DNA of 64,000 nt from Nitrospira japonica (GCA_020723105.1 DYJL01000017.1:1-64000), one strand, 5' to 3'. Positions 1-64,000 are shown, counted from the first letter of the stretch. Program-made: numbers and translations. The notes: a model not told the origin generated them from the letters alone.

Positions 1-7
1 TCATACC

Positions 8-48
8 GGACATTCTTATTTTGGTGGTTTAGGACATTATCATTTTGG
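8..48. repeat. Direct repeat pair, possible mobile-element end
   Basis: Two 17-bp copies starting GGACATT and ending TTTTGG lie at 8-24 and 32-48 and differ at two positions. A similar TTTAGGACATT...TTTTGG string occurs at 59889-59906. Repeated short motifs of this kind are found at transposon ends, but no transposase is visible here, so this is only suggestive. Confidence 0.3.
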
Positions 49-165
49 TATTACATGCATTAAATAAGAATAAAATCTTCTGTACGTTGCCCAAACTTGG
101 AAAAATTATTATTTATACGCAACCATCAAAAACTTAATCTTACTCCATGAAATTATTTAATATTC

Positions 166-681
166 TTACTTCTCAGAATTAACTTTATTTTTAAAAAATT
201 TATTAAGTTTAATATAAGTTTTCCGTAAGTGTTCAGGCATCACCCTTGTTTCAGCTATAATCGGCATACTATCAGTATCACCAGTCCATCTTGGTACTAC
301 ATGTAAATGCATATGTGACTCCATTCCAGCCCCTGCAACCTTGCCAAAATTTAATCCGATATTGAAACCATCTGGGCTCATTGCATTTTTCAATATAGTC
401 ACCGAATTTTTTACTGTTTTAATAAGCTCAAAGAGTGCATCATCGGATTGACCTTCAAATGTAGGCGTATGAAAATACGGTACAACCATCAAATGTCCAT
501 TGTTATACGGATATTTATTCATGAGTACAAAACAGTGTTGTCCCCTGTAAAGGATCAGGTTTCTTTTATCATTAGTAGTTTTGTTGCCATTATTTTGGGA
601 AATATCACAAAACAGGCAACTCTTCTGCTTGTTCTCATCAAGAATATATTCTATTCTCCACGGTGCCCACAGTCTCTTCAT
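166..681 (-). CDS. HIT family hydrolase
   Basis: A 171-residue histidine-triad protein. The triad HMHLHVVPRW lies at residues 123-132 and gives the nucleotide-binding catalytic histidines. An N-terminal CLFC pair (22-25) matches the zinc-binding form of the Ap4A-hydrolase/phosphorylase-like branch, and MKRLWAPWRIEYI is typical of that branch's N-terminus. The family hydrolyses or transfers nucleotidyl groups (Ap4A, AMP conjugates); the exact substrate cannot be read from sequence. It lies about 120 bp downstream of clpC on the same strand and may be its distal partner. Cytoplasmic; no signal peptide. Confidence 0.9.
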   Translation of the reverse strand: MKRLWAPWRIEYILDENKQKSCLFCDISQNNGNKTTNDKRNLILYRGQHCFVLMNKYPYNNGHLMVVPYFHTPTFEGQSDDALFELIKTVKNSVTILKNAMSPDGFNIGLNFGKVAGAGMESHMHLHVVPRWTGDTDSMPIIAETRVMPEHLRKTYIKLNKFFKNKVNSEK

Positions 682-803
682 ATAACTCCTCCTAAAAATT
701 GCACAAACGTAGTTTATTGGCTTAAGAATATTTGGGTTAGAACAGATCAGAAAACACTTTCATATGAAAAAGATATTATAAATTACTGGGAAAAGCAAGA
801 GGT

Positions 804-3248
804 CTAATTATGAGATGTAACCAACTCTTCTACTTCGCTTTCAACAAAGACAGGATGATCATTCTCAAGAACAACTTTAATCTTTTTTACATCCTTGAAA
901 TTACCTTTGAGAATTTCCTCAGACAATGAGTCTTCAATATATCTCTGAATTGCTCTTCTCATCGGTCTAGCTCCATAAGAAGGCTGATAATTTTTCTCAA
1001 TAAGCCAATCTACTATCTCTTCTGATAATTCAACTGCCAAATCCTGATCGATAAGTTGCTTATTAAGTTCATTAACAAGCAAATTAACAATTTTCACCAA
1101 GTGTGCTTTTTCTAACTGGTGGAATACCACAATATCGTCAATACGATTTAAAAATTCAGGGTTAAATTTATTTTTTAATTCATCAAGAACTGCTTCTTTA
1201 ATTTTTTTGTATGTATTTTTCGAGGTTGATTGCTGAAAACCGAGTGGTGTTGAATTTTGAATAAATTTCGTTCCCACATTTGATGTCATTATAATCACGG
1301 TATTCTTGAAATCAACCTTTCTGCTGAAACTATCAGTAAGTACCCCTTCATCAAGTACTTGAAGCAGCACATTAAAAACATCTGGGTGTGCCTTTTCTAT
1401 TTCATCAAAAAGGATTACAGAATATGGTCTCCTGCGAACTATCTCTGTCAATTGCCCTCCCTCCTCATATCCGACATATCCGGGAGGCGCACCTGTTAAC
1501 CTGGATACATTAAATCTTTCCATATATTCCGACATATCAATTTTTACAAGCGCATTTTCATCGTTAAAAAGAAACTCTGTTAATGCCTTCGCAAGTTCTG
1601 TCTTTCCGACACCGGTTGGACCAAGGAAGAAAAACGAACCAATAGGCCTTTTTCTGGCTTTTAATCCTGCACGTGATCTTCTGATGGCCTTAGAAATAGA
1701 TTTTACTGCTTCATCCTGGCCTACTATCCTCTTATGTAGATCATCTTCCATGCGGAGGAGTTTCTCCGATTCCTTTTCCTCAAGCTTGGCAAGGGGAATA
1801 CCTGTTATTTTCGACACAGTAAATGATATGTCATCCTCCGTAACAGTAGGCGTTTCTTTCTGCTGATTGTCACGCCAATTTTTATAAAGATTGTCATACA
1901 ACTTTTTTATCCTGTCTTCCTCACTCTTTACAGAAGCACCTTTTTCAAAATCATGAAGTTTTACATAAAGGTTCTTTTCCTTGTTAAGTCTTTTTAATTC
2001 TTTCTCAAGTTCACGAAGTTCCGGAGGCATTGTATAACGTTTCAGTTTAATTCTTGCCCCTGTCTCATCCATAACATCAATTGCCTTGTCAGGTAGAAAT
2101 CTTTCCGCTATATATCTGTCTGAAAGATTAACACATGCTTTTACAGCTTCATTAGCTATCTTAACCTTGTGATGTAATTCATATCTATTTTTCAAACCAT
2201 TGAGTATTTTTACACTCTCATCCAATGTAGGCGGTTGTAAGTATATAGGCTGAAAACGTCTCTCAAAGGCTCCGTCTTTCTCAATGTACTTTCTATACTC
2301 ATCGGGAGTAGTGGCACCTATACATTGAATCTCCCCTCTTGATAAAGCGGGTTTGAGCATATTTGAAGCATCTATTGAACCCTCTGCTGCCCCTGCACCA
2401 ATGAGTGTATGCAGTTCATCAATAAAAAGTATTATATTATCGCACTGAGTTATTTCTTTCATTACAAGTTTCAGTCTTTCTTCAAACTGGCCCCTGTATT
2501 TAGTGCCGGCAATGAGAGCTCCAAGATCGAGGCTTACAATTCTTTTATCAATCAGATTTTCAGGGATATCTTCTGCAACTATTCTCTGCGCCAATCCCTC
2601 TACTATTGCAGTTTTACCAACTCCGGACTCTCCTATTATTACAGGATTATTTTTTACCCTTCTCCCCAGGATTTGCAGCACTCTCTCAATCTCGCTCTCC
2701 CTTCCTATAACAGGGTCAAGCTTCCCCTCCCTCGCAAGTTGCGTTATATCCCGCCCAAATTCGTCAAGGGCAGGCGTATGGGTTTTCTTTTCTTTTGCTG
2801 CATGCTGTATTTTACGAGTAGACAGATTGATAGCAAGTTGTCTTACAGCAAGGAGATTAGCTCCAAGGCTTCTGAGTATCTTGCCCGCAATTCCGGATTC
2901 TTCCCTTATTAATCCAATAAGGAGATGTTCACTTCCAATATAACTGTGACCGAGCAATCTCGCTTCTTCCACAGCAAGCTCCAATACTTTTTTGGCTCTT
3001 GGAGTAAATGGTATATCACCGAAAGTAAGAATGTTGGAACCGGAAGGCAGATTTCTTTCAACTTCCATACGAAGTTCTTCTGCTGAGAGACCCATTTTCT
3101 TAAGGATAATCATTGGAAGGCTTTCTTCTTCTCTCAGCAATCCAAGGAGTAAGTGTTCTGTCCCGAGATAATCATTCTGCCGTTTTTCGGCTTCTTCACG
3201 AGCACATATTATTACTTTTCTGCCTCTTTCAGTAAATTTCTCGAACAT
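804..3248 (-). CDS. clpC: ATP-dependent Clp protease ATPase subunit ClpC
   Basis: An 814-residue double AAA+ unfoldase. Two Clp N-domain repeats occupy about residues 1-145. The first AAA module has Walker A GESGVGKT (206-213) and Walker B FIDELH; the second has Walker A GPTGVGKT (543-550). A middle coiled-coil/UVR-like region near 405-460 separates them and distinguishes ClpC from ClpA. The protein feeds unfolded substrates to ClpP, which is not in this window. Length is normal for ClpC. The 175-bp gap to nrdR suggests it has its own promoter. No McsA/McsB genes are adjacent. Confidence 0.95.
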   Translation of the reverse strand: MFEKFTERGRKVIICAREEAEKRQNDYLGTEHLLLGLLREEESLPMIILKKMGLSAEELRMEVERNLPSGSNILTFGDIPFTPRAKKVLELAVEEARLLGHSYIGSEHLLIGLIREESGIAGKILRSLGANLLAVRQLAINLSTRKIQHAAKEKKTHTPALDEFGRDITQLAREGKLDPVIGRESEIERVLQILGRRVKNNPVIIGESGVGKTAIVEGLAQRIVAEDIPENLIDKRIVSLDLGALIAGTKYRGQFEERLKLVMKEITQCDNIILFIDELHTLIGAGAAEGSIDASNMLKPALSRGEIQCIGATTPDEYRKYIEKDGAFERRFQPIYLQPPTLDESVKILNGLKNRYELHHKVKIANEAVKACVNLSDRYIAERFLPDKAIDVMDETGARIKLKRYTMPPELRELEKELKRLNKEKNLYVKLHDFEKGASVKSEEDRIKKLYDNLYKNWRDNQQKETPTVTEDDISFTVSKITGIPLAKLEEKESEKLLRMEDDLHKRIVGQDEAVKSISKAIRRSRAGLKARKRPIGSFFFLGPTGVGKTELAKALTEFLFNDENALVKIDMSEYMERFNVSRLTGAPPGYVGYEEGGQLTEIVRRRPYSVILFDEIEKAHPDVFNVLLQVLDEGVLTDSFSRKVDFKNTVIIMTSNVGTKFIQNSTPLGFQQSTSKNTYKKIKEAVLDELKNKFNPEFLNRIDDIVVFHQLEKAHLVKIVNLLVNELNKQLIDQDLAVELSEEIVDWLIEKNYQPSYGARPMRRAIQRYIEDSLSEEILKGNFKDVKKIKVVLENDHPVFVESEVEELVTSHN

Positions 3249-3423
3249 CTTTATTCCTTAAAATTAATATATCTTTTCCATGCCTTATTGTCAAGGTAAC
3301 CAAACGGTCATTTCATATAGATTTTTATTGAAGTTATAGGGGAACTCCAGAAAAGCTACTTTGTAATCTGTAAAAATATGGGACTCCAAGAAAGAATAAG
3401 GGATGGGAAACCTTCAGTAATTT

Positions 3424-3888
3424 TTAAGTTTTTTTCCGATTGTAAACAACATCCTTAATTTCCTGCATAAATTCTTTTATGTCTTTAAATTGTCTATATA
3501 CTGAAGCAAATCTGACGTACGCAACTTCATCAATTTCCTTAAGACCATTCATTATTTGTTCTCCGATAAGAGAACTGGATATTTCTCTCTCTCCTGATCC
3601 TAAAAGATTTTTTTCAATTCTCTTTACTAATGCTTCCCGTGCTTCAACACTTACAGGCCTTTTCTCGCAGGCCTTTTCAAGACCCTGAAGAATTTTCAGC
3701 CTGTCAAAAGGTTCTCTTCTGCTATCCTTTTTAATAACATGAGGCATAATATTTTCGATTCTCTCATAACTTGTAAAACGTCCCTCGCATTTCAAACATT
3801 CCCGTCTGCGTCTTATAATGTCGCCTTCTTTACTCTGTCTTGAGTCAATAACTTTGTCTTCAATATTTCCACAGAAAGGACATTTCAT
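3424..3888 (-). CDS. nrdR: Transcriptional repressor NrdR
   Basis: A 154-residue protein with an N-terminal zinc ribbon (CPFCG at 3-7 paired with CLKCEGRF near 34-41) followed by an ATP-cone domain. This is the standard NrdR architecture. NrdR senses ATP/dATP and represses ribonucleotide reductase genes by binding NrdR boxes. It follows glyA by 18 bp on the same strand; a glyA-nrdR neighbourhood is common in bacteria. No ribonucleotide reductase gene is in the window, so its targets lie elsewhere. Confidence 0.95.
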
Positions 3889-3906
3889 CTTAATATTGTA
3901 AATTTC

Positions 3907-5160
3907 TTAAGCTTCCACTTCCTCATACACAGGATATTTCCTGCATAAAGCCCTAACCTTTTCTTTAACATGAGCAATAACCGAAGCATCCTGGTGATTA
4001 TGCAGTACTTTTGAAATAAGATCTGCAATAACTACCATCTCAGGCTCTTTCATCTTTCTGCTTGTAACTATTGGCGTACCGATTCTTATACCACTTGTTA
4101 TTGTAGCAGGCAAGGTATCATGTGGTATAGAATTTTTATTCACTGTAATACCAGCCAAATCAAGCGCTACTTCAGCATCTTTACCGGTAATATTTCTGTC
4201 AGTGAGATCTACAAGCATAAGATGGGTATCCGTGCCGCCTGATATTATTTTAAAACCTTTATTTGTAAGAGTGTCGGATAGTTCTTTTGCATTTTTAATA
4301 ATCTGAAGCTGATAATGTTTAAATTCTTCTGTCATGGCTTCTTTAAAGGCCACTGCCTTTGCAGCAATGACATGCATAAGAGGCCCGCCCTGCAATCCAG
4401 GGAAGACCATTTTGTCAACGACCTTAGCATATTCTGCCCTGCACATTATCATTCCGCCACGGGGACCTCTAAGAGTCTTATGAGTAGTAGTAGTAACAAA
4501 ATCTGCATGGGGTACAGGTGAGGGATGATTGCCTGTTGCAATAAGTCCTGCAATATGGGCTATATCTGCAAGAAAATATGCATTGACCTCTTTTGCTATT
4601 TCAGACAGAATTTTGAAATCAATAATCCTTGAATATGCGCTTGCACCTGCTAACAGCATTTTAGGTTTATGTTTTTTGGCAAGCTTTCTGACCTCGTCAT
4701 AATCAATTAAACCTGTCTTTTTATCAACTCCATAAAAATACGTCTTGTAAATCATCCCTGAGAAGTTTATCTGGAAACCATGGGACAAATGCCCGCCGTG
4801 ACTCAGGCTCAAACCAAGTATCTTGTCCTTCGGTTTTAATACCGAAAAATATACAGCCATATTTGCCTGAGTACCTGAATGCGGCTGAACATTAATATGC
4901 TCGACACCGAAAAGTTCCTTTGCTCTTTTAATAGCAAGGGACTCCACAATATCAGCGTACTCACACCCTCCATAATATCGTCTACCGGGATATCCTTCCG
5001 CATATTTATTGGTAAATACAGAACCCTGGGCCTCAAGCACCGCCCTGCTTGCATAGTTTTCTGATGCTATAAGAACAATGTTTTCTCGTTCGCGTTTGAT
5101 CTCTTCTACAACTGCGCTATAAATTTCTGGATCACTCTTTTTAAGTTCAACTGTTTTCAT
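3907..5160 (-). CDS. glyA: Serine hydroxymethyltransferase
   Basis: A 417-residue PLP enzyme that interconverts serine and glycine with transfer of the one-carbon unit to tetrahydrofolate. The PLP-lysine motif [13 protein letters not shown] is present, as are [13 protein letters not shown] and the substrate-loop motif HSGTQAN. Length is normal. The start codon overlaps the rpiB stop as ATGA, so the two genes are translationally coupled. Cytoplasmic. Confidence 0.97.
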
Positions 5161-5606
5161 TTACACAGCCTCGCTTCTATCGCCTGTATTTTATTAAGCC
5201 TTCCCTGATGACGTCCGCCTTCAAAAGAAGTTGTAAACCAAACCCTTACAATTTCTGCTGCCGTTTGACTGTTTATAATTCTTCCTGGCAATACCAACAC
5301 ATTGGCATCATTGTGAAGTCTGCTCATTTTTGCAGAGTATGTTTCACTGCATAAAGCAGCCCTCACACCTGCAAATTTATTGGCAACGATTGACATGCCG
5401 ATACCTGTGCCGCATATAAGGATCCCTCTGTCCACTTTACCTGTTGACACCAATTCTGATACTCTTTCACCAAAATCAGGATAATCAACAGATTCCTCAG
5501 TGGTTGTGCCAACATCCTCCCATGCTATATTAAGTTCTTTCAGAACAGGGGTTATTTCATTCTTTAATGCTACTCCTGCGTGATCGCAACCTACTACTAT
5601 CTTCAT
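5157..5606 (-). CDS. rpiB: Ribose-5-phosphate isomerase B
   Basis: A 149-residue RpiB/LacAB family protein that interconverts ribose 5-phosphate and ribulose 5-phosphate. The motifs GCDHAG near the N-terminus and [13 protein letters not shown] (catalytic cysteine loop) are intact. It is the first gene of the rpiB-glyA-nrdR run, with a four-base overlap to glyA. It diverges from coaE across a 102-bp AT-rich gap that must hold both promoters. Confidence 0.95.
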
Positions 5607-5708
5607 AAGACCCCCGGGGAATATAGAGTTATAAAAAGTAAATTATATTATCAGCCTTCTATGTGTAAGTCAAGAATAAGAAATGCAAAAGTTTGTTATA
5701 ATCCACGT

Positions 5709-6299
5709 ATGCCGACAATAGGCCTGACAGGTAATTTCGGGATGGGTAAAACTACTGTTTTATCCCTGTTTAAAAAATCAGGCGCATATATTTTTAATAT
5801 TGATGAATTCGTTCATAAAATTCTGACTAAACCTGCAACAATAAGAAAAATCACCAGAGCACTTGGTGATAATATTCTGATAACACGTCCGAAATTATCA
5901 ATAAACAAAGCTCGTGTCGCAAGACTAATCTTTAGCGATTCAAAAAAACGAAGAGCCGTTGAAAATATAATCCACCCTCAAGTGCTCAAGGTCATCGGGA
6001 CAGCCATGTCTAATATATTAAAGAAGAATCCTTCCGCATTGATCATATTTGAAATTCCGCTCCTGTTTGAGGCCGGATATGAAAATCTCTTTGATAAAAC
6101 TATTGTGGTATATTGCAAAAAAAATACAGCTATAAACAGACTCGTTAGAAGAGGTTTTTCGAAAAGTGAGGCACTAAAAAGAATGCGCACTCAAATGCCG
6201 ATAACAAAGAAAAAAAGACTTGCAGATTTTGTGATAGATAATAACAGATATATTGGCAACACGGAAATGCAGGTTAAAAATCTTTTCAAAGAATTATAA
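5709..6299 (+). CDS. coaE: Dephospho-CoA kinase
   Basis: A 196-residue P-loop kinase for the last step of coenzyme A synthesis. The start is placed at the ATG giving MPTIGLTGNFGMGKTT, because the P-loop GNFGMGKT must be near the N-terminus. The open frame extends 43 codons upstream but that part has no family similarity. Later motifs (HPQV, the LLFEAG lid region, RRG) fit CoaE. There is no clear ribosome site, and a TATAAT lies only six bases before the start codon, so the mRNA could be leaderless. The alternative is a promoter further upstream. Confidence 0.92.
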   Translation: MPTIGLTGNFGMGKTTVLSLFKKSGAYIFNIDEFVHKILTKPATIRKITRALGDNILITRPKLSINKARVARLIFSDSKKRRAVENIIHPQVLKVIGTAMSNILKKNPSALIIFEIPLLFEAGYENLFDKTIVVYCKKNTAINRLVRRGFSKSEALKRMRTQMPITKKKRLADFVIDNNRYIGNTEMQVKNLFKEL

Positions 6300-6478
6300 A
6301 TATATGCATTATTATTTATTCTATCTTCTGCCGGTTCTTGACGTCTCAATTTACTGCCTTAACGCAGCAACCCATTGATAATTCAACTGAAACATAAAAT
6401 CAAAGCATGAGTGAAATTGACTATTGCCAGTTTCATCTTGTAGTATTTTTTATTATATTTTAATTTGACGGAGGAACT

Positions 6479-7735
6479 GTGACCATTACTGAAAAAATTC
6501 TTGCAGCGCATTGCGGCAAAAAAGAGGTAGCTCCCGGAGAATTGATAAACGCAAAAATTGACCTCATTCTGGCAAATGATATAACTGCGCCTATTGCTAT
6601 TACTGAATTTAAAAAAATCGGCGCTAAAGACGTATTTGATAAAGACAGAGTCGCTTTCATCCCGGACCATTTTGCGCCACAGAAAGATATTAAGGCAGCA
6701 GAGCAGTGTAAGATGCTCAGGGATTTTTCAAAGGAATACGATCTCAGCCTGTATTTTGAAGTAGGAAGAATGGGTGTTGAACATGCTCTCCTTCCGGAAC
6801 AGGGAATTGTCGTACCAGGGGATCTGGTAATTGGCGCAGACAGTCATACCTGCACCTACGGTGGACTGGGCGCCTTTGCAACAGGAGTGGGTTCAACTGA
6901 TGTTGCATCTGCTATGGCAACTGGTGAATGCTGGTTCAAAGTGCCTGAGTCCATGAAATTTATTTATTACGGCAAACTGAACAGATGGATCAGTGGAAAA
7001 GATTTAATCCTCCACACGATCGGCGATATTGGTGTTGACGGAGCATTGTACCGGGCCATGGAATTTACAGGCGAAGCTATAGGATCGCTTCCAATGTATG
7101 CAAGACTCACCATGTGCAATATGGCAATTGAAGCTGGAGGGAAAAACGGCATCATAACCCCTGATGATATTACAGAACAATATGTAAAAGGCCGGGCCCA
7201 AAGGGAATATAAATTTTATTCATCCGATAATAATGCTAAATATACCGAGGTAAGAGAGTATGACTGTTCAAAAATTCCTTTAACTGTATCCTGCCCTCAC
7301 CTCCCTTCAAATACAAAGCCTGTGGCAGAGCTTTCCTCGATAAGCATTGATCAGGTTGTTATTGGTTCATGCACAAACGGCAGGATCGAAGACCTGAGAG
7401 AAGCAGCAGAGGTGATAAAGGGAAAAAAGGTAAATTCAAATGTAAGGATGATCGTCATTCCGGCAACTCAGCAGATTTATTTACAGGCAGTAAAGGAGGG
7501 GCTGGCTGAGATATTCGTGAATGCTGAAGCGGTTTTTTCAACTCCAACATGCGGGCCCTGCCTGGGCGGGCATATGGGGATACTCGCAAAAGGCGAAAGA
7601 GCCATTGCTACAACAAACAGGAATTTTGTCGGAAGAATGGGACATCCGGAAAGTGAAGTTTATCTTTCCAACCCGGCAGTTGCAGCAGCTTCTGCAGTCA
7701 TGGGAAGGATTGCGCACCCTAAAGAAATACTTTAA
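6479..7735 (+). CDS. leuC: 3-isopropylmalate dehydratase large subunit
   Basis: A 418-residue aconitase-family large subunit for leucine biosynthesis. The 4Fe-4S ligands are visible in GSCTNG and TCGPCLGG. The length (about 420) is that of the archaeal-type LeuC/HacA group, shorter than the roughly 465-residue enterobacterial form. The start is GTG, supported by CGGAGGA five to ten bases upstream. Its partner leuD lies about 1 kb downstream, separated by a diguanylate cyclase gene. A homoaconitase role is possible within this subfamily; isopropylmalate is more likely in bacteria. Confidence 0.93.
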
Positions 7736-7751
7736 GTAAAAGGGGACACTT

Positions 7752-8759
7752 ATGAAATATAACGAAGACCTTTTAAACAAAATCCATTTTATTATGGAAA
7801 GGATAGTGGTATTTGATGGTATTGATGAAGTGCTGGATCATATTGTAAAAAACGCCGTAGCGCTTACCCGTGCAGAGGCAGGCACATTGAGAACTTTTGA
7901 TATTACAACCGGGAAACTGGGCATTAAGGCAAGCTTTGGTTTATCGAAGGGGTTTTTAAGCCAGGCTCCATTAAGAATAGGTGAAGGTATAATAGGAAAA
8001 GTTGTGAAAGACGGTAAACCATTCATGACTTCTGATTTACTTAACGTAACGGATTGCGTTCATAAAAAACTGGCCCAGAAAGAGGGAATAAATTCCATCT
8101 TGTCAGTGCCCCTTAAAAGTTCAAACAAAGCTATCGGATGCATAACAGTTTACCGAAAAGCCAGGGAGAAATTTACAAACTCCGAACTTCTGCTTCTGAA
8201 TATATTTGCTTCCCAGTCTACAGAAGCCATTGAAAAACTGAAGCTGCTGGACGACTTAAAAAGGCAGGCTTCTTTTGACTCCTTACTGGATATATATAAC
8301 AGAGGTTTTCTTTTGACGAGGCTCGAAGAAGAAATCAAGAGGGCTTCAAGACATGATCTTATTTTCACTGCTATCTTTATAGATATAGACGATTTTAAAA
8401 AATTTAATGATACACACGGACATCTTTTAGGAGATAAATTGTTAGTCGATCTTACAAAACTTATTAAAAGTAAATTGAGAAAAAATGACATAATCGGCAG
8501 ATACGGGGGAGAAGAAATTGTCATCATAGCTCCTGAAACTGACAAGAAAGGCGGAACAAGTTTAATTAAAAAAATATTGAAATCGGTAAACCATCACAGT
8601 TTCACGGGCAGCAATGGAGATATAAGAAAAATAGGTTTTTGTGCAGGGGTGTCTGCATACCCTGAAGATGGCAAGACTGCAAAAGAGATTATTGGAAAAG
8701 CCGACCAGGCTATGTATAAAGCAAAAAAGGACGGAAAAAATAAAGTTGTAATTTCCTGA
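7752..8759 (+). CDS. GAF-GGDEF diguanylate cyclase
   Basis: A 335-residue cytoplasmic protein with an N-terminal GAF sensor domain (about 20-165) and a C-terminal GGDEF domain (about 175-335). The catalytic loop reads RYGGEEI, a variant with Ile in place of the final Phe, and the inhibitory I-site RxxD is present as RKND five residues before it. Activity is therefore likely, with product inhibition. No membrane segment is seen. It sits between leuC (16 bp away) and leuD (about 25 bp away) on the same strand, so it is probably cotranscribed with leucine genes, which is unusual. Confidence 0.9.
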
Positions 8760-8784
8760 TAATAACGAAGGAGGCTTGATTAAA

Positions 8785-9282
8785 TTGAAACTAAAAGGCA
8801 GAGTCTGGAAATTTGGAGATAATGTTGATACTGATGCAATAATCCCGGCGCGTTATTTAAATACATCAGACCCAAAGGAACTTGCTAAACATGTAATGGA
8901 AGATGCGGACCCAAATTTCCCATCAAAAATAAACGCAGGAGATATAATAATCGCAGGAGCCAATTTTGGCTGCGGCTCTTCAAGGGAACACGCACCTATT
9001 GCAATAAAGGCTGCGGGCCTTCAAGCCGTAATTGCAAAAAGCTTTGCAAGAATATTTTATAGAAATGCATTCAATATCGGGCTTCCTATCTTCGAGTCAG
9101 AAGACGCATCCAAAAAAATCGCCGAAGGAGACGAAATAGAGATAGATGCAGATAAGGGTAAAATAAGAAATATCTCAAAAGGCGAAGACTATACCGCAAA
9201 ACCTATCCCCCCGTTCATGCAGGAACTGATCTCTGCAGGAGGACTGATTGAATGGACCAGAAAACGTCTAAAAGCTTCGTAG
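8785..9282 (+). CDS. leuD: 3-isopropylmalate dehydratase small subunit
   Basis: A 165-residue LeuD/HacB swivel-domain subunit that pairs with LeuC. Motifs [20 protein letters not shown] and [12 protein letters not shown] are intact. A TTG at 8776 is also possible, but AAGGAGG at 8768-8774 is only one base from it and ten bases from the TTG at 8785, so the later start is preferred. It is separated from leuC by the GAF-GGDEF gene, and a PilZ gene follows after 12 bp. Confidence 0.93.
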
Positions 9283-9294
9283 CCAGAACTGCCA

Positions 9295-11001
9295 ATGTTG
9301 GTTGAAAAAAGACAAATAAAAAGATCTGATGCATTTCTTGTTGTAGAATTCAGACCCCACGGTAAAACAACAGAATATTCACTTGGTGTAACAAGTAATA
9401 TTTCTCACGAAGGTTTCAGTCTGGACTCACAGGTTTTTGATTTTAAACCCGGGGAGACCCTGGAATTCAGATTAAAACATCCTTATAGCAACCTGTCTGT
9501 TTCTGCAACAGGAAGAATAATCTGGAAAAAAGATTCCTGGTACAACTCTTTAACAGGGATAAAATTCATTGATATGGACGAGGAGGCTAAAACCAGAATA
9601 ACAAACCTCATCCATATGGAGCAGAATAAACCTTCTGCGTTATCTCTTAACAAAGATACCGATATCTCCATGACGCAGGAGGATAAAGAATCATCTTCAA
9701 CTATAACTATTAAAGAAGAGCCCTCCCCCTGGATGCCTCCTGATAATGGACAAACGGACCCCGAGGAAATTCATGCTGCACCTGAAAAGAAAAAAAATAT
9801 AAACCGTTTATACATTACAACAGTTACGATTGCTGTCATTATTTTAACTGCTACCTTTTACCTGATACTCAACGATTCCAAAGAAGAGAAAAAAAATGAT
9901 ATTCCTCCGTCTGTCAGTTCAGTTTCTCCCCAACAAACAGACAGGGGCCATTCCCTGGCAGATAACGATGAGACAAAGACTGACTCGCTGCCGGCACAGG
10001 AATTAACTGAGTCAGTTCAAACACAGACTGTGCTGGTGCAAGGAGATAAAAAAGAAAGTTCAGAGCAACCTGCTGTAAATCCAATTAAAAATAAACAGCT
10101 ATCTTCTGCAATTAATATACAAAACAGGCCCTCTATCTCACAGGAAATACCAAAGTCAGAAACATTTCCAGTGTCAGACTCTAAAGGTGAAATTGCAAAA
10201 AAAACCGGTAAAAGTGATTCGACTTCACTGGAAACAACTCTCAATATTCCTGAGAAGACAGAAGAAGAAATCAAACAAAGTTCCGACTCTAAAACGATAA
10301 CAACTACGGAAATAAAAGAGCAGTCAAGGCCCGAGGCCCCTTCCATGCTCAGAAACATTCCGGCAAATCAGGATGTTGAACTTCAAAAAATTCAGATTCA
10401 AAATACCCAGACCCCGCAAAACCGTTCGATATTATTTGAGGAATCATTCAACAGTAATTCTAACAATTGGGAAATATTTAATACTAATATGGCTTCAGCA
10501 CAAATAAAAAACGGCGAATACCGGATTGAAAACAAGAGGAAAAAAGGTCCGCACATTATATTCGCCCGCCAGACCCTTCCGTCTGATTCGGACTTTGTAA
10601 CAGAAGCTTCAATAAAGACTGAAAGAAACGCAAGTAATTATTCTTATGGCTTGGTTGTTAAAAACTCGGATAACCGTTCTTACGGCCTGGTTACGGGCGC
10701 CAAAGATACCCTGAATAACTATGCCTTTAAGATTAAAGAAGACGGCTCCTATTCAATTACGAGATCTCATAACGGCACTTCACAGGAGATTGCCGGTGGA
10801 AATGTTAGAAATTCTGGCCTCAATCAAAATGCAGTAAACACTTTAAAGATTGTAAGGCAAGGCAATAATATGAAATTCTATATTAACGATAACTTTATCC
10901 ATGAAATTTCAAATTTATCTTTTTTTGGAAATAAAACAGGCTTTATCGTTGAGGGAGAATCCAAGATTGCTGTTGAAAAAATACGTACAGAAACCCAATA
11001 A
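9295..11001 (+). CDS. PilZ-domain membrane protein with C-terminal LamG-like domain
   Basis: A 568-residue protein. Residues 1-105 form a PilZ domain with the c-di-GMP motifs RxxxR (R6-R10) and NISHEG (NxSxxG). A single membrane segment lies near 167-188 (LYITTVTIAVIILTATFYLIL). A Ser/Thr/Gln/Lys-rich low-complexity stretch spans about 195-370. The C-terminal 190 residues start with ILFEESFNSNSNNWEIF and resemble concanavalin-like/LamG-type beta-sandwich domains. The inferred topology is PilZ in the cytoplasm and sandwich domain in the periplasm, so c-di-GMP binding could be relayed across the membrane. It follows leuD and the GGDEF gene on the same strand. The start codon at 9295 is TTG or a nearby alternative. 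Confidence 0.8.
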   Translation: MLVEKRQIKRSDAFLVVEFRPHGKTTEYSLGVTSNISHEGFSLDSQVFDFKPGETLEFRLKHPYSNLSVSATGRIIWKKDSWYNSLTGIKFIDMDEEAKTRITNLIHMEQNKPSALSLNKDTDISMTQEDKESSSTITIKEEPSPWMPPDNGQTDPEEIHAAPEKKKNINRLYITTVTIAVIILTATFYLILNDSKEEKKNDIPPSVSSVSPQQTDRGHSLADNDETKTDSLPAQELTESVQTQTVLVQGDKKESSEQPAVNPIKNKQLSSAINIQNRPSISQEIPKSETFPVSDSKGEIAKKTGKSDSTSLETTLNIPEKTEEEIKQSSDSKTITTTEIKEQSRPEAPSMLRNIPANQDVELQKIQIQNTQTPQNRSILFEESFNSNSNNWEIFNTNMASAQIKNGEYRIENKRKKGPHIIFARQTLPSDSDFVTEASIKTERNASNYSYGLVVKNSDNRSYGLVTGAKDTLNNYAFKIKEDGSYSITRSHNGTSQEIAGGNVRNSGLNQNAVNTLKIVRQGNNMKFYINDNFIHEISNLSFFGNKTGFIVEGESKIAVEKIRTETQ

Positions 11002-11005
11002 CATC

Positions 11006-11683
11006 ATGAAATACTTAAGATCACTGATTGCAATAGTTCTAATACTCAGCCTCTATAACTGCTCTACCATGAGTGTTAATAAGCAGGTAACCAGTCTTTC
11101 AGCAATCACAGCAAACAAAACCTACCAACTCAGGGTGCGCTCAGGGAATATATACTTGGACAAAATTATTCATGAATATGCCTCAACCGGATTCGGACCT
11201 TATCTGCAAATGTCCAGCAAGAAGATTCCTAACAGTCTTATCGAAATAGTTTTTACAGGCACATCCAAACATGGAGACGCAGGTTATACAACAAATGTCC
11301 TGTATGGAGATACCTGGTACACTGCCGATGATAATTCAGGCATAAAAAGTTACAACCCGATGGCAGAAACAGAAATCAGTCCCGGCAGGATATTATCATC
11401 TCAGCAAAGTACCATGATTGTGACTCTTAAAGATCTTGAAGGCAAAATTTTATGGGGTGCACACTATAACTACAAAGGCGCTTACGAGGTTTCCGGCTTG
11501 TATACAAAAACGGCTGATGAAGCTGTCAGGCTTTCTCTTGACAGAATTCTCCAGCAGTTTGAAAAGGATTTTATAATAATCCCGGAACCCGGGAACAAAA
11601 CGCAGAATAAAAAACCTACTATCGCCCTTATTGTAGAAAAGCAAAAATCTCCGGCACCTCAAACAAGTCTTCCTCATGATTGA
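11006..11683 (+). CDS. Putative lipoprotein of unknown function
   Basis: A 225-residue protein. The start is set at MKYLRSLIAIVLILSLYNCS, which reads as a signal peptide ending in a loose lipobox LYNC (residues 16-19); the frame is open upstream but overlaps the preceding gene. The mature part has no family I recognise. It is rich in beta-forming residues, with a pattern like DLEGKILWGAHY seen in small outer-membrane-associated lipoproteins. It starts five bases after the PilZ gene, so the two are probably cotranscribed and may work together at the envelope. Confidence 0.65.
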   Translation: MKYLRSLIAIVLILSLYNCSTMSVNKQVTSLSAITANKTYQLRVRSGNIYLDKIIHEYASTGFGPYLQMSSKKIPNSLIEIVFTGTSKHGDAGYTTNVLYGDTWYTADDNSGIKSYNPMAETEISPGRILSSQQSTMIVTLKDLEGKILWGAHYNYKGAYEVSGLYTKTADEAVRLSLDRILQQFEKDFIIIPEPGNKTQNKKPTIALIVEKQKSPAPQTSLPHD

Positions 11684-11751
11684 ATCGCCCAGCAGATTTT
11701 GATAGAATTGAACAAAAATTAAAACCTTAACTGTAATAATCAAATCTGAAT

Positions 11752-12771
11752 TTGTCATACAACAATAAAAATACCATAGGGGTCCTTTTGCTGAACATGG
11801 GAGGTCCCGATTCTCTTCATGCTGTAAGACCTTTCCTGTATAATCTTTTTTCAGACAGGGACATTATCAGACTCGGACCGTCCTTCATGCAAAGACCTAT
11901 GGCATGGCTTATCTCAAGTTTTCGTTCAGGGAAAACCGAACAGATGTACGAGCAAATTGGTGGAAAATCACCAATACTTGATATCACTACTGCCCAGGCA
12001 GAGGCCCTGGAGAAAGAACTGAACAGTTGCAGTTTGCAAGTCCCAGGTTCCAGGCTGTTCAAAGTCTATGTAGGGATGCGCTACTGGCATCCTTTTATTA
12101 AAAATACCGTAGATAAAATTATCCGGGATGACATTAAAGATCTCATGGTCCTTAGCCTATATCCTCATTATTCAAAGGCTACAACAGGATCAGCAATCGC
12201 CGATTTTAAAAAGGCGATTACTGAATTTCAAATTTCAAATTTCAAATTTCAAATTCATTATATTGATCGCTGGTATGATTTTTCTCCCTATATAGATGCT
12301 CTCTCTGCAATTATTGCTGAAGGGATATCAGAATTCAAAGGTGAAAGTTTTGATTTGCTTTACAGCGCGCACAGCTTGCCAAAGTCGTTTATTGACGAAG
12401 GAGATCCATATCTGGACCACATTAAAGCTACAATCGCAGCGGTTAACTCATCCCTTGTCACTCGTTACTCATTGCTTTTCAATTGGCACCTCTCTTTTCA
12501 AAGCAAGACAGGGCCGGTTAAATGGTTAGAGCCCTCAACAGAGGAAACAATTAAAACCCTTGCACACTCAGACTGTAAGAATTTGTTCGTTGTGCCAATC
12601 AGCTTCGTATCAGACCACATTGAAACACTATACGAAATAGATATTCTCTATAAAAAATTAGCGGAAGAATATGGGGTAAATCTAAAAAGATGCAAAGCCT
12701 TTAATACTGACAGTAAATTTATCCTTGCAATAAAAGACTTAATTCAGAACAGGCTTAAGGGGGTAAAATGA
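11752..12771 (+). CDS. hemH: Ferrochelatase
   Basis: A 339-residue ferrochelatase inserting iron into a porphyrin. The N-terminus VLLLNMGGPDS and the SAHSLPKSFIDEGDPY region with its active-site histidine are conserved. The start codon appears to be TTG with no clear ribosome site, so the exact N-terminus is uncertain. Several family-atypical stretches look repeat-derived: a 7-bp tandem repeat gives residues FQISNFKFQI (12224-12256), and SCSLQVPGSRL and SSLVTRYSLLF look similar in kind. It overlaps hemY by ATGA. Confidence 0.93.
   Translation: MSYNNKNTIGVLLLNMGGPDSLHAVRPFLYNLFSDRDIIRLGPSFMQRPMAWLISSFRSGKTEQMYEQIGGKSPILDITTAQAEALEKELNSCSLQVPGSRLFKVYVGMRYWHPFIKNTVDKIIRDDIKDLMVLSLYPHYSKATTGSAIADFKKAITEFQISNFKFQIHYIDRWYDFSPYIDALSAIIAEGISEFKGESFDLLYSAHSLPKSFIDEGDPYLDHIKATIAAVNSSLVTRYSLLFNWHLSFQSKTGPVKWLEPSTEETIKTLAHSDCKNLFVVPISFVSDHIETLYEIDILYKKLAEEYGVNLKRCKAFNTDSKFILAIKDLIQNRLKGVK
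12224..12256 (+). repeat. 7-bp tandem repeat inside hemH
   Basis: Four exact copies of AATTTCA followed by a partial AATTC lie in the hemH coding frame. Three units equal 21 bp, so adding or losing three units keeps the frame. They encode the inserted peptide around ISNFKFQI. A related AATTTCAAATTTTAGATT string occurs in lpxK near 50006. Confidence 0.9.
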
Positions 12772-14156
12772 AACGAGTAGTCATCGTCGGCGGTGGAATT
12801 TCAGGGCTTACAGTTGCATATTCACTCCTTAACAGTCACAAGTTGCAAGTTACAGATTCCAGGTTTGACATTACAGTTTTTGAGTCTGATAACAGGACCG
12901 GCGGAAAAATATGGACCGAAAAAACAGATGGTTTCCTTTGCGAGAAAGGAGCAAACGGCTTTCTTGACAATAAACCGCAAACCCTTAAATTATGTAACAG
13001 TCTGGGCATTGATCCACTACGCAGCAATGAAAATTCTAAAAAACGGTATATTTTTGTAAATGGGCAACTCAATGCCTTGCCGGAATCACCACCTGCATTT
13101 ATAAAGTCAGACCTTCTTTCATGGAGGGGAAAACTCCGGATACTGTTTGAGTATAATGCACCAAAGGGACCTGAAGATGAGACTGTCGCTGATTTTATTA
13201 TTCGGCGGCTTGGACGTGAAGCGCTTGATAAACTCATAGATCCGATGGCATCAGGAATTTATGCCGGAGATCCGTACAAAATGAGCATGAAAAGCTGTTT
13301 CTCAAAAATAAAAGACCTCGAACAGGAACACGGTGGCCTCATAAAGGCATTACTTAAAATACGCAAAGAAAAAAAACATCTGCAGAAAGCCCCCGGTGAG
13401 AAAGTATCCGTTGCTCCAGGCGGCACTCTGACATCATTTTTTAACGGAGCACAAACAATAACAGACACCCTTACAGCGCAACTTGGAAACAGCATACATC
13501 TTGGAGTTTCAGTTCACGGGATTGAGAAAAACGGTGACATGTATCGGCTCTACACATCCAAAGATACTGTAGAAGCAGATATCGTAATTCTTGCATCGCC
13601 AGCTTATGCCACTGCTAATATCCTGAAAGATTTTGACAGCGATATTTCAAAAACACTCTCTGACATCCCCTACCCTCACGTATCCGTTGTATGTTTCGGC
13701 TACAAAAAAGAAAAAGTCGGGCACCCATTAAATGGTTTTGGTTTTCTGGTCCCTTATATTGAAGGACGAAAAATTCTCGGCACTCTCTGGGATTCAAGCA
13801 TATTCCCGAACAGGGCTGCTGAGGGATATACCCTGTTAAGAACCATGGTCGGCGGAGCCAAGGCACCGGAAATGGCAACACTCTCTGATGAAAAAATTAT
13901 AACCCTGGTATTTGATGAACTGAAACCGATACTGGATCTTAAAAAAGATCCTGACATGGTAAGAATCTACAGGTGGGAGAAGGCCATACCCCAGTATGTT
14001 CTTGGACACAGCCGAAAGTTGCAACTGATTGAAGAAAGATTAAAAAATTATCCAGGATTATATCTGACAGGCAACGCTTACAAAGGAATCGGGATGAATG
14101 ATTGTATAGAGCATGGTTACAGGCTGGCAGATGAAATAATAAGCAATTTCAAGTAA
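12768..14156 (+). CDS. hemY: Protoporphyrinogen oxidase (HemY-type)
   Basis: A 462-residue FAD amine-oxidase-like protein that oxidises protoporphyrinogen IX (or coproporphyrinogen III in the coproporphyrin-dependent route). The dinucleotide-binding motif GGGISGLTVAYS starts at residue 8, and the C-terminal TGNAYKGIGMNDCIEHG segment fits the FAD-binding end. A short stretch after the first helix (NSHKLQVTDSRF) looks like the repeat-derived insert seen in hemH. Translationally coupled to hemH. Which haem route is used cannot be decided without hemE/hemQ/ahb genes. Confidence 0.9.
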   Translation: MKRVVIVGGGISGLTVAYSLLNSHKLQVTDSRFDITVFESDNRTGGKIWTEKTDGFLCEKGANGFLDNKPQTLKLCNSLGIDPLRSNENSKKRYIFVNGQLNALPESPPAFIKSDLLSWRGKLRILFEYNAPKGPEDETVADFIIRRLGREALDKLIDPMASGIYAGDPYKMSMKSCFSKIKDLEQEHGGLIKALLKIRKEKKHLQKAPGEKVSVAPGGTLTSFFNGAQTITDTLTAQLGNSIHLGVSVHGIEKNGDMYRLYTSKDTVEADIVILASPAYATANILKDFDSDISKTLSDIPYPHVSVVCFGYKKEKVGHPLNGFGFLVPYIEGRKILGTLWDSSIFPNRAAEGYTLLRTMVGGAKAPEMATLSDEKIITLVFDELKPILDLKKDPDMVRIYRWEKAIPQYVLGHSRKLQLIEERLKNYPGLYLTGNAYKGIGMNDCIEHGYRLADEIISNFK

Positions 14157-14190
14157 GCGGGCATTGCAACAAACCCTCACAATCTTTTTC

Positions 14191-15225
14191 TCACACATCT
14201 TCCGTATAAATCTCAAACAGAGACAGGCATAATGCTGCAATCAGCGGCCCGAGGATAAAACCGAGAAAGCCAAGAAATTTGATCCCGCCGAGGACGCTGA
14301 AGAATACAAGAAGTGTATGAAGCTTTGCCTTGCCTCCAATTATTAAAGGCTTCAAGACGCTGTCCACGCTGCTGATTATCAAAGCCCCAAAAAGCATAAG
14401 GCCTATTCCCTTTCCCAGACTGCCTGACAAGATTAAGATAAAAGCCGCCGGCCCCCACACAAGAAAAGTCCCAAAGAGAGGGACTAAAGAGGTAATCGCC
14501 ATTACAGTTCCCCAGAATACAGATGAAGGCAGTCCTAATATCCAGAAGGCCAGCCCGCCAAGCATCCCCTGAGCAAGCCCTACAGCAATCTGCCCGTATA
14601 CTGCCGCTACTACTGTTTCCTTGACACGCTCTACCAATTTGTGCTTTTGTTCTTCGGAAAAGGGAAGAAGTTTTTTCAGATACTCGGTGAGTGTTTCGCC
14701 ATCTTTTAAAAAATAATAAATGGTCAAACACATAATAATAAAATTTAATGCAAGCACAAATACGTTCGCAAAGATATCCGAAATGTGTTTTACAATATAT
14801 CCGCCGACTGACTTTAAAGTAGCTACAAGGCTTTCCTGAAGATTAAAGCCTTCCAGCATGTTGTAGGACGAAAGTTTCTGAAGCAGCTCCTGAAGCTGTG
14901 GATATGACTGTATATTTGCGATGGACTCAAGGCCCTTTTCTTCAATTGCGCTATATACCCCTGTAATTTCACCAGTGAGAGATCTGACAATAAAAGAAAA
15001 CGGTCCAAACATTGTTATCATGATTGCAATCAATGTAAGAAGAGATGCAGCCCATGGGCGTTTAAGGAATTTCATAAACAAATTGTAAAGCGGATAAAAA
15101 GTAATGCTCAGCACCATAGCCCAGGCGATTGTGATAAGGAAGGGATTTAATATTTTATAGAAAAGATAGAACAGTAATAGAACTATTGCTAAATATATTA
15201 TTGTGGATAAGCGTTCAGTCTGCAT
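14191..15225 (-). CDS. AI-2E family transporter (PerM/UPF0118)
   Basis: A 344-residue inner-membrane protein with about seven to eight hydrophobic helices. It shows the family pattern of two N-terminal helices, a soluble segment (about 75-150) and a dense C-terminal helix bundle. The GQIAVGLAQGMLGGLAFWILG and LVPLFGTFLVWGPAA regions are characteristic. Members export small molecules or act as Na+/H+ antiporters; the substrate cannot be predicted. It is the last gene of the amidase/aminoacylase strand and converges with hemY. Confidence 0.88.
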   Translation of the reverse strand: MQTERLSTIIYLAIVLLLFYLFYKILNPFLITIAWAMVLSITFYPLYNLFMKFLKRPWAASLLTLIAIMITMFGPFSFIVRSLTGEITGVYSAIEEKGLESIANIQSYPQLQELLQKLSSYNMLEGFNLQESLVATLKSVGGYIVKHISDIFANVFVLALNFIIMCLTIYYFLKDGETLTEYLKKLLPFSEEQKHKLVERVKETVVAAVYGQIAVGLAQGMLGGLAFWILGLPSSVFWGTVMAITSLVPLFGTFLVWGPAAFILILSGSLGKGIGLMLFGALIISSVDSVLKPLIIGGKAKLHTLLVFFSVLGGIKFLGFLGFILGPLIAALCLSLFEIYTEDV

Positions 15226-15286
15226 TGATTATAACCTCTCGATCCAGGTTTTCAATCAGCATTTTACATTTGTCAGTCTTCATTTA

Positions 15287-16876
15287 TCAACACTGCCTCA
15301 ATATTCTACCTGGCAGCACTCCTGTGATTTCACCTTCGGAAACCACAGGGACCCCGTTAATGAATACATGATAAATGCCTTCCGGTTTTCTAAACGGGTT
15401 GTTGAAGTCTGAGGTGTCGTTTACCTTCTCAGGATTAAAGATCGTGATGTCAGCAAAATATCCTTTTGCAATAACGCCTCGATGTTTAATCTTAAATATC
15501 CGGGCAGGTAAACCAGTCATTTTATATATTGCCTCGCTCAGTGTTAAAAGTTGTTCCTCTCTGACATATTTTCCCAATATTCTCGGAAAACTTCCAAAAC
15601 CCCTCGGGTGAGGTTTGCCCTTTGCCGTGACTCCGTCAAAACTCCTTGCGCTGCTGTCTGAACCTATCATAGTGTATGGCTGTTTTAATATGGCTTCCAG
15701 ATTCATTTCATTCATTGAGAAAAATATTGCTCCTACCTTTAGATTTTCTTCAATGAGAATATCGAACAAACAATCTACCGGCTGTTTATTTAGAAATCTG
15801 CTTATCTCAGAAAGAGGCTTGCCTTCCATCCATTTGTTTTTAGTCAGAAGCACTGATGAAATTGTTATCTTATTCCAGTAATCTTCTTCAGGATGTTCAG
15901 TCAATATATTCTTTTTAATATCTTCCTGCACCTTTGAATTTCTTAACTTTCTCAACTCTTCTTCATGCCCGCCTTCAAAAACCCACGAAGGCAAAACCAC
16001 ATCAAGGTCTGTGCTTGCGGCAATATATGGATATCTGTCGCACGACAGTGAAATACCGACTTTATCTGCCATATCAAACCGCTGAAAGACTTCTTGAATC
16101 TTCCACCAATTGTTTGCACCGCTTGTTTTTAAATGCGATATATGGGTTCGGACTCCAGACGCACGGGCTATCGTTATTGCCTCATCAACTGCCTCAAGAA
16201 GCCTGTCCCCCTCACTCCTCATATGCGTCGTATACATCCCGTTATTTCTTGCAGCCTCACGTGCCAGATATACCAACTCCGGAACTTCGGAATAAACTCC
16301 AGGCGGGTATATAAGTCCTGTGGATAAACCTCTTGCACCTGCATTCATTGCGTCTCTCAGAAACGATATCATTTCTTTTAAGTGGGTCCCCGAGGGCGAT
16401 CTGTCATCATATCCAACTACAGACGCCCTTATGTTCCCGTGACCTGCGAGGGTAATAAAATTAGCGGCAAATTTTCTTTCTTCCAGAAGGTCGAAATATT
16501 CTGAAAAGGTATGCCACCTGTCTTTGATATCCAGATTCTTCAAATCCTGCTCTCTTTGTTCAAAAGCAGCCCCAAATAGAGGCGCTGCTGATAACCCGCA
16601 GTTGCCGTTTATTTCTGTTGTTATTCCCTGACAGATTTTACCCTCGGCCCTGCCGTCAGCAAGCAGAGTAAATTCAGAATGCGAATGAGCATCAATAAAA
16701 CCCGGACAGATACAACAGCCTCTGGCATCAATTACCTTTTCAGCCTTAACATGAGAAAGGTCGCCGATTTCTGTTATCGTATCTCCCTCGATAGCAATAT
16801 CAGCTCTGAACAGTTCACTGTCTTTATTTGAACCGTCAATAATAAACCCATCTTTAATTAGATAGCTAATACTCAT
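15287..16876 (-). CDS. N-acyl-D-amino-acid deacylase (D-aminoacylase)
   Basis: A 529-residue amidohydrolase. The metal motif PGFIDAHSHSEF is near residue 59, followed by NGNCGLSAAP, the metal-site histidines in THMRSEGD and THISHLKTSG, and a late GSDSSARSFDG motif. These are typical of the D-aminoacylase/N-acyl-D-glutamate deacylase group, which removes acyl groups from D-amino acids. It starts two bases after the amidase gene ends, so the pair is an operon. That fits a role in processing D-amino acids from peptidoglycan (inference). Confidence 0.88.
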   Translation of the reverse strand: MSISYLIKDGFIIDGSNKDSELFRADIAIEGDTITEIGDLSHVKAEKVIDARGCCICPGFIDAHSHSEFTLLADGRAEGKICQGITTEINGNCGLSAAPLFGAAFEQREQDLKNLDIKDRWHTFSEYFDLLEERKFAANFITLAGHGNIRASVVGYDDRSPSGTHLKEMISFLRDAMNAGARGLSTGLIYPPGVYSEVPELVYLAREAARNNGMYTTHMRSEGDRLLEAVDEAITIARASGVRTHISHLKTSGANNWWKIQEVFQRFDMADKVGISLSCDRYPYIAASTDLDVVLPSWVFEGGHEEELRKLRNSKVQEDIKKNILTEHPEEDYWNKITISSVLLTKNKWMEGKPLSEISRFLNKQPVDCLFDILIEENLKVGAIFFSMNEMNLEAILKQPYTMIGSDSSARSFDGVTAKGKPHPRGFGSFPRILGKYVREEQLLTLSEAIYKMTGLPARIFKIKHRGVIAKGYFADITIFNPEKVNDTSDFNNPFRKPEGIYHVFINGVPVVSEGEITGVLPGRILRQC

Positions 16877-16878
16877 GA

Positions 16879-18057
16879 TTATGGAAGGGGACTATCGGAC
16901 ACCAGATTAAAGCCTTCACCATTCTTCTTCATAACAACTGTGGTCCGTGTCATATAGGAATTGACCCCTGTGGCAATGGCCTCTGCAATTCTGTCTTTAT
17001 AAAGCTCTTCGGTAAGTCTCTTTTCTTCTTCATCATTGCTTATAAAAGATATCTCAACAAGAATTGACGGTATCTCAGCTCCTACCAGCACATAAAAAAA
17101 AGCATATTTAACACCCAGGTCCTGAATCTTGCTGTAGTTTTCTTTCAGCGTGTTAACCATTGCATTTTGTATACTCGCTGCAAGCCTCATTGATTCTTCA
17201 TTTTTATTTTTCCTGGCAAGATCATAAAGAATCGTCTGCAATTCGCTTCTCATCTTTTCCATTTTTTTAAATGATATTTTGTTCTCCCTCGCTGCAACCC
17301 TCATGGCTTCTGCATCATTGGTCCAGTTCAGAAAATACGTCTCTATGCCTCTTGCCTCTTTTCGGGGGCTTGCATTGGCATGAATAGATATAAAGAGATC
17401 AGCTTTTTTTGAATTTGCTATCTCTGTCCTTTCATTAAGGGGAATAAAAATGTCTTTATCTCTCGTAAATATTACCTCAGCTCCATACCTGGCTGTAAGA
17501 ATCGCACCAAGTTTCCTGCCGACAGAGAGTACGATATCCTTCTCCTGCACTCCGCTCGGACCTATCGCTCCCGGGTCGTCACCCCCATGCCCCGGATCTA
17601 TTACAATTCTCTTTATTTCATCAAGTCCGGCTACCACCTCTTCCTGCTCCTTTGGTGATGTTCCTGCATACTCTTTGTCATATATATCAATGACCAACCT
17701 GTATGGATTCTCAAGCATGAATGTATAGAAATTTTCACCTTTCTGAAGTTCAAACACTACCCGTACAGTACTCCTGTCAAACTGGGCTATGCGTACGGTT
17801 TTCAGAAGGCCATCATCTATTATCACCGGAGAAGCTATTTTCTTCTGAAGCGAGCAATCCTTAAGATCAAAATATAATCTGTCTGGCTTGGGAAGGCGGT
17901 TCTTTGTGAATTCAATTGCATTGTCGATTTCAACAACAACCCTTGTGTGATTTTTATACGATTCTACACGAAGTCCGTTAACTGAGGTAAGCTTTGAGGC
18001 TTTGCTATGACTTGCAAAAAAACATAATATCAAAAGGACTATTAAAGCCTTTTTCAT
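16879..18057 (-). CDS. N-acetylmuramoyl-L-alanine amidase (AmiC-like)
   Basis: A 392-residue secreted zinc amidase. It has a signal peptide (1-20), an AMIN domain (about 25-130) that localises such enzymes, and an Amidase_3 domain (about 148-375). Zinc and catalytic residues are seen in DPGHGG, QEKD, SIHAN and VEISF. It cleaves the amide between muramic acid and the stem peptide during cell separation. A second, shorter Amidase_3 gene is at 41061-42029. Confidence 0.93.
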   Translation of the reverse strand: MKKALIVLLILCFFASHSKASKLTSVNGLRVESYKNHTRVVVEIDNAIEFTKNRLPKPDRLYFDLKDCSLQKKIASPVIIDDGLLKTVRIAQFDRSTVRVVFELQKGENFYTFMLENPYRLVIDIYDKEYAGTSPKEQEEVVAGLDEIKRIVIDPGHGGDDPGAIGPSGVQEKDIVLSVGRKLGAILTARYGAEVIFTRDKDIFIPLNERTEIANSKKADLFISIHANASPRKEARGIETYFLNWTNDAEAMRVAARENKISFKKMEKMRSELQTILYDLARKNKNEESMRLAASIQNAMVNTLKENYSKIQDLGVKYAFFYVLVGAEIPSILVEISFISNDEEEKRLTEELYKDRIAEAIATGVNSYMTRTTVVMKKNGEGFNLVSDSPLP

Positions 18058-18110
18058 ATAATATTTTTAAAGCAAAGCCTTTTAAATGTCAATAGTTATA
18101 AGACGTTAGA

Positions 18111-19574
18111 TCAGATATTATATTTTCTTCTGAGGCTGTAAACAGACGGCCTGCTGATTCCAAGAATTCTGGCAACTTTTGAAATATTGTTATTGCAATA
18201 CTTCATAGCTTCTATAAGCTTTTGCTTTTCAATATTGTATCTGACTTCTTTAAGAGACGAAACCTCTTCCATTTTCAGGGCCATCACTTCCAGATCCAAA
18301 TCATCTGGTGTGATAGTATATTCTCTGGACATAACCACAGCTCTTTTAACCTTATTTATTATTTCTCTCACATTGCCAGGCCAATCATAACATTTAATGG
18401 CATCTATCGCTTCTGATGAAAATGTTTTCCTTAAATCCATTTCCCTGGAGAATTTATTCAGAAAATATCTTGCAAGAATCAGTTTGTCCTCTCCCCTGTC
18501 CCTGACTGGCGGGAGAGTTATATTAAAAACATCCAATCTGTAAAAAAGGTCTTTTCTGAACATGCCTTTTTCAATAGCAGTCTTGAGATCGTTATTGGTC
18601 GCTGCTATAAGCCTGACATCTATCTTCTTTCCCCCGTTAGAACCTATTTTTTCGACGATCTTATCTTCAAGAAACCTCAGGATTTTTGCCTGCAGACTTG
18701 GGGACAGCTCGCCGATCTCATCAAGAAAAATTGTGCCGCCATCAGCATATTCAAACTTCCCTATTTTCTGTTTATGTGCCCCAGTAAACGAACCCTTCTC
18801 ATGGCCGAAAAGCTCCGCTTCAAGAAGGCTGTCCGGAATAGCTGCACAGTTGATCGGTATAAATGGTTTATGCCTTCTGGAACTTCTTTCATGAATGGCC
18901 ATAGCTGTCAACTCTTTACCTGTCCCGCTTTCACCTGTAATCAGAACTGGAATATCTAAAGGAGCAACCTTTCTAATCAACGAAAAGACGTTTAACATCC
19001 TGTGGCTGGAGCCTACGAATTCCTCATTAATGTCAAAACTCTTGCCTATCTTTAAAACTTCCACATCAACAAAATTAAGAATTTTATATATATCTTCAAT
19101 CGTAAAAAATTTACTTTTTACAGCAAGTCTGTTAATGAAGGATTCCTTCTCATGTTCAATGATATAATCCTGAGAGTAGAAATTGAGACTCCAGCCACAG
19201 CCATTGCACCTTCTTAGTTTCTGGGCATTCTTGTGCCCACAATAAGGACATGAGATATCATCTTTTATATTTTCTCGTATGTAATCCCAGAGTTTGAACT
19301 TTGCATCTCTATTTAAATTATAAAACCTCGCTGCAACTCCCTTTTCTTCAGAACGAAGCACTTCTCCTAATATCTCAAATTCTCCATAAGTTGGCAATTC
19401 ATATTTCAGGCCTATAATTTTGTTTTCTTCATGGGGGGGGAGCCCTTCAATGAATCCGCCGCCAAGGCTCAAAGACGTAAATTTCGCTTCTGCATGTCCC
19501 TTTGTTTTATTAGGATCATCAAATAATATATTGACTGGCAAATCAACCTTACATCTGACATCTAATCTCGCCAT
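18111..19574 (-). CDS. Sigma-54 activator with PilZ and zinc-ribbon N-terminus
   Basis: A 487-residue regulator. Residues 1-100 look like a PilZ domain (RxxxR at R3-R7 and SLSLGG in place of NxSxxG). A zinc ribbon CPYCG...CNGCGW follows at about 108-128. The AAA+ sigma-54 interaction domain spans about 190-420, with Walker A GESGTGKE and the sigma-54 contact loop GSFTGA (a variant of GAFTGA). A Fis-type helix-turn-helix ends the protein (KVARILGISRPSVYSLRRKY). There is no receiver domain. The likely input is c-di-GMP through PilZ (inference). Targets are unknown; no clear -24/-12 promoter was found nearby. Confidence 0.88.
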   Translation of the reverse strand: MARLDVRCKVDLPVNILFDDPNKTKGHAEAKFTSLSLGGGFIEGLPPHEENKIIGLKYELPTYGEFEILGEVLRSEEKGVAARFYNLNRDAKFKLWDYIRENIKDDISCPYCGHKNAQKLRRCNGCGWSLNFYSQDYIIEHEKESFINRLAVKSKFFTIEDIYKILNFVDVEVLKIGKSFDINEEFVGSSHRMLNVFSLIRKVAPLDIPVLITGESGTGKELTAMAIHERSSRRHKPFIPINCAAIPDSLLEAELFGHEKGSFTGAHKQKIGKFEYADGGTIFLDEIGELSPSLQAKILRFLEDKIVEKIGSNGGKKIDVRLIAATNNDLKTAIEKGMFRKDLFYRLDVFNITLPPVRDRGEDKLILARYFLNKFSREMDLRKTFSSEAIDAIKCYDWPGNVREIINKVKRAVVMSREYTITPDDLDLEVMALKMEEVSSLKEVRYNIEKQKLIEAMKYCNNNISKVARILGISRPSVYSLRRKYNI

Positions 19575-19790
19575 AGCTTACCCCTCTTTAGAAAAACATT
19601 TAACTGATTGTTTTAATTAAGAAATATTTTTCATAAAATAACATAAAAAAAAATACTTGTCAATTAATTTTACAGAATATTTAATCGTTCAGCCTTGCAA
19701 TGATTTTCGAAAGAATTTTAAATAACTTAATTGATTCCGGTGGGATATAAAAATTATGAAGAATGGGCAAAGATTTGATGTCTTAGCTAC

Positions 19791-19919
19791 TTAATGTGAA
19801 CCATGGATAAGTATAGGCAGACATTTAACGCAAACATATAATGCCTCGCTCTTATATTGGCACGAAAGTAATACAACATCTTCACTTGAAATGCCACAAT
19901 TCAAGCATTTGAATTCCAT
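19791..19919 (-). CDS. Small zinc-ribbon protein, 42 residues
   Basis: A short open frame beginning MEFKCLNCGISSEDVV and containing a second pair CVKC (residues 30-33). The two CxxC pairs are spaced as in a zinc ribbon. The ATG lies one base after the stop of the DUF1858 gene, which implies translational coupling. I recall similar tiny zinc-ribbon proteins in anaerobic bacteria but cannot name a characterised family. Probably binds zinc or iron-sulfur in the cytoplasm. The stop codon is TAA at 19791. Confidence 0.65.
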   Translation of the reverse strand: MEFKCLNCGISSEDVVLLSCQYKSEALYVCVKCLPILIHGSH

Positions 19920-19920
19920 A

Positions 19921-20133
19921 TCAATTCTCCATCAGTTTTTTGATTTCATTCACAATCTTTTCTGGATCCATGTTGTGCATTGCAGCACCAAAAGCAATAG
20001 TCTCCATATTGATTCCAGGACATGTAAAACAACCCCCGCCAAAATATTTCTCTATCACCTGTCTTGCTCCCGGCACTGTTTTAATAACATCTCCTATAAT
20101 AGAATTTTTTGTTACTTCGATCTGTGTTGTCAT
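19921..20133 (-). CDS. DUF1858 / hybrid-cluster-associated redox disulfide protein
   Basis: A 70-residue protein matching the DUF1858 helical domain, including the GGCFTCPG motif (CxxC) that marks the hybrid-cluster-protein-associated disulfide group. It has no signal peptide. Such domains occur fused or adjacent to hybrid cluster proteins and redox enzymes and are thought to bind a redox partner. A GGAGG ribosome site lies upstream. An FNR-type palindrome lies about 70 bp before the start codon. The 42-residue zinc-ribbon gene follows immediately. Confidence 0.85.
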   Translation of the reverse strand: MTTQIEVTKNSIIGDVIKTVPGARQVIEKYFGGGCFTCPGINMETIAFGAAMHNMDPEKIVNEIKKLMEN

Positions 20134-20195
20134 TTTATACCTCCATAATAGATGTTCTTTATTTTTTAATTTAAATCACAAAACAAATATGTTCT

Positions 20196-20209
20196 ATGAT
20201 TTGAATCAT
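20196..20209 (-). promoter_or_regulatory. FNR/CRP-family operator upstream of the DUF1858 gene
   Basis: The palindrome ATGAT-N4-ATCAT differs from the FNR consensus TTGAT-N4-ATCAA only at the outer bases. It is centred about 70 bp before the DUF1858 start and overlaps the stop codon of the upstream membrane gene. The surrounding 34 bp match the second site at 21007-21020 at 29 positions. Confidence 0.6.
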
Positions 20210-20616
20210 AAGGTTACTGCCTTGATTGTCTTCAGTAAATTAAATGCAAATAAAAGCACTGACACAAAAGAAAGTAATGCTGATACAATCAGCAATGATT
20301 CAGTAAAATTAGATGCATTTCCCATGGCGCGCAAAGGCCAGCCAGCAGCTAATCCAACAAGCCCCGCATTTGCAAACCAAAACTGTATGTGCATAATTTT
20401 AGGACTGTATATATGCCTCCCGCTAAATTTAGGAAGTATATGATAGCCGACTCCGTAAATCATCATTGACATAAAACCAAGCAGATTAAGATGCGCATGC
20501 GCTGTTACATAGTAACCTGATTCATTCGGACTTAATATCATAATAAAACCAATAACAGCACCTGCTGCGAAATAAATTATACTCATCCTGAGATACCAGA
20601 CAATTATTTTTTCCAT
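20206..20616 (-). CDS. Single-module cytochrome oxidase subunit I-like membrane protein
   Basis: A 136-residue protein with four predicted helices. The segment TAHAHLNLLGFMSMMIYGVGYHILPKFSGR resembles helices of haem-copper oxidase or NO reductase subunit I, and keeps the HxH and a second histidine. Full subunit I has at least 12 helices, so this is a family of short homologues, not a full enzyme and not obviously a truncation. Its neighbours are a DUF1858 protein and an Nfu protein. A role in haem binding or NO/oxygen handling is conjecture. Confidence 0.7.
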   Translation of the reverse strand: MEKIIVWYLRMSIIYFAAGAVIGFIMILSPNESGYYVTAHAHLNLLGFMSMMIYGVGYHILPKFSGRHIYSPKIMHIQFWFANAGLVGLAAGWPLRAMGNASNFTESLLIVSALLSFVSVLLFAFNLLKTIKAVTL

Positions 20617-20641
20617 GTTGCCAACCTCGTTACTTTCTTCC

Positions 20642-20712
20642 TTGTCATCTCTGAGTGAAGCGAGGAATCTCGTCTTAAGATTGCCGCTCTACTCCGTATC
20701 TTGCAATGACAA
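20642..20712. repeat. Imperfect palindromic intergenic repeat
   Basis: A 71-bp sequence bounded by TTGTCAT and CAATGACAA, with internal GAAGCGAGGAATCTCG. Similar ends flank 22020-22081 and the inner arms of 46943-47105, so it belongs to a dispersed family of TGTCAT...ATGACA elements. It separates the oxidase-like gene from the Nfu gene. Confidence 0.65.
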
Positions 20713-20717
20713 TAATA

Positions 20718-20945
20718 TTATCCGACCTGTACAACTGATTTAATTTCAGGCACTTCTTTTCTGATTGTTTCTTCTATGGCATTCTTAAGTGTCAACGTTG
20801 ACATGGGACATCCTGAACATGCACCAGTAAGCCTTACTTTTACCACTCCATCAGGCTGAACCTCGACAAGTTCCACATCCCCGCCGTCTCTCTGAAGCAA
20901 TGGTTTAACTTTGACTAAGACCGCCTCAACTTTTTCTTTTAACAT
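20718..20945 (-). CDS. Nfu-type iron-sulfur scaffold protein
   Basis: A 75-residue protein equal to the C-terminal domain of NifU. The cluster-binding CSGCPMS (CxxC) and the LLQRDGGDVELV motif are intact. It carries or delivers 4Fe-4S clusters in the cytoplasm. Its own upstream region holds the second copy of the FNR-like element about 68 bp before the start codon. GGAGGAG is a good ribosome site. Confidence 0.93.
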   Translation of the reverse strand: MLKEKVEAVLVKVKPLLQRDGGDVELVEVQPDGVVKVRLTGACSGCPMSTLTLKNAIEETIRKEVPEIKSVVQVG

Positions 20946-21006
20946 ATTCTCCTCCTTTTGAGAAACTTAATTTTATTTTATTATAACTTTTATAAAAATA
21001 TATTCC

Positions 21007-21020
21007 ATGATTTCTATCAT
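21007..21020 (-). promoter_or_regulatory. FNR/CRP-family operator upstream of the Nfu gene
   Basis: A second ATGAT-N4-ATCAT palindrome, centred about 68 bp upstream of the Nfu start codon, nearly the same distance as the DUF1858 copy. Flanking TAAGGTTA and an A/T-rich AAATATATTCC stretch are shared as well. It is also about 90 bp upstream of glyQ on the other strand, so it could affect either gene. Confidence 0.6.
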
Positions 21021-21102
21021 AAGGTTATATACATTTAGTTTGACAAACCATTGCCCTTCCCTTTAAGATTTAGTCCACATAATTCATAAGATGGAGCACG
21101 TA

Positions 21103-21975
21103 ATGTACTTACAAGACTTAATATTAACACTGCATGATTTCTGGTCAAAAAAAGGCTGCGTCATTCATCAGCCTTATGATATTGAAGTAGGCGCCGGCAC
21201 ATTCAATCCTGCTACTTTCTTCAGGGTACTGGGGCCAGAACCCTGGAAGACTGCATACGTTGAGCCTTCAAGAAGACCAACCGATGGAAGATATGGTGAA
21301 AATCCAAACAGGCTCCAGCATTATTATCAGTATCAGGTGATATTAAAGCCGTCTCCGCCCGATACCCAGGAGCTTTATTTAAAGAGTCTTTCCGCAATAA
21401 ACATTGAACTCCTTAAACACGATATTCGCTTTGTAGAAGACGACTGGGAATCGCCCACACTGGGAGCCTGGGGGCTTGGATGGGAAATCTGGCTTGACGG
21501 CATGGAAATAACGCAGTTTACCTATTTTCAGCAAGTCGGAGGCATTGAGTTAAAGCCTGTGTCCGTAGAACTCACCTATGGGCTTGAACGCATTGCAATG
21601 TATCTTCAGGAAGCAGATAACGTGTTCGACCTCAAATGGAATAAAGATATCACATATGGAGACATTCATCATGAAACAGAGGTCGAGTTTTCAAAATACA
21701 ATTTTGATGAAGCAGACACAAACCTGCATTTCGTACTTTTTGAAAGATATGAAAAAGAATCTGTCAGCCTTCTGAAAAAAGGTCTTGTACTTCCGGCTTA
21801 TGACTTCTGTCTGAAATGTTCCCACGCCTTCAACATGCTTGATGCACGGGGAGCGCTAAGCGTAACAGAGAGGACCGGATACATAGCAAAAGTAAGGCAT
21901 CTTGCAAGAAGGTGTGCAGAGGGATATCTGAAACTGCGTGAGGAGATGGGGTTCCCGCTGTTAAAGAAAAATTAG
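21103..21975 (+). CDS. glyQ: Glycyl-tRNA synthetase alpha subunit
   Basis: A 290-residue catalytic subunit of the bacterial alpha2beta2 glycyl-tRNA synthetase. Motifs [15 protein letters not shown] and [17 protein letters not shown] are conserved. The frame opens at 21091, but the ATG at 21103 ([10 protein letters not shown]) matches the family's usual N-terminus and has GGAG six bases before it. glyS follows after 131 bp containing a palindromic repeat. Confidence 0.95.
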
Positions 21976-22019
21976 GAGTTAATAGCTACTATGGGATAAT
22001 TAAGTGTGAGAACTTAATT

Positions 22020-22081
22020 TGTCACTCCGGCTTGTCCGGAGTCTTTGATTTAAAAAAGATTCCCGACAAGCGGGAATGACA
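22020..22081. repeat. Palindromic repeat between glyQ and glyS
   Basis: A 62-bp element with ends TGTCA and TGACA and two inner hairpins (TCCGGCTTGTCCGGA and TTCCCGACAAGCGGGAA). Such paired hairpins are typical of dispersed REP-like elements. It lies between two cotranscribed genes and may act on mRNA stability. Confidence 0.75.
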
Positions 22082-22106
22082 ACACTACTAACCATATTTT
22101 TTAATT

Positions 22107-24146
22107 ATGACAAAATCACTTTTATTAGAAATAGGTTCCGAAGAAATACCCGCCAGATTTGTTCTCAGAGGTCTTACGATATTAAAAGAAGAGGTTACGA
22201 ATTTTCTTGATAGCGCCTCAATAGAATATGGCACGGTCTCCGAATATGCCACGCCGAGAAGACTTACAATATACATTGAGAACATTCCTGATATGCAAAA
22301 AGACAGGATTATAGAAACATTTGGCCCACCAAAGAAGGTTGCCTTTGACGATAAAGGCCTCCCTACAAAAGCCGCTATCGGTTTTGCAAAATCTCTCAAT
22401 GTCCATGTTGACAAACTTCAGATTGTTAAAACAGATCGGGGAGAATACGTTGCTGCAACTGTCGAGGAAAAAGGTAAAGCAACAAAAGATGTCTTATGCG
22501 ATGGTTTACCAAAAATATTATCGTCTCTTCAACTGCCGAAAACAATGAGATGGGGTGACGGTTCATTGAGGTTTTTCAGGCCGGTTCGCTGGATTGTGGC
22601 AATGCTCGGCAGCGAGGTCTTGTCATTTGAACTTGACGGTATAAAGAGCAGCAATATTTCATACGGTCACAGGTTTCTCTCGCCGGATGCATTTGAGATT
22701 GAAGACCCTTCCGAATATCTATCCCTCCTTTTTAAAAACTGTGTAACTGCAAATCATTCAGAAAGAAAACAATTTATCCTTACAGAGATAGAAAAGATTG
22801 AATCTGATAAAAATCTTAAGGTTCATGAAGATGAGGAACTGGTTGACACAATTACCTTCCTTGTGGAATATCCCACTCTGGTTCTGGGGAGTTTTGATGA
22901 TAAATATCTGGCGCTGCCGAAAGAGCTTCTTATAACTGTAATGAGAACTCATCAGAAATATTTCTCAACCGAAAATAAAGAAGGAAACATCCTTTCTTCT
23001 TTTATTGTCGTAAGCAACACAAAAGCCGAAAACAGCAATATTGTCAGAAAAGGCGCAGAACGCGTTCTTCGTGCAAGGCTTGAAGATGCAAGATTTTACT
23101 ATACAGAAGACCAAAGAACGCCTTTGCAGGATTACACCGAGAAGTTGAAAAAGGTGACTTTTCAGGAAAAACTCGGAAGCATCTACGACAAAGTCGAGCG
23201 CATGAAGTCTTTATGCTCTTTCATTGCAGACAAAATTAACTTTCCATCAAGAGAGAAACTCCTGCGCGCTGCATTGCTTTCGAAGGCAGACCTGGTGACT
23301 GGTATTGTGAGGGAATTTCCCGAGCTTCAGGGTTATATGGGGATGATATATGCATTGAACTCAGGCGAAGACAGAGAAATTGCAGCTGCAATCCATGAAC
23401 ATTATCTGCCTAAATCCGCCGGCGATGCCCTCCCTTCCGGAGAAATAGGCACCATAGTATCGCTTGCCGATAAGACAGACAATATCGCCTCATTCTTTTA
23501 TCTCGGCTTAATCCCATCAGGCTCCGAAGATCCGTTTGCACTAAGACGTCAGGCTGCAGGAATAATAAACATCCTCCAAAATAATGACTATCCACTGTCA
23601 GTAGACACTATCATAGATAAGGCTCTTGAAAATTTATTGGTTGCATCAAATGAGAAACCAATACTCACAAACCAAATACTGCAATTCTTCAACCAGAGAG
23701 TTGAAGGAATGTTATTGTCACAAGGTTACAGCTATGATATCGTCAACGCTGTGCTTGCAGTAAAAGGGTTGAATATGAAAGATCTGAAATGTAGAGTCAA
23801 CACCCTCATGATGTTTAAAAAAGAACCCTCATTCCCGGCCCTTCTTATTGCAGCAAAAAGGGTATACAACATTCTTGTTAAAGCACAGCCCTCAACTGTA
23901 AACCCGGAATTTCTGACCGATTCTGCCGAGAAAGAATTATACAGCACTGTCAGAAAAACTAAAGACCGTGTTTCGGGTGAAGATTTCATAGCATTATTCG
24001 ATCTCGAAAAACATATAAATACATTTTTCGATAGTGTTCTCGTTATGGACAAGGATGAGAAGATCAAAAATAACAGGCTCGCCCTTCTCTTCTCTGTGAA
24101 AAATGTTTTTGATACTCTCGGAGATTTTTCAAAGATAGTGGAATAA
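22107..24146 (+). CDS. glyS: Glycyl-tRNA synthetase beta subunit
   Basis: A 679-residue beta subunit, normal length. The N-terminal LLLEIGSEEIPARF and the middle PKTMRWGDGSLRFFRPVRWIVAM motif are characteristic. The ALLSKADLVTGIVREFPELQG region belongs to the HD-like domain, and a C-terminal anticodon-binding region follows. It assembles with GlyQ to charge glycine tRNA in the cytoplasm. Confidence 0.96.
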   Translation: MTKSLLLEIGSEEIPARFVLRGLTILKEEVTNFLDSASIEYGTVSEYATPRRLTIYIENIPDMQKDRIIETFGPPKKVAFDDKGLPTKAAIGFAKSLNVHVDKLQIVKTDRGEYVAATVEEKGKATKDVLCDGLPKILSSLQLPKTMRWGDGSLRFFRPVRWIVAMLGSEVLSFELDGIKSSNISYGHRFLSPDAFEIEDPSEYLSLLFKNCVTANHSERKQFILTEIEKIESDKNLKVHEDEELVDTITFLVEYPTLVLGSFDDKYLALPKELLITVMRTHQKYFSTENKEGNILSSFIVVSNTKAENSNIVRKGAERVLRARLEDARFYYTEDQRTPLQDYTEKLKKVTFQEKLGSIYDKVERMKSLCSFIADKINFPSREKLLRAALLSKADLVTGIVREFPELQGYMGMIYALNSGEDREIAAAIHEHYLPKSAGDALPSGEIGTIVSLADKTDNIASFFYLGLIPSGSEDPFALRRQAAGIINILQNNDYPLSVDTIIDKALENLLVASNEKPILTNQILQFFNQRVEGMLLSQGYSYDIVNAVLAVKGLNMKDLKCRVNTLMMFKKEPSFPALLIAAKRVYNILVKAQPSTVNPEFLTDSAEKELYSTVRKTKDRVSGEDFIALFDLEKHINTFFDSVLVMDKDEKIKNNRLALLFSVKNVFDTLGDFSKIVE

Positions 24147-24254
24147 GGTCAGGTCTTAACGGAAGGATTTATCAGATAACAGTCCAGATCAAATTTACCC
24201 TGCCGCAGCAAGGCTTCCACTGCCCTGCTCTCCTCAGGTCTGGCTTCAGGGCGT

Positions 24255-24850
24255 CAATTGGAAACTCAACCCCGTTTCCTCAGCCAGGTCAATAAACTCC
24301 GACGGAGGGACCAGGCCCCGGACCGGATGCCGCCACCTTATGAGGGCCTCCACGCCGGCAATCCTGCCGTCCCGCATCTACACTATTGGTTGATAGTGGA
24401 GCAGAAATTCGTTCTGTTTTATCGCCTGCCTGAGGTCCGTCTCGAGCTGCATGCGGGCCAGGGTGCTCACGTACATCCTTTTGTCGAATATCTCATACCT
24501 CCCATTGCCGCTGCTCTTGGCGTAAAACATGGCGATGTCCGCGTCGCGCAGAACATGTTCAGGCCTCTCATATCCAGTTGTGTTGAAGGTTATGCCTATG
24601 CTTACGGAAGTAAATATTTCCCTGCCGTAGCAATTAAAAGGCCTCGATATCATCTCGTGAATGCGCTCCGCAACAGCCACGGCCTCTTTTTCCTCCTTCA
24701 GGTCCTCAAGGAGTATGACGAACTCATCTCCTCCAAAACGGGCGATCGTGAAAAGACGGAAGAGCCGCCTTCATGGGCAGCAGTGGATATCAATCGAGTC
24801 AGTGTCGAGAGGCTTCGTGGTTTTGGCGAGTTCATCCCGGCGTTGAAGTG
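24255..24850 (-). pseudogene. GGDEF-EAL remnant
   Basis: On the minus strand the translation holds a GGDEF core (ARFGGDEFVILLEDL), the end of that domain (ADIAMFYAKSSGNGRYEIFD), then the start of an EAL domain (LLHYQPIV). A TAG follows QPIV, after which the frame continues [17 protein letters not shown] and ends abruptly at AEETGL. The first half of the GGDEF domain is missing, with an in-frame stop just before the surviving part. A linker-like ERRDELAKTTK-type piece precedes it. This is a decayed c-di-GMP enzyme, probably once joined to the PhnD-like gene at 25246-25794. Confidence 0.8.
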
Positions 24851-24934
24851 AAAAAATGTGCAAGCCCCGAAGGCGCAGAGGAAGTCTTTGTGCTTTGTCG
24901 CGCTGCTTCTTTGTTTGACGTGACAGTTACGGAG

Positions 24935-25213
24935 ACAACAACAGGAAAAAACATTTGACCGAAGTGGAAGATGCCTTCAGGACAGAAAAGAACGATCTCG
25001 GCATGAGGCCTCGGTACTGCCCCAAGAAAATTCATTGAGGAGATGCGGGAAGTAAAATCCCTTGATGTATTGCTTCCTGCAAAAGACAATACCATCAGAA
25101 TGAGAGTGGTCTCTACACCTTCAAAAGAACTGAAGGTGCTGCTGCATAGGATGAAAATTCTTATGCCCAATAGAGCGAAGATTATCGAAAATGTAGTGAA
25201 GAAAATCGCCTGA
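24935..25213 (+). mobile_element. Decayed DDE transposase fragment
   Basis: Plus-strand translation gives LTEVEDAFRTEKNDLGMRP, close to the C-terminal glutamate region of IS4/IS1634-type transposases (EVEDAFRxxKxxLGLRP). A shift of frame then leads to a C-terminal piece ending LMPNRAKIIENVVKKIA and a TGA at 25211. Most of the element is gone. It separates the PhnD-like gene from the GGDEF-EAL remnant, so it probably caused the break. Confidence 0.7.
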
Positions 25214-25245
25214 TCTGAAGCGTAATCTATTGAATTAATTTACTT

Positions 25246-25794
25246 TCAACTCTTGAACTGCGGAAGATGGGTTAAATATCCGTCGATATCTTTCACTCCA
25301 TGCCCTTTTAAATAAACGACCTGGAAAATATACCCTGTCGACGTAGCCCTGTCCACAAAGGCAAAGACCCTGCCTTTCATAAGTTCAACGCTGGTTATCC
25401 CGCTGTCTTTCCGCGTAAAAATATACCCCTTGTATGTTGAATTGCCGTCTGGGTTAACAGGTCTTGCAAGTGGCTCGACACCGAGTTTTATGATGGCAAG
25501 GGCCCCGGTAAAACTCCCCCAGAAGGTGCCGTCCATCTTCTCCTGCTGAAACCTTTCGATTATATTCCCGTATCTCGAAAGGACGGAGAACCTGATTTTC
25601 ACGCCCGTCTTTTTTTCGATGTACTTCCCAAGAGGCTCATATCTTTTAAACTGCTTAAAGACATTCTGCTCCGGGATAAGGCCTATGGTAAGCTCTTCGG
25701 CATGCAACAACCCCGAAGAAAAGAAGATAAAAAGAAAAACCGAGATAAAATAATGCATTTGTCTCATATCAGCATTCTTTATACTGTTATTCAA
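25246..25794 (-). pseudogene. Truncated PhnD-like periplasmic sensor domain
   Basis: A 182-residue piece of the phosphate/phosphonate ABC transporter substrate-binding (PhnD) family. It has a signal peptide (about 1-31, ending near LLHAEE), then TIGLIPEQNVFKQFKRYEPLGKY and TFWGSFTGALA, typical of the first lobe. The family usually has about 270-300 residues, and the sequence stops after GHGVKDIDGYLTHL, just beside the transposase remnant. PhnD domains are often the sensor part of larger signalling proteins, so this is likely the N-terminal part of the broken GGDEF-EAL gene next door. The truncated product may still be made. Confidence 0.7.
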
Positions 25795-25875
25795 TTTCTT
25801 TTTATATCGGAATTATTACTAAAAAACTTAAGGTTAAGCGGTCCTTATTCACAGCTTTTTTATGATATTTTTTGT

Positions 25876-25905
25876 TTGAATTTAGGCTTTGTTTTTGTGT
25901 AAAAT
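25876..25905 (+). promoter_or_regulatory. Predicted sigma-70 promoter of ppdK
   Basis: TTGAAT (25876-25881) and TAAAAT (25900-25905) are 18 bp apart, in AT-rich DNA, about 64 bp before the ppdK start. GGGAGGA at 25957-25963 serves as the ribosome site. Confidence 0.5.
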
Positions 25906-25968
25906 AACTGACTCTGTAAGTCTATTTGATTTTCAAACTATAAACCTTTACATTTCGGGAGGATTAAT

Positions 25969-28737
25969 ATGGCAAAGAAATACGTATACTTTTTTGGCGC
26001 GGGCAAGGCCGACGGCAACGCGGGCATGAAAAATCTCCTCGGAGGCAAGGGCGCAAACCTTGCCGAGATGGCGGGACATCCCTCGCTGAGGCTTCCGGTC
26101 CCACCCGGTTTCACTATCACCACAGAGGTCTGTACACTTTACTATGCAAACAACCGCAAGTATCCCAAAGAATTAAAGCCGCAGGTTGAAGCATCCCTTG
26201 CAAGAGTTGAAAAAATCCTTGGCAAGAAATTTGGCGACCCGGTAAACCCCCTTCTCATGTCTGTACGTTCTGGCGCACGCAGTTCAATGCCAGGAATGAT
26301 GGAAACGGTTTTAAACGTCGGTCTCACCACAAATACAATCCACGGACTTATCAGAAAAACCAGCAACGAGCGTTTTGTGTATGATGCTTACCGCCGTTTA
26401 ATGATGATGTATTCCGACGTTGTAATGGAAAAGGCAGCAGGTATTGAGCCGGAAGACGGTCATGGCATCCGCCATAAACTCGAACATGCAATGGATAATT
26501 TAAAGAAAGCAAAAAACTATAAAAATGACACTGATATGACCGTTGAAGATCTGAAACAGTTATGCGATGAATTTAAAAAAATAATCAAAAATACCTTGCA
26601 CAAAGAATTTCCTGACAACCCAATGGAACAGCTTTGGGGCGGCATCGGCGCTGTTTTCCAGTCCTGGATGGGTAAACGCGCTGTCTCATACCGCAAAATT
26701 GAAGGTATCCCGGGTGACTGGGGAACAGCAGTTAATGTGCAGGCCATGGTCTTCGGCAATACCGGCAATACTTCAGCAACAGGTGTTGCATTTACCCGTA
26801 ACCCAGCTACCGGCGAAAATATGTTTTTTGGTGAATGGCTGCCTAATGCGCAAGGTGAAGACGTAGTTGCAGGAATCAGAACCCCCAATCCTGTCAACAA
26901 GGCAGGCAAGACCGACGATACTAAACATCTGCCTTCTCTCGAAGAGGCCATGCCCAAGTTATACAAAGAACTGTATTCATATCAGAAGAGACTCGAGAAG
27001 CACTACACCGACATGCAGGACTTAGAGTTTACCATTGAGAACGGCAAACTCTGGATGCTTCAGACAAGGGTAGGTAAACGCAATGGACCATCTGCTATCC
27101 GCATGGCAGTTGAAATGGCAAAGCAGAAACTTATCTCCAAAGAGACCGCTGTGCTTCGCGTCAAGCCTGATCAGATTGATGAACTCTTACATCCAAGTGT
27201 GGATCCGATTGCAGAAGAAGACGCAGTGCAGCTTGCAAAGGGACTGCCAGCAGGACCAGGCGGTGCCGTAGGCAAAGTCGTATTTACTGCCGATGATGCA
27301 GAAGCATGGGCGAAAAAAGGTGAAAAGGTAATTCTCGTCAGAAATGAAACCTCTCCTGAAGATGTTCACGGTATGCATGCAGCAGAAGCGATTCTAACTG
27401 CAAAAGGCGGAATGACAAGCCATGCAGCTCTTGTTGCAAGAGGCTGGGGAAAATGCTGTATCGTGGGCTGCTCCGAGCTTCATATTGATGCAGGGAAAAA
27501 AGAGATTCATGTCAATGGCAAGCTCGTCAGAGAAGGCGAATGGATCACTCTAAACGGCACAAAGGGACGTGTATATGAAGGCAAACTTGGCCTTCTTCCT
27601 GCTGACCCGGATCATAATAAATGGTATAAGGAATTAATGAAATGGGCTGATCAGATAAGAACCTTAAAAGTCAGAACAAATGCTGACACCCCGCAAGACT
27701 CCGAAACAGCACGAAAATATGGCGCAGAAGGTATTGGACTTTGCAGAACCGAGCACATGTTCTTCGGCCCTGACAGGATTAAAGCCGTCAGAGAGATGAT
27801 ACTCTCCGATACCCTTGAAGGAAGACAGAAGGCACTGGCAAAACTCCTTCCATTTCAAAAGGAAGATTTTCTTGGCATCTTCAAGGCAATGAAAGGTCTA
27901 CCTGTTACAGTCAGACTGTTGGATCCGCCACTGCATGAATTCCTTCCGCATACCGACAATGAACTGCGCGATCTTGCCAGCGATATGGGTGTTTCATTTG
28001 ATAAACTGAATGCAAAGAACCAGTCTCTCCATGAATTCAACCCGATGCTCGGCCATAGAGGCTGCCGCCTTGGAGTAACTTTCCCGGAAATTTATGGAAT
28101 GCAGGCTCAGGCCATAATGGAAGCTGCATGTGAACTTACAAAAGAAAAAGTGAAGGTCATCCCTGAAATCATGATTCCACTCGTAGGGCATGTAAAAGAG
28201 CTTGAAGCCATGAAAGACGTTGTTATTTCTGTTGCAACCAATGTGCAAAAGGAATACAAGGTAAAAGTTCCGTACACAGTTGGCACCATGATTGAGCTGC
28301 CAAGAGCCTGCGTGACCTCTGACCAGATTGCTGCGATTGCAGACTTTTATTCATTTGGTACAAATGATCTCACACAAACAACTTATGGCCTTTCAAGAGA
28401 TGATGCCGGAAGATTCCTGCCGTTTTACGTCGAACATAAGATACTCGGTGAAGATCCGTTTATCACTATTGATATCGAAGGGGTTGGAACAATGATGAAG
28501 ATGGCTGTTGAAAAAGGTCGGTCGGTCAAGAAAAATCTGAAGATGGGCATCTGCGGAGAGCACGGCGGTGAACCAAAATCCGTTGAGTTCTGCCACAATA
28601 TCGGACTCGATTATGTCAGTTGTTCACCCTTCAGGGTGCCGATAGCAAGATTCGCAGCTGCACAAGCGATACTGAAAGAGAAATCTACAAAGGCTGTGAA
28701 AAAGGCCGGCAAAAAAGTTCAAAAAAAGAAAAAATAA
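25969..28737 (+). CDS. ppdK: Pyruvate, phosphate dikinase
   Basis: A 922-residue PPDK that interconverts pyruvate, ATP and phosphate with PEP, AMP and pyrophosphate. The order is an ATP-grasp domain (GGKGANLAEMA near residue 25), the phosphohistidine domain (GGMTSHAALVARGWGK) and a PEP/pyruvate barrel with the catalytic CGEHGG near the C-terminus. A basic, Lys-rich tail follows. In anaerobes the enzyme runs in gluconeogenic or pyrophosphate-conserving direction. Single-gene unit with a clear promoter and terminator. Confidence 0.96.
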   Translation: MAKKYVYFFGAGKADGNAGMKNLLGGKGANLAEMAGHPSLRLPVPPGFTITTEVCTLYYANNRKYPKELKPQVEASLARVEKILGKKFGDPVNPLLMSVRSGARSSMPGMMETVLNVGLTTNTIHGLIRKTSNERFVYDAYRRLMMMYSDVVMEKAAGIEPEDGHGIRHKLEHAMDNLKKAKNYKNDTDMTVEDLKQLCDEFKKIIKNTLHKEFPDNPMEQLWGGIGAVFQSWMGKRAVSYRKIEGIPGDWGTAVNVQAMVFGNTGNTSATGVAFTRNPATGENMFFGEWLPNAQGEDVVAGIRTPNPVNKAGKTDDTKHLPSLEEAMPKLYKELYSYQKRLEKHYTDMQDLEFTIENGKLWMLQTRVGKRNGPSAIRMAVEMAKQKLISKETAVLRVKPDQIDELLHPSVDPIAEEDAVQLAKGLPAGPGGAVGKVVFTADDAEAWAKKGEKVILVRNETSPEDVHGMHAAEAILTAKGGMTSHAALVARGWGKCCIVGCSELHIDAGKKEIHVNGKLVREGEWITLNGTKGRVYEGKLGLLPADPDHNKWYKELMKWADQIRTLKVRTNADTPQDSETARKYGAEGIGLCRTEHMFFGPDRIKAVREMILSDTLEGRQKALAKLLPFQKEDFLGIFKAMKGLPVTVRLLDPPLHEFLPHTDNELRDLASDMGVSFDKLNAKNQSLHEFNPMLGHRGCRLGVTFPEIYGMQAQAIMEAACELTKEKVKVIPEIMIPLVGHVKELEAMKDVVISVATNVQKEYKVKVPYTVGTMIELPRACVTSDQIAAIADFYSFGTNDLTQTTYGLSRDDAGRFLPFYVEHKILGEDPFITIDIEGVGTMMKMAVEKGRSVKKNLKMGICGEHGGEPKSVEFCHNIGLDYVSCSPFRVPIARFAAAQAILKEKSTKAVKKAGKKVQKKKK

Positions 28738-28746
28738 TTCTATTGC

Positions 28747-28789
28747 AAAAAAAGAGCGCCAGGGATTATTTCCCTGGCGCTCTTTTTTT
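28747..28789 (+). terminator. Rho-independent terminator of ppdK
   Basis: A perfect 19-bp inverted repeat around a TTATT loop: AAAAAAAGAGCGCCAGGGA is followed by its complement ending in seven T residues. The GC-rich core is GAGCGCCAGGGA. The A-tract gives potential activity on the other strand too. Confidence 0.93.
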
Positions 28790-28909
28790 GGAGTTCAATT
28801 TATGAACGGAAGTGGAATTAAAATCCGCATGAAAAGCGGAGAAGCAGGACGAGTAAAAAAGATATCGGCTTAGAAATTGCCTTTGAAATAAATTCGACCG
28901 TTACATCCA

Positions 28910-29530
28910 TTATTCCCCCATAATTGTACCTATATGCCTTTTCCTCTTATGCGATCGTATATAAAAATAAATAATGACGATGCTAACGAGCACCACAACT
29001 ATCAGTGTCTGGTGGGAATATTTAACAATCAATTCCTGATTTGCTCCAATAAAGTAACCGATATAGGTAAGGATCGTCACCCATATACCAGCGCCTGCCA
29101 GCGTATAAAAAGAGAACTTGAAGTGGTTCATACCTGCAAGTCCGGCTGGCAATGAAATCAGGTGCCGTACTACAGGCAACAATCTTCCGATGAAAGTGGA
29201 TATCTCGCCATGGTCCTGAAAATACTTTTCCACCTTGGCAAACTTTTCTTCAGTAATCCACACATATTTTCCATATCTTAACAAAAGCGGCCTGCCGAGA
29301 TAATGAGCGGCAAAATAATTTGCATAGGCCCCTACGAGACTTCCTATAGTGCCCCAGAAAATAGCAATCCAGATATGCATCTTCCCTTGCTGGGCAAGAT
29401 ATCCTGCTGGGGGCATTACCAACTCGCTTGGAACAGGAATTATCGAACTTTCCATAGCCATAAGCAAAAAAATGCCCAGATAGCCCAAGTCGCCTATGGT
29501 ATTAACCAGCCACATAATCAATTCATGCAT
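28910..29530 (-). CDS. DedA family membrane protein
   Basis: A 206-residue integral membrane protein of the DedA/SNARE-associated (VTT) family. It shows the conserved pattern ESSIIPVPSELVMPPAGYLA, then GTIGSLVGAYANYFAAHYLGR and FIGRLLPVVRHLISLPAGLAGM, with about five membrane helices. Members help recycle lipid carriers such as undecaprenyl phosphate or maintain membrane charge. The ligand for this member is unknown. It lies alone on the minus strand, 340 bp from rnhA. Confidence 0.92.
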   Translation of the reverse strand: MHELIMWLVNTIGDLGYLGIFLLMAMESSIIPVPSELVMPPAGYLAQQGKMHIWIAIFWGTIGSLVGAYANYFAAHYLGRPLLLRYGKYVWITEEKFAKVEKYFQDHGEISTFIGRLLPVVRHLISLPAGLAGMNHFKFSFYTLAGAGIWVTILTYIGYFIGANQELIVKYSHQTLIVVVLVSIVIIYFYIRSHKRKRHIGTIMGE

Positions 29531-29590
29531 AATGTTGACCTCTCTTTATTGATTTATTCCGTTATAGTATAACCGTACCGCAATATTACA

Positions 29591-29617
29591 AAAAAAAGGC
29601 GGGGTTTTATCCCGCCC
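29591..29617 (-). terminator. Rho-independent terminator, minus strand
   Basis: Read on the minus strand, GGCGGG and CCCGCC arms flank a short AT-rich loop, followed by eight T residues. No annotated gene ends close to it; it sits about 25 bp beyond a possible 17-codon frame at 29641-29694 and 250 bp beyond rnhA. Confidence 0.85.
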
Positions 29618-29640
29618 TCTTTGTCAAGCTTAAAGCCTAA

Positions 29641-29694
29641 CTATATGGGGGTGAAATAACCGCCGCCGCTGCATTCTATATAATATTTCTCCAC
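29641..29694 (-). other. Possible micro-ORF or small RNA unit
   Basis: A GTG-initiated frame encodes MEKYYIECSGGGYFTPI and ends in TAG shortly before the terminator at 29591-29617. AT-rich promoter-like DNA and a perfect 20-bp palindrome lie upstream. No strong ribosome site is present and the neighbours include no peptide-modifying enzyme, so a small RNA is equally possible. Confidence 0.3.
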
Positions 29695-29743
29695 GAATAA
29701 AACTTACTACTTTCAATTAGTTACATATAATATATAAAGCTTT

Positions 29744-29763
29744 ACATAAAGTTAACTTTATGT
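29744..29763. promoter_or_regulatory. Perfect 20-bp palindrome
   Basis: ACATAAAGTTAACTTTATGT is its own reverse complement. It sits in the 340-bp gap between dedA and rnhA, upstream (minus strand) of the candidate micro-ORF and its terminator, where an operator would be expected. An 8-bp inverted repeat ATTGTAAG/CTTACAAT (29801-29808 and 29843-29850) lies further upstream. Nothing else was recognised in this gap. Confidence 0.55.
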
Positions 29764-29870
29764 TTAACAACATATGTCACTTATTACTTTTTACCGTGGA
29801 ATTGTAAGTTAAGTATACCAGTTCAGGCAGTCATATGTCCAGCTTACAATAATATCACCTGATAACGATC

Positions 29871-30347
29871 TTATTTCCCTCTTTTTTGGATTATAGATCG
29901 TCTGGCAAGTAAATCAGCTTCTTTGTTCATCTCCCTGGGAACATGTGTAACAATATAATGAGAGAACTCTTTAAGAGCTTTCATGGCCCGGTTCCACAAG
30001 GGTATTAACTTCTCGTTTTTAACTCTGTAAATTCCATTTATCTGCCTTACAAGAAGTTCGGAATCCATAAATATCTTTATATTTCGAATTCCTAACGACC
30101 TTGCTGCTTCAAGCCCCTTTAATAAGGCAGAATACTCGGCTACATTATTTGTAGCAGTCCCAATATATTCCGATATCCTGTGGCTCTTGTCTTTTCCTGA
30201 CTGTCCGCTATCGTCACTTATAATAGTAATAACAACTCCTATCCCGGAAGGTCCGGGATTCCCGCTTGATGCACCGTCACAATACATTTCAGCATATCCA
30301 GTATCAAATAAATTCGGCTGATCCATCTGCTGTAAATATTTAGTCAT
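29871..30347 (-). CDS. Ribonuclease HI family protein
   Basis: A 158-residue RNase H. The four acidic catalytic positions are in YCDGASSGNPG, NVAEYSALLKGLE, IFMDSELLVRQ and KEADLLARR. It degrades the RNA strand of RNA-DNA hybrids. The form is the short archaeal/bacterial RnhA-like type with an N-terminal extension of about 15 residues. The gene lies just downstream of the zinc-ribbon coiled-coil gene on the same strand, a pairing I associate with several bacterial lineages. Confidence 0.9.
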   Translation of the reverse strand: MTKYLQQMDQPNLFDTGYAEMYCDGASSGNPGPSGIGVVITIISDDSGQSGKDKSHRISEYIGTATNNVAEYSALLKGLEAARSLGIRNIKIFMDSELLVRQINGIYRVKNEKLIPLWNRAMKALKEFSHYIVTHVPREMNKEADLLARRSIIQKRGK

Positions 30348-30395
30348 GAAATCTGTGGGGGGAATAATTTCAGTGAGTCTGCACTAAAAAATGTT

Positions 30396-31103
30396 TTACT
30401 GCTCTTTATAATAAAGGAATCTCTTACAGTAATAGCAGTTAAAAATGTTTTCGTTTTTTTTGATATCGTTATATTGCTGGGGTGGAATATTTGTATTGCA
30501 ACCAAAACAGATTTCGTTTTTAGTCTGCACAACAGCGACTCCCCCTGACCGTTTTAACAGATTCATGTATTGTTCGTAAACATCACTCTCTATCTTTGCG
30601 ACAAATTCTTTCCTTTTGGTCTTGAACATTTCCATTTCTGCGTGAAATTTTGCTTTCTCGTCTTCAAGCATCTTCTCCTGATGCTTAAGTTCTTCTTCCA
30701 GATTTTTAACTTTTATTTCTTCCTTCTGCGAATTTTTCGTATGAGCTTCCAGAGCCTCCATCATAACCAGGACTTCGTCCTCTATTTTAAACTTTTCCTT
30801 TTCAAATCCCTCTATTTCTTTCAGGTATGCTTCATATTCCTTATTAGTCTTTATATCCTTGCCCTTAGATTTAAGTTTATTGATTTTCTCCTGCAGTTCT
30901 TCAGCTTCCAATTCCTTATTTTTCTTATTCTTGGTTAACGCATCAAATTGTGCCTTGACCTTCTGTAGTGCATTGCTGGCTTCTTTGAATGGAGCTTTAT
31001 ATTGTTCCAATTGACCCGGAAGTGATTCAATCTTATCAGCTATTGACAGGATAGAGGAATCTATTTCCTGAAGCTCGACCAGAAGTTTTAATTGTTCATT
31101 CAA
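30396..31103 (-). CDS. Coiled-coil protein with C4-type zinc ribbon
   Basis: A 235-residue protein. Residues 1-170 are a long antiparallel coiled coil rich in Lys and Glu. The C-terminus has a zinc ribbon with CFGC (about 199) and CYYC (about 223), separated by some 20 residues. This is the DUF164/CT398-like family, whose chlamydial member binds flagellar and secretion partners; the general function is unknown. It is cytoplasmic and paired with the RNase H gene. Confidence 0.85.
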   Translation of the reverse strand: MNEQLKLLVELQEIDSSILSIADKIESLPGQLEQYKAPFKEASNALQKVKAQFDALTKNKKNKELEAEELQEKINKLKSKGKDIKTNKEYEAYLKEIEGFEKEKFKIEDEVLVMMEALEAHTKNSQKEEIKVKNLEEELKHQEKMLEDEKAKFHAEMEMFKTKRKEFVAKIESDVYEQYMNLLKRSGGVAVVQTKNEICFGCNTNIPPQQYNDIKKNENIFNCYYCKRFLYYKEQ

Positions 31104-31193
31104 TTGCCCCTCCCAAAACAGGCTACAAGTTAAAAGTTATGAGTTGAATAATTTCCATTTTCACTTTCTGCTTGTCACTTTCAACTTTTCTGT

Positions 31194-31269
31194 TGGTGGG
31201 CCCACCAGGACTCGAACCTGGGACCAACCGGTTATGAGCCGGTAGCTCTACCAACTGAGCTATGGGCCC
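31194..31269 (-). tRNA. tRNA-Met (anticodon CAT)
   Basis: The minus strand folds into a 76-nt cloverleaf with an encoded CCA end. The acceptor stem pairs GGGCCCA with TGGGCCC, the T-arm holds GGTTCGAGTCC, and the anticodon loop CTCATAA gives CAT between stem arms CCGG. An elongator methionine tRNA is most likely; an isoleucine-2 tRNA with modified C34 has the same anticodon and cannot be excluded by eye. Confidence 0.95.
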
Positions 31270-31422
31270 TGCTTATTAAATTTTAACATGACATTCTATG
31301 ATAAAACGCTCATAAAAGTAAACTCTAACATCGCCTGGAATCGCAATTCACTCATCATAAAAATCACAACTTCTATAATTTATGAGTTGAAGTTTCTCAT
31401 CCTCATCATTCATAATAACCCC

Positions 31423-32577
31423 ATGAATCCCACTTTTATAAAAGTCCATTCAGAAATTCAAAGAGGCATGAAACTTTCAAAGTGCAGAAAATGCGGCTGC
31501 ATGAGTGGAACTCTGAATAATCTAAAAGCCTCTCTTCCGTTATTGAAGATGAAAGATGCAGAGGAACTGCTGCAAAGCGTCAATCAATGGCTCCAACAGC
31601 TTGAACCTCAGGCATATCCCTGTTTTGGATGCAAATACTGTATTCCGCCTGAAGCCATGACTGTATTGACAACAAAATACCCCTCTCTGGCATCTTCCAC
31701 GCTGTCAAGCTGTGAAATAAAAATAAGCGACAACTCATGGCCCCCTGTTGAAGGTGAATACACGGTGCTGAACGCATCGGCGCCTGTTGCTGTTTCCACG
31801 CTTGCAAGTATTAACCTTGAAGAGAAATTATCAAAACTCAAACCAGCCGGCCTTTGTATTGTCGGCAAGACAGAGACTGAAAATATCGGCATTGATAAAA
31901 TCGTAAAAAATATCATCTCAAATCCTGCCATAAATTTTTTAATAGTAACAGGAAAAGATACAGAAGGACATCAAAGCGGAAAAACACTTTTAGCACTCTG
32001 GGAAAACGGCATTGATAAAGATATGCGTGTAATCGGTTCTAAAGGCAGGCGTCCTATTCTAAAAAACGTAACACCTTTGGATGTAAATACATTCCGCAAG
32101 CAAATCCAGATCAAAGACCTGATTGGCTGTGAAAATACAAAAACAATAACAAACGCAATAGATGAGCTTTCAAAAAAAGCAGTTTCGGCAAAAACCGTAT
32201 CAAGTTGCGTGTGCAGTTGTGAATGTAACGAACCACAAACCAAGAAAACAACAATTTCGCTGCCTCTTGCAAAACCTGCCCTATCTATTCCAAAGATTAC
32301 AGTAAAAAAATATGGCAAGTCTGTAAAGCTGGATCCATCTGGTTATTTTGTAATTATCCCATCAAAGAAAAACGGAAATATCCTTGTTGAGCATTATTCA
32401 TATAACAACAAACTGCTAAGAAAAATAGAAGGCGCCAACAGCCGGGATATCTACTTTACAATTGTTAACAATAACTGGGTGACTGAGTTAAGCCATGCTG
32501 CATATCTGGGAAAAGAACTTGCAAGGGCCGAGATGTCTCTAAAGAAGGGCTTCAAGTACGTACAGGATGGAGCATAA
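31423..32577 (+). CDS. MtrA-like corrinoid protein with DUF4346 domain
   Basis: About 384 residues. The N-terminus has cysteine motifs CRKCGC and CFGCKYC. The middle part (WPPVEGEYTVLN, then GKTETENIGIDKIVKNIISNP, then TGKDTEGHQSGKT) closely follows MtrA, the corrinoid subunit of tetrahydromethanopterin methyltransferase, including the histidine of the cobalt site. The C-terminus (GYFVIIPSKKNGNILVEHY to AAYLGKELARAE) is DUF4346. There are no other mtr genes here, so a methanogenic complex is not implied; a methyl carrier role is inference. The frame opens at 31288; the start at 31423 is a guess without a good ribosome site. Confidence 0.8.
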   Translation: MNPTFIKVHSEIQRGMKLSKCRKCGCMSGTLNNLKASLPLLKMKDAEELLQSVNQWLQQLEPQAYPCFGCKYCIPPEAMTVLTTKYPSLASSTLSSCEIKISDNSWPPVEGEYTVLNASAPVAVSTLASINLEEKLSKLKPAGLCIVGKTETENIGIDKIVKNIISNPAINFLIVTGKDTEGHQSGKTLLALWENGIDKDMRVIGSKGRRPILKNVTPLDVNTFRKQIQIKDLIGCENTKTITNAIDELSKKAVSAKTVSSCVCSCECNEPQTKKTTISLPLAKPALSIPKITVKKYGKSVKLDPSGYFVIIPSKKNGNILVEHYSYNNKLLRKIEGANSRDIYFTIVNNNWVTELSHAAYLGKELARAEMSLKKGFKYVQDGA

Positions 32578-32602
32578 ATAAAACTCGAAACATGTAGTCC
32601 GG

Positions 32603-32626
32603 AATGCGAATTTCGATATTCGCATT
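32603..32626. repeat. Inverted repeat upstream of parA
   Basis: AATGCGAA and TTCGCATT arms flank an 8-bp TTTCGATA spacer, 17 bp before the parA start. It could be an autoregulatory operator or simply a repeat unit, since TTTCGATATT occurs again directly after it. Confidence 0.5.
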
Positions 32627-32642
32627 TCGATATTATTTTCTT

Positions 32643-33416
32643 ATGGGTAAAATAACTGCCGTAGCCAATCAAAAAGGTGGCGTCGGAAAAACAACAACAG
32701 CTATCAATATATCAGCCTCTCTGGCTGCCGCTGAAAAAAATGTTCTGCTTATAGACACTGATCCTCAGGGAAACTCAACCAGCGGAATTGGTTTGGATAA
32801 AGACTCTCTCGAAGGAAGTCTTTACGATTTATATACCGAATCAAAAACCTTAGATGAGGTTATCAGACAAACAAACCTCCCTTTCCTCAGCATTATTCCA
32901 TCAAATATAGAACTGATTGGAGCGGAGCTTGAGCTCACTGGTAAAGACAACAGAGAGCTGATACTTAAGAATGCTATAGAACCAATTAAACACCGCTATG
33001 ATTACATTTTCATAGACTGCCCTCCCTCTCTAAGCCTTCTGACACTCAATGCACTCGTTGCTGCTGATAGTCTGCTTATTCCCATGCAGTGCGAATATTA
33101 CGCTCTCGAAGGAATCAGCATGCTGCTTAGAACTTTCAATCTCATCAAAAATTCCTTCAATCCTTCACTTGAAATCGAAGGGATTCTGCTCACTATGTTT
33201 GACGGCAGGAATACACTTGCCAATCAGGTTTCTGATGAATTAAAAAAACACTTTGGCGATAAGGTCTATAAAACACTTATCCCCCGGAATATAACACTGG
33301 CTGAAGCTCCAAGTCATGGGAAACCTGTTATACTGTATGACAGCCGCTCAAAAGGCGCCCAGAGTTACCTCGATCTTGCAAAGGAGATAATGGAAAATGA
33401 AGCCCGCATTGGGTAA
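32643..33416 (+). CDS. parA: Chromosome partitioning ATPase ParA
   Basis: A 257-residue deviant Walker ATPase. KGGVGKTTT is at residues 11-19, counting from MGKITAVANQ, which is chosen over the upstream in-frame ATG at 32604. LIDTDPQGNSTSG and the IDCPPSLSLLTLNAL switch motif fit the chromosomal Soj group. It acts with ParB and parS to segregate origins. The stop overlaps the parB start by 20 bp. Confidence 0.95.
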   Translation: MGKITAVANQKGGVGKTTTAINISASLAAAEKNVLLIDTDPQGNSTSGIGLDKDSLEGSLYDLYTESKTLDEVIRQTNLPFLSIIPSNIELIGAELELTGKDNRELILKNAIEPIKHRYDYIFIDCPPSLSLLTLNALVAADSLLIPMQCEYYALEGISMLLRTFNLIKNSFNPSLEIEGILLTMFDGRNTLANQVSDELKKHFGDKVYKTLIPRNITLAEAPSHGKPVILYDSRSKGAQSYLDLAKEIMENEARIG

Positions 33417-34245
33417 GGGTCTTTCTGCCCTGATACCAGAAAAAGAAAAAGTGAAGTCCCATGAGATACTCGAATTGAATATCAATTCAATCATACCTAA
33501 TGAATACCAGCCCAGAAGAACCTTTGATGACAAGGCCTTAAGTGACCTTGTTGACTCAATTAAAGAAAAAGGCATTATCCAGCCTGTTATCGTAAGGAAA
33601 ACATCAAGCAATTCATATCAGCTCATTGCCGGTGAGAGAAGATGGAGAGCTGCAAAGATTGCCGGACTTATTGGCATTCCGGCAATTGTTAAAGAAGCAG
33701 CTCCTGAAGAAGCCCTTGAACTTGCGCTTATCGAAAATATTCAGAGAGAAGACCTGAATCCTGTTGAAACAGCAGAGGCCTTCCAGAAGCTGATAAATGA
33801 ATTTAAACTTACACATGATGACATTTCTAAAAAAGTCGGAAAAGACCGGGCCACAGTAACAAATTATCTAAGAATACTTAAGCTCCCCTTTGAGATAAAA
33901 AAGTGGATTGCTGAAGGCTCCTTAAGCATGGGACATGCCAAGGCGCTGCTTCAGGTTGAAAACCAGAGACTTCAGACAGAAATAGCAGGCAAAGTAATCA
34001 AATATGCACTGAGTGTCAGAGAGACAGAAGCTCTATGTAAAAAAGGTTTTATGCCGCAACCCCACCCTTCTGCCACCAGTAAATCAAAAGACCCTCAGAT
34101 CGCCTCTCTTGAAGAAAAAATGATGCACAGGCTTGGAACAAAGGTCCGTTTAATCCACAAATCCAACAAAAAAGGCGGCAGGATAGAAATAGAATACTAC
34201 TCTCTTGAAGAACTGGACCGGCTGCTGGAAATATTGACAAGCTGA
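33397..34245 (+). CDS. parB: Chromosome partitioning protein ParB
   Basis: A 282-residue ParB/Spo0J protein. The N-terminal LGKGLSALIPE is typical, followed by the CTPase motif GERRWRAAKIAG and the ENIQREDLNPVETA segment. The helix-turn-helix (SKKVGKDRATVTNYLRILKLP) precedes a C-terminal dimer domain. It overlaps parA. I saw no consensus parS (TGTTTCACGTGAAACA) in this window. Confidence 0.95.
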   Translation: MKPALGKGLSALIPEKEKVKSHEILELNINSIIPNEYQPRRTFDDKALSDLVDSIKEKGIIQPVIVRKTSSNSYQLIAGERRWRAAKIAGLIGIPAIVKEAAPEEALELALIENIQREDLNPVETAEAFQKLINEFKLTHDDISKKVGKDRATVTNYLRILKLPFEIKKWIAEGSLSMGHAKALLQVENQRLQTEIAGKVIKYALSVRETEALCKKGFMPQPHPSATSKSKDPQIASLEEKMMHRLGTKVRLIHKSNKKGGRIEIEYYSLEELDRLLEILTS

Positions 34246-34264
34246 TGTATTTCCAAGCTCTTGT

Positions 34265-34492
34265 TTATGTTTTGGTTCTTCTTACTAAAACAACTTCCTG
34301 TGCCTGAAACCCGTCTCCATCTTCTACCACTGTAAATTCTACAGGATCTCCTTCTTCCAGTGTGCATTTGCTGCCCTCACAGACAACAGCGCTGTAATGA
34401 ACATATATTTCATCTCCCTGCTTGCGGGCTATAAAACCGTAGCCTTCTATATTGTCATACCATCTGACAATTCCGATTTCACGCTTTGGCAT
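34265..34492 (-). CDS. Cold-shock domain protein
   Basis: A 75-residue CSD protein. It has RNA-binding motifs GYGFIAR (RNP1) and IYVHYSAV (RNP2), the latter differing slightly from the usual VFVHFSAI. It binds single-stranded nucleic acid and melts RNA structure. A 168-bp gap upstream is a probable long leader, as in other csp genes, though no specific element could be named. It converges with parB. Confidence 0.9.
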   Translation of the reverse strand: MPKREIGIVRWYDNIEGYGFIARKQGDEIYVHYSAVVCEGSKCTLEEGDPVEFTVVEDGDGFQAQEVVLVRRTKT

Positions 34493-34660
34493 ATTTCCCT
34501 ACTTACTTAATTTAAAAATATAACATCAGCCACTTACCTTATGATATTCGGCACAAAAGCTATTTTTCTTTATAGCAGGTAATAAAAGCAGGTTTTAGAA
34601 ATGGTACAACTATCTGTTTGCAGGAAGCTGTCAGAGGTTATACAAATTTGTGCTTTGCAG

Positions 34661-35155
34661 TTATGACTTCTCAACATTCCTGGCTTTTTTTAGTACTTCA
34701 GATGCCATTTTTTTCCTATAGTCTTTGAGAGCGCTTGCAATAATAGGGTCTTTTACGCCTAAAATCTGTGCTGCAAAAATTGCAGAATTTTTTGCGCCGG
34801 CCTTGCCTATGGCCATTGCTGCAACCGGAACGCCAGGAGGCATCTGGACTGTTGAGTAGAGGGCATCAACACCTTTAAGGGGAGATGAATCAATCGGCAC
34901 CCCAATTACGGGAAGGATCGTGTGAGAAGCTATTACTCCAGCAAGATGTGCAGCGGCTCCGGCGCCTGCAATAATAACTTCAACACCATTTTTCTCAGCA
35001 TTTTTTATAAGCTTAAAAGTTCGTTCGGGAGTCCTGTGAGCTGATGAGACAGTAATCTCATAAGATATATTAAACTGTTCAAGAATTTTTCCTGCCTCCT
35101 CCATTACCGGAAAATCAGAATCACTGCCCATTACTATTAAAACTTTCGGTTTCAT
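34661..35155 (-). CDS. purE: N5-carboxyaminoimidazole ribonucleotide mutase
   Basis: A 164-residue class I PurE for de novo purine synthesis. MGSDSDFPVMEEA, the catalytic SAHRTPER and the GAGAAAHLAGVIA loop are all present. It is the third gene in the purH-purD-purE order on the minus strand. purK is not in the window. A 92-bp palindromic spacer separates it from purD. Confidence 0.95.
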   Translation of the reverse strand: MKPKVLIVMGSDSDFPVMEEAGKILEQFNISYEITVSSAHRTPERTFKLIKNAEKNGVEVIIAGAGAAAHLAGVIASHTILPVIGVPIDSSPLKGVDALYSTVQMPPGVPVAAMAIGKAGAKNSAIFAAQILGVKDPIIASALKDYRKKMASEVLKKARNVEKS

Positions 35156-35172
35156 AATATCTCCTGACTTTT

Positions 35173-35237
35173 AGTAGTTAGTTGGTAGTTAGGGGAAAAG
35201 AAAAAATATGGAAGATGTCCCTTAACTACTAACTACT
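35173..35237. repeat. Low-complexity inverted repeat between purD and purE
   Basis: AGTAGTTAGTTGGTAGTTA on the left is nearly complementary to TAACTACTAACTACT on the right, with about 25 bp between. The arms themselves are built of TAGT/AGTTAG units. Similar unit-built spacers occur at 36549-36614 and 43081-43116. Confidence 0.7.
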
Positions 35238-35247
35238 GATTCCTTAG

Positions 35248-36522
35248 CTACTGTCTCTTGATTGCTTTATCTGCAATATCCGTCCTGTAATGCATTCCAT
35301 CAAAATGGATTTTCTCAAGGGCTTTATAGGCATTTCCCTTTGCTGTCTGAATGTCCTTGCCGAGTGCAGTTACACCCAGCACCCTTCCGCCAGAGGTGAC
35401 GATCTTCCCTTTATTAAGACTTGTGCCTGCGTGAAAGACCATTATATTTCGTTTACCTTTGAGTTCATCAAGCCCTTCTATAATTTTGCCCTTTTCATAC
35501 GTCCCGGGATATCCCTTTGATGAAACAACTACACACACAGCAGTATCTTCTTTCCATATAACCTGAACCTCGCTGAGCCTGCCTTCTGCTGTTGCTTTCA
35601 ACATATCAAACAAATCGCTGTCGAGTCTCATTAAAATTGGCTGGGTCTCAGGATCGCCAAAGCGGCAATTAAACTCAAGTACATAAGGTTTCCCGTCAAC
35701 AATCATCAACCCGGCATAAATTACACCCCTGTAATTCATTCTCTCCCTTTTAAGCCCCTTCATCATAGGATCAATAACAGTCTTCATAATCTTTGAATAT
35801 AAATTTTTATCTATTACCGGGGCCGGACTGTAAGCGCCCATACCACCAGTGTTAGGCCCTTTATCTCCATCAAAAATTTTTTTATGATCCTGTGACGTAG
35901 CAAGAGGGACAACAGTTTTGCCGTCAGTCAAAATCATAAAAGAGGCCTCTTCTCCTTTTAAACATTGCTCAACCACAACCTTGCTGCCGGCATCACCAAA
36001 TGCCTTTTCCTTCATTATCAACCTGAGGGCATCTATAGCCTCATCAGCAGTTTCACATACAAATACGCCCTTGCCTGCTGCAAGACCGTCTGCCTTTATC
36101 ACAACAGGCACCCCTTTGAGTCTGATATATTCTTCTGCATGAAGACAGGATGTAAATGTCTTGTATTCAGCAGTGGGCAGGCCATATTTACGCATAAAAT
36201 TTTTTGCAAATACCTTGCTGCCCTCAAGCCTTGCTCCTGATTTGTCCGGGCCGAAAATCCTGCGTTCTGCTTTTAGAAATGAATCAACAATTCCTGCAGT
36301 AAGCGGGGCCTCGGGGCCAACAACTGTCAAATCAATACCCTCGTATTTTGCAAAGTTTAACAATGCATCTATATCGTCTGCCTTTATATCAAGGCATTCT
36401 GCAAGTTCCACTATGCCGGTATTGCCTGGAGCACAGAATACCTTATCAACCCTTGAACTCTGCCTGAGCTTCCACACAAGGGCATGTTCCCTGCCGCCAC
36501 TACCTATTACAAGAACTTTCAT
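35248..36522 (-). CDS. purD: Phosphoribosylamine-glycine ligase
   Basis: A 424-residue ATP-grasp enzyme of purine synthesis that joins phosphoribosylamine and glycine. The N-terminal GSGGREHALVWKL, the GPEAPLTAGIVD region, the ATP-grasp KADGLAAGKGV loop and the EFNCRFGDPETQ metal site are intact. It lies between purH and purE. Confidence 0.96.
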   Translation of the reverse strand: MKVLVIGSGGREHALVWKLRQSSRVDKVFCAPGNTGIVELAECLDIKADDIDALLNFAKYEGIDLTVVGPEAPLTAGIVDSFLKAERRIFGPDKSGARLEGSKVFAKNFMRKYGLPTAEYKTFTSCLHAEEYIRLKGVPVVIKADGLAAGKGVFVCETADEAIDALRLIMKEKAFGDAGSKVVVEQCLKGEEASFMILTDGKTVVPLATSQDHKKIFDGDKGPNTGGMGAYSPAPVIDKNLYSKIMKTVIDPMMKGLKRERMNYRGVIYAGLMIVDGKPYVLEFNCRFGDPETQPILMRLDSDLFDMLKATAEGRLSEVQVIWKEDTAVCVVVSSKGYPGTYEKGKIIEGLDELKGKRNIMVFHAGTSLNKGKIVTSGGRVLGVTALGKDIQTAKGNAYKALEKIHFDGMHYRTDIADKAIKRQ

Positions 36523-36548
36523 GATTTTCTCCAGGGTTCAAGGAAGTA

Positions 36549-36614
36549 AGGGGTAGGGTGCAGGTAGAAAACCATTTTATCCTACACCCTTCTCCCTCAA
36601 TCCCTACACCCTTT
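36549..36614. repeat. Low-complexity inverted spacer between purH and purD
   Basis: GGGGTAGGGTGCAGG on the left faces CCTACACCCTTCTCCC and TCCCTACACCCTTT on the right. The sequence is made of GTAGGGTG-type units and does not code. Confidence 0.65.
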
Positions 36615-36617
36615 CTT

Positions 36618-38165
36618 TTAATGTTTAAAGTGCCGCATTCCGGTAAATACCATAGCCATATTATGTTCATCGGCTGCAGCAATTACATCGTTATCTTTAA
36701 TCGAGCCGCCAGGCTGAATAACTGCAGTTACGCCCATAATTGCGATATAGTCTATGCCGTCCCTGTTGGGAAAAAATGCATCTGAGCCGACAACCGAACC
36801 TTTCAGCGAGTTAAGCGACTTCATGGCGCCGAGCTTTGCTGAATCTATCCTGCTTGTCTGTCCCACGCCGATACCGAGCGCCCGGTCCTTTGTGGTATAA
36901 ACGATTGCATTTGATTTCATGTGTTTGCATACCTTCCATGCAAAAGAAAGCGCAGCATACTCATCATTGCTCGGCTTTCTCCTGGTAACAACCTTCAAAG
37001 ATCTGACGTCATCAATCATTCCCGTATCTCTCTCCTGAACAAGGAGCCCGCCCTGAACTTTTCTTATTTCAAACCCCGCAGGGGCCTTTGCCAAATCCAG
37101 TTCAAGCAGCCTTATATTAGGTTTGCCGCTTAAGAGCTTCAAAGCCTCTGCATCAAAAGCCGGCGCAATGATGATTTCAACAAAAAGCTTAAGTATCTCA
37201 TTTGCGGTCGCTGCATTGACAGCCCTGTTTAACGCAATAACTCCTCCGAAAGCAGACAACGGATCAATTTCATAAGCCTTCACATACGCTTCTTCAATTT
37301 TATCCGCCACTGCAACTCCGCAGGGATTGTTATGCTTGATAATAATTGCGGCCGGTTCAGTAAACTCTCTCACCAAATCAATTGCCGCGCTTGAGTCAAG
37401 ATAATTGTTATATGACATCTCCTTGCCCTGCAAGATCTTTGCGCCGACAAGGGAAAGCCCGTTATAAAGAGGCTCTTTATATATGGCCGCCTTCTGATGA
37501 GGGTTTTCACCATACCGCAGCTCATTTATCTTCGAAAAGCTCTGATTGAAATACTGCGGCAGCAGTTCCGCAGCTTTATCGTATCTCGCAAGATAATTGG
37601 AGATCAGCGTATCGTATCTTGCGGTGTGCGTAAAAACCTTTCGTGCAAGATAGAATTTTGTATCGCGGCTTGCGGTACCACCGGTTTTCAATTCATCAAG
37701 AATTTTTGAATAATCATCAGGGTCTACAATAACAATCACGTCCTTGAAATTTTTTGAAGCCGCCCTCAGCATGGTAGGTCCCCCAATGTCAATATTTTCA
37801 ATAGCCTCTTCAAAGGTTACATCAGATTTTGAAACCGTTTGTTCAAACGGATAAAGATTCACTACAACCATGTCTATAGGTTTGATATCATACTTTTTAA
37901 TGTCTTCCTGGTCCTTTCCATGGTCCCGTCTTGAAAGCAGCCCTCCGTAAATCTTTGAATGCAGGGTCTTAAGCCTGCCGTCAAGCATTTCAGGAAAACC
38001 CGTGTAATCGGAAACCTCGATAACAGAAAGGCCGGCATCGCGCAGCGCTTTTGCAGTGCCTCCGGTTGAAAGAATTTCAATTCCGAGACTGGTTAACTCC
38101 TTTGCAAACTCCACTATCCCTGTCTTGTCAGATACACTTATCAGCGCTCTTTGAACCTTTGCCAT
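36618..38165 (-). CDS. purH: Bifunctional AICAR transformylase/IMP cyclohydrolase
   Basis: A 515-residue bifunctional enzyme for the last two steps of IMP synthesis. The N-terminal MGS-like IMP cyclohydrolase domain (about 1-195) has [13 protein letters not shown] and [15 protein letters not shown]. The C-terminal transformylase carries [11 protein letters not shown] and [10 protein letters not shown]. Length is normal. It heads the purHDE run. Confidence 0.96.
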
Positions 38166-38192
38166 TTTACCTCCAGTTATAAATCCTGAATT

Positions 38193-38885
38193 TTATACAT
38201 ACCCTTTTTCCATTATGCTTACATAGTTGCCATCTGCAACGACTACATGATCCAACACATTAATGCCTATTATTCTGCCTGTCTCAACAAGCCTTTTAGT
38301 AATATCTATATCGTCTTTGCTTGGGTTTGGATCCCCGCTTGGGTGATTATGTACAAACAGAACAGAGGCAGCCGCTTCCTTTATAGCGTACCGAAATACC
38401 TCCCTGGGATGCACAAGAGAAGATGTAAGGGTGCCGTCTGAAACAGTGGTTTCCTTAAATACCCGGTTCTTTACATCAAGCAGTGCGCAAAGAAACTTCT
38501 CCTTTTTTAAACCGTAAAATCTGGGCCTGTAGTATTCATATACTTCCCGGCTGTTCCTAAAATACGGAATCGTTCCTTCTCCGCCCGCTTCATTCTGTAA
38601 CAGCCTTCTTCCAAGCTCAAATGAGGCTTTTAACTGAGCAATCTTGGCAGGGCCCATGCCTTTAAATTTAGCCAATTCATCAGGAGCTGCATCCTCCATC
38701 TCCTTGAGATCTTTAAAATTCAAAAGTATCTCCCTTCCTAATTCCAGAGCGCTCTTGTTTTTATCGCCGGTCTTTAATATTATCGCCAGCAACTGAGCTG
38801 TGCTCAAACCATAAGCGCCAAATCTCAGAAGCCTCTCACGCGGTCTTTCATCCTCAGGCCATTGCTTGATGCTTTTATATTCCAT
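38193..38885 (-). CDS. radC: RadC/UPF0758 JAB-domain protein
   Basis: A 230-residue protein. A helix-hairpin-helix part (PRERLLRFGAYGLSTAQLLAI, then KFKGMGPAKIAQLKA) leads into a JAB/MPN domain with FVHNHPSGDPNPSKDD, the JAMM metal motif. The function is unsettled; the name is historic. The frame opens 26 codons earlier, but that part overlaps rph and reads through a repeat-like ATACAGGATTCGGGATACAGG stretch, so the MEYKSIKQWP start is preferred. Confidence 0.9.
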   Translation of the reverse strand: MEYKSIKQWPEDERPRERLLRFGAYGLSTAQLLAIILKTGDKNKSALELGREILLNFKDLKEMEDAAPDELAKFKGMGPAKIAQLKASFELGRRLLQNEAGGEGTIPYFRNSREVYEYYRPRFYGLKKEKFLCALLDVKNRVFKETTVSDGTLTSSLVHPREVFRYAIKEAAASVLFVHNHPSGDPNPSKDDIDITKRLVETGRIIGINVLDHVVVADGNYVSIMEKGYV

Positions 38886-38928
38886 ATCCCCGTTAAAGAA
38901 TACAGGATTCGGGATACAGGATGCAATA

Positions 38929-39648
38929 TTAACTTTCTCCAAGCGCAGCCTTCTGAACAGCAATAATTTTCTTTATCCCGGCCTCTGCAAGATCGAGCAT
39001 GCTCTGCAGCCGCATCCTGTCAAACGGCTCTGTTTCTGCAGTGCCCTGAACTTCTATGAATTTTCCTGAACCCGTCATAACAATATTCATATCAACCTCT
39101 GCTGTTGAATCCTCAAGATAAGAAAGGTCCAGTCTCGGCGCTCCCTCAACCATGCCGACACTTACAGCAGCAACATAATCCCTCAGGACCTGTTTTTCGA
39201 TGATCCTGTTTTCCAGAGCATATCTCAGGGCCAGTTTCAGCGCTACAAAGGCGCCAGTTATCGCAGCAGTCCTGGTCCCGCCATCGGCCTGAATAACGTC
39301 ACAATCAAGCCATATCGTTCTTTCTCCCAGCGCCTTAAGGTCTACAACAGAGCGCATGGCCCTGCCGATAAGCCTTTGTATTTCGTGAGTCCTGCCGCCA
39401 ATCTTTCCGCTTGACGCTTCCCTTATTGTTCTGATAGGCGTGGCCCTCGGAAGCATTGAATATTCAGCCGTGATCCACCCCCGGCCCTGATCTTTCAGAA
39501 AAAGAGGCACCTTATTCTCAATGGAAGCTGTGCATATTACTCTTGTATCTCCCATTTCTATCAACACGGCGCCTTCAGCAGTATTTAAAAACCTGTTTAT
39601 AATATTAATTTTTCGCAACTCATCTGTACTTCTTCCATCAGGCCGCAT
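38929..39648 (-). CDS. rph: Ribonuclease PH
   Basis: A 239-residue phosphorolytic 3' exoribonuclease that trims tRNA ends. [26 protein letters not shown] and [20 protein letters not shown] are diagnostic. It starts three bases after murI ends and precedes radC, a usual murI-rph neighbourhood. Confidence 0.96.
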
Positions 39649-39651
39649 CCG

Positions 39652-40536
39652 TTATCCTCCGTTATATATTTTTTCTATATGTTCAATCTTTTGATCCAGA
39701 AACCGCTCTCCGACCTTTATAAACCTTCCTGGCGCATCTGTCACGTAAAATTTCCACAATGGTTGTGAAAGAGAAGCGCCTTCCATGCCGTATTGAATCA
39801 GTGCACTCTTCACCTCAAGGACTGTTTCATGAGCAGAATCTATCAGCTCTATTTCATCACCCATAATCTGGGAAATGACTCCTTTTAATAAAGGATAATG
39901 TGTGCAGCCGAGAACGAGTGTGTCAATGGGTTCTTTTTTCAGCCCTTCAAGGTAATGTCTCGCAGTAAGAACGGCAACATCATTAGAAGCCCAGCCTTCC
40001 TCAGCAAGCGGCACAAAAAGCGGACACGCCTTTGTAAAAATAGTGATGTCTTCAAGAAGGACCTCGAAGTATCTGTCAAAATGTATGGCCCCATGCTCTT
40101 TAATGACAATGGGTTTGTTGCCATACAGGGCGTTTATTGCGTTTACATAAGAGTTGCTTTTTATTGTTCCCTCAGTGCCTATAATGCCGATCTTTCCTGA
40201 TCTTGTCGCCTGCATTGCTTTTCTTGCGCCGGGCTCAATGACTCCTATCACGGGTATGTCGAACCTTTCCTTGATGGCAGACAGGGCCAGGGCTGAGGCG
40301 GTATTGCAGGCAACAACTAAAAGCTTTATCCCCTTTTTAACGAGGAAGTCAACCATTTCCAGAGAATACCTCGTCACTGTCTCTGCCGACCTTATCCCAT
40401 AGGGGACCCGGGCCGTGTCGCCAAGATAGAGCACATTCTCTCCGGGCAATTGACGCATTACTTCTTTCATGACAGTCAACCCACCAACGCCTGAATCAAA
40501 AACCCCAAGGGGCCTGTTGTCAGATGTCTTCTGCAA
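39652..40536 (-). CDS. murI: Glutamate racemase
   Basis: A 294-residue racemase making D-glutamate for peptidoglycan. The motifs FDSGVGGLTV, the first catalytic cysteine in VACNTASALAL and the second in GCTHYPLL are all present. It overlaps the gerMN gene by 17 bp and precedes rph. The clustering with an amidase suits a cell-wall operon. Confidence 0.96.
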   Translation of the reverse strand: MQKTSDNRPLGVFDSGVGGLTVMKEVMRQLPGENVLYLGDTARVPYGIRSAETVTRYSLEMVDFLVKKGIKLLVVACNTASALALSAIKERFDIPVIGVIEPGARKAMQATRSGKIGIIGTEGTIKSNSYVNAINALYGNKPIVIKEHGAIHFDRYFEVLLEDITIFTKACPLFVPLAEEGWASNDVAVLTARHYLEGLKKEPIDTLVLGCTHYPLLKGVISQIMGDEIELIDSAHETVLEVKSALIQYGMEGASLSQPLWKFYVTDAPGRFIKVGERFLDQKIEHIEKIYNGG

Positions 40537-41083
40537 TTTCTTTCCCTATTGGTTTTGAAATATCAATATGTCCGCCAAAAGTATCAGTCTCATGGCCTTC
40601 TATTAAAATCTTCAGGGCTGTAAGGCCGGGAACCACCGGCTCAATGCTTTTATATAATCCGGCAATAATATTCAACTCCTCAGAGGCATCACCTCTGAAA
40701 TTTTTCTTGAGCTCACCGCTAAGATCAATATACATTATGCCTTCCCTGTCCATATATAAATCCAGAAGCCTCACCTCGTAAGTCTTCATGTATTTTCTTA
40801 TTGAGTCCTCTGCTGCGGCAAGCAGTGAACTTTCTGCAGCCTCTGTTTCATCACTATCTTTTGAAACAGTGTCTTTTAACTCATACAGCCTGCGGGTATC
40901 TTCCTTTTGCTCTTTGCTCCCTGGTTTAGACGGCCTTGAGGCAATTTCCTCAATAAAAGCAGAATCAAATTCAAACTTGCCTTTTAAGTAGAAATAACTT
41001 ATACCCAGACTGACAGCAAAAGTTGCAATCAATACGAAGATAAAAACCCCGTCTGCTTTGTTACTTCGCTTCACTCTCCTCAT
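40520..41083 (-). CDS. GerMN-domain membrane-anchored protein
   Basis: A 187-residue protein with one N-terminal membrane segment (about 12-34: GVFIFVLIATFAVSLGISYF), a charged linker, and a C-terminal GerMN domain (about 95-180) with YIDLSGELKKNF and KILIEGHETDTFGGHIDIS. GerMN occurs in spore germination protein GerM and in many non-sporulating bacteria beside murI and amidase genes. It overlaps both neighbours, so it is in an operon with the amidase. The role in cell-wall work is inference. Confidence 0.85.
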   Translation of the reverse strand: MRRVKRSNKADGVFIFVLIATFAVSLGISYFYLKGKFEFDSAFIEEIASRPSKPGSKEQKEDTRRLYELKDTVSKDSDETEAAESSLLAAAEDSIRKYMKTYEVRLLDLYMDREGIMYIDLSGELKKNFRGDASEELNIIAGLYKSIEPVVPGLTALKILIEGHETDTFGGHIDISKPIGKEIAEDI

Positions 41084-42029
41084 ACAAGTAAAGTCCTTTG
41101 TTCAGAGTATTTGCCACTGCTGTTTTAAATTCCTCAGTATAGTTTGCGTATTCAAATGAGGGCAGTTCAATCATGAGGGCAGCAGCCTCTATCTTTGAAA
41201 GAATGCTGTAAGGAAGCGGCAATACTCTTACCGTCTCTTCGCCTGACCCTGACCTGCTTGCTGCCTCCTTAATGGCATTCAGCAAGACAACAGTTTTTTT
41301 AAGATATTTTTCCTGTCCTCTATTGGATAAATACGGCTTAACTATGTCTGAAACATACTCTGTAATCACAGGCATATAAATTACCATATCTTTATGATGG
41401 CCAACATGCAGACTGATAAGAACATCCGCATTCCTGCTGTTTGTATATTTCACTCTCTCAGCCTGGGCCATAAAGAGATCCCCGCTTCTGGTCAGATAAC
41501 TTTTGAAAGATCCCTGTTCTGCAAGCGCACCGAGTTTTCTGGCAATATCCAGCACAACGTTTTTCTCCGCATAATCATCCCTGACAATACCACTTTCAAA
41601 GCCCCCATGTCCGGGGTCTATCACAATTATTTTAGCAGGGGCAGATTTTAAAGCCGTTTCCTTTTTCTTCTCGCCTTTCTTTTCATCCTGATACACATCT
41701 ATGATAAGCCGGCCCGGATTTTTCAGAGCAGAGACCTTTAACCCGCTAAACTCTCCCGGTGAAAACATAACTGTATCCTTATCTGTCTTTTTATGAGCAA
41801 CCTCTGCCTTTTCTTCCTGTATTGTAAAGCTGGAGACCGGGAAGGTAACGAGTATATTTGATCCCTTCTGGTTTACTATTGCTTTGGTTACTATCTCTTC
41901 AGCACCTTCAAGGACTATCCGCAGGTAGCCGGGATTGTAGCTCGTTCTTAATTTAAGGGGATACTCTTCTCCTCCTGAAATTTGCGGCAATAAAAGCAGG
42001 AACAGTGACAATAAGACAATATTTTTCAT
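41061..42029 (-). CDS. N-acetylmuramoyl-L-alanine amidase
   Basis: A 322-residue secreted Amidase_3 enzyme with a signal peptide (1-19), an N-terminal AMIN-like beta domain, and the catalytic domain from about 133. Zinc and catalytic residues lie in DPGHGG, YAEKN, SLHVG and IELPSFEY. Compared with the enzyme at 16879-18057, the helical insertion that gates the active site is reduced. It overlaps the gerMN gene by 23 bp. Confidence 0.88.
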   Translation of the reverse strand: MKNIVLLSLFLLLLPQISGGEEYPLKLRTSYNPGYLRIVLEGAEEIVTKAIVNQKGSNILVTFPVSSFTIQEEKAEVAHKKTDKDTVMFSPGEFSGLKVSALKNPGRLIIDVYQDEKKGEKKKETALKSAPAKIIVIDPGHGGFESGIVRDDYAEKNVVLDIARKLGALAEQGSFKSYLTRSGDLFMAQAERVKYTNSRNADVLISLHVGHHKDMVIYMPVITEYVSDIVKPYLSNRGQEKYLKKTVVLLNAIKEAASRSGSGEETVRVLPLPYSILSKIEAAALMIELPSFEYANYTEEFKTAVANTLNKGLYLYEESEAK

Positions 42030-42059
42030 ATCCAGAAATCGGCATCTCCTTTTAGATTC

Positions 42060-42644
42060 CTAGTTCTTCCGATGGCTCTCAAGGAGTATTTCCTCTACCA
42101 TCTGGCAGATAACATGACCGAGAGTAATATGGGTTTCCTGTATCCTCGGAGTACTGCTGGATGGAACAGCAAAGACATAATCCGTCTTTGAGGCGAGCTT
42201 GTCGCCTTTTGCGCCTGTAAAGGCCACGGTCTTTAATTTTTTCTTTTTTGCAACATCTATCGCCTTCAAGACATTTGGAGAATTCCCGCTGGTGCTTATT
42301 GCAATGACCACGTCTCCTTCCTGCGCAAGGGCCTTTAACTGACGTGCAAAGATTTCCGAAAAATCATAGTCGTTTGAAATAGAGGTAAGGACCGCCATAT
42401 CCGTATTCAGTGCAATGGCAGGAAATGGAGGACGGTCTTTCATAAAACGATTTACGAACTCCGCAACAATATGCGAGGCATCAGTAGAACTGCCGCCATT
42501 GCCAAAAAGCAGGAGTTTGCCGCCTTTGCTAAAGGCCTCGGCAATCATCTTTGATACCTCAATAATAGTGTCAATATTTTCTTTAACAAACTGCTGCTTG
42601 ACAGATGCACTCTCCTCAAACGCTTTTATAATTTTTTCCCTCAT
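42060..42644 (-). CDS. gmhA: Phosphoheptose isomerase (SIS domain)
   Basis: A 194-residue SIS-domain protein for ADP-heptose synthesis, converting sedoheptulose 7-phosphate to the manno-heptose form. LLLFGNGGSSTDASHIVAEF and AISTSGNSPNVLKAI are characteristic. A TTG two codons upstream is possible, but the ATG has GGAGG at ten bases. Its presence supports a heptose-containing lipopolysaccharide core or S-layer glycan. Some SIS paralogues (DiaA) look similar; the full-length match favours GmhA. Confidence 0.9.
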   Translation of the reverse strand: MREKIIKAFEESASVKQQFVKENIDTIIEVSKMIAEAFSKGGKLLLFGNGGSSTDASHIVAEFVNRFMKDRPPFPAIALNTDMAVLTSISNDYDFSEIFARQLKALAQEGDVVIAISTSGNSPNVLKAIDVAKKKKLKTVAFTGAKGDKLASKTDYVFAVPSSSTPRIQETHITLGHVICQMVEEILLESHRKN

Positions 42645-42646
42645 TA

Positions 42647-43150
42647 TCAATGAACCTCCGTCGTAATCTGAATTTCTTTTGAAAGCAATCCCTCTGACAG
42701 CCCCACTGCTGTAATCCTGTAATAATATTTCACATTGGGTTTAACGTTCTTATCTGTGAAAGCAGGAGTGACCGTCTCGCCAACCAGCATCTGGCCCTCG
42801 CCTGTTGTGGTGGAGCGATAAATTCTGTACAGTTTTATATCCTGTCCCTGAACCTCATCCCATGTAAGCACAATGCTTTGCCGGGTATAAACACCTTTTA
42901 GTCCTGCGGGGGAATCCGGAGTGGTTACCTGTATTGTTTGCTCTTCACGCATTTTCTGCTTTGACAAATCCTCTTGTCTCTCTCCCTCTTTTTGGGTTTC
43001 ATCCTTCTTTCTTTCAACAGCTCTTTCATCACGGGGTTCAATTGCAACAGGATCGCCCCTTCTGCCGCAAGCAGTAAGCGAAGTGAGAAGTAAGAAGTGA
43101 GAAGCAAGAAGTAAGATATTAACGCTCAGAAATAATTTTTTATTTTTCAC
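42647..43150 (-). CDS. Lipoprotein with fibronectin type III domain
   Basis: A 167-residue lipoprotein. The signal peptide ends in LTSLTAC, followed by GRRGDPVAIEP, reminiscent of the short LptM/YifL-type start often found beside argH. A Lys/Glu/Arg-rich linker (about 40-70) leads to one FN3 domain (about 75-165, VTTPDSPAGLKGVYTRQSIVLTWDEV and KYYYRITAV). The hydrophobic core of the signal peptide (LLLASHFLLLTSLT) is encoded by a repeated ACTTCTTACTTCTC-type sequence, which is unusual. Confidence 0.8.
   Translation of the reverse strand: MKNKKLFLSVNILLLASHFLLLTSLTACGRRGDPVAIEPRDERAVERKKDETQKEGERQEDLSKQKMREEQTIQVTTPDSPAGLKGVYTRQSIVLTWDEVQGQDIKLYRIYRSTTTGEGQMLVGETVTPAFTDKNVKPNVKYYYRITAVGLSEGLLSKEIQITTEVH
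43081..43116 (-). repeat. Low-complexity repeat encoding a signal peptide
   Basis: Units of GAAGTAAGAAGTGAGAAG run through this stretch on the plus strand and encode the LLLASHFLLLTS core of the lipoprotein signal peptide on the minus strand. Related TTCACTTCCCACTTTTCAC units occur just upstream at 43147-43171. Confidence 0.8.
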
Positions 43151-43160
43151 TTCCCACTTT

Positions 43161-44531
43161 TCACTTCCCAGTTTTTATTTTCCTGATCCTTGCAAGCACC
43201 CTCCTTCCGGAGGTCCCGCCGAAAGATTTCTTACTGTCAATTGAAGTCTTAACTGTAATGTAATCAAAGACATCCTTCCCGATAAGCCTTGAAAACTGCT
43301 GAAACTCCCTCGTACTCAACTCATTCAGGGCCTTCTTATTATCAATGCAATATCTCACGATTTCACCGGTAACCCTGTGAGCCTCGCGGAAAGGCATGCC
43401 TTTTCTGACAAGATATTCAGCAAGGTCTGTGGCAGTCGGAAACCCCTTCTCTAAGGCCTGCTCCATCGCTTCTTTATTAAAGCGCATTCCAGGCAGCATC
43501 TCTGTTAAAACCTGAAGGCTTGATTTCACTGTATCAACTGTATCAAACAAAGGCTCTTTGTCTTCCTGCAAATCTCTGTTATATGCAAGCGGCAACCCCT
43601 TCATGACAGTGAGTATGGCCACAAGATGTCCAAACACCCTTCCCGCCTTGCCCCTTATCAATTCAAGGACATCAGGGTTTTTCTTCTGCGGCATGATGCT
43701 GGAACCGGTCGTAAAGGAATCGGGCAATTCAACAAATCCGAACTGATCGTTATTCCATATAATTATTTCTTCTGAAAGCCTTGACAGATGCACCATCAAA
43801 GTACTTGACGCTGAAATAAATTCAATGACAAAGTCCCTGTCAGATACAGCATCCATGCTGTTTTCCGATATTCTGGGAAACTTTAAAAGCTGTGCTACAT
43901 ATTTCCGGTCAACAGGGAACGTTGTTCCAGCTAATGCAGCAGAGCCAAGAGGCATCACATTCACCCTCTTCAGACAGTCTTTAAATCTCTCCAGGTCCCG
44001 CTCCAGCATCTCAAAATATGCAAGCAAATGATGCGCAAGCAGCACAGGCTGTGCTTTCTGGAGATGCGTAAATCCGGGCATAACAGTATCAACATGTTTC
44101 TCTGCGGCAGAGACCAGAACTCTCTGAAAGTTCTTAAGGAGTTTTAAAACATCTGCAATTTCATCCCGCAGAAAAAGCCTGATATCAAGAGCCACCTGGT
44201 CATTCCTGCTCCTTGCCGTATGAAGCTTGCCACCAACAGGGCCTATTTTCTTGATGAGGGCCTGTTCTATATTCATATGCACATCTTCAAGGCTGTCAAG
44301 AAACCTGAACTTGCCGCCCTGTATTTCCGTCTTTATTTCATTCAGCCCCTGAAGGATTAAACCGGCATCTTTTTGAGGTATTATCTTCTGCCTGCCGAGC
44401 ATCTTTACATGTGCGATGCTGCCCTCGATGTCGTATTTCCAGAGACGGACGTCAAAAGACAGTGAAGAGGTAAAATTTTCCACCACCTTTTCCGTCTTTT
44501 CTTTAAACCTTCCGGACCAGAGTTTTTCCAT
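43161..44531 (-). CDS. argH: Argininosuccinate lyase
   Basis: A 456-residue lyase for the last step of arginine synthesis. The fumarase-superfamily signature GSSIMPQKKNPD and the N-terminal KLWSGRFKEKTEKVVENFTSS are intact. It is the first gene of the long minus-strand run. It diverges from the acyltransferase gene across about 150 bp. Confidence 0.96.
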   Translation of the reverse strand: MEKLWSGRFKEKTEKVVENFTSSLSFDVRLWKYDIEGSIAHVKMLGRQKIIPQKDAGLILQGLNEIKTEIQGGKFRFLDSLEDVHMNIEQALIKKIGPVGGKLHTARSRNDQVALDIRLFLRDEIADVLKLLKNFQRVLVSAAEKHVDTVMPGFTHLQKAQPVLLAHHLLAYFEMLERDLERFKDCLKRVNVMPLGSAALAGTTFPVDRKYVAQLLKFPRISENSMDAVSDRDFVIEFISASSTLMVHLSRLSEEIIIWNNDQFGFVELPDSFTTGSSIMPQKKNPDVLELIRGKAGRVFGHLVAILTVMKGLPLAYNRDLQEDKEPLFDTVDTVKSSLQVLTEMLPGMRFNKEAMEQALEKGFPTATDLAEYLVRKGMPFREAHRVTGEIVRYCIDNKKALNELSTREFQQFSRLIGKDVFDYITVKTSIDSKKSFGGTSGRRVLARIRKIKTGK

Positions 44532-44682
44532 GAGAGTAAGAATAAAATTTAACCCTGCGGATAGTCAAGCACATGTTGATAATCACTATAAAGTTACTTT
44601 AGACTATCAGCCATACATAACAAAATCATCATCAAAGAAACAGGCATTGTTTCTGCAGGGCCCGGGTTATCATTAAAGTTCA

Positions 44683-45633
44683 GTGAAAAAAAAACGCAGG
44701 AAAAAAAGCAAAATTACAAAACTCCTTGAATACGCAGCAGCGTATCTCATCATATTCATCACACAACTCGCACCGTTGAAAGTTGTAAGGCTGATCAGCA
44801 ATCTTCTTGGCGATCTCTTCTACTTCTTAAGCAGGAAACGCCGCAATATAGCTATTAGCAATCTGCAGCATGCCTTTAAAGAAGAAAAGGATGAACATAC
44901 CATCAGAAATATTGCGCGTCAAAGCTGCAGGTCTTTTGTTCTTACCTTTCTGGAAATCATAAAGCTCCGTCAATTCTTCTCAAAACCTGAGGCTGTAGAC
45001 AGCTTCAGAAGCACAACTAAAGATCTGGACCAACTGTTTCTTAAGGCAAAAAAAATTCATGATGAGTCTCAGGGATGCATTTTTGTAACTCCGCATATAG
45101 GCAACTGGGAAATCCTTCCTCAGTTAAGCGCAACACTTGGAATTCCCCTTGTTGCCGTTGCAAGGCCTCTGGATAATGAATATCTCGAGAAACTCATATT
45201 CAGGAGCCGCTCTTTTGGCGGACAGATTATCATTCCCAAAAAAAATGCCCTGTTCGTCCTCCAGAAGACACTTAAGCAGGGTACCTCCATAGGCCTGCTG
45301 CCGGACCAGAGCACGATGAAGGGAATCCTGATTGATTTCTTTGGACGCAAGGCTACTACTACCCCTGTTCCCGCTATCCTTGCCGTAACATATAAAAAGC
45401 CGGTTGTTGTTGTAGCCTGCTGCAGGAAGTCAGGGGATTACCAATATGAAGGTTTTGTAAGCGACCCTGTTTATCCGGGGGAATACACAAGTGAAAAGGA
45501 TGAGATAATCAGAGTTACCGAAGAGATGACCCGTAAAATGGAATCTATTATCAGAAAGTATCCCGAACAATACCTCTGGATACACAACCGATGGAAGACC
45601 TATAAGGGGAAGAAAGAATTCTTGTCAGGCTAA
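44683..45633 (+). CDS. Lysophospholipid/lipid A acyltransferase (LpxL-like)
   Basis: A 316-residue membrane-anchored acyltransferase with a basic N-terminus and one helix (about 15-38). The catalytic HIGNWE motif (Hx4E) and the later LLPDQST and IDFFGRKATTTPVPA segments match the LpxL/LpxM/HtrB family that adds secondary acyl chains to Kdo-lipid A. The start is GTG without a strong ribosome site. Acyl specificity cannot be predicted. Confidence 0.9.
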   Translation: MKKKRRKKSKITKLLEYAAAYLIIFITQLAPLKVVRLISNLLGDLFYFLSRKRRNIAISNLQHAFKEEKDEHTIRNIARQSCRSFVLTFLEIIKLRQFFSKPEAVDSFRSTTKDLDQLFLKAKKIHDESQGCIFVTPHIGNWEILPQLSATLGIPLVAVARPLDNEYLEKLIFRSRSFGGQIIIPKKNALFVLQKTLKQGTSIGLLPDQSTMKGILIDFFGRKATTTPVPAILAVTYKKPVVVVACCRKSGDYQYEGFVSDPVYPGEYTSEKDEIIRVTEEMTRKMESIIRKYPEQYLWIHNRWKTYKGKKEFLSG

Positions 45634-46847
45634 ACAGTTACCTCTATCCTGTTCCTGCCTTTTTGTTTGGCCCTCAGCAGAGCCTCGTCAGCCCTGCTGA
45701 TAATTTCCTGCTTTTCCATCATATTATGATTATAAGACGAGACCCCAAGGCTTATGGTAATACCGGCTTCCTCCTCTACTTCCCTTCTTATCCTCTCAGC
45801 AACCTCGCAGGCCTCTGACAGGCCTGTTTCAGAGAGAATTATGAGAAATTCTTCACCGCCGTATCTTACGCCAAGGTCTACATGACGTACTTCCCTCGAT
45901 ATTATTTTTGCCAGATTCACAAGCATCTTATCCCCAACAGTATGCCCGTAAGTGTCATTGTAATTCTTGAAGTAATCAATATCGAGCATAATTACTGAAA
46001 AGGGATATTCTGTTCTTCTGGCTCTTGCAAACTCGGTCTCAAGGACATAATCCATGAGGCGCCTGTTTGCAAGCCCTGTGAGAGGGTCATGAAGCGAAAG
46101 TTCCTTAGTCTCTTTAATCAGGTTTTCCAGTTCATCTTCTCTCTTCTTCAGGTCTTTTGTCATTTTATTGAAATGATCAGCAAGCTGGCCGATTTCATCA
46201 TGCGTACTTACATGAACAATATGTCCCAAGTCACCGCATCCCACTATTCTGACTGCCTCTGCAAGCTCGGAAACAGGCCTTGTTATGGTTTTTGAAAGAA
46301 AAATCGCTGCAACAACCCCTGCGCTCATAACAGCAGTAATTATCCAGAGCATAAGCATGACAATGTCATTAATGTCTCTTTTGATTGAATCCCTTGAGAG
46401 GCCCAGATGTATGCTTCCTACCTCGCCTTTTAAAACAGGCACTGCTATATCAAGAATATCTTTAGTTCCCATTTTAACAGCCTGAACACTGCGTGTCTGT
46501 CCGGCGCCGATTATGTTTGCACTTTTCAGGTCTACAGGAAAACCCTCTTCAAACGTGTGCGCCAGTACCTCTCCGTCATTGTTCAGAATGCATATATATT
46601 CAATATCCTCTTCAGAGCTTTTAACATCTCTTGCCATCATCTCAAGTTCAAAGAACTGCTCTGTCAATATTGGGGCAATACTGTATTCAGCAATATATGT
46701 GGCTATAGAGAAACCTCTCTCCTGAAGTTTAATAAAGAGCTTCTGATAGAGCGCTGTCTTCACAAAAAACATCATGGAGACTGCTGACATCATTACAACA
46801 CCTGCCGTCATCATTAATATTTTGGCCTTCAGGTTTAAAGTTCCCAT
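45630..46847 (-). CDS. Membrane diguanylate cyclase with HAMP
   Basis: A 405-residue sensor enzyme. It has TM1 (about 9-30), a periplasmic sensor part (about 31-160), TM2 (about 162-185), a HAMP domain, a short coiled coil and a GGDEF domain (about 250-405). The active-site loop is RYGGEEF and an RxxD I-site (RHVD) lies five residues before it, so it should be active and product-inhibited. The ligand is unknown. It converges with the acyltransferase gene, overlapping by four bases. Confidence 0.93.
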   Translation of the reverse strand: MGTLNLKAKILMMTAGVVMMSAVSMMFFVKTALYQKLFIKLQERGFSIATYIAEYSIAPILTEQFFELEMMARDVKSSEEDIEYICILNNDGEVLAHTFEEGFPVDLKSANIIGAGQTRSVQAVKMGTKDILDIAVPVLKGEVGSIHLGLSRDSIKRDINDIVMLMLWIITAVMSAGVVAAIFLSKTITRPVSELAEAVRIVGCGDLGHIVHVSTHDEIGQLADHFNKMTKDLKKREDELENLIKETKELSLHDPLTGLANRRLMDYVLETEFARARRTEYPFSVIMLDIDYFKNYNDTYGHTVGDKMLVNLAKIISREVRHVDLGVRYGGEEFLIILSETGLSEACEVAERIRREVEEEAGITISLGVSSYNHNMMEKQEIISRADEALLRAKQKGRNRIEVTV

Positions 46848-46942
46848 AATTTATCTACCTTAACTTCCCTCTTGCTGCTGTAAAATTGCCCTTTGTGAAG
46901 ATTCTACCCCCTATCCTCTTGTGAGTCAATTTTTAAAGACGA

Positions 46943-47105
46943 GCAGGCTGCTGAAAAAGTCAGTAATTGTCATTGCGAGGAGCGTATTTTGCGACGAAGC
47001 AATCTCAGACTTATTGATTTATAAAGAAGTGAGTTTGCTTCGCTCGCAATGACAAGCGAGGGACCTGCTTGCAAAGACAGCTAAAATACTTTTTCAGCAA
47101 CCTGC
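46943..47105. repeat. Nested palindromic element (MITE-like), 163 bp
   Basis: The outer arms GCAGGCTGCTGAAAAAGT and ACTTTTTCAGCAACCTGC pair at 17 of 18 positions. Inner arms TTGTCATTGCGAGGAGCG and CGCTCGCAATGACAA pair too. No reading frame is inside. It lies in the 367-bp gap before lpxB; the rest of that gap holds a CCCTACACCCTATCCCC-type low-complexity stretch near 47142-47170 and nothing else I recognise. Confidence 0.85.
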
Positions 47106-47214
47106 GGGTTTAAGCCGCTTAAACCGTTTTTTGTTTCTTCCCTACCCCCCTACACCCTATCCCCTAATCCCTGATTTATTGAATTAACCATTTGATTAAT
47201 GATATTTTATTCAG

Positions 47215-48345
47215 GTGCTAAAAAGACTGATGATAAGCACTGGGGAGGCCTCCGGAGAACTATACGGCGCCATGCTGAGCAGAGAGGTGAAAAGGCTCTG
47301 GCCTGATACGGAAATATTCGGCATCGGAGGCCCGCGCATGAAGGCTGAAGGCGTTTCTCTTATAGCTCCGATTTCACATGTGGTCGGCATTGTTGAAGCA
47401 ATCAGGCATATCAGGGAAATCAGACTCACCTTCAAAAAAGCATCTGAAGCATTAATCAGCAAGAAACCTGATGTCCTCGTCCTCATAGACTATCCTGATT
47501 TCAATATCACTCTGGCTCAAAAGGCAAAAGCCTCTAACATTCCCGTGCTCTATTATGTCAGTCCGCAAGTATGGGCCTGGCGAAGTGGAAGAGTGAAAAA
47601 AATTTCCTCGCTTGTAAACAGAATGGCGGTCCTGTTCCCCTTTGAAGTGGAATATTATAAAAATACAGGCCTTCCCTGCGAATTCGTCGGACATCCTGTT
47701 GCGGAAACAATAAACATACGTCGCTCCAGGGAAGAACTTAAAAAAGATCTTGGACTTGACGCTGATAAGAAAGTAATCACGCTTCTTCCCGGAAGCAGGC
47801 CTAATGAAATCCAGAGACATCAGAAAATAATCAGAGAGGTTGCTGTAAAGATTCACGGGGAATTTCCGGACCTGCAGATTGTGGTCCCCCTTACCGCTGA
47901 AACACGCCTGACTGAACAATTCCCCGGGTATGTCAGGGTTGTCTATAACCGCACCACAGAAGCTGTCGCCTGTTCAGAGGCATCTGCCGTAGCCTCAGGC
48001 ACGGCAACGCTTGAGACAGCACTGTTAAGCACGCCGATGGTTGTCTTTTATAAACTCTCTCCCCTCACTTACTATCTTGTAAAGTCCCTCGCCAAAGTCC
48101 GGTTTGTATCTCTGGTGAATATTCTTTCGGGGAAAGAAGTGGTCCGGGAAATGCTGCAGAAAGATGCGCACCCCGAGAAAATATTTGCAGAAATAAAAAG
48201 GCTTCTGACAGATACGCAATACCGGGGTGAAATGATATTCAGCCTTAAAAAAATCGGCGATATCTTTCAGGGGAAAAAACCGTCTGTCAGGACCGCCGAG
48301 ATAATTGGGGAAATAGCAGGATGGCAAAATGCTGTTCATATATGA
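47215..48345 (+). CDS. lpxB: Lipid-A-disaccharide synthase
   Basis: A 376-residue glycosyltransferase that condenses UDP-diacylglucosamine with lipid X. ISTGEASGELYGA is at the N-terminus, and YYVSPQVWAWRSGRVKKI and LLPGSRPNEIQRH are diagnostic. The start is GTG at 47215, or ATG at 47230. It overlaps waaA by 17 bp, so lpxB-waaA-lpxK-yjbQ form one operon. Confidence 0.95.
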   Translation: MLKRLMISTGEASGELYGAMLSREVKRLWPDTEIFGIGGPRMKAEGVSLIAPISHVVGIVEAIRHIREIRLTFKKASEALISKKPDVLVLIDYPDFNITLAQKAKASNIPVLYYVSPQVWAWRSGRVKKISSLVNRMAVLFPFEVEYYKNTGLPCEFVGHPVAETINIRRSREELKKDLGLDADKKVITLLPGSRPNEIQRHQKIIREVAVKIHGEFPDLQIVVPLTAETRLTEQFPGYVRVVYNRTTEAVACSEASAVASGTATLETALLSTPMVVFYKLSPLTYYLVKSLAKVRFVSLVNILSGKEVVREMLQKDAHPEKIFAEIKRLLTDTQYRGEMIFSLKKIGDIFQGKKPSVRTAEIIGEIAGWQNAVHI

Positions 48346-49591
48346 TCTCCTTTCAGCAATAGCGCTTCTTCTGTATCTGCCCGCGCTCTTTCTGAAAAAA
48401 GGCCCTGATGACAAAAGAAAGTTCGTCAAAGAACGTCTCGGCATCTCATGTTATAAAAAGACCGATATATGGGTACATGCAGTCTCAGTAGGAGAGGTAA
48501 TTGCGTGTGTGCCTTTTCTTCAGATGCTCAGGAAAGAATTTCCATATAAACGAATCATATTTTCCACAACAACATATACCGGACAAAAGCTTGCGCTTGA
48601 AAGATTCCCTGAGGCTGACAGGATAATGTATATGCCCTGGGACAGCGGATTATGCATCAACAGGGTTGTGCATTCTTTAAAACCGGAAATCTTCATAACA
48701 ATAGAAACCGAGCTGTGGCCCGCCCTCTTTCACACCCTGAAAAAATCAGGCTCCAGAATCGTTGTGCTGAACGGCAGGATATCAAATAAATCCTTCAAAG
48801 GCTACAAGCGCTTAGGGTTTTTAATGGAGAACCTCCTGTCGTATGTTGATTTTCTCTATATGCAGGGGAAAAGTGATGCTGAAAAAATCATAGCGCTCGG
48901 GGCGGATAAATCCAGGGTAGGGCTTATGGGAAATTTCAAATTCGATATCTCATTTGACACCCTTCATCCCCTGCAGTGGCTTGAGCCTGTTAGCGGCAGA
49001 ATCCTCCTGGCTGCCAGCACCCATAAAGGCGAAGAAGAAATAATTCTTGATGCTTATGAAACAGCAAAACTGAATCATCCTGATTTAAAACTCATTATAG
49101 CCCCGCGGCATCCTGAGAGGTTCAGCGAGGTTGAAGAAATTCTTGGGAAAAGAGATTTTAATTTTATCAGACGTTCGGCGCTAAGCAATGGACTATATGC
49201 AGGAACGCAGTACGCTGCGCCTTTTGATATCATACTGCTCGATACTATCGGCGAGCTGTCACAGGTCTTCTCCAGAAGCTCCATAGCCTTTGTAGGCGGA
49301 AGCCTTGTACCATTAGGCGGACACAATATTTTAGAACCTGCTTACTGGGGCCGGCCTATAATATTCGGGCCTCACATGGATAATTTCCCGATTGCAAATG
49401 AATTTCTTGCAAGAGCTGCTGCAATTCAGGTAAATAATGCAGATGAAATAGCACAGGCCGTCAAACATTTACTGGATAATAATGAAAAAGCTGTGCGGCT
49501 GGGACAAAATGCAAAGACCATTGTAGAAGAAAATTCAGGCGCAGTAAATAAAGCAATCGAGCTTGTGAGGAGGTTCCTTGGGACTGCTTAG
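48329..49591 (+). CDS. waaA: 3-deoxy-D-manno-octulosonic acid transferase (KdtA)
   Basis: A 420-residue inner-membrane glycosyltransferase that adds Kdo to lipid A precursor. It has an N-terminal membrane anchor (LLSAIALLLYLPALFL), WVHAVSVGEV, VLNGRISNKSFKGYKRLG and a C-terminal SLVPLGGHNILEPAYWGRP donor-binding motif. Whether it adds one or two Kdo residues is not predictable. Overlaps lpxB and lpxK. Confidence 0.95.
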   Translation: MLFIYDLLSAIALLLYLPALFLKKGPDDKRKFVKERLGISCYKKTDIWVHAVSVGEVIACVPFLQMLRKEFPYKRIIFSTTTYTGQKLALERFPEADRIMYMPWDSGLCINRVVHSLKPEIFITIETELWPALFHTLKKSGSRIVVLNGRISNKSFKGYKRLGFLMENLLSYVDFLYMQGKSDAEKIIALGADKSRVGLMGNFKFDISFDTLHPLQWLEPVSGRILLAASTHKGEEEIILDAYETAKLNHPDLKLIIAPRHPERFSEVEEILGKRDFNFIRRSALSNGLYAGTQYAAPFDIILLDTIGELSQVFSRSSIAFVGGSLVPLGGHNILEPAYWGRPIIFGPHMDNFPIANEFLARAAAIQVNNADEIAQAVKHLLDNNEKAVRLGQNAKTIVEENSGAVNKAIELVRRFLGTA

Positions 49592-50645
49592 CGCATTATA
49601 CGGGCTGGGAGTAGGATGCAAAAGGTTCCTTGTAAAACCTCAACGGCTTCCTGCAAAAGTCATCAGCGTCGGCAATATAACCCTCGGCGGCACCGGCAAG
49701 ACCCCCGCTGTAATTTCCATAGCAGAAGAAGCAAAAAAGCGGGGCTTTCAGCCGTGCATACTTACGAGGGGGTATAAAGGTAAAGTAAAAGGCCCGTGCT
49801 TTATAATAAGCGCAAATCATTCCGCATCACCTGTAGGGGCAGGCCTCTGTGCCTGCCCTGGGCAACCACAGGGGGTTGCCCCTACAAAAAAATACATCTG
49901 CACTGGTCTCGATGCGGGTGATGAACCAGCGTTGATGGCGGAAAGATTAGAAGGCACGCCCATAGTAAAATGCGCAGACAGATATAAAGGCGGGCAATTT
50001 GCAATTTCAAATTTTAGATTCGAACTTCCGAATTTATTGTTCATCCTCGACGACGGCTTTCAGCATTGGAGGCTTCACAGAGATATTGATATACTTCTAA
50101 TAGATGCAACTAATCCTTTCGGCAACAAAAGACTATTCCCTGAAGGCAGGCTGAGAGAGCCTTTAAGCTCCATGAAAAGAGCAAACCTGATAGTGCTGAC
50201 AAAAACCGATAACGTCAACAGTAAAACAATTTCCATGCTTGTTCAGGAGATAAGAAAACATAACTCAGACGCTCCAGTTTACAGGGCCTCGCACAAACCA
50301 GCAGCGCTTATTAAATCATCCGGAGAATCGGCAGATCTGAATTTCCTGAGAAATAGAAAAATTTTTGCCTTTGCAGGCCTTGCAAATCCATCTCACTTTA
50401 AAGAGACCCTGATTTCAGAAGGCGCTGATATAATCAACTTCAAGACCTTCAGGGACCACTATAGTTACAGACAGAGGGATGCAGATAAAATCAGATCGGA
50501 AGCAGCAGGATCAGACATCATTACGACAGAAAAAGATTTGGTAAAACTCAGAGGATTTCAATTGCCGAACAATATATTTGCGCTAAGGATTGAATTCTCT
50601 GTTGAAGAAGATTTCTATAACAAAATATTTCGGAGGGAGCAATGA
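49578..50645 (+). CDS. lpxK: Tetraacyldisaccharide 4'-kinase
   Basis: A 355-residue lipid A 4'-kinase. The P-loop SVGNITLGGTGKTP is near residue 31, and DAGDEPALMAERL and FILDDGFQHWRLHRDIDIL match the family. The start is TTG, with GTGAGGAGG just before it. Between ISANHS and DAGDEP the protein carries about 25 extra residues (including GAGLCACPGQPQGVAPT) encoded by an inserted 55-bp palindromic repeat at 49832-49886. A second small addition, AISNFRFELP, looks derived from the heptamer repeat seen in hemH. It is probably still active, because the flanking motifs are intact. Confidence 0.93.
   Translation: MGLLSALYGLGVGCKRFLVKPQRLPAKVISVGNITLGGTGKTPAVISIAEEAKKRGFQPCILTRGYKGKVKGPCFIISANHSASPVGAGLCACPGQPQGVAPTKKYICTGLDAGDEPALMAERLEGTPIVKCADRYKGGQFAISNFRFELPNLLFILDDGFQHWRLHRDIDILLIDATNPFGNKRLFPEGRLREPLSSMKRANLIVLTKTDNVNSKTISMLVQEIRKHNSDAPVYRASHKPAALIKSSGESADLNFLRNRKIFAFAGLANPSHFKETLISEGADIINFKTFRDHYSYRQRDADKIRSEAAGSDIITTEKDLVKLRGFQLPNNIFALRIEFSVEEDFYNKIFRREQ
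49832..49886. repeat. Palindromic repeat inserted in lpxK
   Basis: A 55-bp element with perfect 10-bp terminal inverted repeats (TGTAGGGGCA and TGCCCCTACA). It keeps the lpxK frame open. Much of it matches the element at 55834-55896: both contain TGTGCCT, GGCAACCACAG and GGGTTGCCCCTACA. Confidence 0.92.
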
Positions 50646-51043
50646 TTAAAAATATCAACATCAGGACCAAATCAAGAAATGAATTCGTTGACATCACTTC
50701 AGACATACAGGCTCTCATTGAAGAGGCCGGGGTAGAAAATGGGCTATGCTGTATTTATATTCCTCATACAACCGCAGGAATTACAATTAACGAAGGCGCA
50801 GACCCTTCGGTTGTAAGAGATATACAGAATACGCTCAGCAATTTAATCCCGCACAGCAAAAACTATCAGCATATGGAAGGCAATTCAGATGCACATATTA
50901 AAACCACGCTGGTCGGCTCTTCTCAAACTGTTCTTATTGACGGAGGCAAGCTCCTTCTGGGCACCTGGCAGTCTGTATTCTTCTGCGAATTCGACGGGCC
51001 CCGACACAGAAGAGCGACAGTGAAGCTTGTGAGTGACAGGTAG
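50642..51043 (+). CDS. YjbQ family protein (UPF0047)
   Basis: A 133-residue protein. HTTAGITINEGADPSVVRDI and NSDAHIKTTLVGSSQTVLI carry the family's conserved histidines and aspartates. Members show weak thiamine-phosphate synthase activity in vitro; their true role is unclear. It overlaps the lpxK stop by four bases and is the last gene of the lipid A run. Confidence 0.92.
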   Translation: MIKNINIRTKSRNEFVDITSDIQALIEEAGVENGLCCIYIPHTTAGITINEGADPSVVRDIQNTLSNLIPHSKNYQHMEGNSDAHIKTTLVGSSQTVLIDGGKLLLGTWQSVFFCEFDGPRHRRATVKLVSDR

Positions 51044-51050
51044 CCGCCGG

Positions 51051-52346
51051 TCAGAGGTATTTCACCTCTGCCCTTCCCTTTTCTTCATTGACAAAATACA
51101 GCAACATCCCCCCGATGATGAAAAAAAATGCAAGAGAAGCAATGCCCACCCGTGATGCTATATTACTGGCATACCCCATTGATTTAACCAGCAGTCCGAT
51201 CCCTCCCATAAATACAGGGCCCAGCACTGTAGCAGATTTTCCGATCATATTATAAAAACCGAAATACTCTGCTGATTTTTCAGGCGGTATGATTCTCGCA
51301 TAAAAAGAACGGCTCAGGGACTGTATGCCCCCCTGAACAAAACCAACTGTTATTGCCAGAATGTAGAATTCATTTTTACTGTCCATAAAAGCTCCCCAGA
51401 CAGTAACAAACAGATACACAGCAATTGCGATAAAGAGGCCCTTCTTCGTCCCGATTCTGTCAGCGAGATAACCAAATCCTATGGCACATGGAAAGCCGAC
51501 AAACTGGGTGATAAGTAGTGCAACAATCAAATCATGGGCCTGTAACCCTATGGAAATACCATAATCAAGCGCCATGACTATGATTGTATCCACTCCGTCA
51601 ATATAGAGCCAATATGCAAACAGAAAAAGAAAGATAGTTTTCAGATGCCGGATTTCATGAAAGGTATTTCGTAATTGAACAAGACCGGCTTTGACCACAT
51701 TCTTTCCATCTTTAACATTCGCACTTTCAGGTTCTTTGACGATTACGAGCATAGGAATGGAAAATACCGCCCACCAAATCCCAACAGAAATAAAAGAAAA
51801 CCTGACCGCTTCATGAACCCCTGTGAAACCAAAGGTCACAGGGTGCAGCGTCATCCATACGTTCATCGCAAAAAGGAGGCCCCCTCCAAGATAACCGAGT
51901 GCAAAACCAAAGGAAGAAACAAAGTCAAATTTCTTCTCTGATGAAACTGCGGTGATTAATGAATCATAAAAGATATTTCCCCCTGAAAATCCGACAATTG
52001 CAAAAACATACAATACAATTGCAAAGAGCCAGTTATCCTGAGAGACCATATAAAGAGAGGAGGTCATCACAACACCCATATAGGCAAAGAAGACGAGAAA
52101 TTTTTTCCTTGACGTCCCTTTGTCAGCTATGGCTCCAAGCACAGGGGCAAGCAAGGCCACTGTTATGCCTGCAATAGAATTGGCCATTGCAAGCCTCGCC
52201 GTGCTTACTGTTACATCAACACCCGCGCTCCAGAACTGTTTAAAGAATACAGGGAAGAACCCTGCCATAACAGTCGTTGCAAAGGCTGAATTGGCCCAGT
52301 CATACAGGGCCCAGGCCAGAATTGCTTTCTTACTGTCAGACTGCAT
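51051..52346 (-). CDS. MFS transporter (Atg22/UMF1-like)
   Basis: A 431-residue membrane protein with about 12 helices. The start KAILAWALYDWANSAFATTVMAGFFPVFFKQF matches the UMF1/Atg22-like group of the major facilitator superfamily. FGYLADRIGTKKG is the MFS loop. Atg22 exports amino acids from fungal vacuoles, but bacterial substrates are unknown. It converges with yjbQ. Confidence 0.9.
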   Translation of the reverse strand: MQSDSKKAILAWALYDWANSAFATTVMAGFFPVFFKQFWSAGVDVTVSTARLAMANSIAGITVALLAPVLGAIADKGTSRKKFLVFFAYMGVVMTSSLYMVSQDNWLFAIVLYVFAIVGFSGGNIFYDSLITAVSSEKKFDFVSSFGFALGYLGGGLLFAMNVWMTLHPVTFGFTGVHEAVRFSFISVGIWWAVFSIPMLVIVKEPESANVKDGKNVVKAGLVQLRNTFHEIRHLKTIFLFLFAYWLYIDGVDTIIVMALDYGISIGLQAHDLIVALLITQFVGFPCAIGFGYLADRIGTKKGLFIAIAVYLFVTVWGAFMDSKNEFYILAITVGFVQGGIQSLSRSFYARIIPPEKSAEYFGFYNMIGKSATVLGPVFMGGIGLLVKSMGYASNIASRVGIASLAFFFIIGGMLLYFVNEEKGRAEVKYL

Positions 52347-52427
52347 AACGATATGGATTCATAGGTAGATTAGCCTCAATTATATCCCTGTTAATTTAAT
52401 CAGTCAAATTATGTTATTCTTTGCAAT

Positions 52428-52943
52428 ATGTTTAAAAAAATGAAATTCCTCTGGAAACTGTACCTCTATAAAACTCAGGGGCTCCTGGGGCTTAAGAGAT
52501 GCGACATCATGTCCTTCATCAATGATTATTACAGGGAGGATTTTCTGAAACTTGACAAGAAAGATATTGCCGTAATTCTGCCCCATTGCCTTATCAGTAA
52601 AAAATGCCCTGCAAAATTCTCGAAAACAGACGGGGTACTTTGCAATGAATGCAATCTCTGCGGATGCGGTAAAATCTGCTATTCTGCAAAACAGAGAGGT
52701 TATCAGTTCTACATTTCCCCGAGTGTAGGTTTCACCAAACGACTTGCCAAAAGGAAAAACCTCAAAGGAGTTATTGGCATTGCCTGTGACTATGAAATAG
52801 AAAAAGGTATCGGCGCTGAGAAGATCAGATACAGTGGGGTAAAGATTGCAGGCAACAGCATCAAGACACAGGGGCTGCGGCTTGATGTATACGATTGCAT
52901 CAACAACAGCGTGGACTGGGAAAAAATCGAAGGATTGATGTAG
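52428..52943 (+). CDS. DUF116 family protein
   Basis: A 171-residue protein with many cysteines. LPHCLISKKCPAKF, then LCNECNLCGCGKIC, then IGIACDYEIEKGI match DUF116, found beside lipoate, formyl-transfer and tRNA genes in anaerobes. The cysteine set suggests an iron-sulfur cluster or zinc site. The function is unknown. Short soluble form; some homologues have membrane helices. Confidence 0.85.
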   Translation: MFKKMKFLWKLYLYKTQGLLGLKRCDIMSFINDYYREDFLKLDKKDIAVILPHCLISKKCPAKFSKTDGVLCNECNLCGCGKICYSAKQRGYQFYISPSVGFTKRLAKRKNLKGVIGIACDYEIEKGIGAEKIRYSGVKIAGNSIKTQGLRLDVYDCINNSVDWEKIEGLM

Positions 52944-52967
52944 TTTTATAATGTAAAGTTATTCTAT

Positions 52968-54014
52968 TCATTCTGCCACTACGCAGTTTTTGCCATGTTT
53001 TTTTGCTGTATACAATGCATTATCTGCACGTTTAAAGAAAGCCTCCTGGGTTTCATTCTCCCGATACTCGGCAATACCTATGCTGATGCTGACTTTGCCC
53101 ACTTTACCAAAGTCGTAACTGTTCACCATGTTCCTCATCTTCTCAGCCAGGATCTTCGCCTGTTCCAGCTTAGTCCCAACCGCAACAACTGCAAACTCTT
53201 CACCGCCTATCCGGAAGAACGCGTCACTGTTTCTCAGGCTGTTTGATATTAATTTTGCCATTTTTTTCAATACGTCATCCCCTGTATCGTGCCCGAACTT
53301 ATCATTTATACGCCTGAAATGGTCTATATCGAATATCAGCAAAGATGATAATAAATGGCGTCTATTCAGTAACTTCATTTCCTGCTTCAGTATTACATTG
53401 AAGGAGTACCTGTTCAATATGCCTGTTAGATGATCATAGCTGGCCAGGTACTCAAGCTTATTCCTGACATGTCTCCTGATTAAAACTATGATCAGTACGA
53501 CAGCAGCTATGTTAATGCCACTGATAATAAAGACAAAGCGCAGAAATACCAACTTGTTCTCCGATATTGACTGCGCTTCAAAGACAAGCACGTTAGCTGT
53601 TATCCAGCATTTTTCACTGAGTTCCAGCACCCGGGCCCTGTTTCCCTGATAGTTGTTTCTTCTAAGTTCGTAAATTTCTTCCTGAAGGAGTTTCCACTCC
53701 TTTCTCAGCTTCTGCTCCAATTCCATGTATTTTCTGCTCCTGATAAATATATCCAGCCCTTTACCCTGATTATCAAAGTCTGCAAGTATTGTATTTATTT
53801 CTGATATATATTTATTGGCTTGCACCCCTGACAGCTCGAGCTTGGATATTCTCTGTATAGAACCCCTTACTATTCCGGCATAATTAATGACTCTTGCATC
53901 GTTTTTAATTCTTTCTATAACAAAGAAAACAAATAACGCATTGCTAATCACAATGAAAATAATAATCATTGCAACAAGTGTTAATTGTGTGGAACGTCTT
54001 CTTGTTTCTATCAT
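52968..54014 (-). CDS. Membrane diguanylate cyclase with PilJ-like sensor
   Basis: A 348-residue protein. It has TM1 (about 11-31), a helical periplasmic sensor (about 35-150, IVRGSIQRISKLELSG resembling PilJ/type IV pilus methyl-accepting domains), TM2 (about 157-180) and a GGDEF domain (about 190-348). The catalytic loop is RIGGEEF and an RNSD I-site (RxxD) precedes it. It should make c-di-GMP. The ligand is unknown; PilJ-type sensors in other proteins respond to nitrate or pilus inputs. The nitrate link is inference only. Confidence 0.9.
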   Translation of the reverse strand: MIETRRRSTQLTLVAMIIIFIVISNALFVFFVIERIKNDARVINYAGIVRGSIQRISKLELSGVQANKYISEINTILADFDNQGKGLDIFIRSRKYMELEQKLRKEWKLLQEEIYELRRNNYQGNRARVLELSEKCWITANVLVFEAQSISENKLVFLRFVFIISGINIAAVVLIIVLIRRHVRNKLEYLASYDHLTGILNRYSFNVILKQEMKLLNRRHLLSSLLIFDIDHFRRINDKFGHDTGDDVLKKMAKLISNSLRNSDAFFRIGGEEFAVVAVGTKLEQAKILAEKMRNMVNSYDFGKVGKVSISIGIAEYRENETQEAFFKRADNALYTAKKHGKNCVVAE

Positions 54015-54181
54015 AATTCAATAAACATATTTCATAATATATTGTAACCGGATTATCTGGCTGTCCTCTGCCCTGTTTCAATTTATACAATTAAATATAT
54101 TTAATCAACAAGGCTATAAGTAATAATCATATCTCTATTCAACAATCATTGCAGCTTTTGTAAAGTTACAATAAAATATCC

Positions 54182-55174
54182 GTGAAAATGAAAGATGATC
54201 CAAAAGCACTTAAAACAGAAATCAGGCGCCTCCGGAAAACTATCTCCAGATTGACCCCTTCGCTTGAAACCATGCTGAAACTCCGGGGCTTCAGCATATA
54301 CAAAAAAGAACCTTCAGAAGATCTGCTGCTGCCTCAGAAAAAATATTTAAGCCTCTATACTGAGAAGTTAAAAAGATATTCCTTCAGGCTATTTCTCAGG
54401 GATGTTATAAAACATCAGGACGCCTTTACACCTGAAGCAGTAACAAGATATGCAACAGCAGAGGTGACATCACAATATATTGACTTTCTTTTGAGGACAG
54501 GGGTAATCGAGCGAATACCTGAAGGCTATCACATAAAAAACCGCCCTGTAAAAAGTTTTGGTGAGACCCTTGAGTGGTTTATTGCCAGATTGCTGCGAAA
54601 GGAATTTGAGGCTGAAACTGTTTGGGGCGTAAAATTCAAAAGGTCCCGGGCAGGCGGCGACTATGACATTCTTGCAAAAATTGAATCTTCAATACTTTAT
54701 ATGGAAGTCAAATCCTCGCCGCCAAAGCAGATTTATGACGGGGAAATCATTGCCTTCCTGAAGCGTGTTAAAGACCTGAAACCTGATATATCAATCTTCC
54801 TTGTTGACACTGAGCTGAGGATGAAAGACAAAATAGTCCCTATGTTCGGAGCCGTACTGCAAAAGAATTACGGAACTCCTCCTTCCGTTGAGCGGCTTGA
54901 AAAAGAATTGTTTCATATAGACAGAAAAATCTTTATAATAAACTCCAAAGACAGCATAGAGGCGAATATAGGGACTGTGCTGAGATTTTACTGGAGAGAA
55001 GAAAAGGAGTTCGTCATGGAAAAAACAATCTGCGCAATCTGTGCATGGAGAGAGACCTGCCAGAAAAAGTTCTCCGTAAGCGGCAGGGACCTTAAATGTG
55101 TTGATTATGTAAAAGACCTGTCTATTAAGGAAGAAAAAGAAGCGCCTGAAAAAGCTGAATCTGAAAAGAAATAA
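54182..55174 (+). CDS. Putative PD-(D/E)XK nuclease with Cys4 C-terminus
   Basis: A 330-residue protein I do not recognise as a named family. Residues 1-30 look coiled coil. About 70-125 (AVTRYATAEVTSQYIDFLLRTG, then IERIPEGYHI) reads as a winged helix. Residues 150-180 carry RAGGDYDIL and YMEVKSS, the D...ExK arrangement of PD-(D/E)XK nucleases. Near the C-terminus four cysteines occur as CAICAWRETC and, 13 residues on, C, recalling the CxxCx5C triad of iron-sulfur nucleases such as Cas4 and AddB, which use an extra upstream cysteine. No Cas or recombination genes are adjacent. Confidence 0.6.
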   Translation: MKMKDDPKALKTEIRRLRKTISRLTPSLETMLKLRGFSIYKKEPSEDLLLPQKKYLSLYTEKLKRYSFRLFLRDVIKHQDAFTPEAVTRYATAEVTSQYIDFLLRTGVIERIPEGYHIKNRPVKSFGETLEWFIARLLRKEFEAETVWGVKFKRSRAGGDYDILAKIESSILYMEVKSSPPKQIYDGEIIAFLKRVKDLKPDISIFLVDTELRMKDKIVPMFGAVLQKNYGTPPSVERLEKELFHIDRKIFIINSKDSIEANIGTVLRFYWREEKEFVMEKTICAICAWRETCQKKFSVSGRDLKCVDYVKDLSIKEEKEAPEKAESEKK

Positions 55175-55179
55175 TATTT

Positions 55180-55818
55180 CTATTCAGCAGGACGCTCCTG
55201 CTCGTCCTGAGTTTCAACCTCAATTGCCTTTGGTTCATCATTAACGGGTTCTCCCGGCTTTGTTTCTTCCGGGATAATCTCCGGAGCTTCAGGAATATCT
55301 ACTTCCTGAAATTCTTTAAGGGTGGGCATTTCTGATAAGTCTTTCAACCCGAAATATTGGAGAAATTCCTTTGTTGTGCCGTACATAAGCGGCCGGCCCG
55401 GGACTTCTTTTCTGCCGAGGATCTTAACAAGTCTCCTGTCAAGGAGCGTCTTCACTACCCCATCGGAGTTAACACCCCTGATGGCTTCGATCTCAGCCTT
55501 GATAATCGGCTGCTTGTAGGCGATTATCGCAAGGGTTTCAAGTGACGGCTGAGATAATTTTGTAGGCACGGCAGTAGAAAGAAGCTTCTTTACCCAGGGA
55601 GCGCAGGCAGGATTGGTAACCATCTGAAAGCCTCCCGCAACTTCAGCAACAAGAAGGCCGTTGTTATTTATCGTATATTCATTAATGAGTTCCCTTGCCA
55701 GCCTTTCAACCTCGCCTTTATCAATCTCCAGAATGTTAATGAGTGAGTCCAGAGATATTGGCTCCCCGGCTATAAAGAGAATTGCTTCGAGTATTGATTT
55801 TGCCTGCTTGTCATCCAT
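55180..55818 (-). CDS. scpB: Segregation and condensation protein B
   Basis: A 212-residue ScpB with two winged helices (ILEAILFIAGEPISLDSL, and LAIIAYKQPIIKAEIEAIRGVNSDGV). It acts with ScpA and SMC in chromosome condensation. The frame extends 20 codons upstream through the palindromic repeat at 55834-55896; the start at MDDKQAKSI is chosen. The C-terminal tail is rich in Glu and Pro. scpA is not adjacent. Confidence 0.93.
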   Translation of the reverse strand: MDDKQAKSILEAILFIAGEPISLDSLINILEIDKGEVERLARELINEYTINNNGLLVAEVAGGFQMVTNPACAPWVKKLLSTAVPTKLSQPSLETLAIIAYKQPIIKAEIEAIRGVNSDGVVKTLLDRRLVKILGRKEVPGRPLMYGTTKEFLQYFGLKDLSEMPTLKEFQEVDIPEAPEIIPEETKPGEPVNDEPKAIEVETQDEQERPAE

Positions 55819-55833
55819 AATAAAAAACCCCTG

Positions 55834-55896
55834 TTGTAGGGGCAAGCATCTGTGCCTACCCATGGCAAGGGCAACCACAGAGGGTTGCCCCTACAA
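55834..55896. repeat. Palindromic repeat upstream of scpB
   Basis: A 63-bp element with perfect 11-bp terminal inverted repeats (TTGTAGGGGCA and TGCCCCTACAA), homologous to the one inside lpxK. It overlaps the 5' extension of the scpB frame. The remaining gap to 56107 shows no further gene. Confidence 0.92.
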
Positions 55897-56107
55897 GAAA
55901 CATATCACAATTCCTGAATAATGAAGAAAAGAGTAACAAAAATAGCTTAAAAATACAATGTCTTTCCAAGGGGTTTATAGCCGGTTTGATGCCGTTGATA
56001 AATTTTTTAGCTAAAGAAAAATCAGTTAATTGCCGATAATTAAGTGTAATTAGAGAAACCACCATCGGTGGGTACACAAAAGACCTATATAGTTAAGGGA
56101 GGGTTAT

Positions 56108-56587
56108 ATGGTTAAACAATGGTTAATGGTAACAGCAGCAGTTACCCTGCTTGTAGCAGGTATTGCCTTCGCAGGATCATATCCTGACGATCTGACACAG
56201 CAATTTATGGCTTTCAAGGCTGATGGAGAGGCGGGAAAAGAAATGCCTGCTGCTCTGGAAGGGGTACATACTGCCACAACCAATGAAGCCTATAAGATGT
56301 GGAAAGAGAAAAAGGCTGTTATTCTCGATTGCCGTCCTAAGTCGCAATATGACACTGAGAGGATTCAGGGCGCAGAGCTTTTTATAGCTGACGACTTTAT
56401 CAGCAATCCTTCTATGGCAGAAAAACTTGACAAGAACAAGACCTATCTTCTTTATTGTAACGGAGTAAAATGCTGGCGTTCGACCTCAGTAGCTCTTATA
56501 CTTGCCAAACATTTTGGTTTCAAAAATATCTATTGGTACAGAGACGGCATCATGGACTGGAAGAAAAACAGTTACCCTATTGAGTAA
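56108..56587 (+). CDS. Secreted rhodanese-like protein
   Basis: A 159-residue protein with a cleavable signal peptide (1-22, ending IAFAGS) and one rhodanese domain (about 50-155). The active-site loop is YCNGVKCWRS with the catalytic cysteine first and a second cysteine five residues later. AVILDCRPKSQYDTERIQGA is the typical start of the fold. Periplasmic rhodaneses handle sulfane sulfur. A good GGAGGG ribosome site precedes it. A weak hairpin (AAGGGGTAATGG with TTACCCCT) follows. Confidence 0.85.
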   Translation: MVKQWLMVTAAVTLLVAGIAFAGSYPDDLTQQFMAFKADGEAGKEMPAALEGVHTATTNEAYKMWKEKKAVILDCRPKSQYDTERIQGAELFIADDFISNPSMAEKLDKNKTYLLYCNGVKCWRSTSVALILAKHFGFKNIYWYRDGIMDWKKNSYPIE

Positions 56588-56681
56588 TGGCACAGATACC
56601 GGAATAAGGGGTAATGGAAAAACATATTGTCAATTTCCTTACCCCTCTTCTGTTATATGAAATATTGAACAGGGAATCGCC

Positions 56682-59135
56682 TTGACTATAAAAACTAAAT
56701 TAACATTGAATATTGTTATTGTTCTTGTAATTGTAGGCGCAGTTGCAACCACGAGCGTCATAGGAATGAGATTCATCAAGAACAAGCTATTCTATCTCAC
56801 GGAACGAAGCACTCCCTTTCAGATGAAGACTTTGGAATTTCAGAAGGCTATACAGGGAGTCACCGCAGATATCCTTAAGGTCAGCTCTTCAAATAATATT
56901 GATAAATATAATGTTACCCGCCCGGAGGCTGAAAAATCTCTGGCAGAAGTTCACAAAATACAAAGTGAGTTAGAGGCTCTTTATGGCGGCCAGAAAATAG
57001 CAACCTACGAAGAATTAAATATAATAGCTCAGGAACTGTTTGAGATAACAAACAGCAGACTCAAATCAGAAGGGTATATTGTAGAGGCTAATAAATTAAT
57101 AACCCAAAGATTAAGGGAATCCACAAATCTCTTAAAGCAACTGGATGAAAAGGTGAAAGGATTTCAGCTTAATCGTTCAGCAACTGTTCTGACTTTACAG
57201 ACTAACATAAAGACAATTACACGCAGGCTCAAAGAAGTAGAGGCGTTACGACCTATTTTAAAAGACGTTCAGGTAGCTGTCTTCGAAATACAGAGGGCTC
57301 AGGACAAAAAAACATTAACATCTGTCCATGAGAAAATCAGCTCCATAATAACCAAAACACTTCAAACCGAATTTATAAAAGAATCAAAGGATCTTTCCAG
57401 CGAAATAAAAACGTCAGGCGAAAAGCTGGAAGAAATTATAAAACTGCAGGGCTCTGTTATTGAGCAGGTAAAAGACGATACAAAAGACAGGCAGAATGAA
57501 CTGATTAAAGATGTGGACCGGAGATTATTGACGGTTTTTTCCGCAATAGACCGTGAAGCTAATTCGCTGCATGACAAAAATGATACAGAAAACAAGAGGG
57601 AAGAGGATGCCTTTACACAGGCCAATATTGCCTTTAATGCCTTATCAACCTCGTCAGAACTGTTGCCGATTGGGTTACATATAGAAACATTATCAATCAG
57701 TCTCTTTAATGTAATGTCTTTAAAAGAGCTGGAAGGCATTGAACTTGAAATCAAAAAAGGTTTTGAAAAGATTGAATATACCCAAAAAGCTATGGAAAAG
57801 CTGTTAACAAAGCTCAAGGCAAAAGATGAACATGAAATATATTTAAACGTGTCCAAAGCCTTAAACTCAATTAAAGGAATTCTGCTGGCACATGACGGTA
57901 CAATTAATAAAATTCGTGATCAGCTTACCATTAAGGCAAAGGTCCTGCAATCCGCCGACAAATTGAGAGAGATTGTTTTCAGTCAGGCCGAGAAAGGTAA
58001 AGAGACTGTTGCCTCCGCAAAAGGCGAACAGGAAAAAGCAATAGGCATTGTAAATAATATGGTGCGTGTCAGTGCAATACTTGTAGTACTGATAAGCATC
58101 GGAGCTATTATATTCGGCATAACCTTCGGCACCTGGGTATATAAGTCCATTGCAAGCCCACTGGACCAGCTTATGAAAGTTTCTAATGGGGTCGCAAATG
58201 GTGACTTGAAATGCATGATATCTGCCAACAGCAATGACGAGGTCGGCACAGTCCAGACATCTGTAGCAAAAATGGTTACAAATCTCAGGGATATTGTCGG
58301 CAGAATGTTGACAGCCACATCCAGTCTTGCAATCAGTTCAGAGCAGTTGTCAGCTACAGCAACCTTACTGGATAAAGGCTCTCAGGACCAAACTCATCAG
58401 ATAGAACAATCAACAACATCTATAACTGAAATGTCACAACTCACTGTGGAAGTGGCAAAAAATGCAGGGGATGCAGCAAATACATCACAAAAAACTTCAG
58501 AGCTGGCAAAAAAGGGCAAGGATGCCGTGGAGCAAACCGTTCAGGGAATGTTGAATATCTCAAAAGCGGTTAAAGATGCCTCAATGCTTGCAACTTCTCT
58601 TGGTGAAAGCTCTAAAGAAATTGACAAGGTAGTAGATGTTATAAATGAAATAGCTGAACAGATAAATCTCCTGGCTTTAAACGCAGCCATTGAAGCAGCA
58701 AGAGCTGGTGAGTATGGAAGAGGCTTTGCCGTGGTAGCAGACGAGGTAAGACAGCTCTCAGAAAAAACAGTCGGTTCAACAAAGGAGATCTCCGGTATAA
58801 TCAAGAACATTCAGACTACCGCTTCAAAGTCCATAGAAGCCATGATTCGCGGGGAAATAGAAGTGGACAAAGGAGTAAAGCTTTCTGAAACCGCAAGGTC
58901 ATCCCTGGATATGATAGTGGCAGCCTCTGAAAAAGGAGCTGATATGATATACAAAATTGCCGGAGGCTCAGAAAAACAATCTTCTGCTGCAGAAGAGGTA
59001 TCGCAAAACATGGACCATATATCCCTTGTAACAAAAGAACTTAGCAACTCCATAGCCGAGATAAAGAAAACTTCAGAATCCCTCTCACATCAGGCCAGCG
59101 AACTTAATTCCATGGCTACATGGTTTAAAACGTAG
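56682..59135 (+). CDS. Methyl-accepting chemotaxis protein
   Basis: An 817-residue receptor. It has TM1 (about 8-29), a very long periplasmic helical sensor (about 30-455), TM2 (near 462-485), HAMP and a C-terminal signalling coil. The signalling tip [36 protein letters not shown] is intact. The sensor is about 425 residues, longer than common four-helix sensors, suggesting a double helical bundle. The start is TTG with AGGGA upstream. No che genes are in the window. Confidence 0.93.
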
Positions 59136-59141
59136 AAACTA

Positions 59142-59879
59142 TCAGGAAGCTTTTCTTAAATATATACCTAAGGGGTGTTTTTTCAGTACTTCTGAATCTT
59201 TGCCGTTATTTAACAGCTCCAACATTCTGGTAAATGACTCCCGTCTGAAACTATAAATATCCATCACGGGAATTTCATAGGGGAAGCGATCATCAATAAA
59301 ATTGGAAATCGGGGCATAATTGGGTAACCTCGATAAGAATAGAACCCCTTTAAATATCCTTTTATTCGTTTTAAAAGAAAAAAAGAGGCTTTCGAGTTTA
59401 TCTTCCATGAAAATATCATTTTTCTTTTGCATAACCTTGTCAAGGTTCTTCAGCGTCCTTCTGTATTTCTTGTCAACAATACTATCTGCCTTGACTTCTA
59501 ACATAGAGTGTTTGAAAGGTACCCGGGTTTTTTCGAGATTGTGCACTACGGTATCCGCACAAAGATGTGTTAAATAACCATAAGCAAAGGCCTTCTGCCG
59601 GTTTGTCTTTGCAGCTTCAAATAACTTCCATGCATTGTCCCAGTTGTGGGAATTTTTGTCATGTTCATGGAATCTTCTTCCAAGGATTATATCTGCGCTG
59701 AGATTGCCGTACAGAAAATCGTTCTTGTATTTCTTGATAATGCTGTAGACTCCTGCCGGTACAAGGGCGGCTCCAAGATCCAGTACTTGATGACCAAGGT
59801 AAAGGTGCGTAAGTGGCCCCCAGGCATCTGCAATAGAAGGGATCAGAAGAAGCGACATGATAAAACTGACAATAAACAT
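59142..59879 (-). CDS. Zinc-dependent phospholipase C family protein
   Basis: A 245-residue secreted protein with a signal peptide (1-19) ending SIADAWGPLTH, where the Trp after cleavage begins the mature enzyme, as in this family. Further zinc-ligand candidates are in GNLSADIILG, HNWDNAW and YGYLTHLCADTVVHN. This fits pfam00882-like bacterial phospholipases. The substrate is unknown. It converges with the chemotaxis gene. Confidence 0.85.
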   Translation of the reverse strand: MFIVSFIMSLLLIPSIADAWGPLTHLYLGHQVLDLGAALVPAGVYSIIKKYKNDFLYGNLSADIILGRRFHEHDKNSHNWDNAWKLFEAAKTNRQKAFAYGYLTHLCADTVVHNLEKTRVPFKHSMLEVKADSIVDKKYRRTLKNLDKVMQKKNDIFMEDKLESLFFSFKTNKRIFKGVLFLSRLPNYAPISNFIDDRFPYEIPVMDIYSFRRESFTRMLELLNNGKDSEVLKKHPLGIYLRKAS

Positions 59880-60276
59880 TTAACTTAGTTTAGGACATTC
59901 TTTTGGAAAAATCTATAGCATAAATTACCTTCTTAAAAAAGCTGTTACCCACTGACAAAAATTTACATTTTCTTTACACACATTAACAGCACATTTACAA
60001 AACCGTCTGATACCATTAATGCAGGATAATCTGAATATGCATGCTTTTTCGAAAACAATTGAATTGATCAATGCTGAATTTTGCAAATCGTTTGATAATC
60101 AATGCTTATATTTATTGACCGGATACTGCTTATGTGATAAAAGCTTGATAAGCAGGCGAATAGACTATATGGAATCTCAATCACGAAACCCTAATACATG
60201 AAAAAAAAGGAGGTGAAAGAACTTTTAACTTTGCATTTGATTTCTAAAAATTAACTTAAAAAAGGGGGAATTAAAA
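59880..60276. other. Leader and promoter region of the nitrite reductase gene
   Basis: A 397-bp AT-rich gap. It holds the repeat-like end at 59889-59906, a possible promoter TTGACC (60115-60120) with TAAAAG 17 bp later, and two weak short frames (60019-60201, and an 18-codon one at 60198-60254 that contains AAGGAGGTGA). GGGGGAA lies just before the ATG of the oxidoreductase. None of the short frames has recognisable features. Confidence 0.4.
59889..59906. repeat. Match to the terminal repeat at the window start
   Basis: TTTAGGACATTC...TTTTGG resembles the direct repeat pair at 8-48, with three bases missing in the middle. A solo copy without flanking transposase. Confidence 0.25.
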
Positions 60277-61992
60277 ATGAAAAAAAATATCTACATCCTG
60301 ATTGCGGCAGCGCTTGCTCTTGTCTTTACGGTAGGCCTTTATTATTCAAAAGTAGATGCCCAGACTGAAAAGGCCTCTGCCAAGACAGCAGTTCAAAAAG
60401 AGAAAGACGTCAAGGCGGAGACATGCTATGAATGTCATGACCAGATTCAGGAGCTCCATAAGATGGGGAAACATTCAAAGGTCAATTGCGCGAACTGCCA
60501 CAAGGAGCTTGACAAGCATCTGAAGGCCGCGGAAAACCAGACACCGGAAACAAGGCCTGTAACTGACACATCATGGGAAGCCTGCGGCCAGTGCCATAAG
60601 GAACAATACGAGACATTTATGAAGACCGCCTATCACAGGCCGGCGCGTGATGAAAAATCACAGCTTACAAACAGGTCTCCAAACCCATTCTGGGACAAAC
60701 TGATGGCAGGTCACGGCTTTACAAAAGAGCACAACCTTACGAGAAGCCATAACTGGATGCTTACAGATCATCTCATAGTTGACAGGGCCTATGGCGGAAG
60801 ATTCCAGGGTAAAAACGGATGGCAATATATATTTGAGACCGGCAAGGCTTGGGACATACTCCAGGATAATTATCCGGATGTTGCCGAGCACAAACCTTTT
60901 ATTCCGCAAAGCGCCGCTGCTGCAAATCCTGTGTGTCTGCAATGTAAAACGCAGGACCAGATACTCAAATGGTCGTACATGGGCGACCCTGTTCAGGGCG
61001 CAACATGGTCCAGAACCTCAAAGGTATTTGAATTTGTCAAAGATCTCCAGCACGGACTTAACTGCTTCTTCTGTCATGACCCTCACGCTGCAAAGCCGAG
61101 AATCGTAAGAGACGGTTTAATTGATGCGCTCACAAGGCCTGAAGCGGATACACTCTGGCATAAGGATCCCAACAGAACAGGGATAAAGGTTATTGACATG
61201 GGCATGAGAGGCTTTACAAGGAAGATCGCTCTGCTCGATAAATATGACACAAGACTTCAGTGCGGACAGTGCCATGTCGAGTACAATTGCAATCCGGGTT
61301 ATGATCCGAAGAATCCTGACACGTCGAAACCCAATGTTACAATGGCTGACAGAAGGACCAACCATTTCCCGTACAAGGATGTATTTGAGCTCTATGATCA
61401 TTATGTAAATAAAGTCAGCTTCCTCGATTTTAAACATGCCATAACAGGCGGACTGCTCTGGAAGGCCCAGCATCCTGAAGCTGAAGTTTATTACAATTCT
61501 AAGCATGCAAAGGCCGGAGCAGGCTGTGACAGCTGTCATACGCCGAAGGTAAAAGACAAAAAAACCGGAAAGGTCTACACCTCTCATTTCGCGGTCACTC
61601 CAAAAGTCCAGCTTAATGACACCTGTCTTAAATGCCATCCCAAGTGGACCGAGGAACAGGCGCGGTATGCGATTGATTCTGTAAAAGCCCATATACGGGG
61701 CAAAATGAGAAAGGCTGAATACTGGCTGTCAACACTGATCGACAGAATCGCAGCAGCCAAGAAGGGCGGGGTAGATGCCGAGATCATAAAGCAGGCGCAG
61801 GACCAGCATCTCAAGGCACATATCCTCTGGGAATTCTGGACTGCCGAGAATTCAGACGGTTTCCATAATCCCCAAATGGCAAAGGAATCTATGACTAAGT
61901 CCATTGACGAGTCCCAGAAAGGCATCAAGATCATCGATGACGCGATGGCGCCCAAACCTGCTGCTGCAGCACCGGCTGCACCGGCAAAGTAA
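60277..61992 (+). CDS. Octaheme nitrite reductase (ammonia-forming)
   Basis: A 571-residue secreted multihaem protein with a signal peptide (1-29). It has eight haem motifs: CYECH (50), CANCH (71), CGQCH (103), CLQCK (220), CFFCH (263), CGQCH (329), CDSCH (417) and CLKCH (450). The single CxxCK at position four, after three N-terminal haems, is the pattern of octaheme nitrite reductases such as TvNiR; pentahaem NrfA lacks the first three. The active-site tyrosine (Y336) is followed by N and C338, matching the Tyr-Cys crosslinked pair known in TvNiR, and KAQH (396-399) gives the catalytic histidine. It reduces nitrite (or hydroxylamine) to ammonium in the periplasm. The C-terminus ends in an Ala/Pro tail. 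Confidence 0.92.
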   Translation: MKKNIYILIAAALALVFTVGLYYSKVDAQTEKASAKTAVQKEKDVKAETCYECHDQIQELHKMGKHSKVNCANCHKELDKHLKAAENQTPETRPVTDTSWEACGQCHKEQYETFMKTAYHRPARDEKSQLTNRSPNPFWDKLMAGHGFTKEHNLTRSHNWMLTDHLIVDRAYGGRFQGKNGWQYIFETGKAWDILQDNYPDVAEHKPFIPQSAAAANPVCLQCKTQDQILKWSYMGDPVQGATWSRTSKVFEFVKDLQHGLNCFFCHDPHAAKPRIVRDGLIDALTRPEADTLWHKDPNRTGIKVIDMGMRGFTRKIALLDKYDTRLQCGQCHVEYNCNPGYDPKNPDTSKPNVTMADRRTNHFPYKDVFELYDHYVNKVSFLDFKHAITGGLLWKAQHPEAEVYYNSKHAKAGAGCDSCHTPKVKDKKTGKVYTSHFAVTPKVQLNDTCLKCHPKWTEEQARYAIDSVKAHIRGKMRKAEYWLSTLIDRIAAAKKGGVDAEIIKQAQDQHLKAHILWEFWTAENSDGFHNPQMAKESMTKSIDESQKGIKIIDDAMAPKPAAAAPAAPAK

Positions 61993-62004
61993 TTAACTTC
62001 AAAA

Positions 62005-62029
62005 AAGGCGGAGCATAGTGCTCCGCCTT
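62005..62029 (+). terminator. Hairpin after the nitrite reductase gene
   Basis: Two perfect 11-bp arms AAGGCGGAGCA and TGCTCCGCCTT around a 3-base loop, 12 bp after the stop codon. Only a weak T-tract follows, so it may terminate partly or protect the mRNA end. Confidence 0.7.
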
Positions 62030-62068
62030 CTGATTTTACAAGATGGGGAAGGGGGTGAAATTTTAGAT

Positions 62069-62554
62069 ATGAAAAAATTTATTTTACTCTTTGTAATCGG
62101 CTTGGGAATTGTCTCATTCTTTGCTTCAACAGGCAGCGGCCATAACAACAGCTCTCCCAATTTTGAATGCAACACATGTCATCAGGGTGAAGGCTCTGCT
62201 GAGATAAAAATTGACGGCCTGCCAAAGAAATATGTCCCCGGCAAAGTTTATAAAATGACATTGATAATCGAAAGCGGCAATCAAAGTTTCGGTGATAACG
62301 CAGGCGGATTTGCCATGGAAGCCTCGGCGGGCGAACTTGTGGTGACTGATAACAAAAATACACAGATAAGCGAAGGGCTTCTGACTCACACACAGGAGGG
62401 CGCAGCGTTAAGAAAATGGACCTTCGGATGGAAGGCCCCGGCTGATAAAAAAGATGTTGACCTGACCATAATGGGTGTAGCTGCAAATGGAGATTTTTCG
62501 CCGGTCGGCGACGTGATAGGAACGGAAGGTTTAACAATTATGCCGGAGAAATAA
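62069..62554 (+). CDS. Monohaem secreted protein with Reeler-like domain
   Basis: About 161 residues. The start is MKKFILLFVIGLGIVSFFAS, a signal peptide (cleaved near SGS), with GGGGGTGA upstream; the frame also opens at 62018. After it comes one haem-binding motif CNTCH (about 37-41). The rest (DGLPKKYVPGKVYKMTLIIES, then GGFAMEASAGEL, then WTFGWKAPADKKDVDLTIMGVAANGD) matches the Reeler/choice-of-anchor V beta-domain. The combination suggests a small periplasmic electron carrier or a docking protein. It lies between the nitrite and nitrate reductase genes. Confidence 0.8.
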   Translation: MKKFILLFVIGLGIVSFFASTGSGHNNSSPNFECNTCHQGEGSAEIKIDGLPKKYVPGKVYKMTLIIESGNQSFGDNAGGFAMEASAGELVVTDNKNTQISEGLLTHTQEGAALRKWTFGWKAPADKKDVDLTIMGVAANGDFSPVGDVIGTEGLTIMPEK

Positions 62555-62598
62555 ACATGGGTTGTAAAGAGAAGAGAAAGTGAAAGCAGGCAGTATGA

Positions 62599-62635
62599 AG
62601 TAAGCAGTAAGCACGGTAAGTTTATTCTGCTTACT
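62599..62635 (+). terminator. Hairpin between the monohaem gene and napA
   Basis: AGTAAGCAG and CTGCTTACT arms with a 19-base spacer, followed by ATTTT. The arms belong to a low-complexity AGTAAGC-type repeat, so a terminator role is uncertain. Confidence 0.45.
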
Positions 62636-62661
62636 ATTTTAAACAAGGGAGGTGCTGACAA

Positions 62662-64000
62662 ATGAAAATTACCAGAAGAGATTTTCTAAGATATAGCGCG
62701 ATAACAACAGCCGCTGCGGCAGCAGGCATAACAAAGCCTGAAATGCTTCTTGCGGCTTATGGGGTGAAGGCGCTACCAGTAGGGCAATGCAGATATTGCG
62801 CTGTCGGCTGTACGATGATCGCGGACTGCGAGGTAGACGCTGCGGGAAAAGTTACAAAGATACTCGCCATCAAAGGTGACTTGAAAAGTCCGGTTAACAG
62901 GGGTGTTCTGTGCACAAAAGGTTTTTACCTTCACAAGGCGATGGCCTACAAGGACAGGCCCAAAGGCGCGCTTATCAGAAAAGAGTGGATCAACCCTGAG
63001 ACCGGAAAGCCTGACATGACAAAATCCCCGAGGGTGCTGCAGGGGAAATCAACCAAAGACGTAGCAGGCGCAACGCCTTCGGAAGTTGATATGAAGGAGA
63101 ACTTTGTCCTCGTGCCGTGGGAAGACGCGGTAGATTTTGTGGCTGACGCGATTGAAAAATCCATAAAGAGCTACGGCAAGCACAGCGTCGCGTTTTACGG
63201 CAGCGGACAGCTTGGCACTGAAGAGACGCATATTATGAACAAGGTTTTTAAAGGCGGCGGTATGCTGGCCAACAACGCCATCGAAGGCCAGCCGAGGATG
63301 TGCATGGCATCGGCAGTTGTAGGCTACCTTTATGCGTTCGGCAAAGATGAGCCTTACGGGTGTCTTGATGATATAGACGTTCCTGATCCCGATTACGGGA
63401 AACACGCCGATACTTTCTTCCTCATCGGCAGCAACACTGCGGAGGGGCATCCGATAATATTCAACAGGATCGCTGCATTAAAGTCAAAAAATCCGAATGT
63501 AAAGATTATCCTTGCCGATCCGAGAAAGACGCGCTCAGGAACCATTGCCGATCTGTGGCTGCCCTTTGCAACAGGCAGGGACCTCGTCCTTATCAATTCA
63601 ATTGCGTATGTTATTGCGCATGAGCTTGATGGCGCAAAGGCTGATGTTGAAAACGGCACTGTCGAGGCAAAGTGGAAATATCTCGATAAGAAGTTTATCG
63701 AAAAACACGTGAGTTTCGGCATTCATGAAGATGTGAAGAAGACGTGGATAAAAACAAATTACGGCGGCACAAGGGAAGCTGCATGGGATTTGACCTATAC
63801 CGCAGAGCCGAGGAAAACATATCCAAGTCCAAAGAACAAATATGCGTCGGAAGATGAAATAATGAAAGACCTCTACAAGGGTTTCGCGGTATTCCTGAAA
63901 TTCCTTGAAGATTATAAACCCGAGAAGGTAACCGATGTGATCTTTGAAGGCGAATCTCCGCTTGTCTATGACAAGGCAACAAGGACATGGAAGAAAATAA
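62662..64000 (+). CDS. napA: Periplasmic nitrate reductase catalytic subunit (partial)
   Basis: The first 446 residues of a molybdopterin enzyme, cut by the window end. A Tat signal (TRRDFLRYSA, residues 4-13) starts it. A 4Fe-4S site has CRYCAVGC (43-50) and CTKG (84-87). GQPRMCMASAVVGY places the molybdenum-ligand cysteine at 214, and FGKDEP and IGSNTAEGHP follow NapA closely. Relative to short NapA it carries an extra stretch around 108-145 and another around 330-400. The ribosome site is GGGAGGTG. With the octaheme enzyme it would convert nitrate to ammonium. Confidence 0.9.
   Translation, partial: MKITRRDFLRYSAITTAAAAAGITKPEMLLAAYGVKALPVGQCRYCAVGCTMIADCEVDAAGKVTKILAIKGDLKSPVNRGVLCTKGFYLHKAMAYKDRPKGALIRKEWINPETGKPDMTKSPRVLQGKSTKDVAGATPSEVDMKENFVLVPWEDAVDFVADAIEKSIKSYGKHSVAFYGSGQLGTEETHIMNKVFKGGGMLANNAIEGQPRMCMASAVVGYLYAFGKDEPYGCLDDIDVPDPDYGKHADTFFLIGSNTAEGHPIIFNRIAALKSKNPNVKIILADPRKTRSGTIADLWLPFATGRDLVLINSIAYVIAHELDGAKADVENGTVEAKWKYLDKKFIEKHVSFGIHEDVKKTWIKTNYGGTREAAWDLTYTAEPRKTYPSPKNKYASEDEIMKDLYKGFAVFLKFLEDYKPEKVTDVIFEGESPLVYDKATRTWKKI

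Follow-up and report, generated by a model that had tools for sequence, protein, structure and literature searches.

The window, by which we mean the whole 64,000-nucleotide stretch of Nitrospira japonica DNA that was analysed, ends in a gene for a multihaem cytochrome followed on the same strand by the start of a gene for a NapA-like protein. The question raised by this locus is whether the two would carry nitrate to ammonium with an octahaem enzyme in place of the pentahaem nitrite reductase NrfA, as a first-pass annotation had proposed. The gene content supports that proposal, but the route, in which periplasmic nitrate reductase (Nap) is combined with octahaem cytochrome c nitrite reductase (ONR), is established and has published precedents in Trichlorobacter and Desulfurivibrio. 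The novelty lies in the form that the module takes in Nitrospirota, with a long NapA accompanied by a monohaem protein, a conserved hairpin, and a slot at which one nitrite reductase appears to have been exchanged for another.

The onr gene and its product

The gene at 60277–61992 on the + strand encodes a protein of 571 residues with a signal peptide. The eight haem motifs with CxxCK fourth that had been claimed for it were confirmed in the ORF: CxxCH occurs at residues 50, 71 and 103, CxxCK at 220, and CxxCH again at 263, 329, 417 and 450. This pattern (three CxxCH, one CxxCK, four CxxCH) is the definition of ONR given in PMC10716430, where the enzyme is reported from 14 bacterial phyla and one archaeal phylum. 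The fourth motif, CLQCK (residues 220–224; 60934–60948, +), would bind the Lys-ligated active-site haem. Two further motifs were found exactly where the first-pass annotation had placed them: Tyr336-Asn337-Cys338 (61282–61290, +), the Tyr-x-Cys pair whose counterpart in the Thioalkalivibrio nitratireducens enzyme TvNiR is crosslinked, and KAQH at 396–399 (61462–61473, +). The latter carries the predicted active-site His and falls between haem motifs 6 and 7 (C329 and C417), as required of an ONR. In an alignment of 21 ONRs, K224, R156, Y336, Q398 and H399 were invariant, and the Y-x-C motif was retained in 98 of 99 ONRs, the sole exception being locus L149.

When all PDB sequences were searched with phmmer, TvNiR (2zo5) matched residues 43–560 with an E-value of 1.3e-162, so the identification cannot be due to chance; the ONR of Trichlorobacter ammonificans matched at 8e-153. 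Full-length identity to TvNiR was 49%, whereas NrfA chains matched the C-terminal part alone, at about 1e-22 or weaker. In a tree of 107 rows, all ONRs, including the window protein and TvNiR, were split from NrfA by a long and fully supported branch. An AlphaFold model of modest quality (pLDDT 72.9) served for fold search alone; Foldseek ranked TvNiR, TpNiR and TaNiR first and NrfA far behind, with weak matches to multihaem proteins other than NrfA.

It could be argued that the product is instead a pentahaem NrfA, or a cytochrome resembling hydroxylamine oxidoreductase (HAO) or octahaem tetrathionate reductase (OTR), given that the Pfam family Cytochrom_C552, which covers it, spans NrfA and ONR alike. 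This can practically be dismissed. The protein has eight haem sites with CxxCK fourth instead of the five of NrfA, its NrfA equivalog score is far below the cut-off (99 against 595), and neither HAO nor OTR was matched in the PDB sequence search; together with the TvNiR alignment and the tree, these results refute all three identities. The predicted product of 60277–61992 is thus a genuine octahaem nitrite reductase.

The nap cluster downstream of onr

The contig (C35) extends 4.4 kb past the window and ends at 68386, which completes the nap cluster. The gene order on the + strand is onr, CAV, napA, napG, napH, napD. The annotation had put onr directly upstream of napA on the same strand; the strand and the upstream position are correct, but the genes are not adjacent, as the gene of a 162-aa protein intervenes (62069–62554, +). 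This secreted protein, CAV, belongs to the choice-of-anchor V family (NCBIfam NF041895, 100 bits against a cut-off of 42) and has one CxxCH. Across 11 orthologues neither this motif nor H108 and M136 varies, and both residues are candidates that could supply the second haem ligand.

The napA gene, of a long type with 1111 codons, begins at 62662 (+) and continues beyond its 5' part in the window (to 64000) as far as contig position 65997. It is followed on the + strand, past the window end, by napG (66157–66930), napH (about 66911–67876) and napD (67890–68150). The search of the contig continuation suggested by the first-pass annotation was successful for napG and napH, but not for napB, which was absent from the whole genome by family search.

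The long NapA has a Tat signal (RRDFL, Tat HMM) and the features of a NapA: the CxxCxxxC...C pattern for a [4Fe-4S] cluster, Lys after the last Cys, the Mo-ligand Cys and the CMASA motif, with C43, C46, C50, C84, K86 and C214-M215 invariant. Its closest solved relative among PDB sequences was the NapA of Desulfovibrio desulfuricans (E 3e-125), and every formate dehydrogenase scored well behind it. In a tree it grouped with NapA forms of 767 aa with support of 91/90, but on a branch of 1.22 and in the presence of long outgroups, and it bears about eight inserts relative to a 767-aa NapA. It also scored below the curated NCBIfam NapA equivalog cut-offs (445 against 904 and 420 against 930 bits). 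Judged from its sequence, the protein is NapA-like and belongs to a divergent clade; its substrate is less certain because of these scores and the long branch. An AlphaFold model of the long NapA, made with 10 close sequences, had a mean pLDDT of 36.5, too low to interpret the inserts by fold.

A conserved hairpin between onr and CAV

A hairpin with a perfect 11-bp stem, terminator- or attenuator-like, follows onr at 62005–62029 (+; window fold z −3.1) and thereby parts it from the rest of the cluster. A hairpin was present at the equivalent place in most relatives that have onr on the same strand and absent in a few. An alignment of 12 cases had pairing in all 120 cells, a figure that is partly by construction, since the hairpins were chosen for pairing; five of the 10 pairs were changed on both sides, compared with a mean of 1.8 in shuffled alignments (reached in 0 of 500 shuffles) and at most two in slid controls.

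Because the motif was found once in the 3.1 Mb genome, we discarded the idea that it serves there as a general terminator. A sequence-fixed element was likewise rejected: at L145, an HAO-type locus, an unrelated hairpin occupies the equivalent place, and at L161 a divergently oriented onr also has a hairpin after its end. The hairpin most plausibly belongs to the nitrite reductase gene as a 3' element, acting as either a partial terminator or an mRNA stabiliser, and in either role it would leave read-through into CAV-napAGHD possible. Upstream of onr, FNR-, HcpR- or Dnr-like sites were absent from the window and almost absent from close relatives, and neither a promoter nor an FNR-type site could be assigned. 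Cotranscription of onr with napA was not supported, given the conserved hairpin after onr and a congener (L054/L161) in which onr points the opposite way to CAV-napAGHD.

Other nitrogen and sulfur genes of the genome

The bacterium is a groundwater-type member of Nitrospirota, probably of Thermodesulfovibrionia to judge from its congeners. Its genome is a draft of 3.13 Mb in 94 contigs, with completeness scored at 100% and contamination at 0.86, and gene absences in it are based on family searches. In agreement with what had been anticipated, nrfA was not found in this near-complete draft; the sole PF02335 proteins were the window ONR and a decayed second ONR on contig C88. No narG scored above the cut-off. 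Two weak NapC/NrfH matches turned out to be ten-haem proteins with a NapC-like N-terminus and were rejected as NrfH. As for NIR_SIR proteins, the genome has only those of a dsrA-like and a dsrB-like gene, which lie next to each other.

Linkage and exchange in related genomes

The enzyme with a Tyr-Cys crosslink had been regarded as best known from Thioalkalivibrio, but ONR is widespread: 76 of 150 sampled relatives had a protein matching the window ONR, and in most of them it was an ONR. In the genome collection, ONR was present in 334 stretches, and the best 80 of these were taken with their flanks. Among these 80, the partners of ONR were CAV-long NapA-GHD, a NapA of 767–820 aa, a NapA of 920–930 aa or a Geobacter-type nap upstream of onr; many other loci of this set had no nap gene within 10 kb. 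Related genomes keep CAV-napA(1111 aa)-napGHD together as a conserved unit. Where NapA is of the 767-aa type, exactly the place held here by CAV, between onr and napA, is taken by a small tetrahaem cytochrome (L158). The compared genomes were mostly MAGs.

So that the sample would not be biased towards ONR, the 150 relatives were searched with the long NapA as query. Besides the window's genome, 24 relatives had it with an identity of at least 70%, in some cases as a fragment at a contig end, and in 23 of these 25 genomes the position ahead of CAV was visible. Counted from the locus annotation tables, this slot held a haem nitrite-reductase-type gene in 22 of the 23: ONR in 18, NrfHA in two (G086 and G053) and an HAO-family octahaem protein in two (G006 and G049), while one genome (G140) had none. 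The HAO-family proteins have CxxCH at all eight sites, and their best PDB match was 4qo5 (E 1e-47 and 5e-43). The slot ONR of G002 is divergent, and in G049 another gene intervenes before CAV.

When four slot types were mapped on the tree of long NapAs, with ONR counted as two groups that differ in their similarity to the window protein, eight changes were needed, the minimum possible being three. In addition, the NapAs of L145 (HAO-type) and L049 (ONR), both in the window's genus, were sisters with support of 100/100. From these two observations, different nitrite reductases appear to have been exchanged ahead of one nitrate reductase. The substitutes have a single plausible substrate in common, which makes the exchange the strongest evidence from gene context that ONR would use nitrite made by NapA.

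We further considered whether CAV, the 1111-aa NapA and NapGHD represent a distinct Nap type, in which a monohaem carrier replaces NapB, NapC or NapM, and a fixed chassis of Nitrospirota into which nitrite reductases (at least two ONR lineages, NrfHA and HAO-family) were repeatedly plugged at the same position. We consider the chances of this being correct to be about even.

A putative nitrate-to-ammonium module and its alternatives

We regard onr-CAV-napAGHD as a periplasmic nitrate-to-ammonium (DNRA) module with a probability of roughly 0.8. Nap and ONR are encoded together and nrfA is absent from the draft of 94 contigs. NapA would reduce nitrate to nitrite at its Mo-bisMGD centre, and ONR would then take nitrite all the way to ammonium by a single six-electron reduction at the Lys-ligated haem, in an active site that also includes Arg156, His399 and Tyr336, the last of these probably crosslinked to Cys338. 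NapGH probably serves as menaquinol dehydrogenase, and NapD is the predicted chaperone of NapA. The best candidate for the soluble carrier that would supply NapA, and perhaps ONR, with electrons is monohaem CAV, because NapB, NapC and NrfH are lacking; the main reason for proposing it is that a tetrahaem cytochrome holds the same place in the 767-aa type. The hairpin after onr would probably set the ratio of ONR to Nap.

The same genes could be read in two other ways. TvNiR acts also on hydroxylamine and sulfite, and for this reason a detoxifying role of ONR is conceivable: the enzyme would deal mainly with nitrite, NO, hydroxylamine or sulfite in a sulfur-cycling bacterium, and the Nap cluster would be a separate transcription unit lying downstream by chance. 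The separation of onr by the hairpin, its divergent orientation in L054/L161, the dsrAB-like pair and the many relatives with no nap gene within 10 kb of onr all fit this explanation. It does not account for the slot ahead of CAV-napAGHD, which is refilled by NrfHA or an HAO-family protein where ONR is absent, pointing to nitrite from NapA as the common substrate, and we consider it improbable. The other possibility concerns the long NapA, which may be another Mo-bisMGD oxyanion reductase rather than a nitrate reductase, with ONR reducing something else in concert. Its scores under the curated cut-offs, its inserts and its distinct long-branch clade are in line with this. Against it stand the Desulfovibrio NapA as best solved relative, the retained signature Cys, Lys and CMASA motif, the adjoining NapD, NapG and NapH homologues and the nearly constant presence of a nitrite-reductase-type gene, so that this possibility is, if anything, slightly more doubtful still. 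The nitrate-to-ammonium module is therefore the reading that we prefer.

Comparison with known systems and significance

The NapA of D. desulfuricans works without NapB and has tetrahaem NapM/NapC as partners, in contrast to the monohaem CAV found here. This monomeric NapA (2nap/2jio) has 723 aa, compared with 1111 aa in the window protein. TvNiR and the ONR of Thioalkalivibrio paradoxus (3sxq) share with the window ONR the haem pattern HHHKHHHH, CHVEYNCNPGY and KxQH; the window protein differs in belonging to another, larger ONR clade (nearest kin 80–86% identical, Geobacter-type about 69%) and in adjoining a nap cluster.

T. ammonificans couples periplasmic Nap with ONR and, like the window genome, lacks NrfA; in T. 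lovleyi, onr is immediately downstream of the nap genes, whereas here it comes first (PMC11972089). The window module also differs from that of Trichlorobacter in its divergent 1111-aa NapA and the inserted monohaem CAV. Desulfurivibrio alkaliphilus and D. dismutans have Nap subunits A, G, H and D with ONR, as here, and proteomics ties these proteins to growth on nitrate, although nap and onr of D. dismutans are apart by locus tags (RS11645–11630 and RS04220), unlike in the window (PMC12142623). In Nautilia profundicola, nitrate ammonification by a reversed hydroxylamine module (reverse-HURM; PMC3701875) combines NapA with an HAO-family octahaem protein, which resembles the slot of G006 and G049; that organism is from a different phylum, and the window locus uses ONR, not HAO. 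A survey of aquifer Nitrospirota discussed NrfAH and described napAB as common in Thermodesulfovibrionia, and the word octaheme is absent from it (PMC11033732). Neither the CAV-long NapA unit nor the exchange at the slot turned up in the open-access literature that was searched.

That one nitrite reductase has repeatedly been exchanged for another is gene-context evidence that the ONR and HAO-family proteins of the slot act on nitrite from NapA, and the exchanges provide a natural swap set in which the choice of enzyme may be compared with growth conditions. DNRA retains nitrogen in ecosystems, and surveys usually look for nrfA; scored by nrfA alone, this genome would be taken for that of a non-ammonifier, as would those of many similar Nitrospirota.

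A possible second nap region and other genes of the genome

A decayed second copy of the octahaem nitrite reductase (ONR) gene was found on contig C88 of the window's own genome (49900–50320, minus strand; 7900–8320 of the fetched locus L005). Its initial ~50 codons are fused out of frame to the final ~85 and ~430 codons are gone; it could be a true remnant or a fault of assembly. Downstream lie a second napD and a convergent OmpR-type response regulator. On C35, the window's contig, napD is followed on the opposite strand by the C-terminus of a response regulator of the same type (68151–68386; L004, 9151–9386), broken off near the contig end. The loci on C35 and C88 therefore have the look of a duplicated nap region.

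An exported rhodanese-domain protein (window 56108–56587) is encoded a few genes upstream of onr. Elsewhere in the genome, two proteins with ten haems each, whose N-terminal anchor resembles that of NapC/NrfH (C88, L045:850–1743; C9, L046:1084–2076; both minus strand), are possible quinol-oxidising cytochromes, and two formate-dehydrogenase-like Mo enzymes with one in-frame TGA each (C6:3908–4426; C86:23288–23767) are perhaps selenoproteins.

Variation among related loci

ONR is replaced by an NrfH–NrfA pair directly ahead of the choice-of-anchor V protein (CAV) and long NapA in L143 (7933–9879, minus) and L142 (3047–5032, plus), and ahead of CAV–napA by an HAO-family octahaem protein, closest to solved chain 4qo5, in L145 (9690–11147, minus) and L144 (3773–5197, plus); one of the latter two loci belongs to the window's own genus.

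Among 99 ONRs, only that of L149 (9464–11245, minus) lacks the crosslink Cys, reading VEYIGNP versus VEYNCNP, and it offers a natural test for the purpose of the Tyr–Cys bond.
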